Shown: positions 1 through 64,000 of the stretch, one piece after another
Layout: each line of letters begins with the position of its first letter
How positions within the stretch are numbered: the first letter of the stretch is position 1
Origin: Alkalispirillum mobile
GTDB taxonomy: Bacteria; Pseudomonadota; Gammaproteobacteria; Nitrococcales; Halorhodospiraceae
Assembly (NCBI RefSeq): GCF_003664325.1
Contig: NZ_RCDA01000001.1
Coordinates: forward strand, 186,001 to 250,000
Length of the DNA: 64,000 nucleotides
Direction of reading: 5' to 3'
Made by a program: the position numbers and the translations under genes
The notes under the pieces: generated by a model
What the model was told of the DNA's origin: nothing
The model's database searches: none
Seen by the model: the letters and a program-made list of their open reading frames with translations, nothing else

Positions 1-672
1 GAAGTGGTCCGGACGCCCTTTGGTGAGCCCTCCGGCCCGGTCATACACGGGGTCCTGCAGGGGCGCGAGGTCATGTTCCTGGCCCGCCATGGCTATGCCC
101 ACACCATTCCCCCGCACCAGATCAACTACCGCGCCAACATCTGGGCCATGCGCCACTTGGGGGTGCGCCGCGTCATCGCCGTGGCCGCGGTCGGCGGCCT
201 GGCCGACGAGATGGAGCCGGGGCGGCTGGTCTTTCCGGACCAGATCATCGACTACACCTACGGCCGCCGCCACACCTTCTTCGAACAGGACCTCACGGAC
301 GTGGTCCACATCGATTTCACCTACCCCTATGAGCAGACCCTGCGGGACGCGCTGATCAGCGCTGCCGACGCCGCGGGCCTGGACGCCGTCCCGTGGGGGA
401 CCTACGGGGCTACCCAAGGGCCCCGGCTGGAGACCGCTGCGGAGGTCCGCCGGCTCGCCCGGGATGGGTGCCACGTGGTCGGCATGACCGGCATGCCGGA
501 GGCGGCACTGGCCCGGGAGGCCGGCCTGGCCTACGCCACCTGCGCGGCGGTGGCCAACTGGGCGGCGGGTATCGGCGGGCGGACGGTCACGATGGAAGAG
601 ATCGATGCCAACCTGGTGAAGGGCATGGAGCGGGTCCGGAGCCTGCTCGCAAAGGCGGTGCCGCAGTTGTGA
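1..672 (+). CDS. S-methyl-5'-thioinosine/thioadenosine phosphorylase, 5'-truncated
   Basis: Nucleoside phosphorylase that splits methylthio-purine nucleosides with phosphate in polyamine by-product salvage (cytoplasm). The frame is open from base 1 and the visible protein begins at the conserved TPFGEPSGPVIHG segment, so roughly 20-25 N-terminal residues including the phosphate loop lie outside the window; the GTG at 4 is not believed to be the true start. Family marks are NYRANIWAM and GMTGMPEAALARE. In MTAP the purine-site segment reads ATDYD; here it is VANWA, with Asn in place of the base-contacting Asp. That Asn is the feature of the Pseudomonas-type enzymes that prefer methylthioinosine (6-oxopurine), so MTIP is the better guess than MTAP. 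It ends 75 bases before the convergent ygfZ, and no terminator was seen. Confidence 0.85.
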   Translation, partial: EVVRTPFGEPSGPVIHGVLQGREVMFLARHGYAHTIPPHQINYRANIWAMRHLGVRRVIAVAAVGGLADEMEPGRLVFPDQIIDYTYGRRHTFFEQDLTDVVHIDFTYPYEQTLRDALISAADAAGLDAVPWGTYGATQGPRLETAAEVRRLARDGCHVVGMTGMPEAALAREAGLAYATCAAVANWAAGIGGRTVTMEEIDANLVKGMERVRSLLAKAVPQL

Positions 673-747
673 CGACGAGCAGGGCCGCGGCTGCCTGCCC
701 CTCTGGCCTGGGCGCGGGAGCCACGGCCCGCGGGCGGGAGAGCAGCG

Positions 748-1737
748 CTATTCCGCCCGGTTGGCCGGTGGTTCCTGCGCCGCCTCCGGCAGAGGGCCTA
801 CGGTTACGGGTTGCTCATCAATCCGGGGCTGCCCACCCTCCGCGTGATCGAGGTTGAGTACGGCCAGGCCCTCATAACCCTCGGCACCGTTGGCCTCGGC
901 GGTAACCACATGGCCAAGCCGTTTGCCGCCACTGTTTCGCACCTCGTCGCCCGGTCGGGGCGGTAGGCCCTCGCCGCGGATCGGGAACATGCGTTTCTTC
1001 AAGCGGCCGAGGTAGTGCATCCGGGCCACCACTTCCTGGCCGGGATAACAGCCCTTGCGGAAGGTCAGCCCGTCGAGGATATCGAGGTTCGCCATCTGCG
1101 GGATGAAAAGGTCCTGGCTGTCCTGGAAGACCTCCGGCTCACCCTCGCGGATCTGCAACAGGCGCCAGTGCTGGGTGTCCCCCACTGGCAGTTCACGCAG
1201 CGTTTCCCAGAGCCGGTTCATTCGGTCGGGGCCGGCCAGCAACAGACCTCTGGTTTCGCCGAGGCGAAGCAGGGTGGCGCCGTGGGCCTGAAAGGCCACG
1301 CCATCCTCCGGCAGGTCTGCATCCAGGCTCTGCGCGGCGGCTTGCAGTGCCGATTGGCCGTGCAGCCCCAGGGCAAGCAATTCGCCGGAACGGTCCGCGA
1401 GGGTGACCCGGGCCCGCAGGACAAACATCTGCAGGCGACGCATGACCCCGGTCACCAGCTCACCGGGGCAGAGCAGCCGGAAGTGCTGGTCGCTATCCCG
1501 GACAACGCGGAACAAGGCCAGCAACCGCCCCTTGGGGTTGCACCAGCCGGCGAGCCGCCAGCTCCGTGTTGGCATGCCCTTGATGTCGTGGGTCAGCTGG
1601 CTGTGCAGGAACTCGGCGGCGTCCGGGCCCTCTACGGCGATAACGCCGGCGTCGGGCAGCGGGGTGATCAGCGCATCCGGCAGGGCGTTCAGCGGCACCG
1701 GCGCGACATCTTGGATATCGGTCCACGTTACGGACAT
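748..1737 (-). CDS. ygfZ: tRNA-modifying / Fe-S repair protein YgfZ
   Basis: Folate-binding protein of the GcvT-like family that supports repair or assembly of Fe-S clusters in enzymes such as MiaB (known for E. coli YgfZ). The 329-residue length fits. The family signature KGCYPGQEVVAR is present with the conserved cysteine at about residue 230. The start at 1737 is well set: a GAGGAGGT ribosome site lies just before the ATG. It is transcribed away from the Fe-S-rich succinate dehydrogenase cluster, with only about 70 bases between its start and the next gene on the other strand. The association of ygfZ with sdh/sdhE loci is common in gammaproteobacteria. Confident in the family; the exact substrate is not readable from sequence. 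Confidence 0.93.
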   Translation of the reverse strand: MSVTWTDIQDVAPVPLNALPDALITPLPDAGVIAVEGPDAAEFLHSQLTHDIKGMPTRSWRLAGWCNPKGRLLALFRVVRDSDQHFRLLCPGELVTGVMRRLQMFVLRARVTLADRSGELLALGLHGQSALQAAAQSLDADLPEDGVAFQAHGATLLRLGETRGLLLAGPDRMNRLWETLRELPVGDTQHWRLLQIREGEPEVFQDSQDLFIPQMANLDILDGLTFRKGCYPGQEVVARMHYLGRLKKRMFPIRGEGLPPRPGDEVRNSGGKRLGHVVTAEANGAEGYEGLAVLNLDHAEGGQPRIDEQPVTVGPLPEAAQEPPANRAE

Positions 1738-1810
1738 CAGACCTCCTCAGCGCGAAACAGGCCTATGGCATAATAAGAGCCGCCAACAGCAGACCTTGCA
1801 GGAGACGGCC

Positions 1811-1993
1811 ATGACTGAACGTGACAGCCAGCAACAGTCCGCGGATGAAAAGGCGGTCGACCGCCCCGATGATACCACGGGCCGGGTGACCGATGAGGGT
1901 GCCGGTAAGGCCAAGGAGATCGGCGGGCCGAAGGGGCCGGAACCGACCCGTTACGGGGATTGGGAACGGAATGGGCGGTGCAGCGATTTCTGA
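1811..1993 (+). CDS. SdhAF4/DUF1674-type succinate dehydrogenase assembly factor
   Basis: Small 60-residue soluble protein. Its last 20 or so residues carry the hallmark of the DUF1674 (SdhAF4) family: EIGGPKGPEPTRYGDWERNG then RCSDF at the C-terminus. The N-terminal half is acidic and low complexity. In mitochondria and alphaproteobacteria SdhAF4 binds the flavinylated SdhA before it joins SdhB; the same role is inferred here because the next operon is sdhCDAB. The ATG at 1811 is preceded by GCAGGAG, which decides this start over upstream codons in the same frame. A 173-base gap with a promoter-like sequence separates it from sdhC. Confidence 0.85.
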   Translation: MTERDSQQQSADEKAVDRPDDTTGRVTDEGAGKAKEIGGPKGPEPTRYGDWERNGRCSDF

Positions 1994-2049
1994 ACCTGGC
2001 GCTCAGATCGTTTCTTAATTGATTTTCACAAGTGGTTGAGTTTAAACGA

Positions 2050-2078
2050 TTGACAATAGGATTGCTGGCGCCCTGAAT
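2050..2078 (+). promoter_or_regulatory. Candidate sigma-70 promoter for sdhCDAB
   Basis: A perfect TTGACA (2050-2055) is followed after 17 bases by CTGAAT (2073-2078, 3 of 6 matches to TATAAT). It lies in an AT-rich part of the 173-base gap in front of sdhC. The -35 box is convincing and the -10 weak, so an activator may be needed. Confidence 0.35.
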
Positions 2079-2166
2079 GACGTATCAGGTTGCTTTATCG
2101 CCACCATGGGGTTAGCTTATGCGCCCGAAGAATCACCCAAGTCCCCTATAGCGGAGCGTCATAATA

Positions 2167-2559
2167 ATGCAGACGGATAACAGGCCGCTTTCTCCACACC
2201 TGCAGGTATACAAGCCGCAGCTCACCATGGTGATGTCCATTTCGCACCGCATCAGTGGCGTGGTGCTCTCCGTGGGCAGCCTCATCCTGGTGTGGTGGCT
2301 GTCCGCCCTGGCTGCCGGGCCGGACTCTTTCGCCACCGCCAACGCCGTGGTGGGCAGTTTCATAGGTAAGGTGTTCATGTTCCTGTTCACCTTCGCGCTG
2401 TTCTACCACTTGTGCAATGGCATCCGCCACCTGGCCTGGGACACCGGGCGGGGCTTCGATCTGGACTCGGTTTACAAGTCCGGAAAGCTCGTGCTCATCG
2501 CCGCGGCGGTGCTCACGGTGCTGGTCTGGGTCGTCGGTCTGAGCACGGGAGGCGCGTAA
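2167..2559 (+). CDS. sdhC: Succinate dehydrogenase cytochrome b556 subunit
   Basis: Membrane anchor of complex II: carries heme b and part of the ubiquinone site and transfers electrons from SdhB to quinone at the inner membrane. The 130-residue protein has three hydrophobic spans (about 30-50, 60-85 and 105-127). The N-terminal RPLSPHLQVYKP and the SISHRISG segment (Ser and Arg of the quinone site) are typical, and the FYHLCNGIRHL span holds the expected heme-ligand histidine. Its TAA shares one base with the sdhD ATG (TAATG), so the two are translationally coupled. First gene of the sdhCDAB-sdhE-ygfX run. Confidence 0.96.
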   Translation: MQTDNRPLSPHLQVYKPQLTMVMSISHRISGVVLSVGSLILVWWLSALAAGPDSFATANAVVGSFIGKVFMFLFTFALFYHLCNGIRHLAWDTGRGFDLDSVYKSGKLVLIAAAVLTVLVWVVGLSTGGA

Positions 2560-2942
2560 TGAGCAGCTATCGCAGCAATATCAAACAGGCGCAGGGCCTC
2601 GGCTCCGCCAAGGAAGGGGTCGGCCACTGGTGGCTGCAACGGGTCACGGCCGTGGCGCTGGTTCCCCTCATGCTCTGGTTGGCTTTCGGCATTGCCCGTT
2701 ACAGCGGGGCCGGGTACGAGGCAACGGTGGCCTGGGTGTCCAACCCCACGACCACCGTGCTCTGGGTGCTGGCCCTCGGGATGCTGTTCTGGCACGCCAA
2801 GCTGGGTCTGCAGGTGGTCATCGAGGACTACGTGCACGACGAGAAAGCCAAGTTCGCGAGCCTGATCGCGATGAAATTCATCACCGTGCTGCTGGCCGCC
2901 ATCGCCATCCTGGCGGTGCTGCGCGTCGCGCTGGGGAGCTGA
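2559..2942 (+). CDS. sdhD: Succinate dehydrogenase membrane anchor subunit
   Basis: Second membrane anchor of complex II, 127 residues with three hydrophobic segments. The N-terminal [20 protein letters not shown] stretch is characteristic of gammaproteobacterial Sdh[10 protein letters not shown] supplies the heme b His and the following EDYVHDE contains the Asp-Tyr pair of the quinone site. The ATG overlaps the sdhC stop by one base, and sdhA follows after 4 bases. An upstream in-frame start at 2412 would overlap sdhC deeply and is not credible. Confidence 0.95.
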
Positions 2943-2946
2943 GTCA

Positions 2947-4737
2947 ATGGCAGGCGATTACAAGATCATCGATCATTATTACGACGTGGTGGTGGTAGGC
3001 GCCGGGGGTGCCGGCTTGCGTGCCACCTTCGGCATGGCAGAGAAGGGCCTGAAGACTGCCTGCGTCACCAAGGTCTTTCCCACCCGCAGCCACACCGTGG
3101 CAGCGCAAGGCGGGGTCTCCGCCGCGCTGGGGAACATGGGCGAGGACGACTGGCGCTACCACGCCTACGACACCATCAAGGGGTCGGACTGGCTGGGCGA
3201 CCAGGACGCCATTGAGTACATGTGCCGTGAGGCCATCCCGGCCATCATCGAGCTGGAGCACTACGGCGTGCCGTTCTCCCGTACCGAGGAGGGCAAGATC
3301 TACCAACGCCCCTTCGGCGGTATGACCACCAACTACGGTGAGGGCACCGCCCAGCGCACCTGCGCGGCCGCGGACCGCACCGGCCATGCGATCCTCCATA
3401 CCCTGTACCAGCAGGCGCTGGCGCACCAGGCGGAGTTCTTCATTGAGTACTTCGCCATCGATCTGATCATGGAAGATGACCGCTGCCGTGGTGTGGTCGC
3501 GCTGAACCTGGCCGACGGTACCATCCACCGGTTCATCGGTCAGATCACCGTGCTGGCGACCGGTGGTTACGGCCGCTCCTACTTCTCCTGCACCTCCGCC
3601 CACACCTGCACCGGTGACGGCAGCGGCATGGTGTTGCGTGCCGGCCTGCCCCTGCAGGACATGGAGTTCGTGCAGTTCCACCCCACCGGGGTCTATGGCT
3701 CCGGCTGCCTGATCACCGAGGGCGTGCGTGGGGAGGGGGGCTACCTGACCAACTCCGAAGGCGAGCGTTTCATGGAGCGCTACGCGCCGAACGCGAAGGA
3801 TCTGGCTTCCCGCGACGTGGTCAGCCGCTCCATGACCATCGAGATCCGCGAGGGGCGCGGTGTCGGTCCCAAGAAGGACCACATTCACCTGCACCTGGAG
3901 CATCTGGGTGCCGAGGTCATTCACCAGCGCCTGCCCGGTATTGCGGAGACCGCGCGTATCTTCGCCGGGGTGGACGTCACCAAGGAGCCGATCCCGGTCA
4001 TTCCGACGGTGCACTACAACATGGGCGGCATCCCCACCAACTTCCGCGGCGAGGTGGTCACCCTCAAGGATGGGGATCCCGACAAGGTGGTTCCGGGCCT
4101 GATGGCCATTGGCGAGGCCGGCTGCGTGTCGGTACACGGGGCCAATCGCCTCGGCTCCAACTCGCTGCTCGACCTGGTGGTGTTCGGCCGGGCCGCGGCA
4201 ATCCGGGCCGCCGAGATCATCAAAGAGGGCGACACGGTGCAGCGGGCCCTGCAGCCCGGTGCCGGCGACCTGGCGCTGGAGCGCCTGGACCGGCTCCGCA
4301 ATGCCAAGGGCAGCAAGCCCACGGCGGAGATCCGCGACAGCATGCAGGAAACCATGCAGAACTATGCCGCCGTGTTCCGCACCGGCGAGAGCCTGCAGGA
4401 AGGCTGCAAGCGGATGGCCGAGGTCTACAAGTCCTTCGAGGATGTGTCCGTGAGTGACCGGAGCCTGATCTGGAACTCCGACCTCGTCGAGACGCTCGAG
4501 TTGGAGAACCTGCTGGGCAATGCAGTGGCCACGATCGAGTCCGCCATCAACCGGCTCGAGAGCCGGGGCGCGCACGCCCGCGAGGACTTCCCGGAGCGTG
4601 ACGACGATAACTGGCACAAGCACAGTCTGGCCTGGGTCGGCAAGGACGGCAAGGTCAAGCTGGACTACCGGCCGGTGCACATGTACACGCTCACCGACGA
4701 GATGGAAGTCATTCCGCCGAAGGCGCGCGTCTACTAG
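2947..4737 (+). CDS. sdhA: Succinate dehydrogenase flavoprotein subunit
   Basis: Catalytic subunit that oxidises succinate to fumarate with covalently bound FAD, at the cytoplasmic face of the inner membrane. The 596-residue length matches the family. The dinucleotide motif GAGGAG is at residues 18-23. [10 protein letters not shown] holds His49, the FAD-linking histidine. HPTGVYGSG, the RDVVSRS arginine region, NMGGIPTN and [12 protein letters not shown] follow in the expected order. It is tightly packed between sdhD and sdhB, and three assembly factors (SdhAF4-like, SdhE, YgfX) lie close by. A very long antisense open frame across this gene is a codon-bias artefact. Confidence 0.98.
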
Positions 4738-4755
4738 GCGAGGAGGTAACAGGTA

Positions 4756-5532
4756 ATGGCAGAATTCAAGCTTCCCGCCAACTCTGTGGTGGGCGAGGGC
4801 AAGACCTGGAAGGCCGAGTCCGGCGGCAGCGTCCGTCAGTTCAAGGTCTACCGCTGGGATCCGGACGCGGGGCAGAACCCCCGCCTGGACACCTACGAGG
4901 TGGACCTGGACAGCTGCGGGCCGATGGTTCTTGATGCACTCATCAAGATCAAGAACGAGGTCGATCCGACCCTGACCTTCCGGCGGTCCTGCCGGGAGGG
5001 CATCTGTGGCTCCTGTGCGATGAACATCGACGGGACCAACACGCTGGCCTGCACCAAGGCCATCGACGAGGTCGAGGGCGACGTCAAGATCTACCCGCTG
5101 CCGCACATGTCGGTGGTCAAGGACCTGGTGCCGGATCTCACCCACTTTTACGCCCAGTACGCCTCCATCAAGCCGTGGATCCGTACCCAGACGCCGGCGC
5201 CGCCGGACCGGGAGCGCCTGCAGTCGCCGGAGGACCGGGCCCAGCTGGACGGCCTGTACGAGTGCATCCTCTGCGCCTGCTGCTCCACCAGCTGCCCGAG
5301 CTACTGGTGGAACGGTGACCGCTACTTGGGCCCGGCCATCCTGCTCCAGGCCTATCGCTGGATCGTCGACAGCCGCGACGAGGCCACCGGTGAGCGGCTG
5401 GATGAGCTGGAGGATCCCTTCAAGCTGTATCGTTGCCACACCATCATGAACTGCACGAAGACCTGTCCGAAGGGGCTGAACCCGGCGAAGGCCATCGCCG
5501 AGATCAAAAAGATGATGGTCATGCGGCGGTGA
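4756..5532 (+). CDS. sdhB: Succinate dehydrogenase iron-sulfur subunit
   Basis: Electron-transfer subunit of complex II linking the flavin to the quinone site. It is 258 residues, somewhat longer than the E. coli protein (about 240). The [2Fe-2S] ligands are Cys79, Cys84, Cys87 (CREGICGSC) and Cys99. The [4Fe-4S] ligands are Cys170, Cys173, Cys176 and Cys180 ([12 protein letters not shown]). The remaining cluster is bound through Cys227, Cys233 and Cys237 ([17 protein letters not shown]). A GAGGAGGT ribosome site sits before the ATG. The sdhE GTG start is 7 bases beyond the stop. Confidence 0.98.
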
Positions 5533-5539
5533 TCGTGTC

Positions 5540-5782
5540 GTGAGCGACGAGCTGAAAAGGCTGCGCTGGCGTTGCCGGCGCGGTACCAAGGAGCTGGACA
5601 TCCTCTTCGAGCGGTTCTTGGCCAAGGGATATGGCGAGCTGAACGGCACCGAAAAACAGGTCTTCGAGCGCCTGCTCGACTGTGAGGATGATCAATTGCA
5701 GGCCTGGTTGCTGACCGGGAGAACACCCATGGATGGGGACCTGGATGCTTTGGTCCAGCGAATACGGCACGCATCGCTGTGA
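5540..5782 (+). CDS. sdhE: FAD assembly factor SdhE
   Basis: Small (80-residue) helical protein of the SdhE/Sdh5 family (DUF339, formerly YgfY) that promotes covalent FAD attachment to SdhA. The defining RGxxE motif is present as Arg14-Gly15-Thr-Lys-Glu18, followed by ELDILFERFL and the GELNGTEKQVFERLLDCEDDQL region typical of the family. GTG start 7 bases after sdhB. The ygfX frame begins inside its 3' end, the same sdhE-ygfX arrangement as in enterobacteria. Confidence 0.95.
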   Translation: MSDELKRLRWRCRRGTKELDILFERFLAKGYGELNGTEKQVFERLLDCEDDQLQAWLLTGRTPMDGDLDALVQRIRHASL

Positions 5783-6296
5783 GTTGAAAGGGCCGTCCCC
5801 GGTGGGATCGGCCCTTTTGCTTCTGGGGCCTTACGCCGCGGCGATGGTGGCGGTGGTGCAGCTGCTTTCCGGGGCTGTGCTCTGGGTCTCGGCAATGGTG
5901 CTGCTGGCGATGGTGCTACGCGTTGTCTGGATTCACCTGCGGCCCCGAGGGCGCAGCAGAGTGCGGTCCATAACGCTGGCGCCGGGCGGCCGGATACAGG
6001 TTCGGTTTGCGGATGGACGGAGCAGCGGCGCCAGGCTACGTCAGGGTGCTGTCGTCCCCGGCGCCTGTCTGCTGGTTCTCACCAGCCGGCGAGGGGCGTT
6101 GCCCCTGCTTTTGCCCCATTACCGGATGTCCCCGGCCGAGCGCCGGTGGCTGAGGCGTTGGTTGCGCCATGGCCTGGGTACGGGGAGGCCCGTCGGCGGG
6201 TGGACGGGGCAACAGCCGGTGTTACCCGGCGGCCCGCTTGCTCAGGTGGCTGAATGGCGACGGTGGCTCCGGGGTAAGGATCGTGGGTCCGGCTGA
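5745..6296 (+). CDS. ygfX: YgfX/CptA-like membrane protein
   Basis: Predicted inner-membrane protein of 183 residues, overlapping sdhE by 38 bases. The start at 5745 is chosen because the resulting N-terminus, [14 protein letters not shown], resembles that of E. coli YgfX/CptA (VLWQSDLRVSW). Two hydrophobic spans (about 20-38 and 40-58) are followed by a basic, beta-rich soluble region, as in the family. In E. coli the pair was described as a toxin-antitoxin system acting on cytoskeletal proteins and, separately, as a flavinylation partner; neither role can be shown from sequence. The C-terminal 40 or so residues are Gly/Arg-rich and lie in the 75-base convergent overlap with nadB, so the tail may be poorly constrained. 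Confidence 0.72.
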
Positions 6297-7859
6297 GTCG
6301 GCCGGCGACCGGCGTGGGTGGTCGATCGTGTAATGTAGCCCCCGGCTTTCCTTGCGGTGCTGTGCGCTGCGAACGATCAGATCGGCGACGACCACCAGGT
6401 TGCGCAGCTCCAGCAGGTCGCCGTTGACACGGAAATTGCCGTAATACTCCTGTATCTCCCGGGTTAACAGCTCCACCCGGCGAGCGGCGCGTTCCAGGCG
6501 CTTGTCGCTGCGCACAATGCCTACGTAATCCCACATGAACCGGCGCAGCTCGGCCCAGTTGTGGCTGACCACCACCTGTTCATCGGAGTCGGTGACCTGG
6601 CTATCGTCCCAGGCGGGCAGGGGCGGCGGCGCACACAGGTCCGGGAGACTCTCGGCAATGTCCACCGCGGCCGCGCGGGCGTAGACCAGGCACTCCAGCA
6701 ACGAATTGCTCGCCAGGCGGTTGGCGCCGTGCAGGCCGCTGTAGGCTGCCTCGCCCACCGCGTAAAGGCCGGGGATGTCAGTCCGGGCCCTTTGATCCAC
6801 GTGGATGCCGCCGCAGGTGTAGTGCGCCGCCGGTACAACCGGAATGGGTTCGCGAGTGATGTCCACGCCGAACTCGAGGCAGCGGCTGTGAATGGTGGGG
6901 AAGTGTTCCCGGATGAACTCCGCAGGCCGGTGGCTGATGTCCAGGTAGACACAGGGCGCGCCCAGTCGCTTCATTTCGTGGTCGATGGCGCGGGCGACGA
7001 TATCCCGGGGGGCGAGTTCACCGCGTTCGTCGAAGCGGTGCATGAAAGGCTCGCCATCGGGCAGGATTAACCGTCCGCCTTCACCCCGCACTGCCTCGCT
7101 GATCAGGAAGGACTTGGCCTTCGGGTGATAGAGGCAGGTGGGGTGAAACTGGTTGAACTCCATGTTGGTGACCCGGCAGCCGGCGCGCCACGCCATGGCG
7201 ATGCCGTCGCCGGTAGACCCGTCCGGGTTGGTGGTGAACCGGTAGGCCTTGCTGGCCCCGCCGGTGGCGAGCACCACGCAGCGGGCGGCCAACACTTCCA
7301 CCGCGCCGCTGTCCGGTTGTAGCACGTACGCCCCGAGACAGCGATCATGGTCCAGGTCGAGCTTCCGGCCGGTGATCAGGTCGACGGCGACCCGGTGGGG
7401 GAGCAGGGTGATATTGCCCGCCTGCCGGACCGCATCCACCAGCGTGGTCTCGATGGCACGGCCGGTGGCATCGGCCGCATGTACGATACGCCGGTGGCTG
7501 TGGCCGCCCTCGCGGTGCAGGTGCAGCCGCGGGTGCCCGTCGTCTCCGGGATGGGTGGAGAAGGGGACCTGGTAGTCCAGCAGCCAGTGAATGGCATCCG
7601 GCGCGTGGGTGGCCACGAAGCGCGCCACGTCAGGATCGCTGAGGCCGCCCCCTGCGTCGAGGGTGTCACGGACGTGGTTCTCCACCGAATCGGCCGCATC
7701 GAGTACGGCGGAAACACCGCCCTGGGCCCACAGGGTGGCCCCTTCGTGCAGCTCCCCCTTGGAGAGGACGGCAATACGCAAATGGTTTGGCAGGCGTAAC
7801 GCGGTGGTCAGGCCGGCAACGCCGCTGCCGATGATCAGTACGTCAAATGGCTCGGACAT
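6222..7859 (-). CDS. nadB: L-aspartate oxidase
   Basis: FAD enzyme oxidising L-aspartate to iminoaspartate, the first step of de novo NAD synthesis with NadA. It is a cytoplasmic homologue of SdhA. The start at 7859 ([17 protein letters not shown]) is preferred over an in-frame codon 19 residues earlier because it places the Rossmann GSGVAG motif at the usual distance. [35 protein letters not shown] and [15 protein letters not shown] are typical of NadB. The length is 545 residues. Its 3' end overlaps the 3' end of the opposing ygfX by 75 bases. Its upstream region is shared with the divergent rpoE. Confidence 0.96.
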
Positions 7860-8071
7860 CAGTCGTCGTTCGTTTCGCTTTGAATGACGGCCGGAGGCCT
7901 GGGGTGGAGCGCGCAATCGGCCCCCTGCCGGGGCGCTTGCTTGCGCCGCCGATCAGCAATCGGCTAACCTCAGGCCACTCGGGGGGCCCTATTCTTGCTG
8001 TTCCGGGTGCCCGTTCACCCGGACATACCCGAAAATCATGGCTTCCACTATACCCGTAACCCCAGGCCGCG

Positions 8072-8099
8072 CGAACTATCGATGTTGGACATTGTCTAC
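8072..8099 (+). promoter_or_regulatory. Candidate sigma-E (AlgU) promoter for rpoE
   Basis: CGAACTA (8072-8078) resembles the GGAACTT -35 of sigma-E promoters. TCTAC (8095-8099) resembles the TCTGA -10, with the canonical 16-base spacer. Predicted transcription would start near 8105, about 36 bases before the rpoE GTG. This fits the known autoregulation of rpoE/algU operons. Confidence 0.5.
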
Positions 8100-8140
8100 C
8101 GGAAGAGACACGGGGCGCCACAGCCTCACGGGAAGGGCTC

Positions 8141-8716
8141 GTGACTGACGGCGTCAGCGACCAGGAGCTGGTGGAACGCGCTCAGGCTGGTGACAAGCGG
8201 GCCTTTGACGCGTTGGTGATCAAGTACCAGCAGAAGGTTGTGAAACTGGTGTCGCGCTACGTGCGCGAGCCCAGCGATGCGCTGGATATCGCCCAAGAGG
8301 CCTTTATCAAGGCGTACCGGGCGTTGCCGCGTTTTCGGGGTGACAGCAGTTTCTACACCTGGCTGTACCGGATCGCGATCAATACCGCCAAGAATCACCT
8401 GGTGGCGCAGGGCCGGCGGCCACCCGATTCGGACGTGGACGCAGAAGACGCCGAGCGGTATGACATCGATTCCGGCCTGCGCGATCACGATACGCCCGAG
8501 GGCTATGCCCGGCGTGACGAGATAGAACGCACGGTGGTGGATGCTATTGAGAGCCTCCCTGAGGATTTGCGCACTGCCATCACACTGCGGGAACTGGAAG
8601 GCATGACCTACGAGGAGATATCCAAGGCCATGGATTGCCCTGTAGGCACCGTCCGCTCCCGTATTTTCAGGGCCCGTGAGGCCATCGATAAACGGCTCAG
8701 GCCACTGGTTGACTAA
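8141..8716 (+). CDS. rpoE: Extracytoplasmic-function sigma factor E (AlgU)
   Basis: ECF sigma factor for envelope stress, 191 residues. Region 2 contains DALDIAQEAFIKAYRALPRF and FYTWLYRIAINTAKNHLVAQ, and region 4 contains LRELEGMTYEEISKAMDCPVG, the helix-turn-helix for the -35 box; both are very close to AlgU/RpoE. GTG start with a GGAAGGG ribosome site. It heads the conserved order rpoE-rseA-rseB-rseC-mucD. Held inactive by RseA until periplasmic proteolysis. In Pseudomonas this cluster governs alginate and envelope protein quality control. Confidence 0.97.
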   Translation: MTDGVSDQELVERAQAGDKRAFDALVIKYQQKVVKLVSRYVREPSDALDIAQEAFIKAYRALPRFRGDSSFYTWLYRIAINTAKNHLVAQGRRPPDSDVDAEDAERYDIDSGLRDHDTPEGYARRDEIERTVVDAIESLPEDLRTAITLRELEGMTYEEISKAMDCPVGTVRSRIFRAREAIDKRLRPLVD

Positions 8717-8735
8717 GGCAGAAGGTAGGACGGGT

Positions 8736-9467
8736 ATGCGCGACCAGGTAGAAGACCAGCTTTCAGAGCAGCTTTCCGCGCTCACTGACGGCGAACTTTC
8801 CAAGGACGAGCTGCCCTTGGTACTGGCGAGGTTGGATGAATCCCCCGAACGCCGTTCACGGCTTGCCCGTTATTACTTGGCCCGTGATGGCCTGCAGCGG
8901 GGGGTGGCGGACGAGGTCGAACTGGGTCTTGCGGACCGGGTACGCGAGGCCATCCGCGATGAGCCGGCGCATCAGGTCAGGCACCGTACGGTCCCCGGAA
9001 GCCGCTACATCCGGCCGGTCGCCGGTTTGGCTCTGGCAGCCTCGGTGGCCATGGTAGGGGTCCTGGTCTGGCCGGGCAGCAGCATTGATGAGCCCGGTCA
9101 GGAGGTAGCCAGCGGCGATCCGGCCCCGCCCACGCCCGGTGCAAGCCAGGTCGCGGCCGTACCGGAGGTCCGGCCGGACATTGTCAGTAATGTCCCGGTG
9201 CAGTCACCGGAGCCGGCCGCACGTGAGGCGAGCTCGATGGCAGACGCCGGACAGCCAATGCTCTCGCCGGTGGCCACTGGCGGTACGGGGTCGCAGCCAC
9301 AGCAGGGCTTCAGTGCGGTGGCCAGCGGCGAGTGGGACACCCTCGACGGCAGTCAGGATCCGCTGCACAGGTACATGCTGAACCACGCCGAGCATGCGTC
9401 CACCGGCCACATGGGCGGTGTGTTGAACTACGTACGCATTACCGGCAATGAGAACGTCCGCGACTAG
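8736..9467 (+). CDS. rseA: Anti-sigma-E factor RseA/MucA
   Basis: Single-pass inner-membrane anti-sigma factor, 243 residues. The N-terminal cytoplasmic domain has the family opening EQLSALTDGEL...LARLDESPERRSRLARYYLARDGL that contacts the sigma factor. A membrane span lies at about 90-110 (VAGLALAASVAMVGVLVW), followed by a Pro/Ala-rich periplasmic linker and a C-terminal segment ending in YVRITGNE as in MucA. The start at 8736 lies 20 bases after rpoE. Its 3' end overlaps rseB by 20 bases. By homology it is cut by DegS/AlgW and RseP, which are not in this window. Confidence 0.92.
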   Translation: MRDQVEDQLSEQLSALTDGELSKDELPLVLARLDESPERRSRLARYYLARDGLQRGVADEVELGLADRVREAIRDEPAHQVRHRTVPGSRYIRPVAGLALAASVAMVGVLVWPGSSIDEPGQEVASGDPAPPTPGASQVAAVPEVRPDIVSNVPVQSPEPAAREASSMADAGQPMLSPVATGGTGSQPQQGFSAVASGEWDTLDGSQDPLHRYMLNHAEHASTGHMGGVLNYVRITGNENVRD

Positions 9468-10467
9468 GCGCTGGTGCCGCCACTGGTGGCTTCATGGGCT
9501 GGTTTTGCTGGCCCTTGGCCTCACCAGCGCCGGTATCTGGGCGGACGAGTCCGACCCGGAGGCGCTAAACCTGCTCAGGGAGACCGGTGAGCAGGCAGAG
9601 CATCTCCACTACCAGGGCATCTTGGTCTATCGACACGGCAGCGAGCTCGAGACGCTGCGCGTGATCCACCGGGGGGGCAGCGAGCAGGAGCGCAGCGAGC
9701 GCTTCTACAGCCTTACCGGCACCCCCCGCGAGGTCATCCGCAAGCCCGACGAGGTCATCTGCATCCTCCCCGATGCCGAGGCCGTTGTTGTGGACCGCCG
9801 GCAATTGCGCAATCCCATCTCCGAGGCCATACCGGACCGCCCCGAGACGCTGGACACCGCCTATCAAGTTAGCCTGGGCGGCATGGATCGCGTTGCCGGG
9901 CGTGACGCACAGACCGTGCTCATCGCCCCGCGGGACGAACTGCGCTACGGCCATAAACTCTGGATCGACCGCGAGCACGGACTGCTATTGCGCGCGGATC
10001 TCCTGGACGATCAGCACCAGGCGCTGGAGCAGGTGATGTTCACCGAGGTCTCGCTGGTGGAGTCCGTGCCGGATGCCTGGCTGGAGCCAGGTACCTCGGG
10101 CGAGAGTTTCAGCTGGCTTCGCCCTGACGAGCGGCCCGATTCGGATGCGGTTGAGCCTGCTTGGCAGATTGCGGAGCCGCCCCCTGGTTTCACTCTGATT
10201 TCCCACCGGCAGCGCCACCTCGCCGGCCATGATTATCCGGTAGAACACCTACACTTCAGTGATGGCCTGGCCTCGGTCTCGGTATACGTTTCGCCTAAAG
10301 AGGGCACCCGCGCCCGCGAACGCCGGGTCCGGTTGGGCCTGATGGGGGCGGTGCGCCTGCTCCGCGACGACGTGGTCATCACGGTCGTGGGCGAGGTCCC
10401 GCCGGTCACCCTCCATCGCTTTGCGGAGGGGCTGGCCGCAGCGAGCCCCCCGGAGGTGGAGCAGTGA
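9448..10467 (+). CDS. rseB: Periplasmic sigma-E regulator RseB/MucB
   Basis: Periplasmic protein that binds the RseA/MucA periplasmic domain and shields it from cleavage, releasing it when lipopolysaccharide or misfolded porin signals appear (known for E. coli RseB). 339 residues with an N-terminal signal peptide (hydrophobic core about 14-28, likely cleavage after GIWA). A LolA-like N-terminal domain (NYQG-type motif here HYQGILVYRHG) and a C-terminal MucB/RseB domain follow. The 20-base overlap with rseA suggests coupled translation. The GTGA overlap at its end couples it to mucC. Confidence 0.93.
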   Translation: MRTSATRRWCRHWWLHGLVLLALGLTSAGIWADESDPEALNLLRETGEQAEHLHYQGILVYRHGSELETLRVIHRGGSEQERSERFYSLTGTPREVIRKPDEVICILPDAEAVVVDRRQLRNPISEAIPDRPETLDTAYQVSLGGMDRVAGRDAQTVLIAPRDELRYGHKLWIDREHGLLLRADLLDDQHQALEQVMFTEVSLVESVPDAWLEPGTSGESFSWLRPDERPDSDAVEPAWQIAEPPPGFTLISHRQRHLAGHDYPVEHLHFSDGLASVSVYVSPKEGTRARERRVRLGLMGAVRLLRDDVVITVVGEVPPVTLHRFAEGLAAASPPEVEQ

Positions 10468-10901
10468 TTGAGCAGGAGGCCATGGTGCTGGCCCGGGAAG
10501 AGGGTAACGCCTGGGTGGAGGTGCGGCGGCAGAGCACCTGCAGTGGCTGTGCCGCGAGCGCAGGCTGTGGCACCGGGGCGCTGGGTCGCTGGCTCCCCGG
10601 TGGGACTACCCGGTTGCGGGTGGTCGACCCGATTGGCGTGCAACCCGGCCAGCGGGTGCTGCTAGCCATCCCCGACGGTGCGGTGCTGCGTGGCTCGGCG
10701 CTGCTCTACCTGGTGCCGTTGTTATGCCTGCTTGTCGGGGCACTCGCCGGGGAACAACTGAGTGCAGGTCTGGGTCTTAACGGTGACGGCCTGGCCATTC
10801 TGGGCGGTGTGCTGGGGTTGGTTGCAGGGTTCGGGGCGGCCCGTCGCTTGGGGCGCCGCAACCCAGTGGATCAACCCAGATTGGTGCGCCGCTGCGAATA
10901 A
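10464..10901 (+). CDS. rseC: RseC/MucC family membrane protein
   Basis: Inner-membrane protein of 145 residues with an N-terminal cysteine cluster (CSGCAASAGCGTG, four Cys) and two membrane spans (about 75-95 and 105-125), the RseC/MucC layout. In other bacteria RseC modulates sigma-E activity and links to the SoxR-reducing system; the cysteines suggest a redox or metal role. GTG start overlapping the rseB stop (GTGA). The gene sits between rseB and the mucD protease, as in Pseudomonas. Confidence 0.88.
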   Translation: MIEQEAMVLAREEGNAWVEVRRQSTCSGCAASAGCGTGALGRWLPGGTTRLRVVDPIGVQPGQRVLLAIPDGAVLRGSALLYLVPLLCLLVGALAGEQLSAGLGLNGDGLAILGGVLGLVAGFGAARRLGRRNPVDQPRLVRRCE

Positions 10902-10968
10902 TCGGGTTCCTTCCGGCGGGGCTGTTCCACTACATGGTCGCCGAACAGAACAAAGAGGTGTTGGGATA

Positions 10969-12414
10969 ATGAGATACGCCCGTAACTGGTCGTTGCCCGC
11001 ATTGGTTGCGTTGGCATTACTGGTGTTCGCCAGCCATGCCAACGCCGAATCCGTTCGTGCCGGGCTGCCGGACTTCACCGACCTGGTCGAAGAAAGCAGC
11101 CCTGCCGTTGTGAATATCAGCACCCGGCAGACCATGGAGGGACGCAGCGGTCGCGGGGTGCCGGAGCATTTTGACATCCCCGAGGATCACCCGCTGCGTG
11201 ATTTCATGGAGCGCTTCTTCGGTGAGGGCCGCGAGGGGCCGCCGGAGGGCCAGCGCCGTGGCCGTTCCCTGGGGTCCGGATTCATCATCTCCGACGACGG
11301 TTACGTCCTGACCAACCACCACGTCATTGACGGGGCCGACGAGGTCACCGTGCGCCTTAGCGACCGCAGCGAGTACATCGCCGAAGTGGTGGGCAGTGAT
11401 GAGCGCAGCGACGTGGCCGTGCTTAAGATCGACGCCGAAGACCTGCCCACCGTGCGCATTGGTGAGACCGGTGACCTGAAGGTGGGCGAGTGGGTGCTGG
11501 CCATCGGCTCGCCCTTCGGTTTCGAGCACTCGGTCACCGCAGGTATCGTCAGTGCCAAGGGCCGTAACCTGCCCAGCGGCAACTACGTGCCTTACATCCA
11601 GACTGACGTAGCGATCAACCCGGGCAACTCCGGGGGGCCGCTGTTCAACCTGGATGGCGAGGTGGTTGGCATCAACTCCCAGATCTACAGCCGCACCGGC
11701 GGGTTCATGGGCGTGTCGTTTTCCATCCCGATCGAGTTGGCGATGGACGTGGCCACCCAGTTGAAGGAGACGGGCCGGGTCGCGCGCGGTTGGCTCGGTG
11801 TGGTGATCCAGGATGTCACCCGCGACCTCGCCGAGTCCTTCGAGATGGACCGCCCGCGGGGTGCGCTGGTGGCCCAGGTGCTGTCCGACAGCCCGGCGCT
11901 GGAAGCCGACCTGAAGCCCGGGGATATCATTGTCGAGTTCGATGGTGAACCGGTGGAGACCTCCGGTAGCCTGCCGCCCATGGTGGGGGCCACGCCGGTG
12001 GGGTCGGAGATCCGGGTTAAGGTACTGCGGGAGGGCGATGAACACACCGTGGATGTGACCATCGGCGAACTCCCCGAAGAGCAGCGGGAACGCGCGCAAC
12101 GCGACCAGCGCGGCGAGCCGGAACCAGAGGAAGGCACCAGCGAACGACTGGGTCTGCGGCTTGAGCCGGCACCGGCCGAGCGGCTGCAGGAGCTGGGTGT
12201 AGACAGCGGTGTGCTGGTCCGGCGCGTGGAAAGCGGTCCGGCCCAGGAAGCGGGGATCCGCCGCGGTGACCTGATCACCGCGATAGACCAGCAGTCGGTG
12301 CGGGACGTCGAGCACTTCGGCGAGCTGGCGGACGAGCTGGAGTCCGGCCGCAACGTTCCGGTGTTGGTGTTGCGTGATGGCGGTGCCCGTTTCCTTGCGT
12401 TGCGGGTGCCCTGA
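10969..12414 (+). CDS. mucD: Periplasmic serine protease DegP/HtrA (MucD)
   Basis: Do-like endoprotease and chaperone for misfolded envelope proteins, 481 residues. The signal peptide covers residues 1-26 (cleavage after SHANA). The trypsin-like domain has His118 (NHHVI), Asp148 (ERSDVAVLK) and Ser221 (NPGNSGGP). Two PDZ domains follow (about 265-355 and 385-475). The start at 10969 is set by an AGAGGTG ribosome site and by the signal peptide; an in-frame codon 200 bases earlier would bury it. Last gene of the sigma-E cluster, giving the regulon its main protease. Confidence 0.96.
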
Positions 12415-12421
12415 AGCGTGA

Positions 12422-12440
12422 AGCCGGCAGAAAACCGGCT
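12422..12440 (+). terminator. Weak hairpin after mucD
   Basis: AGCCGG (12422-12427) pairs with CCGGCT (12435-12440) around a 7-base loop. There is no following T run, so it is at best an attenuating hairpin between mucD and lepA. Confidence 0.3.
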
Positions 12441-12456
12441 CCGGAACAGGTAGAAT
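12428..12456 (+). promoter_or_regulatory. lepA: Possible lepA promoter
   Basis: TAGAAT (12451-12456, 5 of 6 to TATAAT) lies 17 bases after CAGAAA (12428-12433, 3 of 6 to TTGACA). It overlaps the hairpin after mucD and lies 84 bases before lepA. Only the -10 is persuasive. Confidence 0.28.
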
Positions 12457-12539
12457 GGGCGCGCTTCCGTCAGGAGGCGCGCCCGAATTCGTTCTCAGGG
12501 CCGCGCTTTCGGAGCCCAAACAGTCACAGCAGGGTGTAC

Positions 12540-14339
12540 ATGAAACGAATCCGAAACTTCTCCATCATCGCCCACATCGACCACGGCAAGTCGACGCTGG
12601 CGGACCGCTTCATCCAGAACAGCGGTGCACTCAGCAACCGGGAGATGTCCGAGCAGGTGCTCGACTCCATGGATCTGGAGCGTGAGCGCGGCATCACCAT
12701 CAAGGCGCAGAGCGTCTCGCTGGAATACAAGGCGAAGGACGGCGAGACTTACGAGCTGAATTTCATCGACACCCCGGGGCACGTGGACTTCTCCTACGAG
12801 GTCTCGCGTTCACTCTTTGCTTGTGAAGGGGCGCTGCTGGTGGTGGATGCCTCCCAGGGCGTGGAGGCGCAAAGCGTGGCCAACTGCTACACGGCGGTGG
12901 ACCAGGGGTTGGAGATCATCCCCGTACTCAACAAGATCGACCTGCCATCGGCCGATTCCGAGCGGGTGATCCAGCAGATCGAGGAGATCATCGGCCTCGA
13001 CGGCGAGGAGGCGCTGAAGATTAGTGCCAAGACCGGCGAGGGCATCGACGAACTGCTGGAAGCGCTGGTGGAACGGGTGCCAGCGCCCAAGGGCGACCCG
13101 GAGGCACCGCTCAAGGCGCTGATCATGGACTCCTGGTTTGACAATTACCTGGGCGTGGTCGCGCTGGTCCGCGTCTTTGACGGCGAGCTGAAAAAGGGTG
13201 ACCGGATCCGCGTGATGTCCACCCAGCGGGAGTTCCAGGTGGATGAGCTGGGCTTCTTCACCCCCAAACGGGTGCTGCGGGACAAGCTGGCTACCGGCCA
13301 AGTCGGTTTCGTCGTGGCCGGCATCAAGGACATCGACGGCGCGCCGGTAGGGGATACCCTTACCCTGGCGCAGCGGCCCGCGAGCGAGCCGGTACCGGGG
13401 TTCAAAAAGGTGCAGCCGCGGGTGTTCGCCGGTGTCTTCCCGACCAGCTCGGACGACTTCGAAAACTTCCGCACCGCGCTCGAGAAGCTGCGGCTCAACG
13501 ATGCCTCGCTCCACTTCGAACCGGAAACCTCCCAGGCCTTGGGCTTTGGGTTCCGTTGCGGTTTCCTCGGCATGCTCCACATGGAGATCATCCAGGAACG
13601 GTTGGAGCGGGAGTACAACCTGGACCTGATCACCACCGCGCCCACCGTGGTGCACGAGGTGGAGACCACCGACGGGGAGACGCTCTACATCCACAACCCC
13701 TCGGAGCTGCCAGCGCCGAACAAGATCGAGGAGATCCGTGAGCCCATCATCGAGGCCAGCATCCTGGTGCCCGAAGAGCACGTGGGCAATGTGATCAAGC
13801 TCTGCGTGGAGAAGCGTGGGGTGCAGAAGGAAATGCAGTACGTGGGCAACCAGATCTCCCTGGTATACGAGATGCCCATGGCGGAGGTGGTGCTGGATTT
13901 CTTCGACCGGCTCAAGTCTGTCTCCCGCGGCTTTGCTTCATTCGACTACGAGTTCAAGCGCTTCCAGGCCGCCAACCTGGTCAAGGTCGACGTGATGATC
14001 AACGGGGACAAGGTCGATGCGCTCGCGGTTATCGTGCACCGGGAACACGCCCAGAGCCGGGGCCGGGAGCTCACCGAGAAGCTGAAGGAGATCATCCCGC
14101 GGCAGATGTTCGAGGTGGCGATCCAGGCAGCGATCGGGAACCACATCATCGCCCGCAGCACCGTAAAGGCCCTGCGCAAGAACGTCACCGCCAAGTGCTA
14201 CGGGGGCGACATCAGCCGCAAGCGCAAGCTGCTGGAGAAGCAGAAGGCGGGCAAGAAGCGGATGAAGCAGGTGGGCAAGGTTGAGATCCCGCAGGAGGCC
14301 TTTCTCGCCGTCCTGCAGGTGGACAACAAAAAATCATAG
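12540..14339 (+). CDS. lepA: Elongation factor 4 (LepA)
   Basis: Ribosome-bound translational GTPase of 599 residues, the same length as E. coli LepA. G1 is [10 protein letters not shown]3 is DTPGHVDF and G4 is NKIDLP. The EF-G-like domains and the LepA-specific C-terminal domain ([17 protein letters not shown]) follow. The ATG at 12540 is preferred over the in-frame GTG at 12534, because AGCAGGG lies at proper distance from the ATG and [19 protein letters not shown] matches the family N-terminus. The lepA-lepB-rnc-era-recO-pdxJ-acpS order is a classic conserved cluster. Confidence 0.98.
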
Positions 14340-14351
14340 GACGACAAGGCC

Positions 14352-15125
14352 GTGCATCTCGATTTCGAACTCCTGCTGGTCCTGCTCACCCTGTTCACGG
14401 GCGTGATCTGGGCCTGGGACCGCTTCTACCGGCGCAAGCGAGTGCCCGAGGACCAGCGGCACGAGCCGCCACCCTGGTACATCGACTTCCCCAAGTCGTT
14501 GTTTCCGGTGATCCTGGCCGTGCTCTTGATCCGCGGCTTTGTCGCCGAGCCGTTCCGGATTCCGTCCGGGTCCATGGTGCCGACCCTGCTGACCGGTGAC
14601 TTCATCCTGGTCAACAAGTCGTCCTACGGTCTGCGGTGGCCGGTGCTCGGCACCCGGATTATCGGCAACGGGGCGCCGGAGCGCGGCGAAGTGGCGGTTT
14701 TCAAATACCCCGTAGATCCCTCGCAGGACTACATCAAGCGGGTGGTTGGGCTGCCCGGCGATACCATCGAGTACCGGAACAAGACCCTTTACGTGAACGG
14801 AGAGGCCGTGGCGCAAGAGGAGATCGGTCAGTATGACGGTCTGCATGCGGACAGCCTGGCCACGCTGCACCGGGAAACCCTGGATGCGGGCGACTACAAA
14901 GTGCTGGTGCACGAGCGGTCGCCATCCGGTGAATTGGATGCGGTGGAGGTGCCCGAAGGGATGTACTTCACCATCGGTGATAACCGCGACCGCAGTGCCG
15001 ATAGCCGCATGTGGGGCTTCGTGCCGGACGAGTACCTGGTGGGCCGGGCATTCCTTATCTGGATGAGCTGGGACGTGCATAATAACCGGGTGGATTGGGG
15101 GCGGATCGGGGAAGGCATCCAGTGA
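14352..15125 (+). CDS. lepB: Signal peptidase I
   Basis: Inner-membrane enzyme that removes signal peptides from exported preproteins. 257 residues with two N-terminal membrane spans (about 5-22 and 50-64) and the catalytic domain in the periplasm. The Ser-Lys dyad is Ser74 (PSGSMVPT) and Lys130 (DYIKRVVGLPGD); box E is GDNRDRSADSR. GTG start, 12 bases after lepA. Confidence 0.97.
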   Translation: MHLDFELLLVLLTLFTGVIWAWDRFYRRKRVPEDQRHEPPPWYIDFPKSLFPVILAVLLIRGFVAEPFRIPSGSMVPTLLTGDFILVNKSSYGLRWPVLGTRIIGNGAPERGEVAVFKYPVDPSQDYIKRVVGLPGDTIEYRNKTLYVNGEAVAQEEIGQYDGLHADSLATLHRETLDAGDYKVLVHERSPSGELDAVEVPEGMYFTIGDNRDRSADSRMWGFVPDEYLVGRAFLIWMSWDVHNNRVDWGRIGEGIQ

Positions 15126-15163
15126 CCCCGCAGGACGGCAGACACAGCACAGGGGAGCAGCGC

Positions 15164-15550
15164 ATGGATAGCAGGATGAGTATGCATCGTCAGCGGGGTA
15201 TCGGTTTCTTCGGGATCATCGCCCTGATCGCGATCGTGGGCTTTATCGGGCTGCTGGCGGTCCGGATGGTGCCGGTCTACATGGAGGCCAACACCGTACG
15301 CAGTATCATGCAGAGCATGCAGGATGATACGGACTTGCGCGGTGCGTCTTCCCGCGACATCCGCCAGCGCCTGAACCGCCAGTTCCAGGTCAACAATGTC
15401 AGTGGCCCCGACCTGGATGAGGACCTTGAGTTCGAGTCCGTCTCGGGGGGCACCTCGGTGGTATTGAGTTACGAGGTGCGTTTCCCGGTGGTGGCCAATC
15501 TGGATGGCATCGCGTCCTTCGAAGCCTCAGCCGTGGTGCCGCGCGACTGA
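15164..15550 (+). CDS. DUF4845 single-pass membrane protein
   Basis: Small protein (128 residues) of the DUF4845 family that commonly sits between lepB and rnc. A basic N-terminus, MHRQRGIGFFGII, leads into one membrane span (about 14-33), followed by a soluble domain facing the periplasm or cell surface. The pilin-like opening (GIGFFG) recalls type IV pilin signal regions, but no clear peptidase site was seen. AGGGGAG ribosome site before the ATG at 15164. Its stop overlaps the rnc start by one base. Function unknown. Confidence 0.8.
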   Translation: MDSRMSMHRQRGIGFFGIIALIAIVGFIGLLAVRMVPVYMEANTVRSIMQSMQDDTDLRGASSRDIRQRLNRQFQVNNVSGPDLDEDLEFESVSGGTSVVLSYEVRFPVVANLDGIASFEASAVVPRD

Positions 15551-16236
15551 TGTCGTCCCCGAAAGAGGCCCTGCAAACGCAACTGGGGTACCGGTTCAGT
15601 AACCCCGATCTGCTGGACGAGGCGCTGACCCACCGGAGCGTCAGCGGGCCGGATAACGAGCGGCTCGAGTTCCTGGGTGACGGTATCCTCAATTTCGTTA
15701 TCGCCGATGAGCTCTTCCACCGGCGCCCCGATGCCACGGAGGGGGTGCTGAGCCGCTTACGGGCAACCCTTGTCAACGGCCGTACGCTCGCCGAATTGGG
15801 TCGTCAGCTGGATCTCGGACCGTCGCTTCGGCTGGGCGGTGGCGAGATGAAAAGCGGCGGCCAGCGGCGCAATTCCATCCTGGCCGATGCCGTGGAGGCG
15901 CTTTTCGGCGCTGTCTACCTGGACGGTGGTTTCCAGGCCAGTCGCCAGGCGATTCTCAGCCTCTACGCGGAGCGGCTGAACACGCTGCCCACGGAGAGAG
16001 AACTCAAGGATCCGAAGACCCGCCTGCAGGAGCACCTGCAGGCGGTGCGCAGGCCATTGCCCCGGTATGAGGTGCTGGATGTCACCGGCAAGTCCCACGA
16101 TCAGCTCTTCCGGGTGGCGTGCACGCTCCAGGATGATCAGGTGAGTGCCGAGGGTGAGGCAGGTAGTCGACGCAAGGCGGAGCAACAGGCCGCGCAGGTG
16201 ATGCTGCGCCGGCTGGAGGGTAAAGATGAGCAATGA
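15550..16236 (+). CDS. rnc: Ribonuclease III
   Basis: Double-strand-specific endoribonuclease for rRNA and mRNA processing, 228 residues. The signature NERLEFLGDGIL holds Glu40 and Asp44, and the second acidic pair lies in LADAVEALFGAVYLDGG. A double-stranded-RNA-binding domain occupies about 155-225 (KTRLQEHLQ to RRKAEQQAAQVML). Gly replaces the common Ser of the signature (GDGIL for GDSIL), a tolerated change. It overlaps DUF4845 by 1 base and era by 11. Confidence 0.97.
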   Translation: MSSPKEALQTQLGYRFSNPDLLDEALTHRSVSGPDNERLEFLGDGILNFVIADELFHRRPDATEGVLSRLRATLVNGRTLAELGRQLDLGPSLRLGGGEMKSGGQRRNSILADAVEALFGAVYLDGGFQASRQAILSLYAERLNTLPTERELKDPKTRLQEHLQAVRRPLPRYEVLDVTGKSHDQLFRVACTLQDDQVSAEGEAGSRRKAEQQAAQVMLRRLEGKDEQ

Positions 16237-17173
16237 CACCATGCGTCCGGAGCAGGGTCCGGCGATGACCGAGGGTGGTCTGCCGATGATCCGTTGCGGG
16301 CACGTGGCCCTGGTGGGGCGGCCAAACGTGGGTAAGTCCACGCTGCTCAACCAGTTGTTGGGTGAGAAGATCAGTATTGTCACCCGCAAGCCGCAAACCA
16401 CCCGGCAGCGCATCCTCGGCGTACGCCACCTGGATGGCGCCCAGATCATCTACGTGGACACGCCGGGGCTCCATCAACGCCGGGACAAGGCGCTGAACCG
16501 TTACCTCAACCGCACCGCGGCCAGCGCCCTGTCCGACGTGGACCTGGTCGTTTTCCTGGTGGATCGGTTGCATTTCAAGCCGGAGGACGAGGCGGTGCTG
16601 GAGCGGCTGAAGCGCGTGAAAGTACCGGTCATACTGGCGATCAACAAGGTGGACCGGCTCAAGGACAAGGCGCAGCTGTTGCCGCACATGGAGTGGCTCA
16701 CCCAACAGCACGATTTTGTCGAGGTGATCCCGCTGTCCGCGCTGAAGGGCGAGAACCTGGCCCCGTTGGACGAGGCGATCCTGCGCCAGCTCCCGGAGTC
16801 ACCGCCGCTGTTCCCCGAGGATTACGTCACCGACCGCAGCCCCCGGTTCCGCATCGCCGAACTGATCCGGGAACAGCTGATGCGCCACCTGGGCGAGGAA
16901 CTGCCCTACGCCACTGCGGTGGAGGTGGAAGCGCTGGACCAGGAAGAGGGATTGACGCGGATCAGCGGTCTGATCTGGGTGGAGCGCCCGGGGCAAAAGG
17001 CCATCGTGATCGGCGACGGGGGGCAGCGGCTCAAGGTGATCGGCTCCCGTGCCCGTAAAGAGATTGAGCGTTTTCTGGGCACCCGGGTCTACCTCAAGCT
17101 CTGGGTCAAGGTCCGCGAGGGGTGGTCCGACGACGAGCGGGCCCTGCAGAGCCTGGGCTACGAGGGCGACTGA
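16226..17173 (+). CDS. era: GTPase Era
   Basis: Ras-like GTPase with a KH domain that binds 16S rRNA and helps small-subunit maturation. 315 residues. G1 GRPNVGKST, G2 TTRQRILG, G3 DTPGLH and G4 NKVDRL; the C-terminal KH domain holds GQKAIVIGDGGQRLKVIGS. The N-terminus is about 20 residues longer than E. coli Era if the ATG at 16226 is used; ATGs at 16244 or 16265 are alternatives. Overlaps rnc by 11 bases, as in many rnc-era pairs. Confidence 0.96.
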   Translation: MSNDTMRPEQGPAMTEGGLPMIRCGHVALVGRPNVGKSTLLNQLLGEKISIVTRKPQTTRQRILGVRHLDGAQIIYVDTPGLHQRRDKALNRYLNRTAASALSDVDLVVFLVDRLHFKPEDEAVLERLKRVKVPVILAINKVDRLKDKAQLLPHMEWLTQQHDFVEVIPLSALKGENLAPLDEAILRQLPESPPLFPEDYVTDRSPRFRIAELIREQLMRHLGEELPYATAVEVEALDQEEGLTRISGLIWVERPGQKAIVIGDGGQRLKVIGSRARKEIERFLGTRVYLKLWVKVREGWSDDERALQSLGYEGD

Positions 17174-17177
17174 CCCT

Positions 17178-17930
17178 ATGTCCGGCAGCCGGGTTCAGCT
17201 GCAGCCGGCCTGGGTGTTGCACCGCCGCCCCTGGAGCGAAAACAGCCTGATCGTCGAGCTCTTCAGCCAGGATTACGGCCGTATCGGCGTGATGGCGCGG
17301 GGTGGCCGGAGCGGCAAGCGCTGGCGCGGTCTGCTTGAGCCCTTCACCCCGTTGCTGGCCAGCTGGCAGGGCCGGGGTGAGCTTCGGACCCTCTCCGGGG
17401 CGGAGCCCGGGGCCGGGCGGCCCCTGCTTACCGGTGCGGCGTTGGCCAGCGGCTTCTATCTCAACGAACTGCTCATGCGCCTGCTACGTCGGGACGACCC
17501 CCATCCTGAACTCTATCCGGTATATGGCGAGGCGCTGTCCGGCCTCCCGGATGAGGCAGTGCTGCGCCGGTTCGAGTGCGCGCTGCTGGGTGCGCTCGGT
17601 TACGGACTGATGCTCGATGAGGATCTTGAAGGCGGCCCTGTGCAAGCCGGGGGGGTCTATCGGTATCATCTGGAGCATGGCCCGGAACGCCTGGTCGATT
17701 CCGAAGTGCACAATGACGGCGACGGGTTGCGGATCCGGGGCGAGACGCTACTGGCCCTGGCCGGCCGGATGCCATTGGCCGGGGAGACGGTGCTCCGGGA
17801 AGCGCGACGCCTGATGCGCGCCGCGCTGGCCCTGTACCTGGGCGAGCGCCCCCTGCAGAGCCGAGTGCTGTACCGCCAGTTGGCCGGCAAACCGCGGCGC
17901 GCCGCTCCCGGCCCGACCACCGATCACTGA
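17178..17930 (+). CDS. recO: DNA repair protein RecO
   Basis: RecF-pathway mediator that anneals DNA and loads RecA, 250 residues. The N-terminal OB-fold carries the usual AWVLHRRPWSENSLIVELFSQ...GRIGVMARGGR pattern and is followed by a helical domain with FYLNELLMRLLRRDD. Zinc cysteines are absent, as in many gammaproteobacteria. The ATG at 17178 follows the era stop by 4 bases. In-frame upstream codons would run inside era and are rejected. Confidence 0.92.
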   Translation: MSGSRVQLQPAWVLHRRPWSENSLIVELFSQDYGRIGVMARGGRSGKRWRGLLEPFTPLLASWQGRGELRTLSGAEPGAGRPLLTGAALASGFYLNELLMRLLRRDDPHPELYPVYGEALSGLPDEAVLRRFECALLGALGYGLMLDEDLEGGPVQAGGVYRYHLEHGPERLVDSEVHNDGDGLRIRGETLLALAGRMPLAGETVLREARRLMRAALALYLGERPLQSRVLYRQLAGKPRRAAPGPTTDH

Positions 17931-17945
17931 ACCAGGAGGACGCCT

Positions 17946-18701
17946 GTGCCCGAACATGACCCCATGGACCGTACCCTGCTGCTGGGGGTCAACATCGACC
18001 ACGTGGCCACACTGCGCCAGGCGCGCGGGACAGCCTATCCGGACCCGGTGCAGGCGGCGTTTGTGGCGGAGCAGGCGGGTGCCGACCTGATCACCGTGCA
18101 CCTGCGCGAGGACCGCCGCCACATCCAGGACCGGGACGTGGAACTGCTGTCACAGACCATCCAGACGCGGATGAACCTGGAGATGGCGGTCACCGAGGAG
18201 ATGCTGGGGATTGCCACCCGGCTGAGGCCTTCGGACTGTTGCCTGGTGCCTGAGCGTCGCGAGGAACTCACTACCGAGGGTGGGCTCGATGTGCTGGCCC
18301 AGCCGGAACGCATTGCCGAGGCCTGTGCCCGACTTGGCGAGGCGGGCACCCGGGTCTCGCTGTTCATTGACCCGGAGCCGGCCCAGGTGGAGGCCGCCGC
18401 GCGGGTCGGCGCGCCGGTGGTGGAGCTGCATACCGGTGCCTGGGCCGAGGCCGCTAACCCGCGCGATGCGCAGCTGGAGTTGGAGCGGTTGCGGTCTGCG
18501 GTGGCGCATGGCCTGCAATGCGGCCTTCAGGTCAACGGCGGGCACGGACTTCACTTTCACAACGTCCAGCCGGTGGCCGCCATCACCGGCATCAAGGAAC
18601 TGAATATCGGGCACGCCATTATCGCCCGCGCGGTCTTCTCCGGGCTGGGCGGTGCGGTGGCCGAGATGAAACGGCTGATGCAGGAGGCGCGGCAGACATG
18701 A
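17946..18701 (+). CDS. pdxJ: Pyridoxine 5'-phosphate synthase
   Basis: TIM-barrel enzyme condensing 3-amino-2-oxopropyl phosphate with deoxyxylulose 5-phosphate to pyridoxine phosphate (vitamin B6). 251 residues. [36 protein letters not shown]-type motif MNLEMAVT, and the C-terminal NGGHGL...[14 protein letters not shown] are family signatures. GTG start with AGGAGG six bases before. Its sugar substrate comes from Dxs, also encoded in this window (50.4-52.3 kb). Overlaps acpS by ATGA. Confidence 0.97.
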
Positions 18702-19096
18702 TCATTGGGGTGGGCACGGACCTGGTGGAGATCGGACGCATGGAGCGCATGCTGGCTCGTCACGGTGAGCGCGCCCTGGATCGACTGTTGCACCCCTCCG
18801 AGCGGCAGGAGTGCCCCCAGGCACCGGACCGGGCGGCGCGCTTTCTGGCGCGGCGTTTCGCGGCCAAGGAGGCCGCTGCCAAGGCGCTGGGCACGGGCAT
18901 TGCCGGCGGAATCCGTTTCACCGACCTGCAAGTTGACCACGACGACAAGGGCCGGCCCCTGTTGCAGTTGCATGGCGAGGCTCGTAACCGCGCCCGGCAA
19001 CTGGGCGTCTCCGCGTACCATCTCAGTATCAGTGATGAGCAAACCCATGCCCTGGCTTTCGTGGTGCTGACCGCCAGCGACCCGGACAGCCACTGA
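18698..19096 (+). CDS. acpS: Holo-[acyl-carrier-protein] synthase
   Basis: Phosphopantetheinyl transferase that activates acyl carrier protein, 132 residues. Asp8 in [12 protein letters not shown] and the Glu of [14 protein letters not shown] bind Mg-CoA; both family motifs are intact. The ATG overlaps the pdxJ stop by four bases (ATGA). The pdxJ-acpS pairing is conserved. Confidence 0.96.
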
Positions 19097-19111
19097 ACCG
19101 GGGCCCTCACT

Positions 19112-20017
19112 ATGGATGCCTGCATGCAATACCCCACCGTAGAGGCCTTTGTCGGGAACACCCCGCTGGTTCGGCTGCAACGCATGGTGCCGCCGGAACG
19201 CAATAATATCGTGCTGGGCAAACTGGAAGGGAATAACCCCGCCGGCTCCGTGAAGGACCGGCCTGCCGTGAACATGATCCGGCGGGCCGAGGAGCGGGGC
19301 CAGATCAAGCCCGGCGATACCCTGATCGAGCCCACCAGTGGCAATACCGGGATCGCCCTGGCCATGGCGGCGGCCATCAAGGGCTACCGCATGGTGCTGA
19401 TCATGCCGGAGAACATGAGCACTGAACGGCGCGCTTCCATGGCGGCCTATGGCGCAGAGCTGGTCCTGGTGAGCCAGGACGAAGGCATGGAGGGGGCCCG
19501 CGACCTGGCCTCGAGGATGGCTGCCGAGGGCAAGGGGACGGTGCTCGATCAGTTTGCCAACCCGGATAACTGGGCGGCCCACTACGAGGGCACCGGCCCG
19601 GAGATCTGGCGGGATACCCGGGGCCAGATCACGCACTTTGTCAGCTCCATGGGTACCACCGGGACCATCATGGGGTGCTCCCGCTTTTTCAAGGAGCAGT
19701 CGGAGGCGGTGCAGATCGTCGGTGTGCAGCCGGAGGACGGCTCCAGCATTCCCGGTATCCGGCGCTGGCCGGAGGCGTACTTGCCGAAGATCTACGAACC
19801 GCCCCGGGTGGACCGCATCATCGATGTGAGCAGCGACGATGCCATCGCCACCACGAGACGGCTGGCCGAGGAGGAGGGAATCATGGCTGGCATGTCTGCC
19901 GGAGGGGCCCTGCACGCGGCATTGCGTCTGGAGCAGGAGGTGGAGAATGCCACCATCGTGGTCATCATCTGCGACCGCGGCGACCGCTACCTGTCCACCG
20001 GCCTCTTTCAGGGCTGA
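19112..20017 (+). CDS. cysM: Cysteine synthase B
   Basis: PLP-dependent O-acetylserine sulfhydrylase, 301 residues. Lys48 in NPAGSVKDRP forms the Schiff base, with TSGNTGIALAMAAA and SSMGTTGTIMG binding substrate and PLP phosphate. The C-terminal part, including the active-site cover, matches CysM rather than CysK. The M5 codon (MQYPTVEAFVGNTPL) is an alternative start with a more usual N-terminus. It lies 15 bases after acpS. Confidence 0.94.
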   Translation: MDACMQYPTVEAFVGNTPLVRLQRMVPPERNNIVLGKLEGNNPAGSVKDRPAVNMIRRAEERGQIKPGDTLIEPTSGNTGIALAMAAAIKGYRMVLIMPENMSTERRASMAAYGAELVLVSQDEGMEGARDLASRMAAEGKGTVLDQFANPDNWAAHYEGTGPEIWRDTRGQITHFVSSMGTTGTIMGCSRFFKEQSEAVQIVGVQPEDGSSIPGIRRWPEAYLPKIYEPPRVDRIIDVSSDDAIATTRRLAEEEGIMAGMSAGGALHAALRLEQEVENATIVVIICDRGDRYLSTGLFQG

Positions 20018-20019
20018 TC

Positions 20020-20808
20020 ATGAACGTACTGGTATTCGATATCGAGACGGTGCCGGACGTGACCGCCGGCCGGCGCCTGCTGGGCCTGGATGCGGACCTG
20101 CCTGACCACGAGGTGGCCGAGGCCATGTTCGCGTTGCGCCGGCAGAGCGCGGGCACCGACTTTCAACGCTTGCACCTCCACCGCATCGTGGCCATCTCGG
20201 TGGTGGCCGTTCTCGACCGGCACGGCTTTCGGGTCTGGTCCCTGGGCGATCCCGACGACGGCGAGGCGGAGCTTATCCGCCGTTTCTTCGAGGGCATCGA
20301 GCGGTACTCGCCGCTGCTGGTCTCCTGGAACGGGGGCGGGTTCGACCTGCCGGTGCTGCACTACCGCGCCCTGTTGCACGGCATTACCGCCCGTCGCTAC
20401 TGGGACAACGGCCAGGAGGATCGCGAGTTCAGGTACAACAACTACCTCAACCGCTTCCACGAGCGCCACACTGACCTGATGGACGTGCTTGCGGGCCACC
20501 AGGCGCGGGCCAATGCCCCCCTGGACGAGATCGCCACGCTGCTGGGCTACCCCGGAAAGATGGGCATGAGCGGCGGCAAGGTCTGGGAGGCCGTTCAGGC
20601 CGGGGAGGTCGGTGCGGTGCGCGACTACTGCGAGACGGACGTGTTGAACACTTACCTGGTCTGGCTGCGCTATCAGCTCATGCGCGGCCAACTGAGCCCC
20701 GAGGGGCTGGCGAACGAGGAGCAACGGGTGAAGGATACGCTGCGAGAGGACGGCCGGCCGCACCTGGAGGCCTTCCTGGCGGCCTGGGAGGCGACTGATG
20801 GGGCGTAG
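20020..20808 (+). CDS. Predicted 3'-5' exonuclease of the PolB-like family
   Basis: DnaQ/RNase H-fold protein, 262 residues. Exo I is VFDIETVPD (Asp7, Glu9), Exo II is LVSWNGGGFDLPVL and Exo III is VRDYCETDVLNTYLVWLR, the full DEDD set. It belongs to the predicted 3'-5' exonuclease family related to DNA polymerase B proofreading domains; its biological substrate is unknown. Start 3 bases after cysM. Overlaps rlmD by 11 bases, suggesting co-translation. Confidence 0.87.
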   Translation: MNVLVFDIETVPDVTAGRRLLGLDADLPDHEVAEAMFALRRQSAGTDFQRLHLHRIVAISVVAVLDRHGFRVWSLGDPDDGEAELIRRFFEGIERYSPLLVSWNGGGFDLPVLHYRALLHGITARRYWDNGQEDREFRYNNYLNRFHERHTDLMDVLAGHQARANAPLDEIATLLGYPGKMGMSGGKVWEAVQAGEVGAVRDYCETDVLNTYLVWLRYQLMRGQLSPEGLANEEQRVKDTLREDGRPHLEAFLAAWEATDGA

Positions 20809-22138
20809 ACGCCGGCGTATCCCCCGTGAGCCCTTTGAGGTCGAGATCACCGGCTTTTCCCACGAAGGGCGCGGCATCAGCCATTACGACAACCGGACGC
20901 TGTTCGTTCACGGCGCGCTTCCCGGGGAGCGGGTGCGCGTGGAATACACCAAGCGCCGACGCAGCGTGGCCGAGGCACGGGTGCTGGAGGTATTGGAGCC
21001 GGCCGAGGAGCGCATCGAGCCGGCCTGTGCATTCTTTGGCCTCTGCGGGGGGTGCAGCCTGCAGCACCTGAGTCCCGAGCGCCAGGTGGAATTGAAACAG
21101 TCGGTTTTGCTGGAGCAGTTCCAGCACATGGGCGGTGTGCAGCCGGAACAGGTCCTACCGCCGCTGACCGACAGTCCCTGGGGCTACCGGCGCAAGGCGC
21201 GCCTGGCGGTCAAACACGTGCCGCGGAAAGGGGGCGTGCTGGTGGGGTTCCGGGAGAAGCACAGCCCCTTCGTGGCCAATATGGACCGCTGCCCGGTACT
21301 CGACCCCCGGGTCGGCGAGCGGTTGACCGAATTGGGCCGGCTGGTGGAAGGGCTATCCATCCCCGACCAGGTACCGCAGATTGAAGTGGCGCTGGGCGAC
21401 CAGGCGGGTGCGCTGGTCTTCCGCAATCTCTCACCCTTCAGCGGGGAGGATCTGCAGGCGTTGGCGGCCTTCGCGGAGGACAGTGGGCTCGCGGTCTACC
21501 AGCAGCCGGGCAACGAGGACACCATCACACTCGTCCAGGACCCGGTGGGCCAGCCGTTGGAGTACGCATTGCCCGCCCACCAGGTGCGCCTGGGGTTCCG
21601 GCCCAGCGATTTCACCCAGATCAACGCCGGGATCAACCTCGCCATGGTGGACCAGGCGCTGGAACTGCTGGACGTCCAACCCGAAGACCGCGTGCTGGAT
21701 CTGTTTTGCGGTCTGGGCAACTTCACGCTGCCGCTGGCGCGTCGGGCCGGTGAGGTGGTGGGCGTGGAGGGGGCGGAGCCGCTGGTGGCCCGCGGCCGGG
21801 AGAACGCCGCGTACAATGGCCTGGACAACGTCGAGTTCTACGGTGCGGACCTGACTCTGGATGCCTCGGAGCAGCCCTGGGCCGGACGGGGGTTCGACCG
21901 GGTACTGCTGGACCCGCCGCGCTCGGGGGCCTTCGAGGTGCTGGGGCTGGTGGCAGCGATGCGTCCAAAACGCATTGTTTACGTCTCCTGCGGGCCGGCT
22001 ACCCTGGCCCGTGATGCCGGCGAACTGGTCAACCGTTACGGCTACCGGCTCACCGCCGCTGGCGTGATGGACATGTTCCCCCACACCGCTCACGTGGAAA
22101 GTATGGCGGTGTTCGAACGGGAAGGGGAGGACGCCTGA
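20798..22138 (+). CDS. rlmD: 23S rRNA (uracil1939-C5)-methyltransferase RlmD
   Basis: SAM-dependent RNA methyltransferase, 446 residues. TRAM domain at about 10-70. The Fe-S cysteine cluster CAFFGLCGGCSLQH is followed by the insertion domain, then the Rossmann methyltransferase core with DLFCGLGNFTLPLA (SAM site), LDPPRSGA, and the catalytic cysteine in YVSCGPATLARDA. These support RlmD (RumA) over the related TrmA. It overlaps the exonuclease by 11 bases and nudF by 1. Confidence 0.95.
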   Translation: MGRRRRRIPREPFEVEITGFSHEGRGISHYDNRTLFVHGALPGERVRVEYTKRRRSVAEARVLEVLEPAEERIEPACAFFGLCGGCSLQHLSPERQVELKQSVLLEQFQHMGGVQPEQVLPPLTDSPWGYRRKARLAVKHVPRKGGVLVGFREKHSPFVANMDRCPVLDPRVGERLTELGRLVEGLSIPDQVPQIEVALGDQAGALVFRNLSPFSGEDLQALAAFAEDSGLAVYQQPGNEDTITLVQDPVGQPLEYALPAHQVRLGFRPSDFTQINAGINLAMVDQALELLDVQPEDRVLDLFCGLGNFTLPLARRAGEVVGVEGAEPLVARGRENAAYNGLDNVEFYGADLTLDASEQPWAGRGFDRVLLDPPRSGAFEVLGLVAAMRPKRIVYVSCGPATLARDAGELVNRYGYRLTAAGVMDMFPHTAHVESMAVFEREGEDA

Positions 22139-22746
22139 TGAGTCACCGGGTGGAAGTGTTGGACAGCGCCGTCGTCTACGACGGCTTCTTTCGGATGGTT
22201 CGCTACCGACTGCGCCACGGGCTGTTCGAAGGGGGGCTCGGCGAGCCGCTCACCCGGGAGTTGTTCGAGCGCGGCCATTCGGTGGGGGTGTTGCCCTACG
22301 ACGCGGATCGCGACGAGGTGCTGCTCACCGAGCAGTTCCGGGTCGGTGCCCTGGAGCATCCGCGGGGCGCCTGGCTGATGGAGATCATCGCCGGCATGGT
22401 GGAACCGGGGGAAATGCCGGTGGACGTCGCCCGGCGTGAGGCGGTGGAAGAGGCCGACTGCCGACTGGATGAGGTCGTACCCATATGCGAATACCTGGTC
22501 AGCCCCGGGGGAACGTCGGAGTCCGTTGCCCTGTACTGCGCCAGGATGGACAGCGAGGGGTTGGACGGCGGCATTCACGGCCATGATCACGAGGGTGAGG
22601 ACATCAAGGTCCATGTGGTGCCCTTCGAAGAGGCCATGGACATGGTGGAAACGGGCGTCATCCATGCGGCCATGCCGATCATCGCGTTGCAGTGGTTGGC
22701 GCTAAACCGGGAACGGATCCGGGAGCGCTGGCAGGACAACGACTGA
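22138..22746 (+). CDS. nudF: ADP-ribose pyrophosphatase
   Basis: Nudix hydrolase splitting ADP-ribose to AMP and ribose 5-phosphate, 202 residues. The Nudix box is GMVEPGEMPVDVARREAVEEAD, with all catalytic Glu and Arg residues present; the usual Gly near the end of the box is Asp here. The preceding YDGFFRMVRYRLRH opening and PYDADRDEVLLTEQFRVGA segment fit NudF. The start overlaps the rlmD stop by one base. Last gene of the run from lepA; 23 bases separate it from the convergent secretin-like gene. Confidence 0.9.
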   Translation: MSHRVEVLDSAVVYDGFFRMVRYRLRHGLFEGGLGEPLTRELFERGHSVGVLPYDADRDEVLLTEQFRVGALEHPRGAWLMEIIAGMVEPGEMPVDVARREAVEEADCRLDEVVPICEYLVSPGGTSESVALYCARMDSEGLDGGIHGHDHEGEDIKVHVVPFEEAMDMVETGVIHAAMPIIALQWLALNRERIRERWQDND

Positions 22747-22769
22747 ACGGCTCGCGGCCGCTACGGTCA

Positions 22770-23555
22770 TCAGGGTGCCGGGTCCACGCGCAGCCAGATG
22801 CGCAACTCCTGGGCCTCCGCCGGGCGCGTTCGGAAGATGCGGCCAGGCTCACGCACCTCCGGCCCCGGGTCCCGGTCAGCGCTGGTCTCACCGAGCAGTA
22901 TCCACTCCCCCACGGTGCCGGTGAGCTGGCCGCTCCACTCGCGGGAGAGCAGCCGCTCCTCATCGGATGGGTCCAGACGCTGGCTAAGGGCCGACAACTC
23001 CACCGTGACCCGGTCCTCCCCATGGAGCAGGGGGCGGGCCAGCAGGGTCTGTTCCACGTTCAGGTAGTAGGTCCGGTCCTCCAGCAGCACGGCGTGTGGG
23101 CTCAAGTAGATGCGCCGGTCCTCCCGGGGCAGCGCCTGGTGCAGACGCAACATGACCTCGCTGCCGTCCCGGGCCAGGACCCGTTGCTCGCGGCTGGTCC
23201 GCCCCGTGGCCAGCCGGCGCACGGTGGTACCGTCGCGCACCGTCTCCCGAGGCGGTCCTTCCTCGAAACGCAATGTCAGGGTGACCGACCTTGCGGGTTG
23301 GTCCAGCTCGTGCAGCAGCTGTTCCAGCTGATCCAGTTCCGCGCCCGGACCGCGCAGCAGGAGCTGGAAGTGACGGCCGCTGACCCGGGTCTCATCCAGG
23401 TGGGGTTCCAGCAGCGGGATCAGCGCCTCCGCCTGCTGGTGCTGGAGTTGGATGACCCGGGTCTCCGTCTCCATTGCGACGGCACCCGCCAGGGGGAGTG
23501 CCAGAAGCAGCAGGGCCAGTACGAAGAGACGGCCCCGCCACCGCAGTGGTTTCAT
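22770..23555 (-). CDS. Orphan secretin N-domain-like exported protein
   Basis: Exported protein of 261 residues of unknown function. A signal peptide covers about 1-27 (hydrophobic core FVLALLLLALPLAGAV). Residues about 30-95 read like one secretin N1/NolW repeat: VIQLQHQQAEALIPLLEPHL, a LLLRGPGAELDQLEQLLHELD segment and a SVTLTLRF strand. No secretin beta-barrel follows; the rest is a beta-rich, charged domain. Its ATG overlaps the stop of the upstream gene by four bases (ATGA), giving an operon purB - PLD-like - this gene. No type II, III or IV pilus genes are present. Family assignment is by pattern only. Confidence 0.6.
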   Translation of the reverse strand: MKPLRWRGRLFVLALLLLALPLAGAVAMETETRVIQLQHQQAEALIPLLEPHLDETRVSGRHFQLLLRGPGAELDQLEQLLHELDQPARSVTLTLRFEEGPPRETVRDGTTVRRLATGRTSREQRVLARDGSEVMLRLHQALPREDRRIYLSPHAVLLEDRTYYLNVEQTLLARPLLHGEDRVTVELSALSQRLDPSDEERLLSREWSGQLTGTVGEWILLGETSADRDPGPEVREPGRIFRTRPAEAQELRIWLRVDPAP

Positions 23556-24055
23556 GGTGCGATTACCCTTAGCTCCGGCGAATCCACCGAGTGATTCCAG
23601 AGCGTATCGAATTTACGGCGCCATTCCCGGCAGGCCCCGGCGGCGTCACTATGCCAACCCCCGCGGTAGCCCTCCCGATGGCGCCGCCACATTACCGCGC
23701 GCCCGTCGACCATCAACCAGAGGGTCTCCGGCAGCTCGGCGTCCGGCGCCAGCTGGCGGATCTGCATCCGGCTCGGCACCTTCCGCGCCAGCGTCAGCAG
23801 GCGATGGTCGCAGCGGACCAGGGGGTTCGCCTGTTCCACGAGGACACGGATCCGTGCCTTGGGGCTGCTCACCGCCAGCTTACGCAGGGCGTCCGCAAGG
23901 CCTTGGTCATTGAATACCGCCGGGTCCAGGTCTGCCGAGATGATGTCCACCTCATGCTGGGCCTGCCGGACCAGCTCCACCGCCACCTCGGCGTGTTCGC
24001 TGGCGGTGGTCACCGGGTTCCAGCCCGGCTGCGGTTCGTCCATGTCCATGCTCAT
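23552..24055 (-). CDS. PLD-like (DUF7931-type) cytoplasmic protein
   Basis: Protein of 167 residues without signal peptide or membrane span. The central part (DIISADLDPAVFNDQGLADAL, then RIRVLVEQANPLV and a HRLLTLARKVPS stretch) resembles the fold of phospholipase D-like proteins, but the HxKxxxxD catalytic motif is missing, so it is probably a non-catalytic relative. Several Met codons are available (24055, 24049, 24043); 24055 is used because a CAGGA-like site precedes it. Encoded 31 bases after purB and coupled to the secretin-like gene. Function unknown. Confidence 0.65.
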   Translation of the reverse strand: MSMDMDEPQPGWNPVTTASEHAEVAVELVRQAQHEVDIISADLDPAVFNDQGLADALRKLAVSSPKARIRVLVEQANPLVRCDHRLLTLARKVPSRMQIRQLAPDAELPETLWLMVDGRAVMWRRHREGYRGGWHSDAAGACREWRRKFDTLWNHSVDSPELRVIAP

Positions 24056-24086
24056 ATCCTGTCTGACCTGCGCGATGCTCGGGGGT

Positions 24087-25607
<1,521 letters not shown>

Positions 25608-25664
25608 TCAATCCAGGCGGCCGGCCCGGTGCCGGCCCCGACCTGTCAGCGGGAGGTTGCACAG

Positions 25665-27053
25665 ATGAGCAAGCAGGGTTTCCGCATCGAGAAGGACAGC
25701 ATGGGCGAGTTGCATGTGCCGGAGTCAGCACTCTGGGGCGCACAGACCCAGCGTGCGGTGGAGAACTTCCCGGTCAGTGGGCTGTGTATGCCCCGGAGCT
25801 TCATCCGCGCCTTGGGCCTGATCAAGGGTGCCGCGGCCCGCGCCAACTGCGAGCTTGGCCTGTTGGCCCCGGACATTGCCGAGGCCATTGCCGAGGCCGC
25901 ACGCGAGGTGGAGCAGGGCGATCACGACGGGCAGTTTCCGGTGGATGTCTTCCAGACCGGCTCCGGCACCAGCAGTAACATGAACGCCAACGAGGTGATT
26001 GCCCGGCTCGCCAGCGAGCGCCTGGGGCAGCCGGTGCATCCGAACGATCACGTCAACATGGGCCAGAGCAGCAACGACGTGATCCCCACCGCCATCCACG
26101 TCAGCGCCTGCCTGGCACTGCACGAGCAGTTATTGCCCGCGCTGGTGCACCTGGAGAAGGTGACCCGCGACAAGGCCGATAGCCTGCAGGCGCAGGTCAA
26201 GACTGGCCGCACCCACCTGATGGATGCCATGCCGGTGAGCTTTGCCCAGGAGTTGGGGGGCTGGGCGACGCAGGTGGGGCAGGGGGCTGAGCGCGTCCGG
26301 AGCAGTCTGCCGCGGCTCGAGGCGCTGGCCCAGGGTGGGACCGCCGTGGGCACCGGCATCAACGCCGAACCGGGGTTTGGCGCCCGGGTTGCCGCGCTGA
26401 TCGGCGAGCGAACCGGGGTGCCCTTTACCGCCTGCTCCGATCGCTTCGAGGCCCTGTCCAGTCAGGACGCCGCGGTGGAGATGCATGGCCAGCTGCGCAC
26501 CCTGGCCGTGAGCCTGATGAAGGTCGCCAACGACCTGCGCTGGATGAACAGCGGCCCACTGGCCGGCCTGGGTGAGATCGCACTGCCGGCGTTGCAGCCG
26601 GGCAGTTCCATCATGCCGGGCAAGGTGAATCCAGTGGTCCCGGAGTCGGTGGCCATGGTCTGTGCCCAGGTGATGGGTAATGACACCACGCTCACGGTGG
26701 CCGGGCAGTCGGGCACCTTCCAGCTCAACGTCATGTTGCCGGTGGTGGGGTACAACCTGCTGCAAAGTATCGGGCTGCTGGCCAATGCCAGCCGACTTCT
26801 GGGCGACAAGGCGATTGCCGGCTTCACCGTCAACGAGGCGCGTATCGCCGAGGCGTTGGACCGCAACCCCATCCTGGTCACCGCCCTGAATGCCGTGATC
26901 GGCTACGAAAAGGGCGCGGAGATCGCCAAGACGGCTTACCGGGAGGGGCGTTCCATCCTGGAGGTGGCGCGAGAGCACACCGACCTCTCGGAGGCGGACC
27001 TGCAGCGGCTGCTGGACCCGGCCGCGTTGACGCGGGGCGGCATCCAGAAATAG
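25665..27053 (+). CDS. fumC: Class II fumarate hydratase
   Basis: Oxygen-stable, iron-free fumarase of the TCA cycle, 462 residues. GSGTSSNMNANEVIA, TGRTHLMDAMPV and the signature GSSIMPGKVNPVVPE are present. The start at 25665 has GGGAGG in front. Together with the sdh operon at 2-5.5 kb this gives two consecutive TCA steps in the window. It ends 28 bases from the convergent RibD-type reductase. Confidence 0.97.
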   Translation: MSKQGFRIEKDSMGELHVPESALWGAQTQRAVENFPVSGLCMPRSFIRALGLIKGAAARANCELGLLAPDIAEAIAEAAREVEQGDHDGQFPVDVFQTGSGTSSNMNANEVIARLASERLGQPVHPNDHVNMGQSSNDVIPTAIHVSACLALHEQLLPALVHLEKVTRDKADSLQAQVKTGRTHLMDAMPVSFAQELGGWATQVGQGAERVRSSLPRLEALAQGGTAVGTGINAEPGFGARVAALIGERTGVPFTACSDRFEALSSQDAAVEMHGQLRTLAVSLMKVANDLRWMNSGPLAGLGEIALPALQPGSSIMPGKVNPVVPESVAMVCAQVMGNDTTLTVAGQSGTFQLNVMLPVVGYNLLQSIGLLANASRLLGDKAIAGFTVNEARIAEALDRNPILVTALNAVIGYEKGAEIAKTAYREGRSILEVAREHTDLSEADLQRLLDPAALTRGGIQK

Positions 27054-27080
27054 CCGCCCGTGGCCCGGTGGGGCACCGGA

Positions 27081-27902
27081 TCAGCCGGCTTGCCGATCGT
27101 AGCGGGCGAACAGTTGGCCCGCACGGCCATCCCCCTCCGGGTCGAAGTAAAGATGCGCCAGGTCAAAATCGGCCGGTGGGTCCAGTAACGGCCCTTCGGT
27201 AATGGTGGCGTAGTCCGCGCCCCCGGTGATGCGTAACCGGTGGGTCAGAAAGAGCGTGTCCAGCACGCCGGCGCGCAGCAGTTCGTGCATGACCCAGGGA
27301 CCGGTCACCGAGTAGGCGCGGCGGTAGCCCTGCTCGGCCAGCCGCTGCATCATCAATCGGGCGTCCACCCGGGGCCCGGGGCCGCAGTCGAGCAACCGGC
27401 CGCCCTGCCGTTCAAGGCGGGCCCGGCCCTCGGCCGGTGCACTGCTCACTGTCGCGACCCAGACCCGCCGGCCCTGTTCCAGGAGCAGTGCCGGCAGCTG
27501 GAAGTCCAGGCTGGCGCTCATCACTACCACGTCGGGTTGCGGCGCTTGGCCCTGCTGATCCCGCCATTTCACCAGGTCCGTGAAATCATGCCCCAGGGGC
27601 AGGATATCCTGCGCGCGACCGGCTTTAAGGTCGCGAAAATAGCGCCCGCTGCTGATCAGGATGTCAGCCCGCGCGGCGAGCTCCTGGAAAAGGCGCCAGT
27701 CCCGGGGGTTGGCAATGGTCCCGGGCACTGCCTGGGCGGGCAGGCCGTCACCGAGGGCAATGCGTCCGTCCATGCTGGTGACGAAGTTGCCGTAGACAAA
27801 CAGCCCTTCGCCGACGGGCAGCGGCAGGTCCCGGTAAAGGTGGGTCAGTTGGACCGGTTCCGGATGGGTGGGGGGGTATAAGGGAATCAGCCTGTCCGTC
27901 AT
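27081..27902 (-). CDS. RibD C-terminal-type pyrimidine reductase-like protein
   Basis: Cytoplasmic NAD(P)H reductase of the RibD C-terminal (DHFR-like) family, 273 residues. YGNFVTSMDGRIA is the hallmark nucleotide-binding segment, followed by DWRLFQELAARADILISSGRY. There is no N-terminal deaminase domain, so this is a stand-alone reductase, like those found for riboflavin-related or other pterin/pyrimidine substrates. Its exact substrate is unknown. The start at 27902 (MTDRLIPLYP) is chosen because further upstream the frame enters the divergent response-regulator gene. Confidence 0.75.
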   Translation of the reverse strand: MTDRLIPLYPPTHPEPVQLTHLYRDLPLPVGEGLFVYGNFVTSMDGRIALGDGLPAQAVPGTIANPRDWRLFQELAARADILISSGRYFRDLKAGRAQDILPLGHDFTDLVKWRDQQGQAPQPDVVVMSASLDFQLPALLLEQGRRVWVATVSSAPAEGRARLERQGGRLLDCGPGPRVDARLMMQRLAEQGYRRAYSVTGPWVMHELLRAGVLDTLFLTHRLRITGGADYATITEGPLLDPPADFDLAHLYFDPEGDGRAGQLFARYDRQAG

Positions 27903-27941
27903 CAATCTGCAGAAGCTCCGTGCGCTGTCTGGGTTGGGGGC

Positions 27942-27971
27942 CTGATAGCCGACCGAAAACCAGAGTATACT
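27942..27971 (+). promoter_or_regulatory. Candidate sigma-70 promoter for gacA/uvrY
   Basis: CTGATA (27942-27947, 4 of 6 to TTGACA), 18-base spacer, TATACT (27966-27971, 5 of 6 to TATAAT). It sits in the 96-base gap between divergent genes and would give a leader of about 20 bases. Confidence 0.45.
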
Positions 27972-27998
27972 GTTCCACGCTTCGGCTGGAGATGGATG

Positions 27999-28631
27999 AT
28001 GATAGACGTACTCCTCGTGGACGATCACCGCCTGGTGCGCACCGGCGTGCGGCGCATCCTGGAGGCGGTGCCCGATATCGAGGTGGTTGGCGAAGCCGGT
28101 AGCGGCGAGGACGCCCTGGAGTTGACCCGCTCCTTCCGTCCCGACGTGGTGCTGATGGATCTGAATATGCCCGGTATGGGCGGGCTCGAGTCCACGCGCA
28201 GGATGCTCGCCTGCGTGCCTGACGTGAAGGTGGTTGTGCTCACCATGCATGAGTCGGGGCCCTTCCCGACTCGGGTGCTGAAGGTCGGAGCGCGTGGCTT
28301 TCTGAACAAGGACTGCTCGGAACAGGAGATCCTTGACGCTATCCGGACTGTAGCCGCCGGCCGGCCCTACGTCTGCGGGGCCGCCGCCCACGCCCTGGCG
28401 CTCAACGGCACCGGGAGCAATGATCTATTCACCCATCTCACGAAACGCGAGTTCCAGGTCCTGTTGATGATCGCCCAGGGCAGCACCTCCCGCGAGATCG
28501 CGGAGAGCCTGTGCGTTTCGGGCAAGACCGTGAGTACCTTTCGGCACCGGCTTTACGAGAAGCTGGGCGCCAATAGTGACGTGGAACTTGCACATCTGGC
28601 CATAAGAAACGGAATTGTGGAAGGATTTTGA
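27999..28631 (+). CDS. uvrY: Response regulator UvrY/GacA
   Basis: NarL/FixJ-type response regulator of the BarA-UvrY (GacS-GacA) system, 210 residues. Receiver domain with VDDH at 8-10, phospho-acceptor Asp54 (VLMDLNMPGM) and Lys in FLNKD. LuxR-type helix-turn-helix at the C-terminus (LTKREFQVLLMIAQGSTSREIAESLCVSGKTVS). The second of two adjacent ATGs (27999) is preferred: a GGAG lies 7 bases before and MIDVLLVDDH matches the family. Followed by a uracil-DNA glycosylase and uvrC, so the usual uvrY-uvrC pair is split by one gene. Confidence 0.93.
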   Translation: MIDVLLVDDHRLVRTGVRRILEAVPDIEVVGEAGSGEDALELTRSFRPDVVLMDLNMPGMGGLESTRRMLACVPDVKVVVLTMHESGPFPTRVLKVGARGFLNKDCSEQEILDAIRTVAAGRPYVCGAAAHALALNGTGSNDLFTHLTKREFQVLLMIAQGSTSREIAESLCVSGKTVSTFRHRLYEKLGANSDVELAHLAIRNGIVEGF

Positions 28632-29275
28632 GCTGCACCCAGCCCTTTGACCCCGACTGCCGGCGCTGCCCGCGCCTGGCCGGCTTCCTCGACGAGGTGG
28701 CTGAGTCTAACCCCGACTACCACGCCCGGCCGGTGCCTTCTTTCGGCGATCCGGACGGCCGGCTGCTGGTCGTCGGCCTGGCGCCGGGTATGCATGGCGC
28801 CAATGCCAGCGGTCGGCCCTTCACCGGTGACCATGCGGGTATCCTGCTTTACCAGACGTTATACAACACGGGATTTGCCAATCAGCCCCGGGGCGAGCAC
28901 CCGGACGACGGACTGGCGCTTATCGGCTGCCGGATCACCAACGCGGTACGCTGCCTGCCACCCGCGAACAAACCGACTCGCCAGGAGGTGCGTAACTGCC
29001 TGCCCTACCTGCGCCATGAGCTGGAGTCCGTGGGGGAGGGGGGCGTGGTGTTGGCGCTGGGCCGGGTCGCCCACGAGGCCGTGCTGCTGGCGCTGGGAGA
29101 GAAACTGGCGGCCTGGCCCTTCGGCCATGGCGCCGAGCACGCCCTGCCCGGCGGGCTGAAGCTGCTCGACAGTTACCATTGCAGCCGGTACAACACCCAG
29201 ACGCGGCGCCTGACCCCGGAGATGTTTTCGGCGGTGTTTCAGCGCGCCCGCAGTCTGATCGCGGACCATGACTGA
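28628..29275 (+). CDS. Family 5 uracil-DNA glycosylase (UdgB type)
   Basis: Base-excision repair glycosylase with an Fe-S cluster, 215 residues. An N-terminal Cys pair (CRRC, residues 11 and 14) and further cysteines (CRITNAVRC, NCLPYL) can bind the cluster. Motif A GLAPGMHGANASGRPFTGD has Ala/Gly where family 1-4 enzymes have the catalytic Asp or Asn, and DSYHCSRYNTQTRRL is the family-5 C-terminal motif. It starts with TTG, overlapping the uvrY stop as TTGA, and overlaps uvrC by 8 bases. Family 5 enzymes accept uracil, hypoxanthine and related damage. Placement before uvrC groups two repair genes. Confidence 0.87.
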   Translation: MSCTQPFDPDCRRCPRLAGFLDEVAESNPDYHARPVPSFGDPDGRLLVVGLAPGMHGANASGRPFTGDHAGILLYQTLYNTGFANQPRGEHPDDGLALIGCRITNAVRCLPPANKPTRQEVRNCLPYLRHELESVGEGGVVLALGRVAHEAVLLALGEKLAAWPFGHGAEHALPGGLKLLDSYHCSRYNTQTRRLTPEMFSAVFQRARSLIADHD

Positions 29276-31103
29276 CACCACCGCGCCCTTCGACCCCAAG
29301 GCCTTTGTCCGCAACCTGACCCAGCGGCCGGGCGTCTACCGCATGGTGAGCGGGTCGGGTGAGGTGCTGTACGTCGGCAAGGCGCGCAACCTGAAAAAAC
29401 GGGTCTCCAGCTACTTCAACCGTTCTCAGAAGTCGGCGCGCATCGAGCTCATGCTCACCCAGGTGGAGGATGTCCAGATCACCGTCACGCACACCGAGGC
29501 GGAGGCGCTGATCCTGGAGAACAACCTGATCAAGGAGCTGCGGCCGCGCTACAACGTGCTGCTGCGGGACGATAAATCCTACCCCTGGATCTATCTCTCC
29601 TCCCACCAGGAATTCCCGCGGCTCAGTTTCCACCGGGGTGCGCGCAAGGGGCCGGGGCGCTGGTTCGGGCCCTTCCCCAGCGGTGGCGCCGTGCGCGAGA
29701 CCCTGAATACCCTGCAGAAGGTCTTTTTGATCCGCCAGTGCCGCGACACCTTTTTCGCCAACCGCTCCCGGCCCTGCTTGCAGTACCAGATCAAGCGCTG
29801 CACCGCGCCCTGTGTCGGTTACATCAGTCGCGAGGACTACGAAGAGGATGTCCGCCACGCGGTGCTCTTCCTGGAGGGCAAGTCCAGCCAGGTGGTGGAG
29901 GAATTGGGCGAACGCATGGAGGCGGCCTCCGAGCGCCTGGCGTTCGAGGAGGCCGCGCACTACCGCGATCGGATTCAGGCCCTGCAGGTAGTGCAGGAGC
30001 GCCAGTACATCATCGGCGAGAAGGGGGACCTGGACGTGGTCGCCTGTGTCTCTGACGGCGTGACCGCCTGTGTCACGGTCTTTTTCTTCCGGCAGGGCCG
30101 GAACCTGGGCAACAAGGTGTTCTTCCCGAAAATCCCCGAGGGCTCGGACGAGACGGAGGTGGTGGCCGCCTTCCTTGCACGCTATTACATCGGCCGTAAA
30201 TCCCCGCCGGAACTGGTGCTCAGCCACCCGATTCAGGAGCGGGCGCTGCTGGCCGAGGCGTTGTCGCGGGAGTCCGGCCACAAGGTCCGGGTCACTCACT
30301 CGGTACGCAAGGAGCGCCGCCGGTGGCTCGATATGGCGCTAACCAATGCCCGCCATGCGCTCTCCGCGCGCGCTTCCAGTCAGGCCATGGCGCTGCACCG
30401 GCTGGAGGCGCTGCAGGATGAGCTGGCGCTGCCGGCCCTGCCGGAGCGCATCGAGTGCTTCGATATCAGCCATACCCGGGGCGAGGCCACGGTGGCCTCC
30501 TGCGTGGTTTTCAACCAGGAGGGACCGCTGAAGTCCGACTATCGCCGCTTCAATATTCGTGGTATCACCCCGGGAGATGACTATGCGGCCATGCGGCAGG
30601 CGCTGAGCCGTCGGTACCAACGCCTGAAAAAGGGTGAGGGCATACTCCCCGATATCCTGCTGATCGATGGCGGGAAGGGACAGGTGGCCCAGGCCGAGGC
30701 GGTGCTGGAAGAATTGCAGGTGGACGATGTTTACCTGCTGGGCATCGCCAAGGGGCCGGAACGACGGCCCGGCGAGGAGACCCTGATACTATCGGATGAA
30801 GCTGGGCGGAGCGTGACCCTGGGCCCGGACTCGCCGGCACTGCAACTGCTGCAGCAGGTGCGGGACGAAGCACACCGTTTCGCCATAGCGGGCCATCGCA
30901 ACCAGCGGGGCAAGGCGCGCAGTCGGTCGGCGCTGGAGGATATCCCCGGGTTGGGGCCGAAACGGCGGCAGGCCCTGTTGCGGCATTTCGGCGGCGTGAA
31001 GGCGATCGCCCGCGCAGGTGTCGAGGACCTGGCCCGGACACCCGGGATCAGTCGGGCATTGGCCGAGAAGGTTTACGATCATTATCACGGAGAGTCTGGA
31101 TAA
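29268..31103 (+). CDS. uvrC: Excinuclease ABC subunit C
   Basis: Nuclease of nucleotide excision repair that cuts both sides of the lesion, 611 residues. GIY-YIG domain near residues 14-95 (GVYRMVSGSGEVLYVGKARN). UvrB-binding UVR region near 200-240. RNase H-like 5' nuclease domain with CFDISHTRGEATVASCVVF and LLIDGGKGQVAQA. Helix-hairpin-helix pair at the C-terminus (IPGLGPKRRQALLRHFGG). Directly followed by pgsA, as in E. coli. Confidence 0.98.
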   Translation: MTDTTAPFDPKAFVRNLTQRPGVYRMVSGSGEVLYVGKARNLKKRVSSYFNRSQKSARIELMLTQVEDVQITVTHTEAEALILENNLIKELRPRYNVLLRDDKSYPWIYLSSHQEFPRLSFHRGARKGPGRWFGPFPSGGAVRETLNTLQKVFLIRQCRDTFFANRSRPCLQYQIKRCTAPCVGYISREDYEEDVRHAVLFLEGKSSQVVEELGERMEAASERLAFEEAAHYRDRIQALQVVQERQYIIGEKGDLDVVACVSDGVTACVTVFFFRQGRNLGNKVFFPKIPEGSDETEVVAAFLARYYIGRKSPPELVLSHPIQERALLAEALSRESGHKVRVTHSVRKERRRWLDMALTNARHALSARASSQAMALHRLEALQDELALPALPERIECFDISHTRGEATVASCVVFNQEGPLKSDYRRFNIRGITPGDDYAAMRQALSRRYQRLKKGEGILPDILLIDGGKGQVAQAEAVLEELQVDDVYLLGIAKGPERRPGEETLILSDEAGRSVTLGPDSPALQLLQQVRDEAHRFAIAGHRNQRGKARSRSALEDIPGLGPKRRQALLRHFGGVKAIARAGVEDLARTPGISRALAEKVYDHYHGESG

Positions 31104-31107
31104 AACC

Positions 31108-31659
31108 ATGCAGTTGAATTGGCCCAACGCGCTCACCCTGTTCCGCATCGCGCTGATCCCGGTGCTGGGGCTCTGCTTTCTGCTTCCCGCGCCCTGGCTG
31201 AATGTGCTTGCGGTGGTGGTGTTCAGTGCAGCGGCCATCACCGATTGGCTCGACGGTTACCTGGCGCGGCGGCTCGGGCAGACCTCCGCCTTCGGCGCCT
31301 TCCTGGACCCGGTGGCGGACAAGTTGATGGTGGCGGTGGCGTTGGTAGCCCTGGTGGCGGTTAACCCGGGGCCCTGGCTGGCTGTGCCGGCCAGCATCAT
31401 TATCGGCCGTGAGATCGCCGTTTCGGCCCTCCGGGAGTGGATGGCTAACCTGGGTGCGCAGGCGAGCGTGGCCGTGAGCATGGCCGGGAAGGTAAAAACC
31501 ACGGCGCAGATGGCCGCTATCATCATGTTGTTGTACGGGCAGTCCCTGGGGCCGATCCCGCTGTTCGATATCGGGGTTGTGCTACTTTACGTGGCGGCGG
31601 CCCTGACGGTATACTCCATGGCGCTGTATTTGAGGGCCGCCTGGGAGCAATTGGCGTAA
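31108..31659 (+). CDS. pgsA: CDP-diacylglycerol-glycerol-3-phosphate 3-phosphatidyltransferase
   Basis: Inner-membrane enzyme making phosphatidylglycerol phosphate from CDP-diacylglycerol. 183 residues with about five membrane spans. The CDP-alcohol motif is complete: Asp46 and Asp49 in DWLDGYLARR, then Asp67 and Asp71 in FLDPVADK. The start MQLNWPNALTLFRI matches the family. Four bases after uvrC, and upstream of the tRNA-Gly gene as in enterobacteria. Confidence 0.96.
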   Translation: MQLNWPNALTLFRIALIPVLGLCFLLPAPWLNVLAVVVFSAAAITDWLDGYLARRLGQTSAFGAFLDPVADKLMVAVALVALVAVNPGPWLAVPASIIIGREIAVSALREWMANLGAQASVAVSMAGKVKTTAQMAAIIMLLYGQSLGPIPLFDIGVVLLYVAAALTVYSMALYLRAAWEQLA

Positions 31660-31713
31660 GCCGGCAGAAGCCGCAGCCAGCCCTGGCAAAGCCGAAACGG
31701 CCCACAACAAGGG

Positions 31714-31741
31714 TTGACACGGTTTCTTAAGGCTGTACAAT
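31714..31741 (+). promoter_or_regulatory. Strong sigma-70 promoter for tRNA-Gly
   Basis: TTGACA (31714-31719), 16-base spacer, TACAAT (31736-31741). Near-consensus, with the tRNA beginning 17 bases after the -10, which places the transcription start just before the mature 5' end. Confidence 0.8.
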
Positions 31742-31757
31742 ACGCACCCACAACGCA

Positions 31758-31833
<76 letters not shown>

Positions 31834-31842
31834 AGCATCAGG

Positions 31843-31870
31843 AAGCCCCGGCCAGACCGGGGCTTCTCTC
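31843..31870 (+). terminator. Hairpin terminator after tRNA-Gly
   Basis: AAGCCCCGG (31843-31851) pairs perfectly with CCGGGGCTT (31857-31865) around a 5-base loop, followed by the pyrimidine-rich CTCTC. The tail is not a clean T run. It appears to separate tRNA-Gly from the following tRNA pair. Confidence 0.6.
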
Positions 31871-31959
31871 GTTATGGCCCCCGGAAACCCGCTTCACCGC
31901 AGCGGGGTGGGGCCAGGCGGCCCCGCCCGGCGGGGCTCGCAATTTGGCCCCCGGGCTGA

Positions 31960-31965
31960 TATTAT
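31960..31965 (+). promoter_or_regulatory. Possible -10 box for tRNA-Cys/tRNA-Leu
   Basis: TATTAT (5 of 6 to TATAAT) 12 bases before tRNA-Cys, in a locally AT-rich pocket, followed by a GC-rich discriminator (CTCCGC). No good -35 was found. It suggests a second transcription unit after the hairpin. Confidence 0.38.
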
Positions 31966-31977
31966 TTGCTCCGCAAA

Positions 31978-32051
31978 GGCTAGGTGGCAGAGTGGTGATG
32001 CAGCGGCCTGCAAAGCCGTGTACCTCGGTTCGATTCCGGGCCTAGCCTCCA
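31978..32051 (+). tRNA. tRNA-Cys (GCA)
   Basis: 74 bases. GGCTAGG pairs with CCTAGCC. The anticodon loop CTGCAAA (32008-32014) has GCA at 32010-32012, and CCA is encoded at 32049-32051. Second of the conserved pgsA-linked Gly-Cys-Leu trio. Confidence 0.97.
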
Positions 32052-32104
32052 TCTTCTCCTACTCGACTCTCCGGCCCCGGGGCCCTCCCCAAAGGGCTGC
32101 GCCC

Positions 32105-32190
32105 GCCCGGATGGCGGAATTGGTAGACGCAGGGGACTTAAAATCCCCCGGCTTTTAGCCGTGCCGGTTCAAGTCCGGCTCCGGGCACCA
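32105..32190 (+). tRNA. tRNA-Leu (UAA)
   Basis: 86-base type II tRNA with a long variable arm. GCCCGGA pairs with TCCGGGC. The anticodon stem GGGGA/TCCCC encloses CTTAAAA with anticodon TAA (32139-32141). CCA is encoded at 32188-32190. Confidence 0.97.
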
Positions 32191-32220
32191 TCCCCCGATC
32201 GCTTAGGCCCTGATTGTCCC

Positions 32221-32586
32221 ATGCGATTAAGCCCCGCTTTCCTCTCCCTGTTCATGCTTCTCCTGCTGGTTGGCTGTGCCGGGGGGCGCGTGGGTGCGTT
32301 TGAGGCCCAGACCAACGCCTGGCTCGGGCAACCAGTAAACGACCTGGTGGAGGCCCTGGGCGAGCCGACGGGCCGAACCGAGCTGACTGAGGGTGAGACA
32401 GTCTGGCGCTGGTCGGGGACCGTACCGAGCCGTCGGGCGATCTTCGATGACACCAGCTACAGTTGCCAACTGCATGTCCATGTGGTGGATGGCCTGGTGC
32501 AACGTATACGTTACGTGGCGGTGGGTGATCGCATCCTGGAGGGTCCCGAGGCGAACTGCCGACAGGTCTTCAGCGGCCTGCTCTGA
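32221..32586 (+). CDS. Small predicted lipoprotein
   Basis: 121-residue exported protein with a lipoprotein signal: a basic N-terminus, a hydrophobic core (FLSLFMLLLL) and lipobox LVGC, lipidated Cys at about residue 19. The mature part contains AWLGQPVNDLVEALGEPTG, which resembles the start of BamE/SmpA-like folds in small outer-membrane lipoproteins, but no specific family can be claimed. The ATG at 32221 is used because the longer frame begins inside tRNA-Leu. Stands alone between the tRNA cluster and marC. Confidence 0.72.
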   Translation: MRLSPAFLSLFMLLLLVGCAGGRVGAFEAQTNAWLGQPVNDLVEALGEPTGRTELTEGETVWRWSGTVPSRRAIFDDTSYSCQLHVHVVDGLVQRIRYVAVGDRILEGPEANCRQVFSGLL

Positions 32587-32666
32587 ATCGGCCGCTATAA
32601 TCAGGCGCATCGGGGTGGCGGGCTTCAGGCTGGTCCCGGTGACGCCAGGGCTGCAGGGGTAAGCAC

Positions 32667-33296
32667 GTGCTGGAACTGGCAACGGTTGCCTTCGCGACCT
32701 TCTTCATCACCATCGGACCGGTGGATGTGGCATTCGTCTACGCCGCGCTGACCGCCCACCTGGGCATGAGCCAGCGGCGGCGCATGGCCATCCGGGGTAC
32801 CCTGCTGGCCACGTGCATGCTGCTGCCCATCCTGTTCTTTGGTGAAGCGACTCTGAGTTGGTTGGGTATCAGCTTCCCCGCGCTGCAGACCGCGGGGGGT
32901 ATCCTGCTCCTGTTGATCGCCATCGACATGGTCTTCGCCCGCATGTCGGGTGGGGTCTCGGCCACTGAGGAGGAGACCCGCGAGGCCATGAGCCGGCAGG
33001 ATATCTCGGTTTTTCCCCTGGCCACCCCCTTGATTGCCGGGCCCGGGGCCATGGGGGCCGCCGTACTGATGATGGGGCGGGCGGGGGATGACTGGGCCGC
33101 GCAAGGGGTAGTGCTGGCGGCCCTGCTCACGGTATTGGCGCTGATGCTGGCCTGCCTGCTTATTGCAGTGCAGATTCAGCGTTTCCTGGGGACCACGGGG
33201 GCCCACGTGCTGACCCGTGTCTTCGGTGTGCTCCTATGCGCGCTGGCCATCCAGTTTATCTTCGACGGGCTGGCGGACAGCGGTTTGCTTAATTGA
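32667..33296 (+). CDS. MarC family integral membrane protein
   Basis: Inner-membrane protein of 209 residues with six predicted spans. The repeat-like features of the MarC/YhgN family are visible: ITIGPVDVAFVYAALT near the N-terminus and PLATPLIAGPGAMGAAVLMM in the middle. Function in the family is unresolved (once linked to antibiotic resistance, later refuted for E. coli MarC). GTG start with AGGGGT upstream. Its stop region overlaps the extended frame of the convergent SDR tail. Confidence 0.88.
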   Translation: MLELATVAFATFFITIGPVDVAFVYAALTAHLGMSQRRRMAIRGTLLATCMLLPILFFGEATLSWLGISFPALQTAGGILLLLIAIDMVFARMSGGVSATEEETREAMSRQDISVFPLATPLIAGPGAMGAAVLMMGRAGDDWAAQGVVLAALLTVLALMLACLLIAVQIQRFLGTTGAHVLTRVFGVLLCALAIQFIFDGLADSGLLN

Positions 33297-34160
33297 GCGG
33301 CCGGCGTTCGCCCCGCGTGGCTCTCAACAGCAGGCGGTCCATCCAGCGGGTGGATAGCACGCGCCGCAAGACCCCAAACAGCCAGGTCGGCAGCGTCACG
33401 TAGTACCGGGGCCGGGGGTGGGGGCCTCCAGGGCGTGGATCAGTTTGCGGACGACCGCGTCGGCCTCCAGGGTAAACGGCGTGCCAGCGCCCTGACCGGC
33501 CAGCCGGGCCTCCACCGCGCGGTACGTCTCGGCATGGGCGCTTCGCTCCAGGTTGATATGGCGTCGAAACGCCGCGTGCGCATTCTCCCGGAAGCGGCTC
33601 GTGATCGGCCCGGGCTCGATCAGGCTGATGTGAATCCCGGTGCCGGTCAGCTCCTGGCGCAGGGTATCCGTTAACCCCTCCAACGCGAACTTGGAACAGA
33701 CGTAAGCGCCGCGGTAGGGCAGCGCGGCAAACCCCAGCACGGAGCTGTTCTGCACGATACGCCCGTGGCCCTGCGCCCGCATCACCGGGATGACGCGCCG
33801 GGTCAGCTCATGGGTGCCGAGCAGATTGGTTTCCAACTGAGCCCGCAAGACCGCGCGAGTCAGGTCCTCGACGGCGCCGGGTTGGCCATAGGCACCATTG
33901 TTGAACAGCGCGTCCAGACCACCGCCGGTACGGGCGAGAACCCACGCCAGCGCACCCTCGATGCTGGCGTCATCATCCAGGTCGAGTGTTACCGCCTCGA
34001 ACCCTTGTTCGCGGAGGCGCGCCACGTCCGTTGCCTGGCGGGCGGTCGCGAACACCCGCCACCCCCGCGCACGCAGGGTGGTGGTGGCCGCCAAGCCGAT
34101 GCCGCTGGAGCAGCCGGTGATCAGGATGCTGCGTGGCGCTGGCGCAAGGTCTTGGGTCAT
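33289..34160 (-). pseudogene. Short-chain dehydrogenase/reductase with frameshifted C-terminus
   Basis: The intact open frame runs from 34160 to 33396 (254 residues) and carries TGCSSGIG (nucleotide binding), NNGAYG, the catalytic Ser in QNSSVLG and the YxxxK pair in YVCSKFALEG. It ends abruptly after EAPTPGPGTT. In the neighbouring frame the sequence continues as PRPRYYVTLPTWLFGVLRRV...STRWMDRLLLRATRG down to 33289, exactly the tail expected for this SDR family. A one-base shift in the G/C run at about 33406-33426 separates the two. The catalytic core is complete, so a shortened enzyme may still work. It starts one base after the dipeptidase fusion stop, so the two are co-transcribed. A sequencing error is possible. 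Confidence 0.75.
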
Positions 34161-34161
34161 C

Positions 34162-36354
34162 TCACAGCACCCCCATGCGCAGCACCGCCGCCATGAGCAT
34201 CAGGGTGCCGGTGGTGGCGATGATCAACCCGCCGGTGCCCTGGACCAGCGCGCGGACGGTGTGGGCGTGACGGGCAAGCAGGTCGCCCCAGCGGCTGCGG
34301 GTCACGGACGCAACGGTGGCCCCGCGCAGCCACTGACTGCCCGTTGCAAAGAAGCTCAGGGTGAGCGCGGTGCCCAACGCCATGGCCAGAGTAGCGGCGA
34401 TACCGACGGGGAACAACCCGACCGCGAGGGTGAAAAGCAGTAGGCCCAGGGCACCGGAGCAGGGCCGTACGCCCACGGCGACCACCATGGCCAGCAGACC
34501 GCGTCCGGCGGTCGGCGGCTTATCACCGTGGCAGCAGGGTGAGCGCACACCGCCGATAATGGCGCGTGCCAGCAGTGTCAGGCCGAGCAAGGCGAGCAGG
34601 CCGTACGCTATGGCCTCAATGGCCGCAGCCTGATCCAGCAGGCGTGTCACGGTGCTCCCCAGCACCCAAAGGATCAGCGTCACGGTCACGATGGCTGAGA
34701 GGGCCTGGAGCAGGGCGATGCCGGAACTGGCGAGCAACGCCGAAGGCCACCGGCCCGGGTTCGCCAGGTACCAGGCACTGATCACCACCTTGCCGTGGCC
34801 GGGCCCGGCCGCGTGAAACAGGCCGTATAGAAACCCGATGAGGATGATGATGGGGGCCGCCGCCCCGGACTGGGAGGCTGCCTGTAACTGCCCCCGGAGG
34901 CTGTGGTTCATCTCGGACTGGGTGCGCGCCAGCCACCCGATCAGGTCCGTGACCAGCCAGCCCGTATGGGCCCGGGCAGGCGCCGGCGATTCCGCTCCGG
35001 CCAGGCCGGCGCGGCCAGCGGTGGCCGCGGCCGGATCGCGTTCGGTGGCCCGCAGGTTTGCGCAAAGGTCCTCCGCCCTCTCGGCACTCCCTCCGGGCAG
35101 GTTGGTAGCCAACACCCGGCAGGCGTTCTGTCCGGCGATGTTCCGGACATCCTGCTCGGTGAAGGGGTCCGGGCGCTGACGCAGGACCGCCGTGAGGACA
35201 TCCAGATTGCTGACCTCGATCAGAGGGGTGACCGACCCGTCGTAGTCCGACCCCAGGGCCACGTGGCGGCTCGGGTCGGAAAGGCCGGCGTCCCGCCCCA
35301 GCTGCATGATGTGCGCCATGGTGTCGGCAATGCGCCAGACACTGGGGCCGATGGCTTGGGGCCAGTAGCCCACCCCGACGACCCCATCGTTGGCCAGAAC
35401 GACGCGGATATCGTCGTCACTGAGGTTGCGGTCGGGGCGGCAGGGTGGTTCGCAGTTGGCGCGCACCCCGGTGTGGGAGATCACGAAAGGCTGATCCAGC
35501 AAATCCCCGGCATCGCTCAGCCCGTCGCTCGAGATGTGCGCAAGATCGACGGTGATCCCGAGCGATTCGGCCTTTGCCAGTGCAATACGGCCGTGCTCGG
35601 TCAAACCGTAGCGTGCGTAGCCCTCATTGGAGCCGGACAGGGCGTTGTCAAAGCGGTGGGTGGGGGCAAACATGCGCACCCCCGCGTCGAACAGCGCCTG
35701 GATCTCCTCCTCGACATCGGCGCGGCTGCTGCCGGTGCCGCCTATCCAGTGTCCCCCCTCAATGCCGAGAAACCCGCCGATCACGTCCTTGCCCGCCTCG
35801 CGGTCGGCGACCAGCGCCTCCAGGTCTGCAAAGTCCAGGATCAGACGGAGTTCGGTGCCCTCACCCTCGCCGGCCCGGGCACGGGCCACGGCGTCGTGAT
35901 AGCGGTCGATCTGGTAGTAGGCGCGCTCCCGGAGGCTGAACATGGGCCGCCCTTGCAGAAAGGAGAGCAGGGTGTTGGTGTCGGGGCTGCGAGCGCTCAG
36001 GGAGTCGCTCCAGGGCATTCGCAGGGGGCTCTTGGTCACGATGGTAAAGCCCTGCAGGGCGACATTGCCTTCGCGCAGACGGGGTACGTCCGCGTGCCCG
36101 AACATGGAGCGCTCCAGCAGATCGCGTTCCCACTTGAGGGTGTCGGCATGCAGGTCAACGATGAACATGGACTGGTGCAGATGCCGGTCCGCTGCCGTGG
36201 GCTCGGGGGCATCCGGGTCGGTGCCGTACGGGTTCATCATTCGGTCGTACTGCCCGGCCAGGTAATAGAGGCCTGCCGCATAATGGTTGTAGGCGTAGTA
36301 CCCGCCAAACAGCAGGACGGCGATGATCAGGAACAGCGTGATGCGTTCGCGCAC
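34162..36354 (-). CDS. Membrane dipeptidase (M19) fused to a NicO-type nickel/cobalt transporter
   Basis: One uninterrupted frame of about 730 residues holding two normally separate proteins. After a membrane anchor (about 5-25), residues 65-425 are an M19 dipeptidase with its zinc ligands in order: His69 and Asp71 (DLHADT), Glu199 (GIEGGH), His273 (DLAHIS), His294 (ISHTG) and the GSDYDG acid near 370. A short Ala/Arg-rich linker follows. Residues about 465-730 are a six-span NicO/RcnA-like permease with LFHAAGPGHGK (514-522) and GVRPCSG (628-634). The peptidase would face the periplasm. GTG at 36354 has GAGGT before it; TTG at 36372 is an alternative. Metal supply to the dipeptidase or metal-peptide uptake is conceivable but unproven. 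Confidence 0.85.
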   Translation of the reverse strand: MRERITLFLIIAVLLFGGYYAYNHYAAGLYYLAGQYDRMMNPYGTDPDAPEPTAADRHLHQSMFIVDLHADTLKWERDLLERSMFGHADVPRLREGNVALQGFTIVTKSPLRMPWSDSLSARSPDTNTLLSFLQGRPMFSLRERAYYQIDRYHDAVARARAGEGEGTELRLILDFADLEALVADREAGKDVIGGFLGIEGGHWIGGTGSSRADVEEEIQALFDAGVRMFAPTHRFDNALSGSNEGYARYGLTEHGRIALAKAESLGITVDLAHISSDGLSDAGDLLDQPFVISHTGVRANCEPPCRPDRNLSDDDIRVVLANDGVVGVGYWPQAIGPSVWRIADTMAHIMQLGRDAGLSDPSRHVALGSDYDGSVTPLIEVSNLDVLTAVLRQRPDPFTEQDVRNIAGQNACRVLATNLPGGSAERAEDLCANLRATERDPAAATAGRAGLAGAESPAPARAHTGWLVTDLIGWLARTQSEMNHSLRGQLQAASQSGAAAPIIILIGFLYGLFHAAGPGHGKVVISAWYLANPGRWPSALLASSGIALLQALSAIVTVTLILWVLGSTVTRLLDQAAAIEAIAYGLLALLGLTLLARAIIGGVRSPCCHGDKPPTAGRGLLAMVVAVGVRPCSGALGLLLFTLAVGLFPVGIAATLAMALGTALTLSFFATGSQWLRGATVASVTRSRWGDLLARHAHTVRALVQGTGGLIIATTGTLMLMAAVLRMGVL

Positions 36355-36521
36355 AGCGACCTCGACGATCAAGAATGGAGTACGGTGCCACCGGCGAGCC
36401 GTATAGGCCGCAGCCAGCCTGCTGCAGGTCCTTAGTCTGCATCGGCCAACCGCCTCGCTGCCACCCCGGCCGCCGGATTCGACGGTCCCCGGGGCTCCCC
36501 GTTTCGGTTATGCTGACGGCG

Positions 36522-38339
36522 ATGAGCACGCGCGAGGACAAGGGCGAGCGGCCGGTGCCTGCGGGCCTGATCACCCAGGCGCCGTCCGAACAGGGACGGA
36601 TGTGGGCGCTCAGAGTCCTCTGGCGCTTCCTGGCGAGGCATCGGGTGCGGTTCTGGCTGGCCGTGATGGCTTTACTGGTGGCGGCCGGCAGCGTACTGGC
36701 GCTCGGTCAGACGCTGCGCCTGGTGGTGGATCGCGGCTTTCTCGATGATGACCCGGCGCAGCTCAACCTGCTGTTGCTGGTGACCATGGGGGTCATTCTG
36801 CTGCTCGCCGTGGCATCCGCGCTGCGGTTCTACCTGGTTTCCTGGATCGGCGAACGGGTGGCGGCGGACCTGCGCCAGGCGGTGTTCGACCACGTCACCC
36901 GTCAGCCCCCCTCGTTTTTCGAACTCAACGGGGTTGGCGAGATCCAGTCGCGGTTGACCACCGACACCAGCGTTTTACAGACCATACTGGGCGCCTCCTT
37001 TTCGATTGCCGTGCGCAATGGGTTGCTGCTGATCGGTGCCCTGGTGTTGCTGTTTATCACCAGCCCTCGGCTGACCGGCCTGGTGCTGGCTACCCTGCCA
37101 CTGGTGCTTGGGCCGGTGGTTTTCTTCGGCCGGCGGGTGCGACGGCTCTCCCGCGCCAGCCAGGATCGCGTAGCCGACGTGGGCAGTTTTGCGGGCGAGA
37201 CGCTGCACGGGATACGCACCGTCCAGGCTTTTTGCCACGAGGCGGTGGACCGGCAGCGGTTCCGCCGGCATGTAGATCACGCCTTTGACACGGCGGTGCT
37301 GCGGGTGCGGCAACGGGCCTGGTTGGTCGGGATGGCGCTGATACTGGCTTTCAGCGCCGTGGGGCTGATCCTCTGGCAGGGTGGGCACGATGTGCTGGCC
37401 GGGCGGATGACTGCCGGAGAGTTGGCCGCGTTCGTCTTTTACGCCGTGCTCGCCGCCGGCGCGACCGGTGCGGTATCCGAAGTTTCCGGGGAGCTGTTCC
37501 GCGCCGCTGGTGCCACCGAGCGCCTCACGGAACTGCTCAACAGCCGCCCTCAGATCCGGGCGCCGGCGCGGGCGCAGAAGCTGCCGCGCCCCGTCCGCGG
37601 GGCAATCCGGCTTGAAGAGGTAGGCTTCGCCTATCCGGGGCGCCCCGAACGCCCGGTGCTCTCAGGGGTTGATCTGCACATCGAACCCGGCGAGCGCGTT
37701 GCACTGGTCGGCCCCTCGGGCGCGGGGAAAAGCACGCTGTTCGCGCTACTCCTGCGCTTCTATGATCCGGACCGGGGTCGGGTGTGTCTGGATGATATCG
37801 ACCTCCGCGAGTTGGACCCGGCGGATGTGCGCAGCGCCATCGGGCTGGTAGCCCAGGAGACCACGCTGTTCACCGGTACCGCCTGGGAGAACATCCGTTA
37901 CGGGCGGGAGGACGCGGACGATGAGGCGATCGTGAAGGCGGCGGAGGCCGCGCACTGCATGTCCTTTCTATCCGCCTTGCCCCAAGGGCTGGAGACGCCC
38001 CTGGGGCCCGGCGGCGTCCAGCTCTCGGGGGGGCAGCGCCAGCGTATCGCGATTGCCCGAGCGATTCTGCGGGACCCGGCACTGCTGCTTCTGGACGAGG
38101 CAACAAGCAACCTGGATGCGGAGAGCGAGTCGCGAATCCAAGTGGCACTGGAGCAATTGATGCGCGACCGGACCAGTCTGGTCATCGCTCACCGGCTGGC
38201 CACGGTGACTGCAGCCGACCGCATCCTGGTGATGCAGGATGGGCGGCTTCAGGCCCAGGGCACCCACACGGAGCTGCTACGGAGCAGCCCACTCTATGCC
38301 CACCTGGCGGCGTTGCAGTTTCCGGACAGTCGGGGTTGA
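36522..38339 (+). CDS. ABC exporter, MsbA/ABCB type half-transporter
   Basis: Fused membrane and ATPase half-transporter, 605 residues from the ATG at 36522 (36510 is an in-frame alternative). Six membrane spans in residues about 40-320 make the type I exporter domain. The ATPase domain has Walker A GPSGAGKST, signature LSGGQRQRIAIARA, Walker B LLLLDEAT and the H-loop AHRLAT. Likely a homodimer in the inner membrane; substrate not readable (lipid or hydrophobic compounds are usual). Divergent from the dipeptidase fusion, and ends 6 bases from the convergent BCCT gene. Confidence 0.88.
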   Translation: MSTREDKGERPVPAGLITQAPSEQGRMWALRVLWRFLARHRVRFWLAVMALLVAAGSVLALGQTLRLVVDRGFLDDDPAQLNLLLLVTMGVILLLAVASALRFYLVSWIGERVAADLRQAVFDHVTRQPPSFFELNGVGEIQSRLTTDTSVLQTILGASFSIAVRNGLLLIGALVLLFITSPRLTGLVLATLPLVLGPVVFFGRRVRRLSRASQDRVADVGSFAGETLHGIRTVQAFCHEAVDRQRFRRHVDHAFDTAVLRVRQRAWLVGMALILAFSAVGLILWQGGHDVLAGRMTAGELAAFVFYAVLAAGATGAVSEVSGELFRAAGATERLTELLNSRPQIRAPARAQKLPRPVRGAIRLEEVGFAYPGRPERPVLSGVDLHIEPGERVALVGPSGAGKSTLFALLLRFYDPDRGRVCLDDIDLRELDPADVRSAIGLVAQETTLFTGTAWENIRYGREDADDEAIVKAAEAAHCMSFLSALPQGLETPLGPGGVQLSGGQRQRIAIARAILRDPALLLLDEATSNLDAESESRIQVALEQLMRDRTSLVIAHRLATVTAADRILVMQDGRLQAQGTHTELLRSSPLYAHLAALQFPDSRG

Positions 38340-38345
38340 GTCGCG

Positions 38346-40385
38346 CTACCAGGCCAGCCACTTGCGGCACTCACGCAGGGCATCGTTGTACAGCGTATCC
38401 GGGTCGCAGTGGGCCACGTCCCACTCCCGTGCCAGGCCGTCACTGGTGACATGCACCGTGCTTCGGCGTGGCCGCTCGGGGCGTCCGTGCAGTGCCGGGA
38501 ACGCGAACGAGGGACGCTGGTAGAGCCGTCCCTCCACCACGTAGATCGGCAGTTCCTGCTGGTCCCGCACCAGGCAGAGGCGGGCACCCTGGCGCGTGCG
38601 CTCGGCGCGCACCGGGTGGCCCTCTTCGGCCAGCGCTGCCTGCACCGCCTTGAGTGCCGGCATGACCATCTCGTCCATGCACTGCTCCAGCTCGGCCTCG
38701 GCCTCATCCAGTACCTCGGTGGCGCGCGCCCGGTCCTTGAAGCGTTCCCGCCTGATCAGCCAGTGGCGAACCGGCCGGGGCCAGAGTTGGAGCCAGCGCC
38801 CCGGTGCACGCAGCCCCGGGCCTTCCCCCACCGGGCGTTCCCGCTGGCGCCTCTCGCGCAGGTAGCGGGCCAGCCAGTCCAGCCTTGGTTCGGGCATCCG
38901 GCTGATCTGCTGTTCCTGGGCCGCGTCGACGCGCAGTGCGGTCCACAGCCCCCATGCTATCAACAGCAGGACGATGGAGAGGGGGAGGGCGGCAGTCAGG
39001 GTGGCGGTCTGCAGGGCCTGGAGACCGCCGGCGAGGAGGAGCACCGCGGCGGCCGCCCCCGTCAGCACGCTCCAGAAGAGCTTCTGCAATAGCGGGGGAT
39101 TCGGGTTGCCTCCAGAGGAGAGGATGTTCATGACCAGCGCCCCCGAGTCCGCGGAGGTGACGAAGTAGCCGACGATCACGGCGGTGGCCAACGGGATCGT
39201 GATAGCGGCCACCGGCATGGACTCCAGCATGGCGAACAGCGCCCGGGAGTTGTCCGCCTGGACGATCGCCCCCAGCTGCCCCGCCTGCATCTCCAGTTGC
39301 AGGGCGGAGATGCCGAAAATGCTCATCCAGAGAAAGGTGAACCCGGTGGGTACCAGCAGGGTCCCGAGGATGAACTCGCCGACGGTGCGGCCACGGGAGA
39401 CCCGGGCGATGAACATGCCGACGAAGGGGCACCACGAGATCCACCAGGCCCAGTAGAACAGCGTCCAGCCCGCCTGCCAGTCCTGCCCGCGAAAGACATC
39501 GGTGCGCAGGGTCAGCTCGATCAGTCCCTGGACGTAGCTGCCCACGGTCTGGAGCAGCCCGTACAGGACCATCACCGTCGGACCGAAGGCGAAGACGAAC
39601 AGCATCAGCAGGGTGCCGAGGAAGAGGTTGGCCCGGGAGAGGAGGCGGATGCCATTGTTCAGGCCGCTGAGCACCGAGATCGTGGCAATCCCCATGATCA
39701 CCGCGATCAGGATGACCTGATTGCGGGTCGAGATGGCCAGCAGGTCTACCTGGGCCAGCCCGGCGTTCACCTGCATGACGCCCAGCCCCAGCGAGGTGGC
39801 CACCCCGAGGACTGTCCCGATCACCGCAAGGCTGTCCATGACATCCCCGGCAGCGCCGTTGATGCGTTCGCCGATCAGCGGGTAGAGCGCGGAGCGCAGG
39901 GACAGGGGCAGGTCGTGACGGTAGGAGAAAAACGCCAGGGCCAGCGCGACCACGATGTACACGGCCCAGGGATGCAGCCCCCAATGATAGAAGGTGAGCC
40001 GCATTGACTCATTGGCTGCCGCCGGCGTGCCGCCTTCACCGTGCGGCGGCTCCAGGTAGTGCAGCAGCGGCTCGGCCACCCCGTAGAACAACAGCCCGAT
40101 GCCCATGCCGGCCGAAAACAGCATGGCAAACCAAGAGAGATAGGTGTACTCAGGCTGTGAATCCTGGGGACCGAGCCGAAGGCGCCGGAAGCGCGGGTGC
40201 AGCAATACCGCCAGTACGAAGACCAGGAGTGCCGCGACGGCGATGGTATAGACCCAACCGAACTGGTGGATCAGCACCCGATTCAGTTGCTCCATCGCCC
40301 GCCCAACGGGCTCGGTCCACACGGCACCGCTGATGACCAGCGCCAGCACGATGCCCGCAGAGGGGAGAAAGACCCGCGGATTCAT
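38346..40385 (-). CDS. BCCT family betaine/choline transporter with long C-terminal domain
   Basis: Secondary transporter for glycine betaine, choline or carnitine, 679 residues, twelve predicted spans in the first 520. GMGIGLLFYGVAEP and the Trp-rich WAWWISWCPFVGMFIARVSRGRT segment (substrate and sodium sites) mark the BCCT family. The cytoplasmic C-terminal extension of about 160 residues, ending ECRKWLAW, resembles that of BetT, where it senses osmotic stress. An osmolyte carrier fits a saline habitat. Substrate and coupling ion cannot be fixed from sequence. Confidence 0.93.
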   Translation of the reverse strand: MNPRVFLPSAGIVLALVISGAVWTEPVGRAMEQLNRVLIHQFGWVYTIAVAALLVFVLAVLLHPRFRRLRLGPQDSQPEYTYLSWFAMLFSAGMGIGLLFYGVAEPLLHYLEPPHGEGGTPAAANESMRLTFYHWGLHPWAVYIVVALALAFFSYRHDLPLSLRSALYPLIGERINGAAGDVMDSLAVIGTVLGVATSLGLGVMQVNAGLAQVDLLAISTRNQVILIAVIMGIATISVLSGLNNGIRLLSRANLFLGTLLMLFVFAFGPTVMVLYGLLQTVGSYVQGLIELTLRTDVFRGQDWQAGWTLFYWAWWISWCPFVGMFIARVSRGRTVGEFILGTLLVPTGFTFLWMSIFGISALQLEMQAGQLGAIVQADNSRALFAMLESMPVAAITIPLATAVIVGYFVTSADSGALVMNILSSGGNPNPPLLQKLFWSVLTGAAAAVLLLAGGLQALQTATLTAALPLSIVLLLIAWGLWTALRVDAAQEQQISRMPEPRLDWLARYLRERRQRERPVGEGPGLRAPGRWLQLWPRPVRHWLIRRERFKDRARATEVLDEAEAELEQCMDEMVMPALKAVQAALAEEGHPVRAERTRQGARLCLVRDQQELPIYVVEGRLYQRPSFAFPALHGRPERPRRSTVHVTSDGLAREWDVAHCDPDTLYNDALRECRKWLAW

Positions 40386-40403
40386 GGCGCCCCCGGCGCG
40401 CGA

Positions 40404-41795
40404 TCAGATGACCTTACTGTAGCGGGTGTCGCCCTTGTCGGCATGCAGATAGGCATCGAAGGCCATGGCCACGTGGCGCAGTAGCAGACGCCCACGGGGC
40501 TCAACCTGCAGGGTATTGCCCTCGATGCGAACCAGGCCATCGGCCTGCATGCCTTGCAGGCGTTCCAGGGCATCCCGGAAATAGTTATGGAAGACGATGT
40601 CGTAGCGCTGTTCCACCTCGCGGAAGTCCACCCGGGAGTGGCACATGATCTCGGTGATCACGTCCCGACGCAGCTGGTCGTCGGTGGTGAGCTCAACACC
40701 GCGGAACACCGGCAGCCGCCCGGCATCCAGTCGCTCGTAGTAGGCATCGATATCGCGCAGGTTCTGGCTGTAGGTCTCGCCCACCTTGCCGATGGAGGTG
40801 ACGCCGAGACCCACCAGATCGCACTCCGCGCGGGTGGAGTACCCCTGGAAGTTTCGGTGCAGCGTGCCGGCGCGCTGGGCGCGGGCCAGTTCGTCGTCCG
40901 GCAGGGCAAAATGATCCATGCCGATGTAAACATACCCGGCCTCGGTGAGCCGGTTGATGGTCTGCTCCAGGATGGCGAGCTTTTCGTCCGGTCCCGGCAG
41001 GTCGCCGTCGCGGATCTGCCGTTGCACCTTGAACAGGTGGGGCAGGTGGGCGTAGTTGTAAATGGCGATGCGCTCGGGCCGCAGTTCCAGCGTCCGGTCC
41101 AGGGTCCGGGCGTAGGTCTCCACCGTCTGCAGGGGCAGCCCGTAAATCAGGTCCATGTTAGTGGAACGGAAACCGCAACTGCGGGCCTTCTTGATGACGC
41201 GGGCCGTGGTTTCGTAGGGCTGGATGCGGTTGACGGCCTTCTGCACATCCGGGTCAAAGTCCTGGACGCCGACACTGATGCGGTTAAACCCGAGTTCAGC
41301 CAGCAGCTCAATGGTGGTGTCGCGGACCGCACGCGGATCGATCTCTATCGAGAACTCGCGCTCCGGGCCCTTCTCCAGGGAGAAGTGGCGGGAGAGCATT
41401 TCCATGACCCGGACCAGGTCTTCGTCATTCAGGTAGGTCGGCGTGCCGCCGCCGAAGTGCAGCTGCTCCACCCGGCGGTCGCTGTCAAACAGCTGGCCCT
41501 GCAACGCCACCTCTTTTTCGAGGTAGTCCAGGTACTTGCCTGCGCGGGCGTAGTTTCCGGTGATGATCTTGTTGCAGGCGCAGTAGAAGCAGACCGTGTC
41601 ACAGAAGGGGACGTGGACGTAGAGCGACAGCGGCCGCGGGATCGGGTCCTCGTTGCTTCGTGCGGCAACTTCGGCGTAGGCCTGGTCGTCAAACCCCTCG
41701 TGGAACTGCGGTGCCGTGGGGTACGAGGTGTACCGGGGGCCGCTGACGTTGTATTTGGCCAGCATGGCCGGGTCAAATTGCAGTGTTTGGTCCAT
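40404..41795 (-). CDS. hemN: Oxygen-independent coproporphyrinogen III oxidase
   Basis: Radical SAM enzyme making protoporphyrinogen IX without oxygen in heme synthesis, 463 residues. The cluster motif is Cys65-x3-Cys69-x2-Cys72 (FCDTVCFYCAC). SGPRYTSYPTA, HFGGGTPT, the RIQPYETT segment and the HemN C-terminal domain (ITEIMCHSRVDF) are present, supporting true HemN rather than HemW. The start at 41795 gives the normal N-terminus, MDQTLQFDPAML. A class II FNR/Anr-like promoter lies upstream, consistent with induction at low oxygen. Confidence 0.96.
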   Translation of the reverse strand: MDQTLQFDPAMLAKYNVSGPRYTSYPTAPQFHEGFDDQAYAEVAARSNEDPIPRPLSLYVHVPFCDTVCFYCACNKIITGNYARAGKYLDYLEKEVALQGQLFDSDRRVEQLHFGGGTPTYLNDEDLVRVMEMLSRHFSLEKGPEREFSIEIDPRAVRDTTIELLAELGFNRISVGVQDFDPDVQKAVNRIQPYETTARVIKKARSCGFRSTNMDLIYGLPLQTVETYARTLDRTLELRPERIAIYNYAHLPHLFKVQRQIRDGDLPGPDEKLAILEQTINRLTEAGYVYIGMDHFALPDDELARAQRAGTLHRNFQGYSTRAECDLVGLGVTSIGKVGETYSQNLRDIDAYYERLDAGRLPVFRGVELTTDDQLRRDVITEIMCHSRVDFREVEQRYDIVFHNYFRDALERLQGMQADGLVRIEGNTLQVEPRGRLLLRHVAMAFDAYLHADKGDTRYSKVI

Positions 41796-41857
41796 GACGA
41801 ATCGCACAATGCCGGGAGTTGGTGTCACAGCGCGGAGCGCTGTAGCTATAAGCGTTC

Positions 41858-41899
41858 AAAATAAGGGACCCGTTACCGTTACGTCTTGATTCAGGTCAT
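41858..41899 (-). promoter_or_regulatory. FNR/Anr-dependent promoter for hemN
   Basis: TTGAT-TCAG-GTCAT (41886-41899) matches 8 of 10 fixed bases of the FNR box TTGAT-N4-ATCAA. On the minus strand TATTTT (41863 down to 41858) can be the -10 box. With transcription starting near 41851 the box is centred at -41.5, the exact class II activator position. Confidence 0.6.
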
Positions 41900-41910
41900 G
41901 AGAGTTTCTG

Positions 41911-41953
41911 AAAAAACAAAAAGGCAGGTATGCGTTGCCGGCATACCTGCCTT
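41911..41953 (-). terminator. Rho-independent terminator of fabB
   Basis: A perfect 13-base stem (41921-41933 with 41941-41953) around a 7-base loop. On the minus strand it is followed by a T-rich tail (TTTGTTTTTT, 41920 down to 41911). It lies 43 bases after the fabB stop and insulates hemN. Confidence 0.92.
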
Positions 41954-41995
41954 CGATCAATTCCGCCCGGGCTCCCGCCCGGTGGATGGAATCGG

Positions 41996-43213
41996 TCAGT
42001 CGTTGTAGCGGCGGAAGATCAGGGTGGAATTGGTACCACCGAAACCGAAGCTGTTGGACATGACCGTGTTCAGGGTGACCCCATCACGAGCCTCGGTGAC
42101 GATAGGCACGTCCTTGGCCTCCGGGTCGATGTTCTCGATGTTGATCGAGGGGGAGATGAAGCCTTCCTTGAGCATCAGCAACGAGTAGATGGCCTCCTGT
42201 ACACCGGCCGCCCCCAGAGAGTGTCCGGTGAGCGACTTGGTGGCACTGACCGGCGGGATGTCCTCGCCGAAGACCTCGCGCATGGCCTTCAGCTCCGCGA
42301 GGTCGCCCACCGGCGTGCTAGTGCCGTGGGCATTGACGTAGTCGATCGGGCTGTCGACGGTCTCCAGCGCCTGGCGCATGCAGCGCGCGGCACCTTCGCC
42401 GGAGGGGGCCACCATGTCGTACCCGTCGGAGGTGGCGCCGTAACCCACCAGTTCGCCGTAGATCTTGGCGCCGCGGGCCAGGGCGTGATCCAGCGCCTCG
42501 ATCACGAGCATGCCGCCACCACCGGCAATGACGAAGCCATCCCGGTCCGCATCGTAGGTGCGGGACGCCTTCTCGGGGGTGTCGTTGTACTTGGTGGACA
42601 GGGCGCCCATGCCGTCGAACAGCATGCTCAGGGACCAGTGCTCCTCCTCGCCACCGCCGGCGAAAATCATGTCCTGCTTGCCGAGCTGAATCTGCTCCAT
42701 GGCGGAGCCGATGCAGTGAGCGCTGGTGGCGCAGGCGGAGGTGATGGAGTAGTTGAGGCCCTTGATCTTGAAAGGGGTCGCCAGACAGGCGGATACGGTG
42801 CTGCCCATGGTGCGGGTGACACCGTAGGGCCCGATCTTGCGCACACCCCGGTTCTTGAGGGTCTCGGCGGCCTGCACCACGTTGGCGGTGGAGGCGCCGC
42901 CGGAGCCGGCGATCAAACCAACCCGGGGGCTGGAGACCGCCTCAGCGCTCAGGCCGGCGTCCTGCATGGCCTGTTCCATGGCGATGTAGGAGAAGGCCGC
43001 GGCATCGCCCATGAATCGGAGCGATTTGCGCGGTATATGATCGGACAGATCGATATCCACGGACCCGGCCACCAGGCTGCGTAGACCGACCTCCTCGTAT
43101 TCCGGCTTGAATTTGATGCCCGAACTGCCGTTACGCAAGGCCTCAGTCACCGAGCTCTGGTCGGTGCCGATGCAGGAGACAATGCCCATTCCAGTGACGA
43201 CTACTCGACGCAC
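41996..43213 (-). CDS. fabB: 3-oxoacyl-[acyl-carrier-protein] synthase I
   Basis: Condensing enzyme needed for unsaturated fatty acid elongation, 405 residues. The catalytic triad is Cys161 ([16 protein letters not shown]) and the His of [11 protein letters not shown] and of [28 protein letters not shown] is the usual N-terminus. GTG start with GAGGAG at proper spacing. Downstream of fabA by 55 bases on the same strand, the standard fabA-fabB operon. Followed by a strong terminator. Confidence 0.97.
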
Positions 43214-43268
43214 GGTAGACTCCTCGAAACTGAATCAGTGGTTATTGAAACTTACAACCCGTAGCAGG

Positions 43269-43799
43269 TTAACCCCGGCCTTTGCTGAGGTCGCCCGGAT
43301 CCTGAAACAGCCCCACCTTCAGGTCCTTGGCCGTGTAGATCTGCTCACCATCCACGGACACCCAACCATCGGCAATCCCCATGACCAGGCGACGGTTAAT
43401 GACGCGCTTGAAAGCGATCTCGTAGGTGACCTTTTCGTGCTCCGGGAGAATCTGGCCGGAGAACTTCACCTCCCCGCAGCCGAGGGCGCGCCCCTTCCCT
43501 GTGCCGCCGATCCAGCCCAGGTAGAAGCCCACGAGTTGCCAAAGGGCGTCCAGCCCCAGACACCCGGGCATGACCGGATCCCCCGGGAAATGGCAGCGGA
43601 AGAACCAGAGATCCGGATCGAGATCGAGCTCCGCGCTGATCTGGCCCTTGTCATAGGCCCCGCCCTGATCACTAATGTGCGTGATGCGGTGGAACATCAG
43701 CATGTTCGGCGCGGGCAGTTGCGGGTTGCCCGGGCCAAACAGTCGTCCGTGCCCGCTGAGCAGCAACTCGTCGTAATTATAGCTTTCTTGCCTTGTCAT
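43269..43799 (-). CDS. fabA: 3-hydroxydecanoyl-[acyl-carrier-protein] dehydratase/isomerase
   Basis: Introduces the cis double bond at the ten-carbon stage of fatty acid synthesis, 176 residues. Active-site His70 ([21 protein letters not shown]) and Asp84 are at the same positions as in E. coli. GGGAGA ribosome site before the ATG. First gene of fabA-fabB; together they set membrane fluidity. Substrates require the acyl carrier protein activated by AcpS (18.7 kb). Confidence 0.97.
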
Positions 43800-43874
43800 T
43801 CTCCCTACCTGTGGTCATGTGGCGGCTCGGTGCATATCCTACGCCATCGGGCAAAAAGGCCATACTACACGTAC

Positions 43875-43909
43875 AAAAAAGCCGTGTCCCCCTCCACGGG
43901 GAACACGGC
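43875..43909 (-). terminator. Rho-independent terminator of the DUF4168 gene
   Basis: GCCGTGTCCCC (43881-43891) pairs with GGGGAACACGGC (43898-43909) with one unpaired base. On the minus strand a run of six T follows (43880 down to 43875). It lies 27 bases after the DUF4168 stop and 75 bases before fabA. Confidence 0.88.
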
Positions 43910-43936
43910 ATGGGCTGGTCGCCAGGAAGCGCTGGT

Positions 43937-44518
43937 TCAGCGGCGCTCCTGGATCATGCCGGCCAGTTCATCGCGCAGCTCCGGGTCGGTGTCCAGAGCG
44001 GTGGCAATCTCGGAGTACTCCGGGACGCTCAGGCCGTGGTTTTCGATGGCGTCCACCATCTCGTCGTTGGCCTCCTGCTGCAGGTTCCGCGCCTCGTCCG
44101 GATCCTCAGTACCCTCCAGCCGCTGAGTGTAGTCCTCTTGGATCTCGGTGATATCGATGTAGGCGTCAGCGAACTGCTCCAGGCTGTCGTCGTCAAAGTC
44201 GTGCTCGGGAGCACCAGCACCCATGGCCGGGTCCTGCTGCATGCCCGGGTCCTGTTGTTGCTCCTGACCCATCTGGTCCTGCTGCTGGTCCATGCCCTCC
44301 TGTTGCTGCTGCTCCATGCCGCCTTGCTGCTGCTCCATGCCGCCCTGCTGCTGTTCGTCCATGCCGCCGGGCTGCTGCTGTTGCTGCTGCTCCATTTCCT
44401 GCTGCTGGTCCATCCCCTGCGGATCATCCTGCATGCCGGTCTGGCCGACGGCCATGCCGGAGGCGAGGAGCAGGGAGGAGAAGACGGTCAGGGTCGGGGC
44501 AATCTTGCGAAGCTTCAT
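43937..44518 (-). CDS. Secreted Met/Gln-rich DUF4168 protein
   Basis: Exported protein of 193 residues. Signal peptide about 1-25 (cleavage after GMAVG). Residues about 26-110 are almost entirely Gln, Met, Gly and Asp/Glu in degenerate repeats such as GGMEQQQ and GMDQQQ. Residues about 115-193 form an acidic helical DUF4168 domain (LEQFADAYIDITEIQEDYTQ to RDELAGMIQERR). A CAGGAGG ribosome site decides the start. It stands alone between a sigma-54-type promoter and a terminator, and diverges from a kinase and a sigma-54 activator that are its likely regulators. DUF4168 proteins have no settled function. The Met/Gln tract could bind metal, quench oxidants or drive assembly; none of this is shown. 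Confidence 0.85.
   Translation of the reverse strand: MKLRKIAPTLTVFSSLLLASGMAVGQTGMQDDPQGMDQQQEMEQQQQQQPGGMDEQQQGGMEQQQGGMEQQQQEGMDQQQDQMGQEQQQDPGMQQDPAMGAGAPEHDFDDDSLEQFADAYIDITEIQEDYTQRLEGTEDPDEARNLQQEANDEMVDAIENHGLSVPEYSEIATALDTDPELRDELAGMIQERR
44270..44420 (-). repeat. CAG/CTG-rich degenerate tandem repeat coding Gln-Met motifs
   Basis: About 21-base units coding GGMEQQQ-like heptads, repeated five to six times with decay. The DNA is a near-continuous ladder of CTG triplets with interspersed CCATGCC. Such tracts change length easily by slippage in steps of whole codons, so allele-length variation is expected. Confidence 0.75.
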
Positions 44519-44567
44519 TGAGGCCTCCTGTATAAGTCTGGCTCGAATAGCGTTCCGGCCTAAGTCT

Positions 44568-44583
44568 TGCAAGCACCCTGCCA
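44568..44583 (-). promoter_or_regulatory. Sigma-54 (RpoN) promoter for the DUF4168 gene
   Basis: On the minus strand TGGCAG-GGTGC-TTGCA matches the -24/-12 consensus TGGCAC-N5-TTGCA at all but one base, with ten bases between the invariant GG and GC. Transcription would start near 44557, giving a 39-base leader with the CAGGAGG site. Confidence 0.72.
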
Positions 44584-44680
44584 AGTGGCGACTTGATTCG
44601 GGGGGCGTGCATAAGTGACTGACCGGAAAGTGCAAAAAAGCAGGCCCGATGGGTTGCGGGCGGGCAGCTGTTCGGGAACC

Positions 44681-44693
44681 GAAGTGGCAAATC
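44681..44693. promoter_or_regulatory. Palindrome, candidate activator site
   Basis: TTCGG-GAA-CCGAA is a perfect dyad about 100 bases upstream of the sigma-54 promoter and 40 bases before the kinase gene. The position suits an upstream activating site for the adjacent NtrC-type regulator or autoregulation of the kinase gene. Confidence 0.35.
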
Positions 44694-44733
44694 GTGTGTC
44701 GTACTGGCACATGTGTCATAAGGGACAAGGTTT

Positions 44734-46224
44734 ATGCCGCTGAAACGATTGCTTTCCCGGGTCTACAGCCTGCGCCTGGCACTCATCTTCCAGGTGCTGG
44801 TGCCTCTAGCGCTCCTTACGGCGGCAGCAACCTGGATCGGGGTGAAGGCGCTGGAGTCCAGCCTGGAGGAGCGCCTGGAGGAGGACGTGCAATTGATCGC
44901 CCGGGCGATCCGGCTGCCCGTCAGCCACAGCCTGGAGGAGGGCGAGGACGAGGCGGTTCGCCAGGCGCTTGAGTCGGTGTTCACCATCGGGCGGGTCTAC
45001 GGTGCGTACGTCTATGACCGGGATGGTCAGCAGGTGGCGGCGGTGGGCGCCGTGAAACCGTCGCTGGCGGAGCGGGAGCGGCTGCAGGGACTGGCCGAAG
45101 AGGGCCGGGACACCGGTGAGTACGAGCTGATCAAGGGGCAGCAGGTCTACTCCTACTTTGTCCCGCTGCTGGATACCGGGGGGCGGATCAGCGGCCTGTT
45201 ACAGGTCACCCGCCGGGAGAGCGATTTTGCCGATTACGTGGGCGAGATTCAGCGACAGGTGGTGCTGGGAGCGCTACTGACCACGCTCATTGTCAGCGGA
45301 TTGGTATTGGTGGGCCACCGGGCGGCGATCGGGAGGCATGTATCGCGCTTGGCGGAGAGCATGAGCCAGGTCGGGCGCGGCGACCGCCAGCACCGCGCCC
45401 GTGAGGACGGCCCCCGCGAGCTGAGGCAGTTGTCCTGGACTTTCAACGAGATGCTGGACAGTGTGCAGACGGCGGAACAGGAGCTGCTGGAACGCACGAA
45501 TCGCGAGCAGGCCCTGGAGCGCGAGTTGGAGCACTCGAAACGGCTCGCCGCCCTCGGCCGGCTGTCTGCCGGCGTTGCGCACGAACTGGGCACGCCGCTG
45601 AGCGTCATTGACGGTCAGAGTCAACGCGGGCTGCGCGACCCGGACCTTTCGCCCCGGGCGGTGAAGGCTTTCCGTCGTATCCGGTGCGAAGTGGACCGGA
45701 TGAGCCAGATCGTCAAGCAGTTGCTCGACTTCGGTCGGCCCTCCAACGGCGAGCGGCGCCCCCTGCTACTGCGTGATCTGGTGCTTCGGGTTGTGCATGC
45801 GCAGCAGGAGGCGCCAGCGGCCCGCGATGTTCATTTCGAGGTCGCGGGATCCGGAGACCCTCATGTGAAGGTGTTTGGTCACCCGATCCGCCTGGAACAG
45901 GCCTTGGGTAACCTGCTGCAGAACGCCGTGCATGCCGTCCGCTCCGGCCACGTTCGGATCAGTTGGATAGAGACCGGGGAGAGTGTCGCGCTCCGGGTGG
46001 AGGATGACGGCCCCGGTGTGGACCCGGAGGCCCGCGCCCGGCTGTTCGAACCGTTTTACACCACCAAGCCGGTGGGCGAGGGCACCGGCCTGGGGCTGGC
46101 GGTGGTGCACGGCATTGCCCAGGAACACGGCGGTGAGGTGCGGGTGGAGGAGAGCGCAGAGCTCGGTGGCGCCTGCTTCGTCTTGCAGGTGCCGCTCGCA
46201 AATCCGGATAACACCAAGGAGTAA
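44734..46224 (+). CDS. Membrane sensor histidine kinase (partner of sigma-54 activator)
   Basis: Two-component sensor of 496 residues. Membrane spans at about 14-36 and 175-195 enclose a periplasmic sensor domain of about 135 residues. A HAMP linker (195-247) and coiled coil lead to the HisKA domain with phospho-His283 (GRLSAGVAHELGTPLSV). The ATPase domain has NLLQNAVHAV, DDGPGVD and GEGTGLGLAVVHG. The kinase core resembles the NtrB/ZraS class that pairs with sigma-54 activators, and such a gene follows after 4 bases. The signal is unknown; the sensor domain shows no conserved Cys or His cluster, so metal sensing is not evident. Confidence 0.9.
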   Translation: MPLKRLLSRVYSLRLALIFQVLVPLALLTAAATWIGVKALESSLEERLEEDVQLIARAIRLPVSHSLEEGEDEAVRQALESVFTIGRVYGAYVYDRDGQQVAAVGAVKPSLAERERLQGLAEEGRDTGEYELIKGQQVYSYFVPLLDTGGRISGLLQVTRRESDFADYVGEIQRQVVLGALLTTLIVSGLVLVGHRAAIGRHVSRLAESMSQVGRGDRQHRAREDGPRELRQLSWTFNEMLDSVQTAEQELLERTNREQALERELEHSKRLAALGRLSAGVAHELGTPLSVIDGQSQRGLRDPDLSPRAVKAFRRIRCEVDRMSQIVKQLLDFGRPSNGERRPLLLRDLVLRVVHAQQEAPAARDVHFEVAGSGDPHVKVFGHPIRLEQALGNLLQNAVHAVRSGHVRISWIETGESVALRVEDDGPGVDPEARARLFEPFYTTKPVGEGTGLGLAVVHGIAQEHGGEVRVEESAELGGACFVLQVPLANPDNTKE

Positions 46225-46228
46225 GCCG

Positions 46229-47644
46229 ATGAGCGCTTCATCGATTGCATCCCAGCGTATTCTCCTCGTTGAGGACGACGAGGGCTTGAGGGAGCTGCTG
46301 GCCGAGGAGTTCGAGGACAGCGAAGCCCAGGTCAAGGCCGTGGCGGATGCCGAACAGGCTGCACCGCTATTGGTGGAATGGGAGCCGGACCTGGTGGTCA
46401 GCGATCTGCGCCTGCCCGGCGCTGACGGCATGGAGCTGCTGGCAGAAGCGCGCGGCCTCCATGCCCCGCCGGCCTTCTTGATCATCACGGCCTTCGGCAG
46501 CATTGATCAGGCCGTGGATGCCCTGAAGGCGGGCGCCGACGAGTTCCTCACCAAGCCCCTGGACCTGGAGCACTTGATGCTCTGTGTCCACCGCCTGCTG
46601 GAGACGCGCCGCCTGCGGGGCGAGGTGCAGCGGTTCCGGCGCCTGATGGACGAGCCGGAGTTCCACGGCATGGTCGGCAATAGTCGCGCCATGCGGATTC
46701 TCTGCGACCATATCAAGCGCCTGGCCCGGGGCACGGGTCCGGTGCTGATCTTGGGGGAAAGCGGGTCGGGCAAGGAGCTGGTGGCCCGCGCCATCCACCA
46801 GGAGAGTGAGCGCTCCGGGGAGCCCTTCCAGGCGGTCAACTGTGCCGGCATCCCCTCTGAGCTGTTGGAGAGCGAGTTCTTCGGGCATGAAGCGGGGGCC
46901 TTTACGGGCGCGCAGCGGGCCCACAAGGGGCTGTTCCGCCAGGCGGACGGCGGCACGCTGTTCCTCGACGAGATCGGGGAGATGCCACTGGCCCTTCAGG
47001 CCAAACTGTTGCGGGTGCTTCAGGACGGGGTGATCCGCCCGGTGGGCGGGCAGAAGGATTACGCGGTGGACGTGCGCGTGGTCTGTGCCACCCACCGGGA
47101 TATCGAGGAACGCGTGGCCGAGGGCAGCTTCCGCGAGGACCTGTTCTACCGCCTGGAGACGTTCACGCTCAACGTGCCGCCGTTGCGTGAGCGTGACGGG
47201 GACGTGGAACTCCTGGCCATGCGGTTCCTGAACCGCTTTGCCGCCCGTCTGGACCGGAAGATAAAGGGATTCAGCACCGCCGCCATGAAGGCGCTGGTGA
47301 ACTACGACTACCCCGGCAATATCCGTGAGCTAGAGAACGCCATCGAGCGGGCGACCACGTTCTGCGAGGGTAATGAAATCCAGGTCGAAGATCTGCCTGC
47401 CCGCATGCGGGCGAGCGGCGGCGCGGGGCGGGGCACGGCTGCCGGGGGTCTCCCCAGTGCCGGGGGCGACCAGGTGCTGCAGCAGCTGGTCGCCGGCAGC
47501 CCGGTCCTTCCCACGATGCAAGAGCTGGAGCGCCGGTACATCGACTTCGTGCTGGAGCAGGTGGATGGCAATAAGCGCCGCGCAGCGGCCATTCTGGATA
47601 TCGGCAGACGCACCCTCTACCGCCGTCTGGAAACGGAGGATTAA
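46229..47644 (+). CDS. NtrC-family sigma-54-dependent response regulator
   Basis: Activator of 471 residues. Receiver domain 8-125 with phospho-acceptor Asp59 (LVVSDLRLPG) and Lys109 (TKP). AAA+ domain with Walker A GESGSGKE (176-183), the sigma-54 contact loop GAFTGA (223-228), Walker B LFLDEIGEM and the R-finger region FREDLFYRLE. A Gly-rich linker precedes the Fis-type helix-turn-helix at the C-terminus (NKRRAAAILDIGRRTLYRRLE). AAGGAG ribosome site before the ATG at 46229. It requires RpoN, and a near-consensus RpoN promoter lies just beyond its kinase gene, facing the DUF4168 gene. Confidence 0.95.
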   Translation: MSASSIASQRILLVEDDEGLRELLAEEFEDSEAQVKAVADAEQAAPLLVEWEPDLVVSDLRLPGADGMELLAEARGLHAPPAFLIITAFGSIDQAVDALKAGADEFLTKPLDLEHLMLCVHRLLETRRLRGEVQRFRRLMDEPEFHGMVGNSRAMRILCDHIKRLARGTGPVLILGESGSGKELVARAIHQESERSGEPFQAVNCAGIPSELLESEFFGHEAGAFTGAQRAHKGLFRQADGGTLFLDEIGEMPLALQAKLLRVLQDGVIRPVGGQKDYAVDVRVVCATHRDIEERVAEGSFREDLFYRLETFTLNVPPLRERDGDVELLAMRFLNRFAARLDRKIKGFSTAAMKALVNYDYPGNIRELENAIERATTFCEGNEIQVEDLPARMRASGGAGRGTAAGGLPSAGGDQVLQQLVAGSPVLPTMQELERRYIDFVLEQVDGNKRRAAAILDIGRRTLYRRLETED

Positions 47645-47718
47645 GCCGTTTGCAGCCGCCCCCGCCCGGTGTATGCTCAGGCCATCGGCGCATGGCACAT
47701 ACGGGTGGGTGACTCTAG

Positions 47719-49689
47719 ATGGCAGGATGGCGGCTTAAGGGACTGATGCGGGCCATGTTGCTCTCGGCCCTGGTGGTAAGCGTTAACGGAGCGGTGGTTG
47801 CCGCCCCGGATGACAAAAAAACGGAAAGGGAGCTTTTCAAGGCGAGTTGGGAACGGCTCGCCGCCAATCGCCCGGTGGACATGGGCCAGATCAGCGACCA
47901 GCTGGCTGATTATCCGCTTCTGCCTTACCTTCACTACCGTGACCTCCGTAACCGTCTGAGCGATGCCAGTGCCAGCGAGGTGCAAGGCTTTCTCGATGCG
48001 CACGACCTGCCGGTAAACCGGTTCCTCCGCAATGCCTGGCTGCGGCAGAAGGCGGCGGAGCGGGACTGGAAAGGCTTCATCGCGGCCTACGAACCGGAGC
48101 AGACCAACACTACGTTGGAATGCCATTACCTGGAGGCGCAGGCGCAGACCGCCGGGCTGGACACGCACTGGGTGCGGGATGCCCGGGCGCTCTGGACCGT
48201 GGGGCACTCCCAGCCGGATGCCTGCGACCCGGTGTTCGACCGGTTGTACGAACGTGGCATCCTGCGCGGCGACGACGCCTGGGCGCGCATCGAGAAGGCG
48301 ATGGATAACGACCAGGTGGGGCTGGCCGGGTTTGTAGCGCGCCGACTACTCAGCGACGAGGAGCGGGCGCTTTTCCGGTCCTGGGAGCGGCTGCACTCTG
48401 ACCCAACACGGCTGCTGGATGGGACCGGCGTGGATCTTTCCCATCCCCGGGGTGGCGATATTCTGGCCGCCGGCCTGCGGCGGCTGGGGGTGCGCGACCC
48501 GGATAAAGCCTGGCAGGCGCTTGATCGCCATGCGCGCGCCGGGCACCTGAAAGCGGAGCAGGTGCACGACCTGCGCCGACATGTGGCCCTCCGGGCGGCC
48601 TACAGTCACCGGGATACGGCCTGGGGCTACCTTGAGCAGCTGGAGCGCCCCGCGGTCAATAAAGAGGTGCGGTTGTGGCGTGCCCGCGTGGCGCTGGGTC
48701 GCCAGGATTGGCAGGGGCTGGAGGGCGCTATCGCCGACCTGCCCGCGGAGCTGCGGGAGCAGGACAAGTGGCGCTACTGGGCTGCGCGCGCCGATTTGGC
48801 GCAGGGTCAGCTACACGGAGCCAACGAGGCCTTCTCACGGTTGGCGGACACCCGCAGCTATTACGGCTTTCTGGCCGCCGACCACGCGCTGGACGGCTAT
48901 GCCATGCCCGCCGACGCGCGTCAGCCGGCCAGCAGCGAGCGGGAACGAGAGGCGCTCGCGGCCAGGACCGGGGTCGCCCGTGCGCACGAGTTCTTCCGGC
49001 TGGGCATGTGGCCCGAGGCGCGCCGGGAGTGGCAGGCACAGCTCTCGGGGGCCACGGCCGAGGAGCGCGAGGCGGCGGCAGAGCTGGCGCATGACTGGGG
49101 CTGGCATGACCGGGCCATCTTCACGGCGCACCATGCGGGGTTGCACCACGACGTGGCCCTGCGTTTCCCGACGCCGTTCCGGGACCAGGTCGAGCACCAC
49201 GCCCGCCAGGCCGGCCTGGACCCGGCGTTTGTTTTCGCCATCATCCGCAAGGAAAGCGCCTTCATGACCGATGCCCGCTCCCACGCCGGTGCCCTGGGCC
49301 TGATGCAGGTGATGCCGGGCACGGGTCGGGAGGTGGCCCGTCGCCAAGGCCGCCCGCTCGGCTCGACCTACAGCCTGCTCGACCCGGATACCAGTTTGCG
49401 CATCGGAACGGCCTACCTGGCCGAGATGATGGACCGCTACGAGGGCAACGCCGTGCTCGCCGCCGCGGCCTACAATGCAGGCCCACGCCACGTGGACCGC
49501 TGGCTGGAGGCCTCCGGGGATGCCCCCGCCGACGTCTGGGTAGAGCGGATCACCTTCCGCGAGACCCGCGGCTACGTAAAGGATGTGCTTGCCTGGACCA
49601 GTATCTTCTCCTGGCAGCTTGGGCGGGAGCCCGTGCGGGTGGCCACCCAGATGCGCGGCGGTACCCACTTCGCCAGCCTTGATCGCTGA
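47719..49689 (+). CDS. slt: Soluble lytic murein transglycosylase
   Basis: Periplasmic enzyme cleaving peptidoglycan between MurNAc and GlcNAc with anhydro-ring formation, 656 residues. Signal peptide about 1-28 (cleavage after VVAA). A long superhelical N-terminal region (30-480) leads to the lysozyme-like domain with catalytic Glu512 (IIRKESAFM), then SHAGALGLMQVMPGTG and AAAAYNAGPRHVDRWL, the Slt70 signatures. ATG at 47719; a second Met nine codons on is possible. A GC-rich hairpin follows. Confidence 0.94.
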   Translation: MAGWRLKGLMRAMLLSALVVSVNGAVVAAPDDKKTERELFKASWERLAANRPVDMGQISDQLADYPLLPYLHYRDLRNRLSDASASEVQGFLDAHDLPVNRFLRNAWLRQKAAERDWKGFIAAYEPEQTNTTLECHYLEAQAQTAGLDTHWVRDARALWTVGHSQPDACDPVFDRLYERGILRGDDAWARIEKAMDNDQVGLAGFVARRLLSDEERALFRSWERLHSDPTRLLDGTGVDLSHPRGGDILAAGLRRLGVRDPDKAWQALDRHARAGHLKAEQVHDLRRHVALRAAYSHRDTAWGYLEQLERPAVNKEVRLWRARVALGRQDWQGLEGAIADLPAELREQDKWRYWAARADLAQGQLHGANEAFSRLADTRSYYGFLAADHALDGYAMPADARQPASSEREREALAARTGVARAHEFFRLGMWPEARREWQAQLSGATAEEREAAAELAHDWGWHDRAIFTAHHAGLHHDVALRFPTPFRDQVEHHARQAGLDPAFVFAIIRKESAFMTDARSHAGALGLMQVMPGTGREVARRQGRPLGSTYSLLDPDTSLRIGTAYLAEMMDRYEGNAVLAAAAYNAGPRHVDRWLEASGDAPADVWVERITFRETRGYVKDVLAWTSIFSWQLGREPVRVATQMRGGTHFASLDR

Positions 49690-49692
49690 CGG

Positions 49693-49720
49693 CGTGCGCC
49701 CTTGGGCGCACGGGTTTCTC
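49693..49720 (+). terminator. Hairpin terminator after slt
   Basis: GTGCGCC/GGCGCAC stem (49694-49700 with 49705-49711, extendable by a C-G pair) with loop CTTG, then GGGTTTCTC. A strong stem with a short T tail, between the convergent slt and TRIC-channel genes. Confidence 0.5.
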
Positions 49721-49726
49721 CGGCGG

Positions 49727-50347
49727 CTATCGGCCTTCGTGAGTGAAGACCGGCAGTTGCAGGTGCCAGCGGATAGCGGCCAGCCGAAGGATCAACGCCG
49801 CGAACAATCCACCCCAGATCGCCACGGCGGTGGGTGCCGGGCTCAACCAGGCCCCGACGTATACCGCGGCGCCAAAGAGTGCGGCGGTGGCGTAGATCTC
49901 CTTCTGCAGCACCAGCGGAATCTCCCCGCAGAGCAGGTCGCGGATCATGCCCCCGAAACAGCCCGTCATGACCCCGGTGACCAGCGCAATCACCGGCGAA
50001 AACCCCAGGCTGAGCGCCTTGTCCGCGCCGATTACTGTGAATGTGGCCAGGCCCAACGCGTCCGCGCGCACCAGTAAGCCGTGTGGGATGCGGTCCAGCC
50101 GGGCCAGTACCACGGTCACCAGTGCCGCGGTGCTGGCCACGATGATATAGACCGGATCCACCACCCAGAACACCGGGGTGGCGCCCAGGGTGGCATCGCG
50201 CAGGGTACCTCCGCCCACCGCCGTCACCAGGCCCAGCACAATCACGCCAAAGAGGTCGAGGTTTTTGCGGCCGGCAGCCAGCGCGCCCGAAATAGCGAAT
50301 ACGGCGGTACCGAACAGGTCCAGCCAATAGATGTAAGGGACGTCCAT
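49727..50347 (-). CDS. TRIC-type (UPF0126) membrane cation channel
   Basis: Inner-membrane protein of 206 residues with seven predicted spans formed by two homologous three-span repeats. Each repeat holds the family motif: GLVTAVGGGTLRD and MTGCFGGMIRDLL. Bacterial TRIC homologues are monovalent cation channels; YadS/YicG belong here. Lies 37 bases downstream of dxs on the same strand, though a functional link is not obvious. Confidence 0.9.
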   Translation of the reverse strand: MDVPYIYWLDLFGTAVFAISGALAAGRKNLDLFGVIVLGLVTAVGGGTLRDATLGATPVFWVVDPVYIIVASTAALVTVVLARLDRIPHGLLVRADALGLATFTVIGADKALSLGFSPVIALVTGVMTGCFGGMIRDLLCGEIPLVLQKEIYATAALFGAAVYVGAWLSPAPTAVAIWGGLFAALILRLAAIRWHLQLPVFTHEGR

Positions 50348-50384
50348 CAGAGCGGGTCACATTGAAAGTGTGCGGATTGCGAGA

Positions 50385-52271
50385 TCAGTCCTGACCGCGG
50401 CCCAGTGCCTGGAACAGACGCTCAGCGTCCAGGCGTATGCCCTCTGCATCCAGTCCCACCTCGGTGAGCAGTTCGTCCGGGCTGCCATGGTCGACGAACC
50501 GGTCGGGGAGGCCGAGGTGCCGAATCGGTACCTGGAGACCGGCTTCCGCGAGGTATTCCGCCACGCCTGAACCGGCGCCGCCGGCCACAGCGTTCTCCTC
50601 GACTGTGATCAGCAGGTCGTGCTCCGCGGCTAGCGAACGGATCAACGCCTGGTCGAGCGGGCGCACGAAACGCATGTCGGCAACGGTGCAGTCCAGGTAC
50701 TGGGCGGCGTCCAGCGCCGGGGTAACCATGCTGCCAAAGGCCAGCAACGCGATGCGGTGCCCCTTGCGCCGGATTTCCCCCTTGCCGATGGGTAACGGCT
50801 CGAGATCCTGCTCGGGCAGCGGCGTGCCGGGACCGCTACCGCGCGGGTAGCGCACGGCGAACGGCCCCTCATGATGGTGGCCCGTGCTGAGCAGGCGCCA
50901 GCACTCCGCCTCGTCGGACGGCGCCGCGATGGTCATGTTGGGGATGCAGCGCAAGTAAGAAAGGTCGAAGCTGCCGTGGTGGGTGGGGCCGTCGGCACCC
51001 ACCAGCCCCGCACGGTCGATAGCGAATAGCACCGGCAGGTTCTGTATGGCCACGTCGTGGACCAGTTGGTCGTAACCCCGCTGCAGGAAGGTGGAGTAGA
51101 TGGCCAGCACCGGTTTCACCGACTCGCACGCGAGACCGGCCGCCAGGGTCACGGCGTGTTGCTCGGCGATCCCCACGTCGTGGTAACGCTCCGGGAACCG
51201 CTTGGCGTACTCCACCATGCCGGATCCCTCGCGCATTGCCGGCGTGATGGCAACCAGACGGGGGTCCTGCTCCGCCATGGCACAGAGCCATTTCCCAAAG
51301 AGCTTGTTGTACGGTATTGATCCACCGGAGGATTTAGTGAGCCCCTGCCCGGGGTCGAACTGACCGACACCGTGGTAAGCGATGGGGTCCTGTTCCGCCG
51401 GACGATAGCCTTTCCCCTTGCAGGTGACCACGTGCAGCAGCCGCGGCCCGGGTTGGTGGAGCAGGTTGCCAAGCACCTCCACCAGCGAGTCCACGTTGTG
51501 GCCATCGACGGGTCCGAAGTACTGAAAGCCCAACTCTTCGAACAGGGTGCCCGGCACGACCATACCCTTGAGGTGCTCCTCCGTGCGCCGGGCCAACTCA
51601 TGCACCGGGCCGGGGAGGTGGCGCAGCACCTCTTTGCTGCCGGATCGCAGTTGATTGTACCACCGGCCGGAGAGGATCTTGGTCAGGTGGTGGGAGAGGG
51701 CGCCCACGTTCTCCGAGATGGACATCTCGTTGTCGTTGAGTACCACCAGCAGGTCGGCACCGGCGTCACCGGCGTGGTTCAGCGCTTCGAAGGCCTCACC
51801 CGCAGTCATGCCGCCATCACCGATGATGGCAACCGCTTTGCGCTTCTCACCGGCCTGCCGGGCAGCCAGGGCCATCCCCAGTGCGGCGCTGATGGAGGTG
51901 CTGGAGTGGCCGACGCCGAAGGTGTCGTAAGGGCTTTCGGCCCGCTTCGGGAAGCCGGACAGGCCGCCGTACTTGCGGATGGTTCCCAGGCGGTCACGCC
52001 GTCCGGTCAGGATCTTGTGCGGGTAGCACTGGTGGCCCACATCCCAGACCAGCCGGTCCTCCGGGGTGTTGTAGACGTAGTGCAGGGCAACGGTGAGTTC
52101 CACGGCGCCCAGGCCCGCCGCCAGGTGGCCGCCGCTGCGGGCCACGCTATGCAGGAGGTAATGGCGCAACTCCTTGGCCAACGCCGGTAGACGGCGCGCG
52201 GGTAGGGCGCGCAGGGCCTCCGGGTCGGGTACCTGGGCCAGCAGCGGATAGTCGTCGATGGAAACGCTCAT
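50385..52271 (-). CDS. dxs: 1-deoxy-D-xylulose-5-phosphate synthase
   Basis: Thiamine diphosphate enzyme joining pyruvate and glyceraldehyde 3-phosphate for isoprenoid, thiamine and pyridoxal synthesis, 628 residues. [36 protein letters not shown] with the later NDNEMSIS (ThDP-Mg site), [17 protein letters not shown] and [15 protein letters not shown] are the standard blocks in order. The ATG overlaps the ycgN stop by four bases. Its product also feeds PdxJ (17.9 kb). Confidence 0.98.
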
Positions 52272-52735
52272 TTTTCGTTTTTTCCCGGGTGTAATCGGGC
52301 GAATAACTGGTGAATCCGCTGGCTGGCGTCCGGATCCTCCTCGGACACCACCCGGCCGCGCACCGAGATGCCGGCGCTGTGCACGCTCTCCGGGTCACCG
52401 GAAACCAGCGGGTGCCAGTCCGCGAGTCCTCGGCCCTCCGCCAGACGACGGTAGGCGCAGCTCTTCGGTAGCCAGGTCCAGCTTCGTGCACCCTCGGCGG
52501 TGAGCTGGGTGCAGTCCGGCACGAATCGCCGCCGTTCCCGGTAACGGGTGCAGCGGCAGCTATGGGTGTCGAGGAGCTTGCAGGCCACTGGCGTGGCGAT
52601 GACCTCGCCGGTGTCCTCATCCTCAAAGCTATGGAGACAGCAGCGCCCACAGCCGTCGCACAGCGCTTCCCACTGAGCCTGCGTCATCTCTTCCAGGGAG
52701 TGGGTCTCCCAGAACGGGCGTGCGGATTCAGTCAT
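52268..52735 (-). CDS. ycgN: YcgN (UPF0260) cysteine-cluster protein
   Basis: Cytoplasmic protein of 155 residues of the YcgN/YkgJ cysteine-cluster family. [12 protein letters not shown] near residue 26, then [14 protein letters not shown] and DCTQL supply about eight conserved cysteines, probably a metal or Fe-S site. [26 protein letters not shown] is the family C-terminal motif. Function unknown. Its stop overlaps the dxs start, so it heads ycgN-dxs-TRIC. Confidence 0.9.
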
Positions 52736-52820
52736 AGCAGGCCATCATACAAAGGCGGGCCCCCTTCAGGCCAGCGCGGCGACGGTCGAAGGCCTTCCCT
52801 CCACCTCACGGGGCGTGAAC

Positions 52821-53360
52821 ATGAGCGTCGGGAATCTGAGGATTACCTACGAAGTGGATGCGAGCGATGTGATCGTTCGGGTGTCTGAACAATGGGATCG
52901 GTTTGCCCTGGACAATGCCGCGCCGGATGTCACCGCCGAGGCTGTCCTGAAACGTTCCATTTGGGACTTCGTTTGCGACGAATCCACCCGCCACCTCTAT
53001 GCACATTTCATGGCACGGGCCCGGCAGGGAGACCTGGTTCAAGTGCCCTTCCGATGCGATGGTCCTTCGCTCCGGCGCTTCCTGAATATGTCTCTCAAGG
53101 GCCTGGACGGCGGTGGGGTAGAATTCAGGACAGAATTGATTCGCACAGAGCCCCGGCCCGAACAGCCATTACTGAAGCGAATAACCAGCCACGACGACCG
53201 GCTGATTCGCATGTGCAGTTGGTGCAAGCGGATAATGTGTGATGAGGCGTGGGTGCCAGTGGAGCAGGCCGTGGTTCGACTCCACCTTTATGATCAAGAA
53301 AAACTGCCCGCCATCACCCATGGTATGTGTGACGACTGCTACAAACGGCTGAGCTGGTGA
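52821..53360 (+). CDS. PAS-like protein with C-terminal CxxC zinc-ribbon motif
   Basis: Cytoplasmic protein of 179 residues. The first 105 residues read like a PAS-type sensor fold (ITYEVDASDVIVRVSEQWDRFA, then SIWDFVCDESTRHLYAHFM and VPFRCDGPSLRRFLNMSL). The C-terminal part has CSWCKRIMC and, about 40 residues later, HGMCDDCYK, two Cys pairs that could hold zinc. No output domain (kinase, GGDEF, helix-turn-helix) follows. ATG at 52821 is preferred; GTG at 52815 is an alternative. It stands alone, divergent from ycgN. Role unknown; a signalling adaptor is a guess. Confidence 0.65.
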   Translation: MSVGNLRITYEVDASDVIVRVSEQWDRFALDNAAPDVTAEAVLKRSIWDFVCDESTRHLYAHFMARARQGDLVQVPFRCDGPSLRRFLNMSLKGLDGGGVEFRTELIRTEPRPEQPLLKRITSHDDRLIRMCSWCKRIMCDEAWVPVEQAVVRLHLYDQEKLPAITHGMCDDCYKRLSW

Positions 53361-53382
53361 ATGATTTGAGGCGGGCTTCGGG

Positions 53383-53970
53383 CTAGGGACCAGGGAAACG
53401 GTAACGGATACCCAAGCCGACGAAGTTGGAGCCGCCCCGCACGCCCGAGTGCAGCCCGAAGACCCCGGAACGGTGATGAACCCGCAGAAACCCGCGCCAG
53501 TGTTGCGCCCCGGGGGCCGCGACTTCCACCTCCGCCATCAGATAGGTGAGCAGGCGCGTGGAATCACGGTCTTCCCTGGAGGCGCGGGGCTCGAGCGGCG
53601 GGCGCTCGGTGGCATAGGAGAGCCCGTGGCCGCCGGCGATACGCGTGTCCACCCACCGGTCCCAGGGAAAGCGCTGCCAGCGTGCAAGCCACAGGGCGTT
53701 GAACTCGTAGTGGCTCTGTTCGCCCCAATGGCGCACCAACTGGCCCTCCACCTCCCAGGCGAATCCGAGCCAGTCTCCCAGAGGGTGGCCGTAGGTCACT
53801 GCGGCAAGATGGGCATCAGTGGTCAGTTCGGGCGGGGGCTCGCTGATGATGTCGACCAACCGTTCGGGGGAGTAACGGGCAACGTAGGCACTGACTTGCG
53901 GTGCCTCCGCCAGGGCTGTGGACGGGCTCAGGCACGCGGCCAGGACCAATATGGCCAGCCGGCGCGCCAT
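53383..53970 (-). CDS. PagL/acyloxyacyl hydrolase-like outer-membrane protein
   Basis: Small exported beta-barrel candidate of 195 residues. The start at 53970 gives a signal peptide (1-22, cleavage after TALA). The alternating-hydrophobic strands and terminal Phe-containing end (GLGIRYRFPGP) suit an outer-membrane barrel. FLRVHHRSGVFGL (His166, Ser168) followed by GGSNF resembles the His-x-Ser catalytic pair of lipid A 3-O-deacylase PagL. If so, it would trim lipid A. Divergent from prfC. Assignment rests on the C-terminal motif. Confidence 0.65.
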   Translation of the reverse strand: MARRLAILVLAACLSPSTALAEAPQVSAYVARYSPERLVDIISEPPPELTTDAHLAAVTYGHPLGDWLGFAWEVEGQLVRHWGEQSHYEFNALWLARWQRFPWDRWVDTRIAGGHGLSYATERPPLEPRASREDRDSTRLLTYLMAEVEVAAPGAQHWRGFLRVHHRSGVFGLHSGVRGGSNFVGLGIRYRFPGP

Positions 53971-54113
53971 TGGGGGGCAAGGGCGTTGCACGCTGTGTGA
54001 GTCCGCTGCAGTACGTTTCCCGTAATATAGAAGACGGGCCGCGGCGCTAGGTCTGCCATAGCCCGATCTGTATAATTGCGCGCCCAGCCTAACCACGCAG
54101 TCACTCTGATCGC

Positions 54114-55688
<1,575 letters not shown>

Positions 55689-55704
55689 AGGTACGACCCC
55701 GCCC

Positions 55705-56898
55705 CTAGGACCCGATCAGTCGCTCGAAGATACGGAACCCGGCCAGGTAGGTACCCACCGCCGAACCCAGCGATGCGAACAGGAAGACCAGCAGGGTGCG
55801 TGAGACCCGGTTGGTCCACCAGCCCTGCCAGCGGCCGACCGCCTGGCGCAGGCTGCGGAAGTCCCCCACGCGAGGGCGCCGCATGGCCATCTCGATGGCG
55901 GCGGCCACGAAACCGGCGCCCACGGTGGGGTTCAGGGAGGTCAGCGGCGCGGCGAAGAAGGCCCCCAGCACGGTCACCGGATGGCCGCCCGCAATGGCCG
56001 CACCCACCGCCGATAGCCCGCCGTTGATCAGCACCCAGTCCATCACCAGGCGCATGCCCAACTCCGGGCTGCGCGAGAAGCCGATGGCGAACCCGGAGAG
56101 GACCAGCAATACCACCAGCCAGGCAATCCGCTTGGGCCAGGGGCTGGGTGGAGGCATCTGGGACAGATCGGCCTGTTCCGAGGCCGGGTCCGCCGTGGGG
56201 TGTTCCAGGGCGTCGGCCAGCCCTTTAAGGTGCCCGGCACCGATCACCACCAGCACATTGTGGTGCGCCTTGTCCGCGGTCTCCTGGAGCAGCCGACACG
56301 CCATGTAGCGATCCCGCTCGGCGATCAGCGGCTGGTAGAGTCGGGTCGAGCTCTGGGCAAACTCGGCGAAGGTGGACTCCAGGATATCCCCCTGTTTCAG
56401 GCGTTCGATATCCTCTTCCGTGACCTTCTCCCGCGAGAACAGCCCCGCGAACAGGCCGGAGATCAGGGTAAAGCGCTGCCACCAGGGGATATTGCGGTAA
56501 AGCCGCTTCATGGTCACGCCGATGTCCCGGTCGACCAGCATCAACGGGGCGCCAGCGGCCTTCGCCTCGGCTGCAGCGGTTTTCATCTCGGCCCCCGGCT
56601 CAATGCCGAACTGCTCCGCCAGGCGCTGCTGATAAGCGCCGAGGGCCAGGCTGGCCGCCACCATCCCGCCGCGCCCGTCGCGCAGTACCTTGAACAGGTC
56701 CATCTGCTCGAGTGCCTGAGGATTGGTCAGACTGAGGTAGCGGCTGTCGCACAGCTCCACGGCGACGGCATCGAACTCGCCGCTGCGGATCAGGGCCTTG
56801 ACTTCCTCGGCACTGGCACGGGAGACGTGGGCGGTGCCGAGCAGAGTGAATGTGGTCCCACCGACGGTAACGGTGCGTCTGGGGCCTTGTGTGCTCAT
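55705..56898 (-). CDS. TraB/PrgY family membrane protein
   Basis: Protein of 397 residues from the ATG at 56898 (GGAG upstream). The N-terminal domain carries LLGTAHVSRASAEEVK, AVELCDSRY and VIGAGHLKGL, the two GxxH motifs and acidic residues of the TraB/GumN superfamily of putative metalloproteases. Four or so membrane spans occupy residues 260-395. The family includes the enterococcal pheromone-shutdown protein PrgY, but most bacterial members have no known role. Divergent from mtfA, another predicted zinc peptidase. Confidence 0.88.
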   Translation of the reverse strand: MSTQGPRRTVTVGGTTFTLLGTAHVSRASAEEVKALIRSGEFDAVAVELCDSRYLSLTNPQALEQMDLFKVLRDGRGGMVAASLALGAYQQRLAEQFGIEPGAEMKTAAAEAKAAGAPLMLVDRDIGVTMKRLYRNIPWWQRFTLISGLFAGLFSREKVTEEDIERLKQGDILESTFAEFAQSSTRLYQPLIAERDRYMACRLLQETADKAHHNVLVVIGAGHLKGLADALEHPTADPASEQADLSQMPPPSPWPKRIAWLVVLLVLSGFAIGFSRSPELGMRLVMDWVLINGGLSAVGAAIAGGHPVTVLGAFFAAPLTSLNPTVGAGFVAAAIEMAMRRPRVGDFRSLRQAVGRWQGWWTNRVSRTLLVFLFASLGSAVGTYLAGFRIFERLIGS

Positions 56899-57036
56899 CA
56901 ATGCTCCGGATTTAGGCGCGGAGGCGGGATTATCCCCCATGTGGCAGGTCAACCCAAGTCCTCCGGCCCGCCATGGGTTAAGATGGAGGTATGACGCTGA
57001 TCAACCCGGCATCCCGGCGGCCCCGGAGGTAGGCGG

Positions 57037-57813
57037 ATGTTCCGTCTGGACAGATTCTGGCGCGGTAGCCGCCCCGGAGAGCCTCTCAACACCCTGCACT
57101 GGCACGAGGCCATGGCCCAGTGCTGGCCATTGCCGGGTCTTAGCGCCGACGAGCGCCCGGCGCTGGAGGCGCTTGCCCGCCAGTTCCTTGCATCCCGGCA
57201 ATGGGAAGGCGTGGGTGGGCTGGAGCCGGACGAAGCCCTGCGCCTGGCCGTAGCAGCACAGGCCTGCCTCCCGGTGCTCGGCCTGGGACTGGACTGGTAC
57301 GACGACTGGGTGACGGTGCTCCTTTACCCCTCGGGGTTTGTGGCCCGGCACGTCTGGGAGGACGAGTTCGGGGTGGTCCACGAGGAGGAGGGCCCGTTGG
57401 TCGGTGAGGCCTGGGAACGCGGCCCGCTGGTGCTTTCGGCCGAGGATGTGCAAACCCCCGAGCCGGGGTTCAGCGTGGTCATTCACGAGTGTGCGCACAA
57501 GCTCGATATGCGTAACGGTGATGCCAACGGCCAGCCACCCCTGCACGCGGACATGGATGCAGGGGCATGGGCCGAAGCCTTCAGCGAGGCCTGGGGCCGG
57601 TTCACCGAGGGGGTAGAGGCGCAGGCCGATTGGTTGCCCTTCGACGCGTACGCCGCGGAAAACCCCGGTGAATTCTTCGCGGTGGCCAGTGAGGCCTTCT
57701 TTACCGACCCGGCGCCGTTGAACGAGACCTTTCCCGCCGTGTATGCGCAGATGCGCGAGTTCTACCGGCAGGACCCGTTAGCCCGACTCCGACGGGCGGG
57801 TTTGTTGCCCTGA
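57037..57813 (+). CDS. mtfA: MtfA-type zinc peptidase
   Basis: Gluzincin peptidase of 258 residues. The metal motif His150-Glu151-Cys-Ala-His154 (VVIHECAHKLDMRNG) and the downstream Glu in NPGEFFAVASEAFF match MtfA. In E. coli MtfA binds the repressor Mlc and so tunes ptsG; whether Mlc exists here is unknown. The start MFRLDRFWRG is supported by a GGAGGTAGGCGG stretch upstream. Closed by a strong bidirectional terminator. Confidence 0.92.
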   Translation: MFRLDRFWRGSRPGEPLNTLHWHEAMAQCWPLPGLSADERPALEALARQFLASRQWEGVGGLEPDEALRLAVAAQACLPVLGLGLDWYDDWVTVLLYPSGFVARHVWEDEFGVVHEEEGPLVGEAWERGPLVLSAEDVQTPEPGFSVVIHECAHKLDMRNGDANGQPPLHADMDAGAWAEAFSEAWGRFTEGVEAQADWLPFDAYAAENPGEFFAVASEAFFTDPAPLNETFPAVYAQMREFYRQDPLARLRRAGLLP

Positions 57814-57818
57814 AAGGC

Positions 57819-57855
57819 AAAGGGCCCGGCGGGGCTTGCCCCCGCCGGGCCCTTT
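57819..57855. terminator. Bidirectional terminator between mtfA and prpE
   Basis: A perfect 16-base inverted repeat (57819-57834 with 57840-57855) around a 5-base loop. The arms begin with AAA and end with TTT, so it can stop transcription from both converging genes. Confidence 0.85.
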
Positions 57856-57874
57856 GGGCCGCTAACAGGTAGCT

Positions 57875-59773
57875 TCAAGCCGTGGGACGGCCGATGCCTT
57901 TGCTCTCCATCGCGCGACCAATCTCATCCAGGCTGGTCGGATCATCAATGGTGGAGGGCACTGCCACCTCGTCCTCCTTGGCCAGTTGCCGGATGGTCTT
58001 GCGGAGGATCTTCCCGGAGCGGGTCTTGGGTAGCTTCTGCACCACGGCCACCTGCTTCAGGCAGGCAATGGCGCCAATCTCGTTGCGGATAAGCTGGACC
58101 AGGTCCTTCTCCAGGGTTTCCTCGTCCACCTCGACGCCGTCCTTGAGCACCACAAAGCCCACCGGAAGTTCGCCCTTCATTTCGTCGTGGATGCCCACAA
58201 CGGCACACTCGGCGATGGCGGAGTGGCTGCCGATCACCTCTTCCATCTCGCCGGTGGACAGGCGGTGGCCGGCCACGTTGATGACGTCGTCCACCCGGCC
58301 CATGATGAAGACGTAGCCCTCGTCATCGATATAGCCGCCGTCCGAGGTGTCGTAATAACCCGGGAACCGCTCCAGGTAGGAGCGCCGGAACCGCTCGTCG
58401 TCGCCCCATAGGGTGGGCAGGCAGCCGGGAGGCAGGGGCAGTTTGACGACCAGATTGCCCTGTTCGCCGGCGGGCAACGGCTTGCCGCTGTCGTCCAGCA
58501 CCATCACGTTGTAGCCCGGGGTGGGCACGGAGGCCGAGCCGGATTTGACCGGCTTTTGTTCGATGCCGGTTGGATTGGCCACGATGGGCCAGCCGGTTTC
58601 GGTCTGCCACCAGTGGTCGATCACCGGTACGTCCAGGATCTGGGTGAGCCACTCGTAAGTGGGCGGGTCCAGGCGCTCACCGGCCACGAACAGCTTCTCC
58701 AGGCAGCTGATGTCGTAGTTGGCCATCAGCTTGGCCTCCGGGTCCTCCTTCTTTACCGCGCGGAAGGCGGTGGGGGCCGTGAAGAAGGTTTTCACCTTGT
58801 ATTCGGAAATGACCCGCCAGAATGCCCCCGCATCCGGAGTCCGGACCGGTTTGCCCTCGTAGACGATGGTGGTGCAACCGCGAATCAGCGGTGCATACAC
58901 AATGTAGGAGTGGCCGACTACCCAGCCCACGTCCGAAGCCGTCCAGAAGACCTCCCCGGGATGGAGGTCGTAAACCGCACCCATGCTGAAGTTCAGTGCG
59001 GCGGCGTAGCCACCGGTGTCGCGAATGACGCCCTTGGGCTTGCCGGTGGTGCCGGACGTGTACAGCACATAGAGCGGGTCGGTGGCATCCACCGGGACAG
59101 GCTCCGCCGGACTCACCTGCGCACACAGTGCGTCCCAGTCGTGGTCGCGGCCCGGCTTCAGTTCCGCCTGCTCCTGCTCGCGCTGCACGACCAGCACCTT
59201 CTCCGGGGGGTGGGCAGAGCGCTTAAGCGCCTCGTCCACCAGCGGCATGTAGGGGATGACGCGGGTGAATTCGACGCCGCAGCTGGCGGTGATGATGGCC
59301 TTGGGCTTGGCATCGTCGATGCGGATGGCCAACTCATTGGGGGAGAACCCACCGAAGACGACGGAGTGAACCGCACCCAGCCGGGCACAGGCCAGCATCG
59401 CCTCCAGCGCCTGCGGCACCATGGGCATGTAGATGACCACGCGGTCGCCCTTTTCCACGCCCAGTTCCCGCAGGGCGCCGGCGGCCTTCGCCACCCGGTC
59501 ACGCAGTTCGTTGTACGTGAACTGCTGCTTGGTCTCGGTCACCGGGGAATCGTAAATGACGGCGGTCTGGTCACCGCGACCATTTTCGCAGTGGTAGTCG
59601 AGGGCGAGGTGAGTGATGTTGAGCTTGCCGCCCTTGAACCAGCGGTAAAAGCCCTTCTCGTCCTGGCTGAGAATCTCTTGCGGCGGCTCGAACCAGTCGA
59701 GCTTCTCCGCCTCGCGCCGCCAGAAGGTTTCTGGCGCTTCTATGGATTCACGATGGATATCGCGGTAGCCCAT
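57875..59773 (-). CDS. prpE: Propionyl-CoA synthetase (acetyl-CoA synthetase family)
   Basis: Acyl-AMP ligase forming propionyl-CoA (or acetyl-CoA), 632 residues. YTSGTTGKPKGVIRDTGGYAAAL is the PrpE version of the AMP-binding signature (Acs has a different tail here). DHWWQTETGWPI, GYIDDEGYVFIMGRVDDVINVAGHRLSTGEMEE and the lysine in PKTRSGKILRK follow. The last is the site acetylated in this family. GGGAGGAG ribosome site. Acetate as an alternative substrate cannot be excluded. Confidence 0.88.
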   Translation of the reverse strand: MGYRDIHRESIEAPETFWRREAEKLDWFEPPQEILSQDEKGFYRWFKGGKLNITHLALDYHCENGRGDQTAVIYDSPVTETKQQFTYNELRDRVAKAAGALRELGVEKGDRVVIYMPMVPQALEAMLACARLGAVHSVVFGGFSPNELAIRIDDAKPKAIITASCGVEFTRVIPYMPLVDEALKRSAHPPEKVLVVQREQEQAELKPGRDHDWDALCAQVSPAEPVPVDATDPLYVLYTSGTTGKPKGVIRDTGGYAAALNFSMGAVYDLHPGEVFWTASDVGWVVGHSYIVYAPLIRGCTTIVYEGKPVRTPDAGAFWRVISEYKVKTFFTAPTAFRAVKKEDPEAKLMANYDISCLEKLFVAGERLDPPTYEWLTQILDVPVIDHWWQTETGWPIVANPTGIEQKPVKSGSASVPTPGYNVMVLDDSGKPLPAGEQGNLVVKLPLPPGCLPTLWGDDERFRRSYLERFPGYYDTSDGGYIDDEGYVFIMGRVDDVINVAGHRLSTGEMEEVIGSHSAIAECAVVGIHDEMKGELPVGFVVLKDGVEVDEETLEKDLVQLIRNEIGAIACLKQVAVVQKLPKTRSGKILRKTIRQLAKEDEVAVPSTIDDPTSLDEIGRAMESKGIGRPTA

Positions 59774-60157
59774 GGTGCTCCTCCCGAGTCTTATAGTCGG
59801 TTTTAACGTCCCGTTAGTTACGGAGTCCGGACGGCATCTGTTATTGATTCCGCTTGCCTGCCCGATACTCCGGCTAGCTTAACCACAGCCTTGGTGGCTG
59901 GCAAAGTGTTTTCGAAAAACAGACACTTATGCGTAAGCCGCCGTCAATAATGCGAAGGCTTAATGGATATCGGCTGTTAATAACGCCGCACAATGAATGG
60001 CGTCCAACCTGCCCCTCAGTTCTGTGCACCCTGCAAGTTTAGGCGATCCGCCTCGCGAGGCGAGAGCGGAGTAAGGGCAACCCTTAGGGTCGACCGGACC
60101 AACCTGCTATGATGTTGCCCTGTTCAAAATCACACCGGTCGCGGAGGAGCGCAGTTT
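59774..60157. other. 384-base intergenic region between prpE and motA
   Basis: AT-richer than its surroundings in its first half (59800-60000), which should hold the prpE promoter, though no confident hexamers were found. CGCCTCGCGAGGCG (60049-60062) is a perfect 14-base palindrome. For motA an extended -10, TGC-TATGAT (60105-60113), is visible with no good -35. No open frame with coding character was seen. Confidence 0.6.
60105..60113 (+). promoter_or_regulatory. Extended -10 promoter element for motA
   Basis: TG-C-TATGAT (5 of 6 to TATAAT with the TGn extension), 44 bases before the motA TTG. The lack of a recognisable -35 is acceptable for extended -10 promoters. It does not match the flagellar sigma-28 consensus. 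Confidence 0.45.
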
Positions 60158-60961
60158 TTGGACAAAACAACGCTTTTAGGGTTGGTGGCCGGGATTGCCA
60201 TCATCTTCTCGGCCATCGCTATGGGCTCTGCGCCCGGCGAATTCCTTTATGCGCCGGCACTGCTGATTGTCTTCGGTGGCACCTTGGCCTCGACGATGAT
60301 CAAGTTCCCCTTCAATCACGTGATGAACTCCTTCCGCGTGGCTGGGCGGGCGTTCACCCGCTCAGAGGAAGACCCCAAGACACTCATCCTGCAGGTGAAG
60401 GACCTGGCCAAGACGGCAAGGATGAAGGGACTGCTCGCATTGGAGGACGCAGACGTCGGGAACCCCTTCTTCAGAAAGGGGCTGCAACTGTGCGCCGACG
60501 GGGTGGACCCCGAACTGATGCACAAGGTGCTCAAGGAAGACCTGGAACTGTCGGTGGAGCGGCACGAGGTCGGCCAGCGGATATTCCGGGCCATCGGTGA
60601 GTCAGCCCCGGCGTTCGGGATGATCGGCACCCTCGTGGGCCTGGTGCAGATGCTCGCCCATCTGGATGACCCGGCAGCCATCGGCCCAGGCATGGCAACC
60701 GCGCTGCTCACGACGCTTTACGGCGCCATGTTCGCCCAGCTTGTGGCGCTGCCCATAGCGGACAAGCTGGAACTGCGGGCGCAGAACGAACGGGCGAACA
60801 AGATGCTGATCCTGGAAGGCATCAACTGCATCCGCCAGGGGTTCAATGCGCGGATGATCGAGGATCTCCTCAGCGCCTACCTGCCGACCAAGGCCCGTGG
60901 CGAGCTGGCCGAGATGGAAGAGGCCCGCGCCAGCGAGCAGCAGAGCCAGGAAAGCGCCTGA
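60158..60961 (+). CDS. motA: Flagellar motor stator protein MotA/PomA
   Basis: Stator subunit with four membrane spans, 267 residues. LDKTTLLGLVAGIAIIFSAIAMG and the late span motif SAPAFGMIGTLVGLVQML resemble PomA/MotC, the sodium-type branch. The cytoplasmic loop with charged residues contacting FliG lies at about 60-150. Start is TTG at 60158, behind GGAGGAG; no other start fits the N-terminal span. Forms an operon with motB. No other flagellar genes are in the window. Confidence 0.92.
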   Translation: MDKTTLLGLVAGIAIIFSAIAMGSAPGEFLYAPALLIVFGGTLASTMIKFPFNHVMNSFRVAGRAFTRSEEDPKTLILQVKDLAKTARMKGLLALEDADVGNPFFRKGLQLCADGVDPELMHKVLKEDLELSVERHEVGQRIFRAIGESAPAFGMIGTLVGLVQMLAHLDDPAAIGPGMATALLTTLYGAMFAQLVALPIADKLELRAQNERANKMLILEGINCIRQGFNARMIEDLLSAYLPTKARGELAEMEEARASEQQSQESA

Positions 60962-60965
60962 ACCC

Positions 60966-61760
60966 ATGGCTGCGAAGAAACGCTGCCCGCCGCCCTGGAT
61001 CACCACCTTCGCCGATCTGATGGCCCTGTTGGTGGTGTTCTTCGTCATGCTCTTCGCCTTTTCCTCGCTGGATGCCGAGAAGTACCGGCTTGCTGCCGAG
61101 TCCATCCGGGCGGCGTTCGGGCCCCAGCTCACCGAGGGCGAACGCAGCCCGAGCCCCAGTCCCATCGATTTCGACGGGGGCTCGCCGGTGGACCCGAGCG
61201 TGCTTGAAGACATGATGGATGCGATTCCGGACCCCATGGACCAGATCACCCAGGACCTGCAGGAGCAGTTGGAGCAGGAGCTCGGCGAGGGATTGCTGGA
61301 GGTGGAGCGGCAGGATGAGAGCGTGCTGATCCGCTTTCCGGAAAAGGCGGCCTTTCCCTCCGGTAGTGCCGATGTGAACGAGTCTTTTCTGCCTATCTTG
61401 GACACTGTGGCGGGCGTTCTTGCGGGGCAGGGCGGTACGATCCGGGTTTCGGGGCACACCGATGACGTACCGATCGACACGGAAAGATTCCGTTCCAACT
61501 GGGAGCTCTCAACGGCCCGTGCCACCGAGGTTGTGCACCTGTTGATGGATGCCGCACCCATCAACTCGGAACGGTTCATCGCCCAGGGGCACGCCGACAC
61601 GCGGCCGCTGGTGCCAAATACCACCGGCGACAACCGGGCCCGTAACCGGCGGGTCGATGTGTTCATTACCGGGCTGGAGGAGTTCGTGCGCGCCCCGGAT
61701 GAGCCGGTGCCCGCACCGGAGGCGCTGGATGCCCCGGAGCCACCGCTACAGGTCAACTGA
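60966..61760 (+). CDS. motB: Flagellar motor stator protein MotB/PomB
   Basis: Stator partner anchored to peptidoglycan, 264 residues. One membrane span (about 13-33) with the ion-carrying Asp17 in TFADLMALLVVFFVML, preceded by PPPW as in PomB. The OmpA-like peptidoglycan-binding domain occupies about 135-245 (VSGHTDDVPIDTERFRSNWELSTARA and GDNRARNRRVDVFI). Begins 4 bases after motA. The ion (sodium or proton) is not proven, but PomB-like form and a likely saline, alkaline habitat favour sodium. Confidence 0.93.
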   Translation: MAAKKRCPPPWITTFADLMALLVVFFVMLFAFSSLDAEKYRLAAESIRAAFGPQLTEGERSPSPSPIDFDGGSPVDPSVLEDMMDAIPDPMDQITQDLQEQLEQELGEGLLEVERQDESVLIRFPEKAAFPSGSADVNESFLPILDTVAGVLAGQGGTIRVSGHTDDVPIDTERFRSNWELSTARATEVVHLLMDAAPINSERFIAQGHADTRPLVPNTTGDNRARNRRVDVFITGLEEFVRAPDEPVPAPEALDAPEPPLQVN

Positions 61761-61810
61761 CCGGACGCGGGGGCCTGTCGGCGGCCACCCTGGACCACGG
61801 GTGATCGTTG

Positions 61811-62797
61811 TCAGGCCGCCTCTGGACGCGCCGGCACTTCCGCTATGACGCTATCAAGCAGCGTGAGTTGTGCCGACGGGTCGGCCGCCCGCATCAGTGG
61901 CCTGATATGTTCGGGGCAGACCAGCCAACTCCGCTGTAGATACCACTTGATGTGCTTGCGGGCGATACGCGTGCCCATCCAATCCCCGTAGAACTGGTGA
62001 ATCGCCTGCAAGTGGCTGCGCAATGTCTGTTCCCGCGTGGCCAGTACCGGAGGTGCGGCATGCTGGCCGGTCTCGAGGTACTGGTGAATGGCGTTGAACA
62101 GCCAGGGTTGCCCTTGGGCCCCCCGGCCGACCATGATCGCGTCCGCTCCCGTTTCACGCAGCACTGTCGCGGCCCCCTGCGGGGTCTCGATATCCCCATT
62201 GGCGACCACCGGGATGTCCACCGCGCGGCAAACGGCCTCGATGGTCCGGAATTCGGCTTCGCCACGGTAGGCCTGGTCACGCGTCCTGCCATGCACCGCA
62301 AGGGCTGCGATCCCGGCGTCCTCGGCCATGCGGGCAATGGTAAGCGCGTTCCGGCGGGTCGCGGTAGGACCCGTCCTGCACTTCAAGGTGACCGGGACCT
62401 CCACCGCGGCCACGACAGTCTCCAGGATCTCCCGCACCAGGGCTTCATCCGCCATCAGTGCCGAGCCGGCCATCCGGTTACAGACCTTCTTTGCCGGACA
62501 CCCCATGTTGATATCAATGATCTGAGCGCCGCGGCTGACGTTATAGCGTGCGGCCTCGGCCAGCGCGGTGGGGTCCGCCCCGGCGATCTGTACCACGCGG
62601 GGGCTCTCGTCGCTGTCCAGTGTGCTGCGCCACTGGCTCTTGCGGGTGTTCCTGAGGGTGGGGTCCGACGCCACCATCTCCGAAGCAGCGAGCGCCGCCC
62701 CCCAGCGCCTGCAGAGCCGACGGAACGGCAGGTCAGTGATTCCGGCCATGGGGGCAAGCAGCACCCGGCCATTGAGTTTCCACGGGCCGATTTTCAT
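61811..62797 (-). CDS. dusB: tRNA-dihydrouridine synthase B
   Basis: FMN enzyme reducing uridine to dihydrouridine in tRNA, 328 residues from the ATG at 62797 (MKIGPWKLNGRVLLAPMAGITDLPFR); the TTG two codons earlier is less likely. Catalytic Cys100 in NMGCPAKKVCNRMAGSALM matches the DusB version. KCRTG and VHGRTRDQAYRGEA are also conserved. In many gammaproteobacteria fis follows dusB; here motB lies convergently downstream and no fis gene is present. Confidence 0.95.
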   Translation of the reverse strand: MKIGPWKLNGRVLLAPMAGITDLPFRRLCRRWGAALAASEMVASDPTLRNTRKSQWRSTLDSDESPRVVQIAGADPTALAEAARYNVSRGAQIIDINMGCPAKKVCNRMAGSALMADEALVREILETVVAAVEVPVTLKCRTGPTATRRNALTIARMAEDAGIAALAVHGRTRDQAYRGEAEFRTIEAVCRAVDIPVVANGDIETPQGAATVLRETGADAIMVGRGAQGQPWLFNAIHQYLETGQHAAPPVLATREQTLRSHLQAIHQFYGDWMGTRIARKHIKWYLQRSWLVCPEHIRPLMRAADPSAQLTLLDSVIAEVPARPEAA

Positions 62798-63160
62798 GTT
62801 CAACTTGGTCAGGGATTTTGATCGCGAGGATACCGCGGGGCCGGTGACTGCACCAGTCCGGCGGTAAGTTACCGCGCCGGCTGGGGAAAGCCGGATAATC
62901 CACAGAACCTGTGGATAACTGTGTGGACAACAGGGGGAAACGCCGCTGTAACCGGCATTGCTATGCGCTCTCTGCGGTTCTGTTTACTCAGCAACCAATT
63001 ACTAAAACGCAATTAAAAACAAACATATAGGCGATTTTTCGAAGGGGTTTGTAAAGATACGGCAAGAAATGTCTGACCCTTGGAGAGTGACTGCCGGCTT
63101 GTGCATAAGCCCTCGTTGTCAACCCCCTCATGCCCTTGACTTTGAACCAAGGAGACGCTC
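62798..63160. other. 363-base intergenic region between dusB and the hydroxyacid dehydrogenase
   Basis: Holds a perfect 15-base dyad GCGGTAA-G-TTACCGC (62861-62875) about 65 bases upstream of dusB, a cluster of three DnaA-box-like 9-mers at 62896-62930, and a strikingly AT-rich stretch (about 62975-63060) in an otherwise GC-rich window. No coding frame with convincing character was seen. Confidence 0.7.
62896..62930. promoter_or_regulatory. Cluster of three DnaA boxes
   Basis: Against TTATCCACA: TAATCCACA (62896-62904, plus, one mismatch), TTATCCACA (62910-62918, minus, perfect) and TTGTCCACA (62922-62930, minus, one mismatch). The first two form the dyad ATCCACAG-AAC-CTGTGGAT (62898-62916). 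Confidence 0.6.
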
Positions 63161-64000
63161 ATGCGCTCAGCTTTCCTGGACCGGAACTCGCTGGACAAAA
63201 GCGACCTGGACCTGACCGCGCTGGATAGTGCCTTGCCGGGCCTGCGTCACTACGAACGCACGTCTGCCGACGAGGTGGGCGACCGCGTCGCCGACCTGAA
63301 TGCGGTGGTCGTCAACAAGGTAGTCCTCGACGAAAAGGCATTGGCGGCCGCCCCCGACCTGCGGTTGATCCTGGTTGCTGCCACGGGCACCAACAACATC
63401 GATCTGCAGGCGGCGCGGGCCCGAGGCATCACCGTCTGTAATTGTCGCGGGTATGGCACCGATGCGGTTGCACAGCATGCGATAGGCTTGATGCTGGCCC
63501 TGAGCACCCGGCTGGTGGATTACCATAACGCGGTGCAGGCGGGCGACTGGGGCCGCAGCGACCAGTTCTGCCTGTTGGACTACCCGATATCGGAGCTGTC
63601 CGGGCGCACACTGGGCCTGGTCGGTTACGGTGAACTGGGCCGGCGGGTCGCTGATCTGGCCCGTGCCTTTGGCATGACGGTCAAGGTGGCCGCCCGGCCC
63701 GGAACGGCAACACCGTCGCCCGACCGGATTCCGCTAACGGATCTGCTCCCCGAGGTGGACGTTCTGTCGTTGCATTGTCCGCTGACGGAAGCCACGCGGG
63801 ACCTTATCGGCACCGAGGAACTCCGGCAGATGCCGAGCCACTCGCTACTGATCAATTGTGCGCGGGGTGGCATAGTCAACGAGCCGGCCCTCGCTGACGC
63901 GCTCCGCAGCGGGCAGATCGGCGGCGCGGGCGTGGACGTGCTCAGCGAGGAACCCCCGGTTCACGGCAACCCCCTGCTGGCACGGGATATCCCGAACCTG
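63161..64000 (+). CDS. D-2-hydroxyacid dehydrogenase (glycerate dehydrogenase/hydroxypyruvate reductase type), 3'-truncated
   Basis: NAD(P)-dependent D-hydroxyacid dehydrogenase. 280 residues are visible and the frame is still open at the window end; the family is about 310-330 long, so some 35 residues including the catalytic His are missing. GLVGYGELGRRVADLARAFG is the nucleotide-binding fold. The catalytic Arg lies in NCARGGIVNE and the Glu in DVLSEEPP. ATGTNNIDL and the GTDAVAQHAIGLMLAL segment fit the glycerate dehydrogenase/HprA branch. ATG with AAGGAG upstream. Substrate choice within the family is uncertain. Confidence 0.88.
   Translation, partial: MRSAFLDRNSLDKSDLDLTALDSALPGLRHYERTSADEVGDRVADLNAVVVNKVVLDEKALAAAPDLRLILVAATGTNNIDLQAARARGITVCNCRGYGTDAVAQHAIGLMLALSTRLVDYHNAVQAGDWGRSDQFCLLDYPISELSGRTLGLVGYGELGRRVADLARAFGMTVKVAARPGTATPSPDRIPLTDLLPEVDVLSLHCPLTEATRDLIGTEELRQMPSHSLLINCARGGIVNEPALADALRSGQIGGAGVDVLSEEPPVHGNPLLARDIPNL

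Follow-up and report, generated by a model that had tools for sequence, protein, structure and literature searches.

A gene on the minus strand of the analysed window (the whole stretch of 64,000 nucleotides from Alkalispirillum mobile) encodes a single polypeptide in which a membrane anchor is followed by an entire M19 dipeptidase domain and then by a permease of the NicO family. The parts are known and their combination is apparently new, with no earlier report found in a narrow literature search. In our preferred reading, to which we give a probability of about 0.4, the anchored periplasmic dipeptidase acts as the metal-handling domain of a ZevB-like permease, which would move a metal, likely zinc, inward.

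Architecture of the fusion protein

The preliminary description had proposed a single continuous frame containing both domains, and the reading was indeed uninterrupted from the GTG codon at 36354 to the stop codon at 34162-34164 (730 residues); an alternative upstream TTG start at 36372 would add six residues to the protein. No stop codon was found between the domains, and the homologue from a second genus (genome G027, see below) was likewise open. Third-position G+C was similar in both halves of the gene (0.835 for M19 and 0.858 for NicO), and a sequencing error or a chimera was excluded as the cause of the fusion by this uniform codon usage and by the full-length homologous fusion of G027. 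The coordinates of the different parts are collected in Table 1.

Table 1. Location of the fusion gene, its parts, and the adjacent gene in the window.
Feature	Position	Strand	Remarks
SDR oxidoreductase gene	33396..34160	minus	1 base downstream of the fusion's stop codon
Fusion gene, 730 aa	34162..36354	minus	anchor, M19 dipeptidase, linker, and NicO permease; GTG start
NicO membrane domain, residues 497-730	34165..34866	minus	Pfam, alignment, model
GVRPCSG motif	34453-34473	minus	in NicO domain
HAAGPGHGK motif	34789-34815	minus	in NicO domain
Helix preceding first membrane span, residues 466-496, QSEMNHSLRGQL	34867..34959	minus	alignment, model helix 466-496
Junction, residues 417-465	34960..35106	minus	Ala/Pro/Gly-rich linker at its end; alignment with G027
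M19 dipeptidase domain, residues 59-416	35107..36180	minus	Pfam, invariant columns, Foldseek
Membrane anchor at the N-terminus with its juxtamembrane helix, residues 1-40	36235..36354	minus	hydropathy and model

A domain search of the full protein placed both halves above the curated cut-offs of Pfam. The Peptidase_M19 match (E 1.7e-42) covered profile positions 2-318 of 319, and NicO matched in two stretches, the better of them at residues 503-599 (E 3.1e-14, 53.4 bits vs a cut-off of 27.7). The membrane anchor that had been claimed was recovered as a hydropathy maximum at residues 5-23, inside a segment (residues 2-40) that was helical in the predicted full-length model, and the protein would be located in the inner membrane with this one N-terminal anchor.

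The five zinc-site residues named beforehand (H69, D71, E199, H273, and H294) were all at their positions and were invariant across 24 aligned M19 sequences, as were H233, R309, and D370, which we equate with the His, Arg, and Asp that line the substrate site in renal dipeptidase. With the ligand set HxD, E, H, H and the substrate His/Arg/Asp intact, the M19 half is a predicted zinc dipeptidase. This half was modelled with high confidence, and its top Foldseek matches were M19 dipeptidases, with E values down to 2.8e-17, including the Cys-Gly dipeptidase GliJ. A CExPCRPxRN segment (residues 301-310) was present in the M19 proteins of the fusion's clade, whereas other M19 enzymes showed a shorter stretch before RN; a disulfide between its two cysteines is possible in the periplasm.

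Regarding the permease half, the motifs HAAGPGHGK and GVRPCSG, both previously reported, begin at residues 514 and 628, respectively. The full permease motifs were kept in the two full copies known (those of the window's genome, G000, and of G027), RPCSG was kept in 3/3 fused copies, and the permease frame was open along ~265 codons in distant genera. In the alignment, the His-rich loop was mostly gone in two of the three fused NicO copies, and the helix at residues 466-496 matched the QRxLHRxL helix of stand-alone permeases linked to DUF1007 genes, the signal segment of the latter being replaced in the fusion by the membrane-anchored M19 domain. Modelled alone, the permease domain was a mostly helical bundle (mean pLDDT 82.5), and a crude hydropathy scan gave ~4-5 broad membrane stretches, so the six spans attributed to it at first were not established. 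A Foldseek comparison of this model with solved structures detected no close relative (best E 0.26). When the whole protein was modelled, the permease half came out poorly, probably because only two rows of the alignment covered it; the two domains were not placed with confidence relative to each other, so that the model shows no interface.

Occurrence and history of the fusion

The search for further fusions covered ~930 genomes in all, corresponding to 54 genomes of the order plus evenly drawn samples from the class and from the phylum, so that rare fusions elsewhere are possible. The preliminary description had regarded the same two-domain order in relatives as support for a real fusion, and this order was found at full length in G027, which differs in genus from the window's genome and is also placed in a different family (f2, against f1 for the window's genome). 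The G027 protein showed 59% identity with the window fusion over residues 5-730, with no internal stop and a linker ~4-5 residues shorter, and both Pfam domains were found in it (72.3 bits for NicO). In addition, G043, from the same genus as G027, presented an M19 frame with 75% identity that leaves its contig at residue 377, whereas a second contig opens inside a NicO frame and covers it from residue 530 onward; this is probably a third fusion, one gene split by a gap of ~460 bases.

Stand-alone M19 orthologues with 56-75% identity were detected in seven other genomes of the order (G037, G031, G039, G012, G019, G029, and G016) and in four genomes that represent a different family within the phylum (G715, G800, G801, and G802). 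Some of the relatives found were from Aquisalimonas and other Ectothiorhodospiraceae. No NicO match adjoined the M19 orthologues in these eleven genomes, and no other M19-NicO fusion was found among the ~930 genomes searched, the class and phylum samples showing separate genes throughout. The preliminary description had named relatives that all have two separate genes as a refutation of the fusion, and G027 is fused. In most relatives, the M19 gene is separate with no NicO beside it, so this enzyme can do without the permease. The permease domain has the appearance of a dispensable accessory, apparently lost in G037.

In the M19 tree, the proteins from G027, G043, G000, and G037 formed a clade (support 96/88) with G037 nested inside it. 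The three NicO domains from fused copies also formed a clade in their own tree (100/99), and this clade stayed when RcnA and more relatives were added. This clustering of the fused M19 domains and of the fused NicO domains points to a single old fusion event. A clade of fused M19s without G037 was rejected (p-AU 0.02, for a group defined post hoc from the tree). Since the stand-alone dipeptidase of G037 is nested inside the fused group, the permease was probably lost in this genome after the fusion. A search of the 0.6 kb between the dipeptidase and the contig end of G037 gave no NicO remnant, only chance-level matches. By eye, this contig (L060:3081-3636) ends soon after the dipeptidase in repeat-like sequence; loss of the permease through a mobile element is possible.

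Within the window's family, the gene was present in 1/12 genomes searched, the window's own; therefore, its presence there could be explained by transfer from the other family or by multiple losses. Between G000 and G027, the NicO half (44% identity) was less conserved than the M19 half (69%).

Permease affiliation and gene neighbourhood

The fused NicO domain grouped in the tree with the DUF1007-linked permeases, with a long stem and a weak placement within that group, whereas E. coli RcnA was located far from it on a branch of ~5 changes per site. The RcnA exporter was the closest NCBIfam model, with scores of 15.9 and 25.1 vs a cut-off of 195 bits. An RcnA-type nickel/cobalt exporter was rejected on this tree position and on a model score far under the cut-off. 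By sequence, the permease is assigned to the DUF1007-linked branch of the NicO family, here called ZevB-type after ZevB, which we take to be NicO-like, its companion ZevA being presumably a DUF1007 protein. Vibrio ZrgD/ZrgE were considered as NicO relatives and rejected, as they are different proteins (PMC9820375).

The frequent proximity of DUF1007 and NicO genes noted in the preliminary description was found for stand-alone NicO relatives, 24/26 of those sampled having a DUF1007 gene in their flanking DNA. It did not extend to the fusion, with no credible DUF1007 match in the whole window or at the loci of the other fused copies, so the dipeptidase appears joined to a permease without the usual partner. 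The source genome and G027 each carry, in addition, a separate DUF1007-NicO pair; consequently, the fusion is not the host's sole permease of this type, and the DUF1007 protein of the separate pair could serve the fused permease in trans.

Zur-like palindromes with up to two mismatches (<=2) were enriched in 56.6 kb of stand-alone loci, with 5 observed vs 0.1 expected. One box (L061:6363-6375, on G000 contig 5) was located ~100 bases ahead of the host's own DUF1007 gene, and those at L025:3273 and L015:667 were also ahead of the DUF1007 gene of stand-alone DUF1007-NicO pairs. The box at L050 lies within the DUF1007 gene and may be due to chance, and L054 showed a box but no DUF1007 match. The palindromes ahead of the pairs at L061, L025, and L015 suggest that the stand-alone DUF1007-NicO pairs of the order are zinc-regulated. 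No Zur-like box was found anywhere in the window, and Zur control of the fusion gene was rejected on this basis.

Given the grouping with DUF1007-linked permeases, and not with RcnA, and the Zur-like boxes at several such gene pairs, zinc is a more likely substrate for the permease than nickel or cobalt, the "nickel/cobalt" of the initial annotation being just Pfam's name for NicO. However, the metal of the fused permease may have shifted from that of its branch, as the fused copy has no Zur-like box and the His-rich loop is mostly lost in 2/3 copies.

The SDR gene and the fusion gene are probably on one transcript; no SDR gene was found beside the G027 fusion. A DUF418 (YeiB-like) gene was observed in divergent orientation beside the M19 gene in several relatives of the order (loci L059, L060, L063, L064, and L057), whether fused or not (identified by Pfam for the L059 copy and by sequence recognition for the others), and in the window's genome an ABC exporter occupies its place. 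A tRNA cluster (Gly-GCC, Cys-GCA, and Leu-TAA) was located at positions 31758-32190 of the window, after two genes presumed to be uvrC-like and pgsA-like.

Proposed working and comparison with known systems

The preferred reading starts from the observed architecture, the intact catalytic and permease motifs, the single shared origin, and the absence of an adjacent DUF1007 gene. An M19 gene would have been joined to a permease that lacks beside it its usual separate periplasmic partner DUF1007 (ZevA). Attached to the N-terminus of the permease, the tethered dipeptidase would lie in the periplasm at the permease mouth, where it would strip away small ligands of the dipeptide kind, for example Cys-Gly, or retain metal in the two-metal site. 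The divalent metal thus freed, with zinc as the most likely one, would then be carried inward by the permease. The anchor and the helix preceding the first span would keep the topology of stand-alone ZevB. This topology, the zinc substrate, the inward direction, and the coupling itself are inferred, and a coupling of dipeptide cleavage to metal movement is plausible. Against it are the lower conservation of the NicO half, the loop loss, the apparent permease loss in G037, the separate DUF1007-NicO pair of the host, the lack of a Zur-like box in the window, and the full-length model, which did not place the two domains with confidence and so shows no interface. That the hydrolase now stands in for a periplasmic subunit dedicated to metal binding, with M19 delivering metal to a ZevB-type zinc permease and the breakdown of metal-dipeptides wired to import, is doubtful.

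Several of these points also fit a mainly structural fusion, in which both halves do independent jobs and their joining only fixes stoichiometry and placement, with no coupling. The M19 orthologues that stand alone in eleven genomes with no adjoining NicO match, the faster divergence of the NicO half, and its apparent loss in G037 make this the main rival explanation, although the fusion is intact with both motif sets in two families and the fused copies lack the usual DUF1007 partner beside them. Faster divergence and the G037 loss, together with the shortened His-rich loop, would likewise be expected if the permease were on its way out, having ceased to transport and being merely carried along by the dipeptidase; however, the motifs kept in both full-length copies, the RPCSG kept in every one of the three, and the frame open for ~265 codons in distant genera render this unlikely. 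An outward permease, either supplying metal to the periplasmic dipeptidase or removing toxic metal by RcnA-like export, would agree with the need of M19 for two metals in a periplasmic site and with RcnA being the closest NCBIfam model, though far under its cut-off. We consider this unlikely, as the domain falls among the DUF1007-linked permeases, far from RcnA, and stand-alone M19 orthologues must presumably get their metal without this domain.

Physiological substrates are poorly defined both for the membrane-anchored M19 enzymes in this branch and for most DUF1007-linked permeases, and this natural partner swap offers a direct test of the link between dipeptide breakdown and metal uptake, and of the role of DUF1007.

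Among known systems, the M19 membrane dipeptidases (renal dipeptidase, Sco3058, GliJ, and PvdM) have in common with the fusion the fold, the two-metal ligands, and the substrate-site His/Arg/Asp. In contrast to the M19 relatives examined, which have no permease, the fusion carries a NicO domain after the M19 C-terminus. The RcnA nickel/cobalt exporter belongs to the same Pfam family in a broad sense, but it is very distant from the fused permease in the tree, and the latter scores far under the cut-off of the RcnA model. Two reports cite ZevAB as a second system for zinc uptake in Haemophilus influenzae (PMC10563805; PMC8000910). Unlike ZevB-type permeases, the fused copies have no adjacent DUF1007 gene, their His-rich loop is mostly lost, and an anchored M19 domain takes the place of the permease's own signal segment; nevertheless, the fused domain shares with them the GPGHGK and RPCSG motifs, the pre-span helix, and its placement in the tree.
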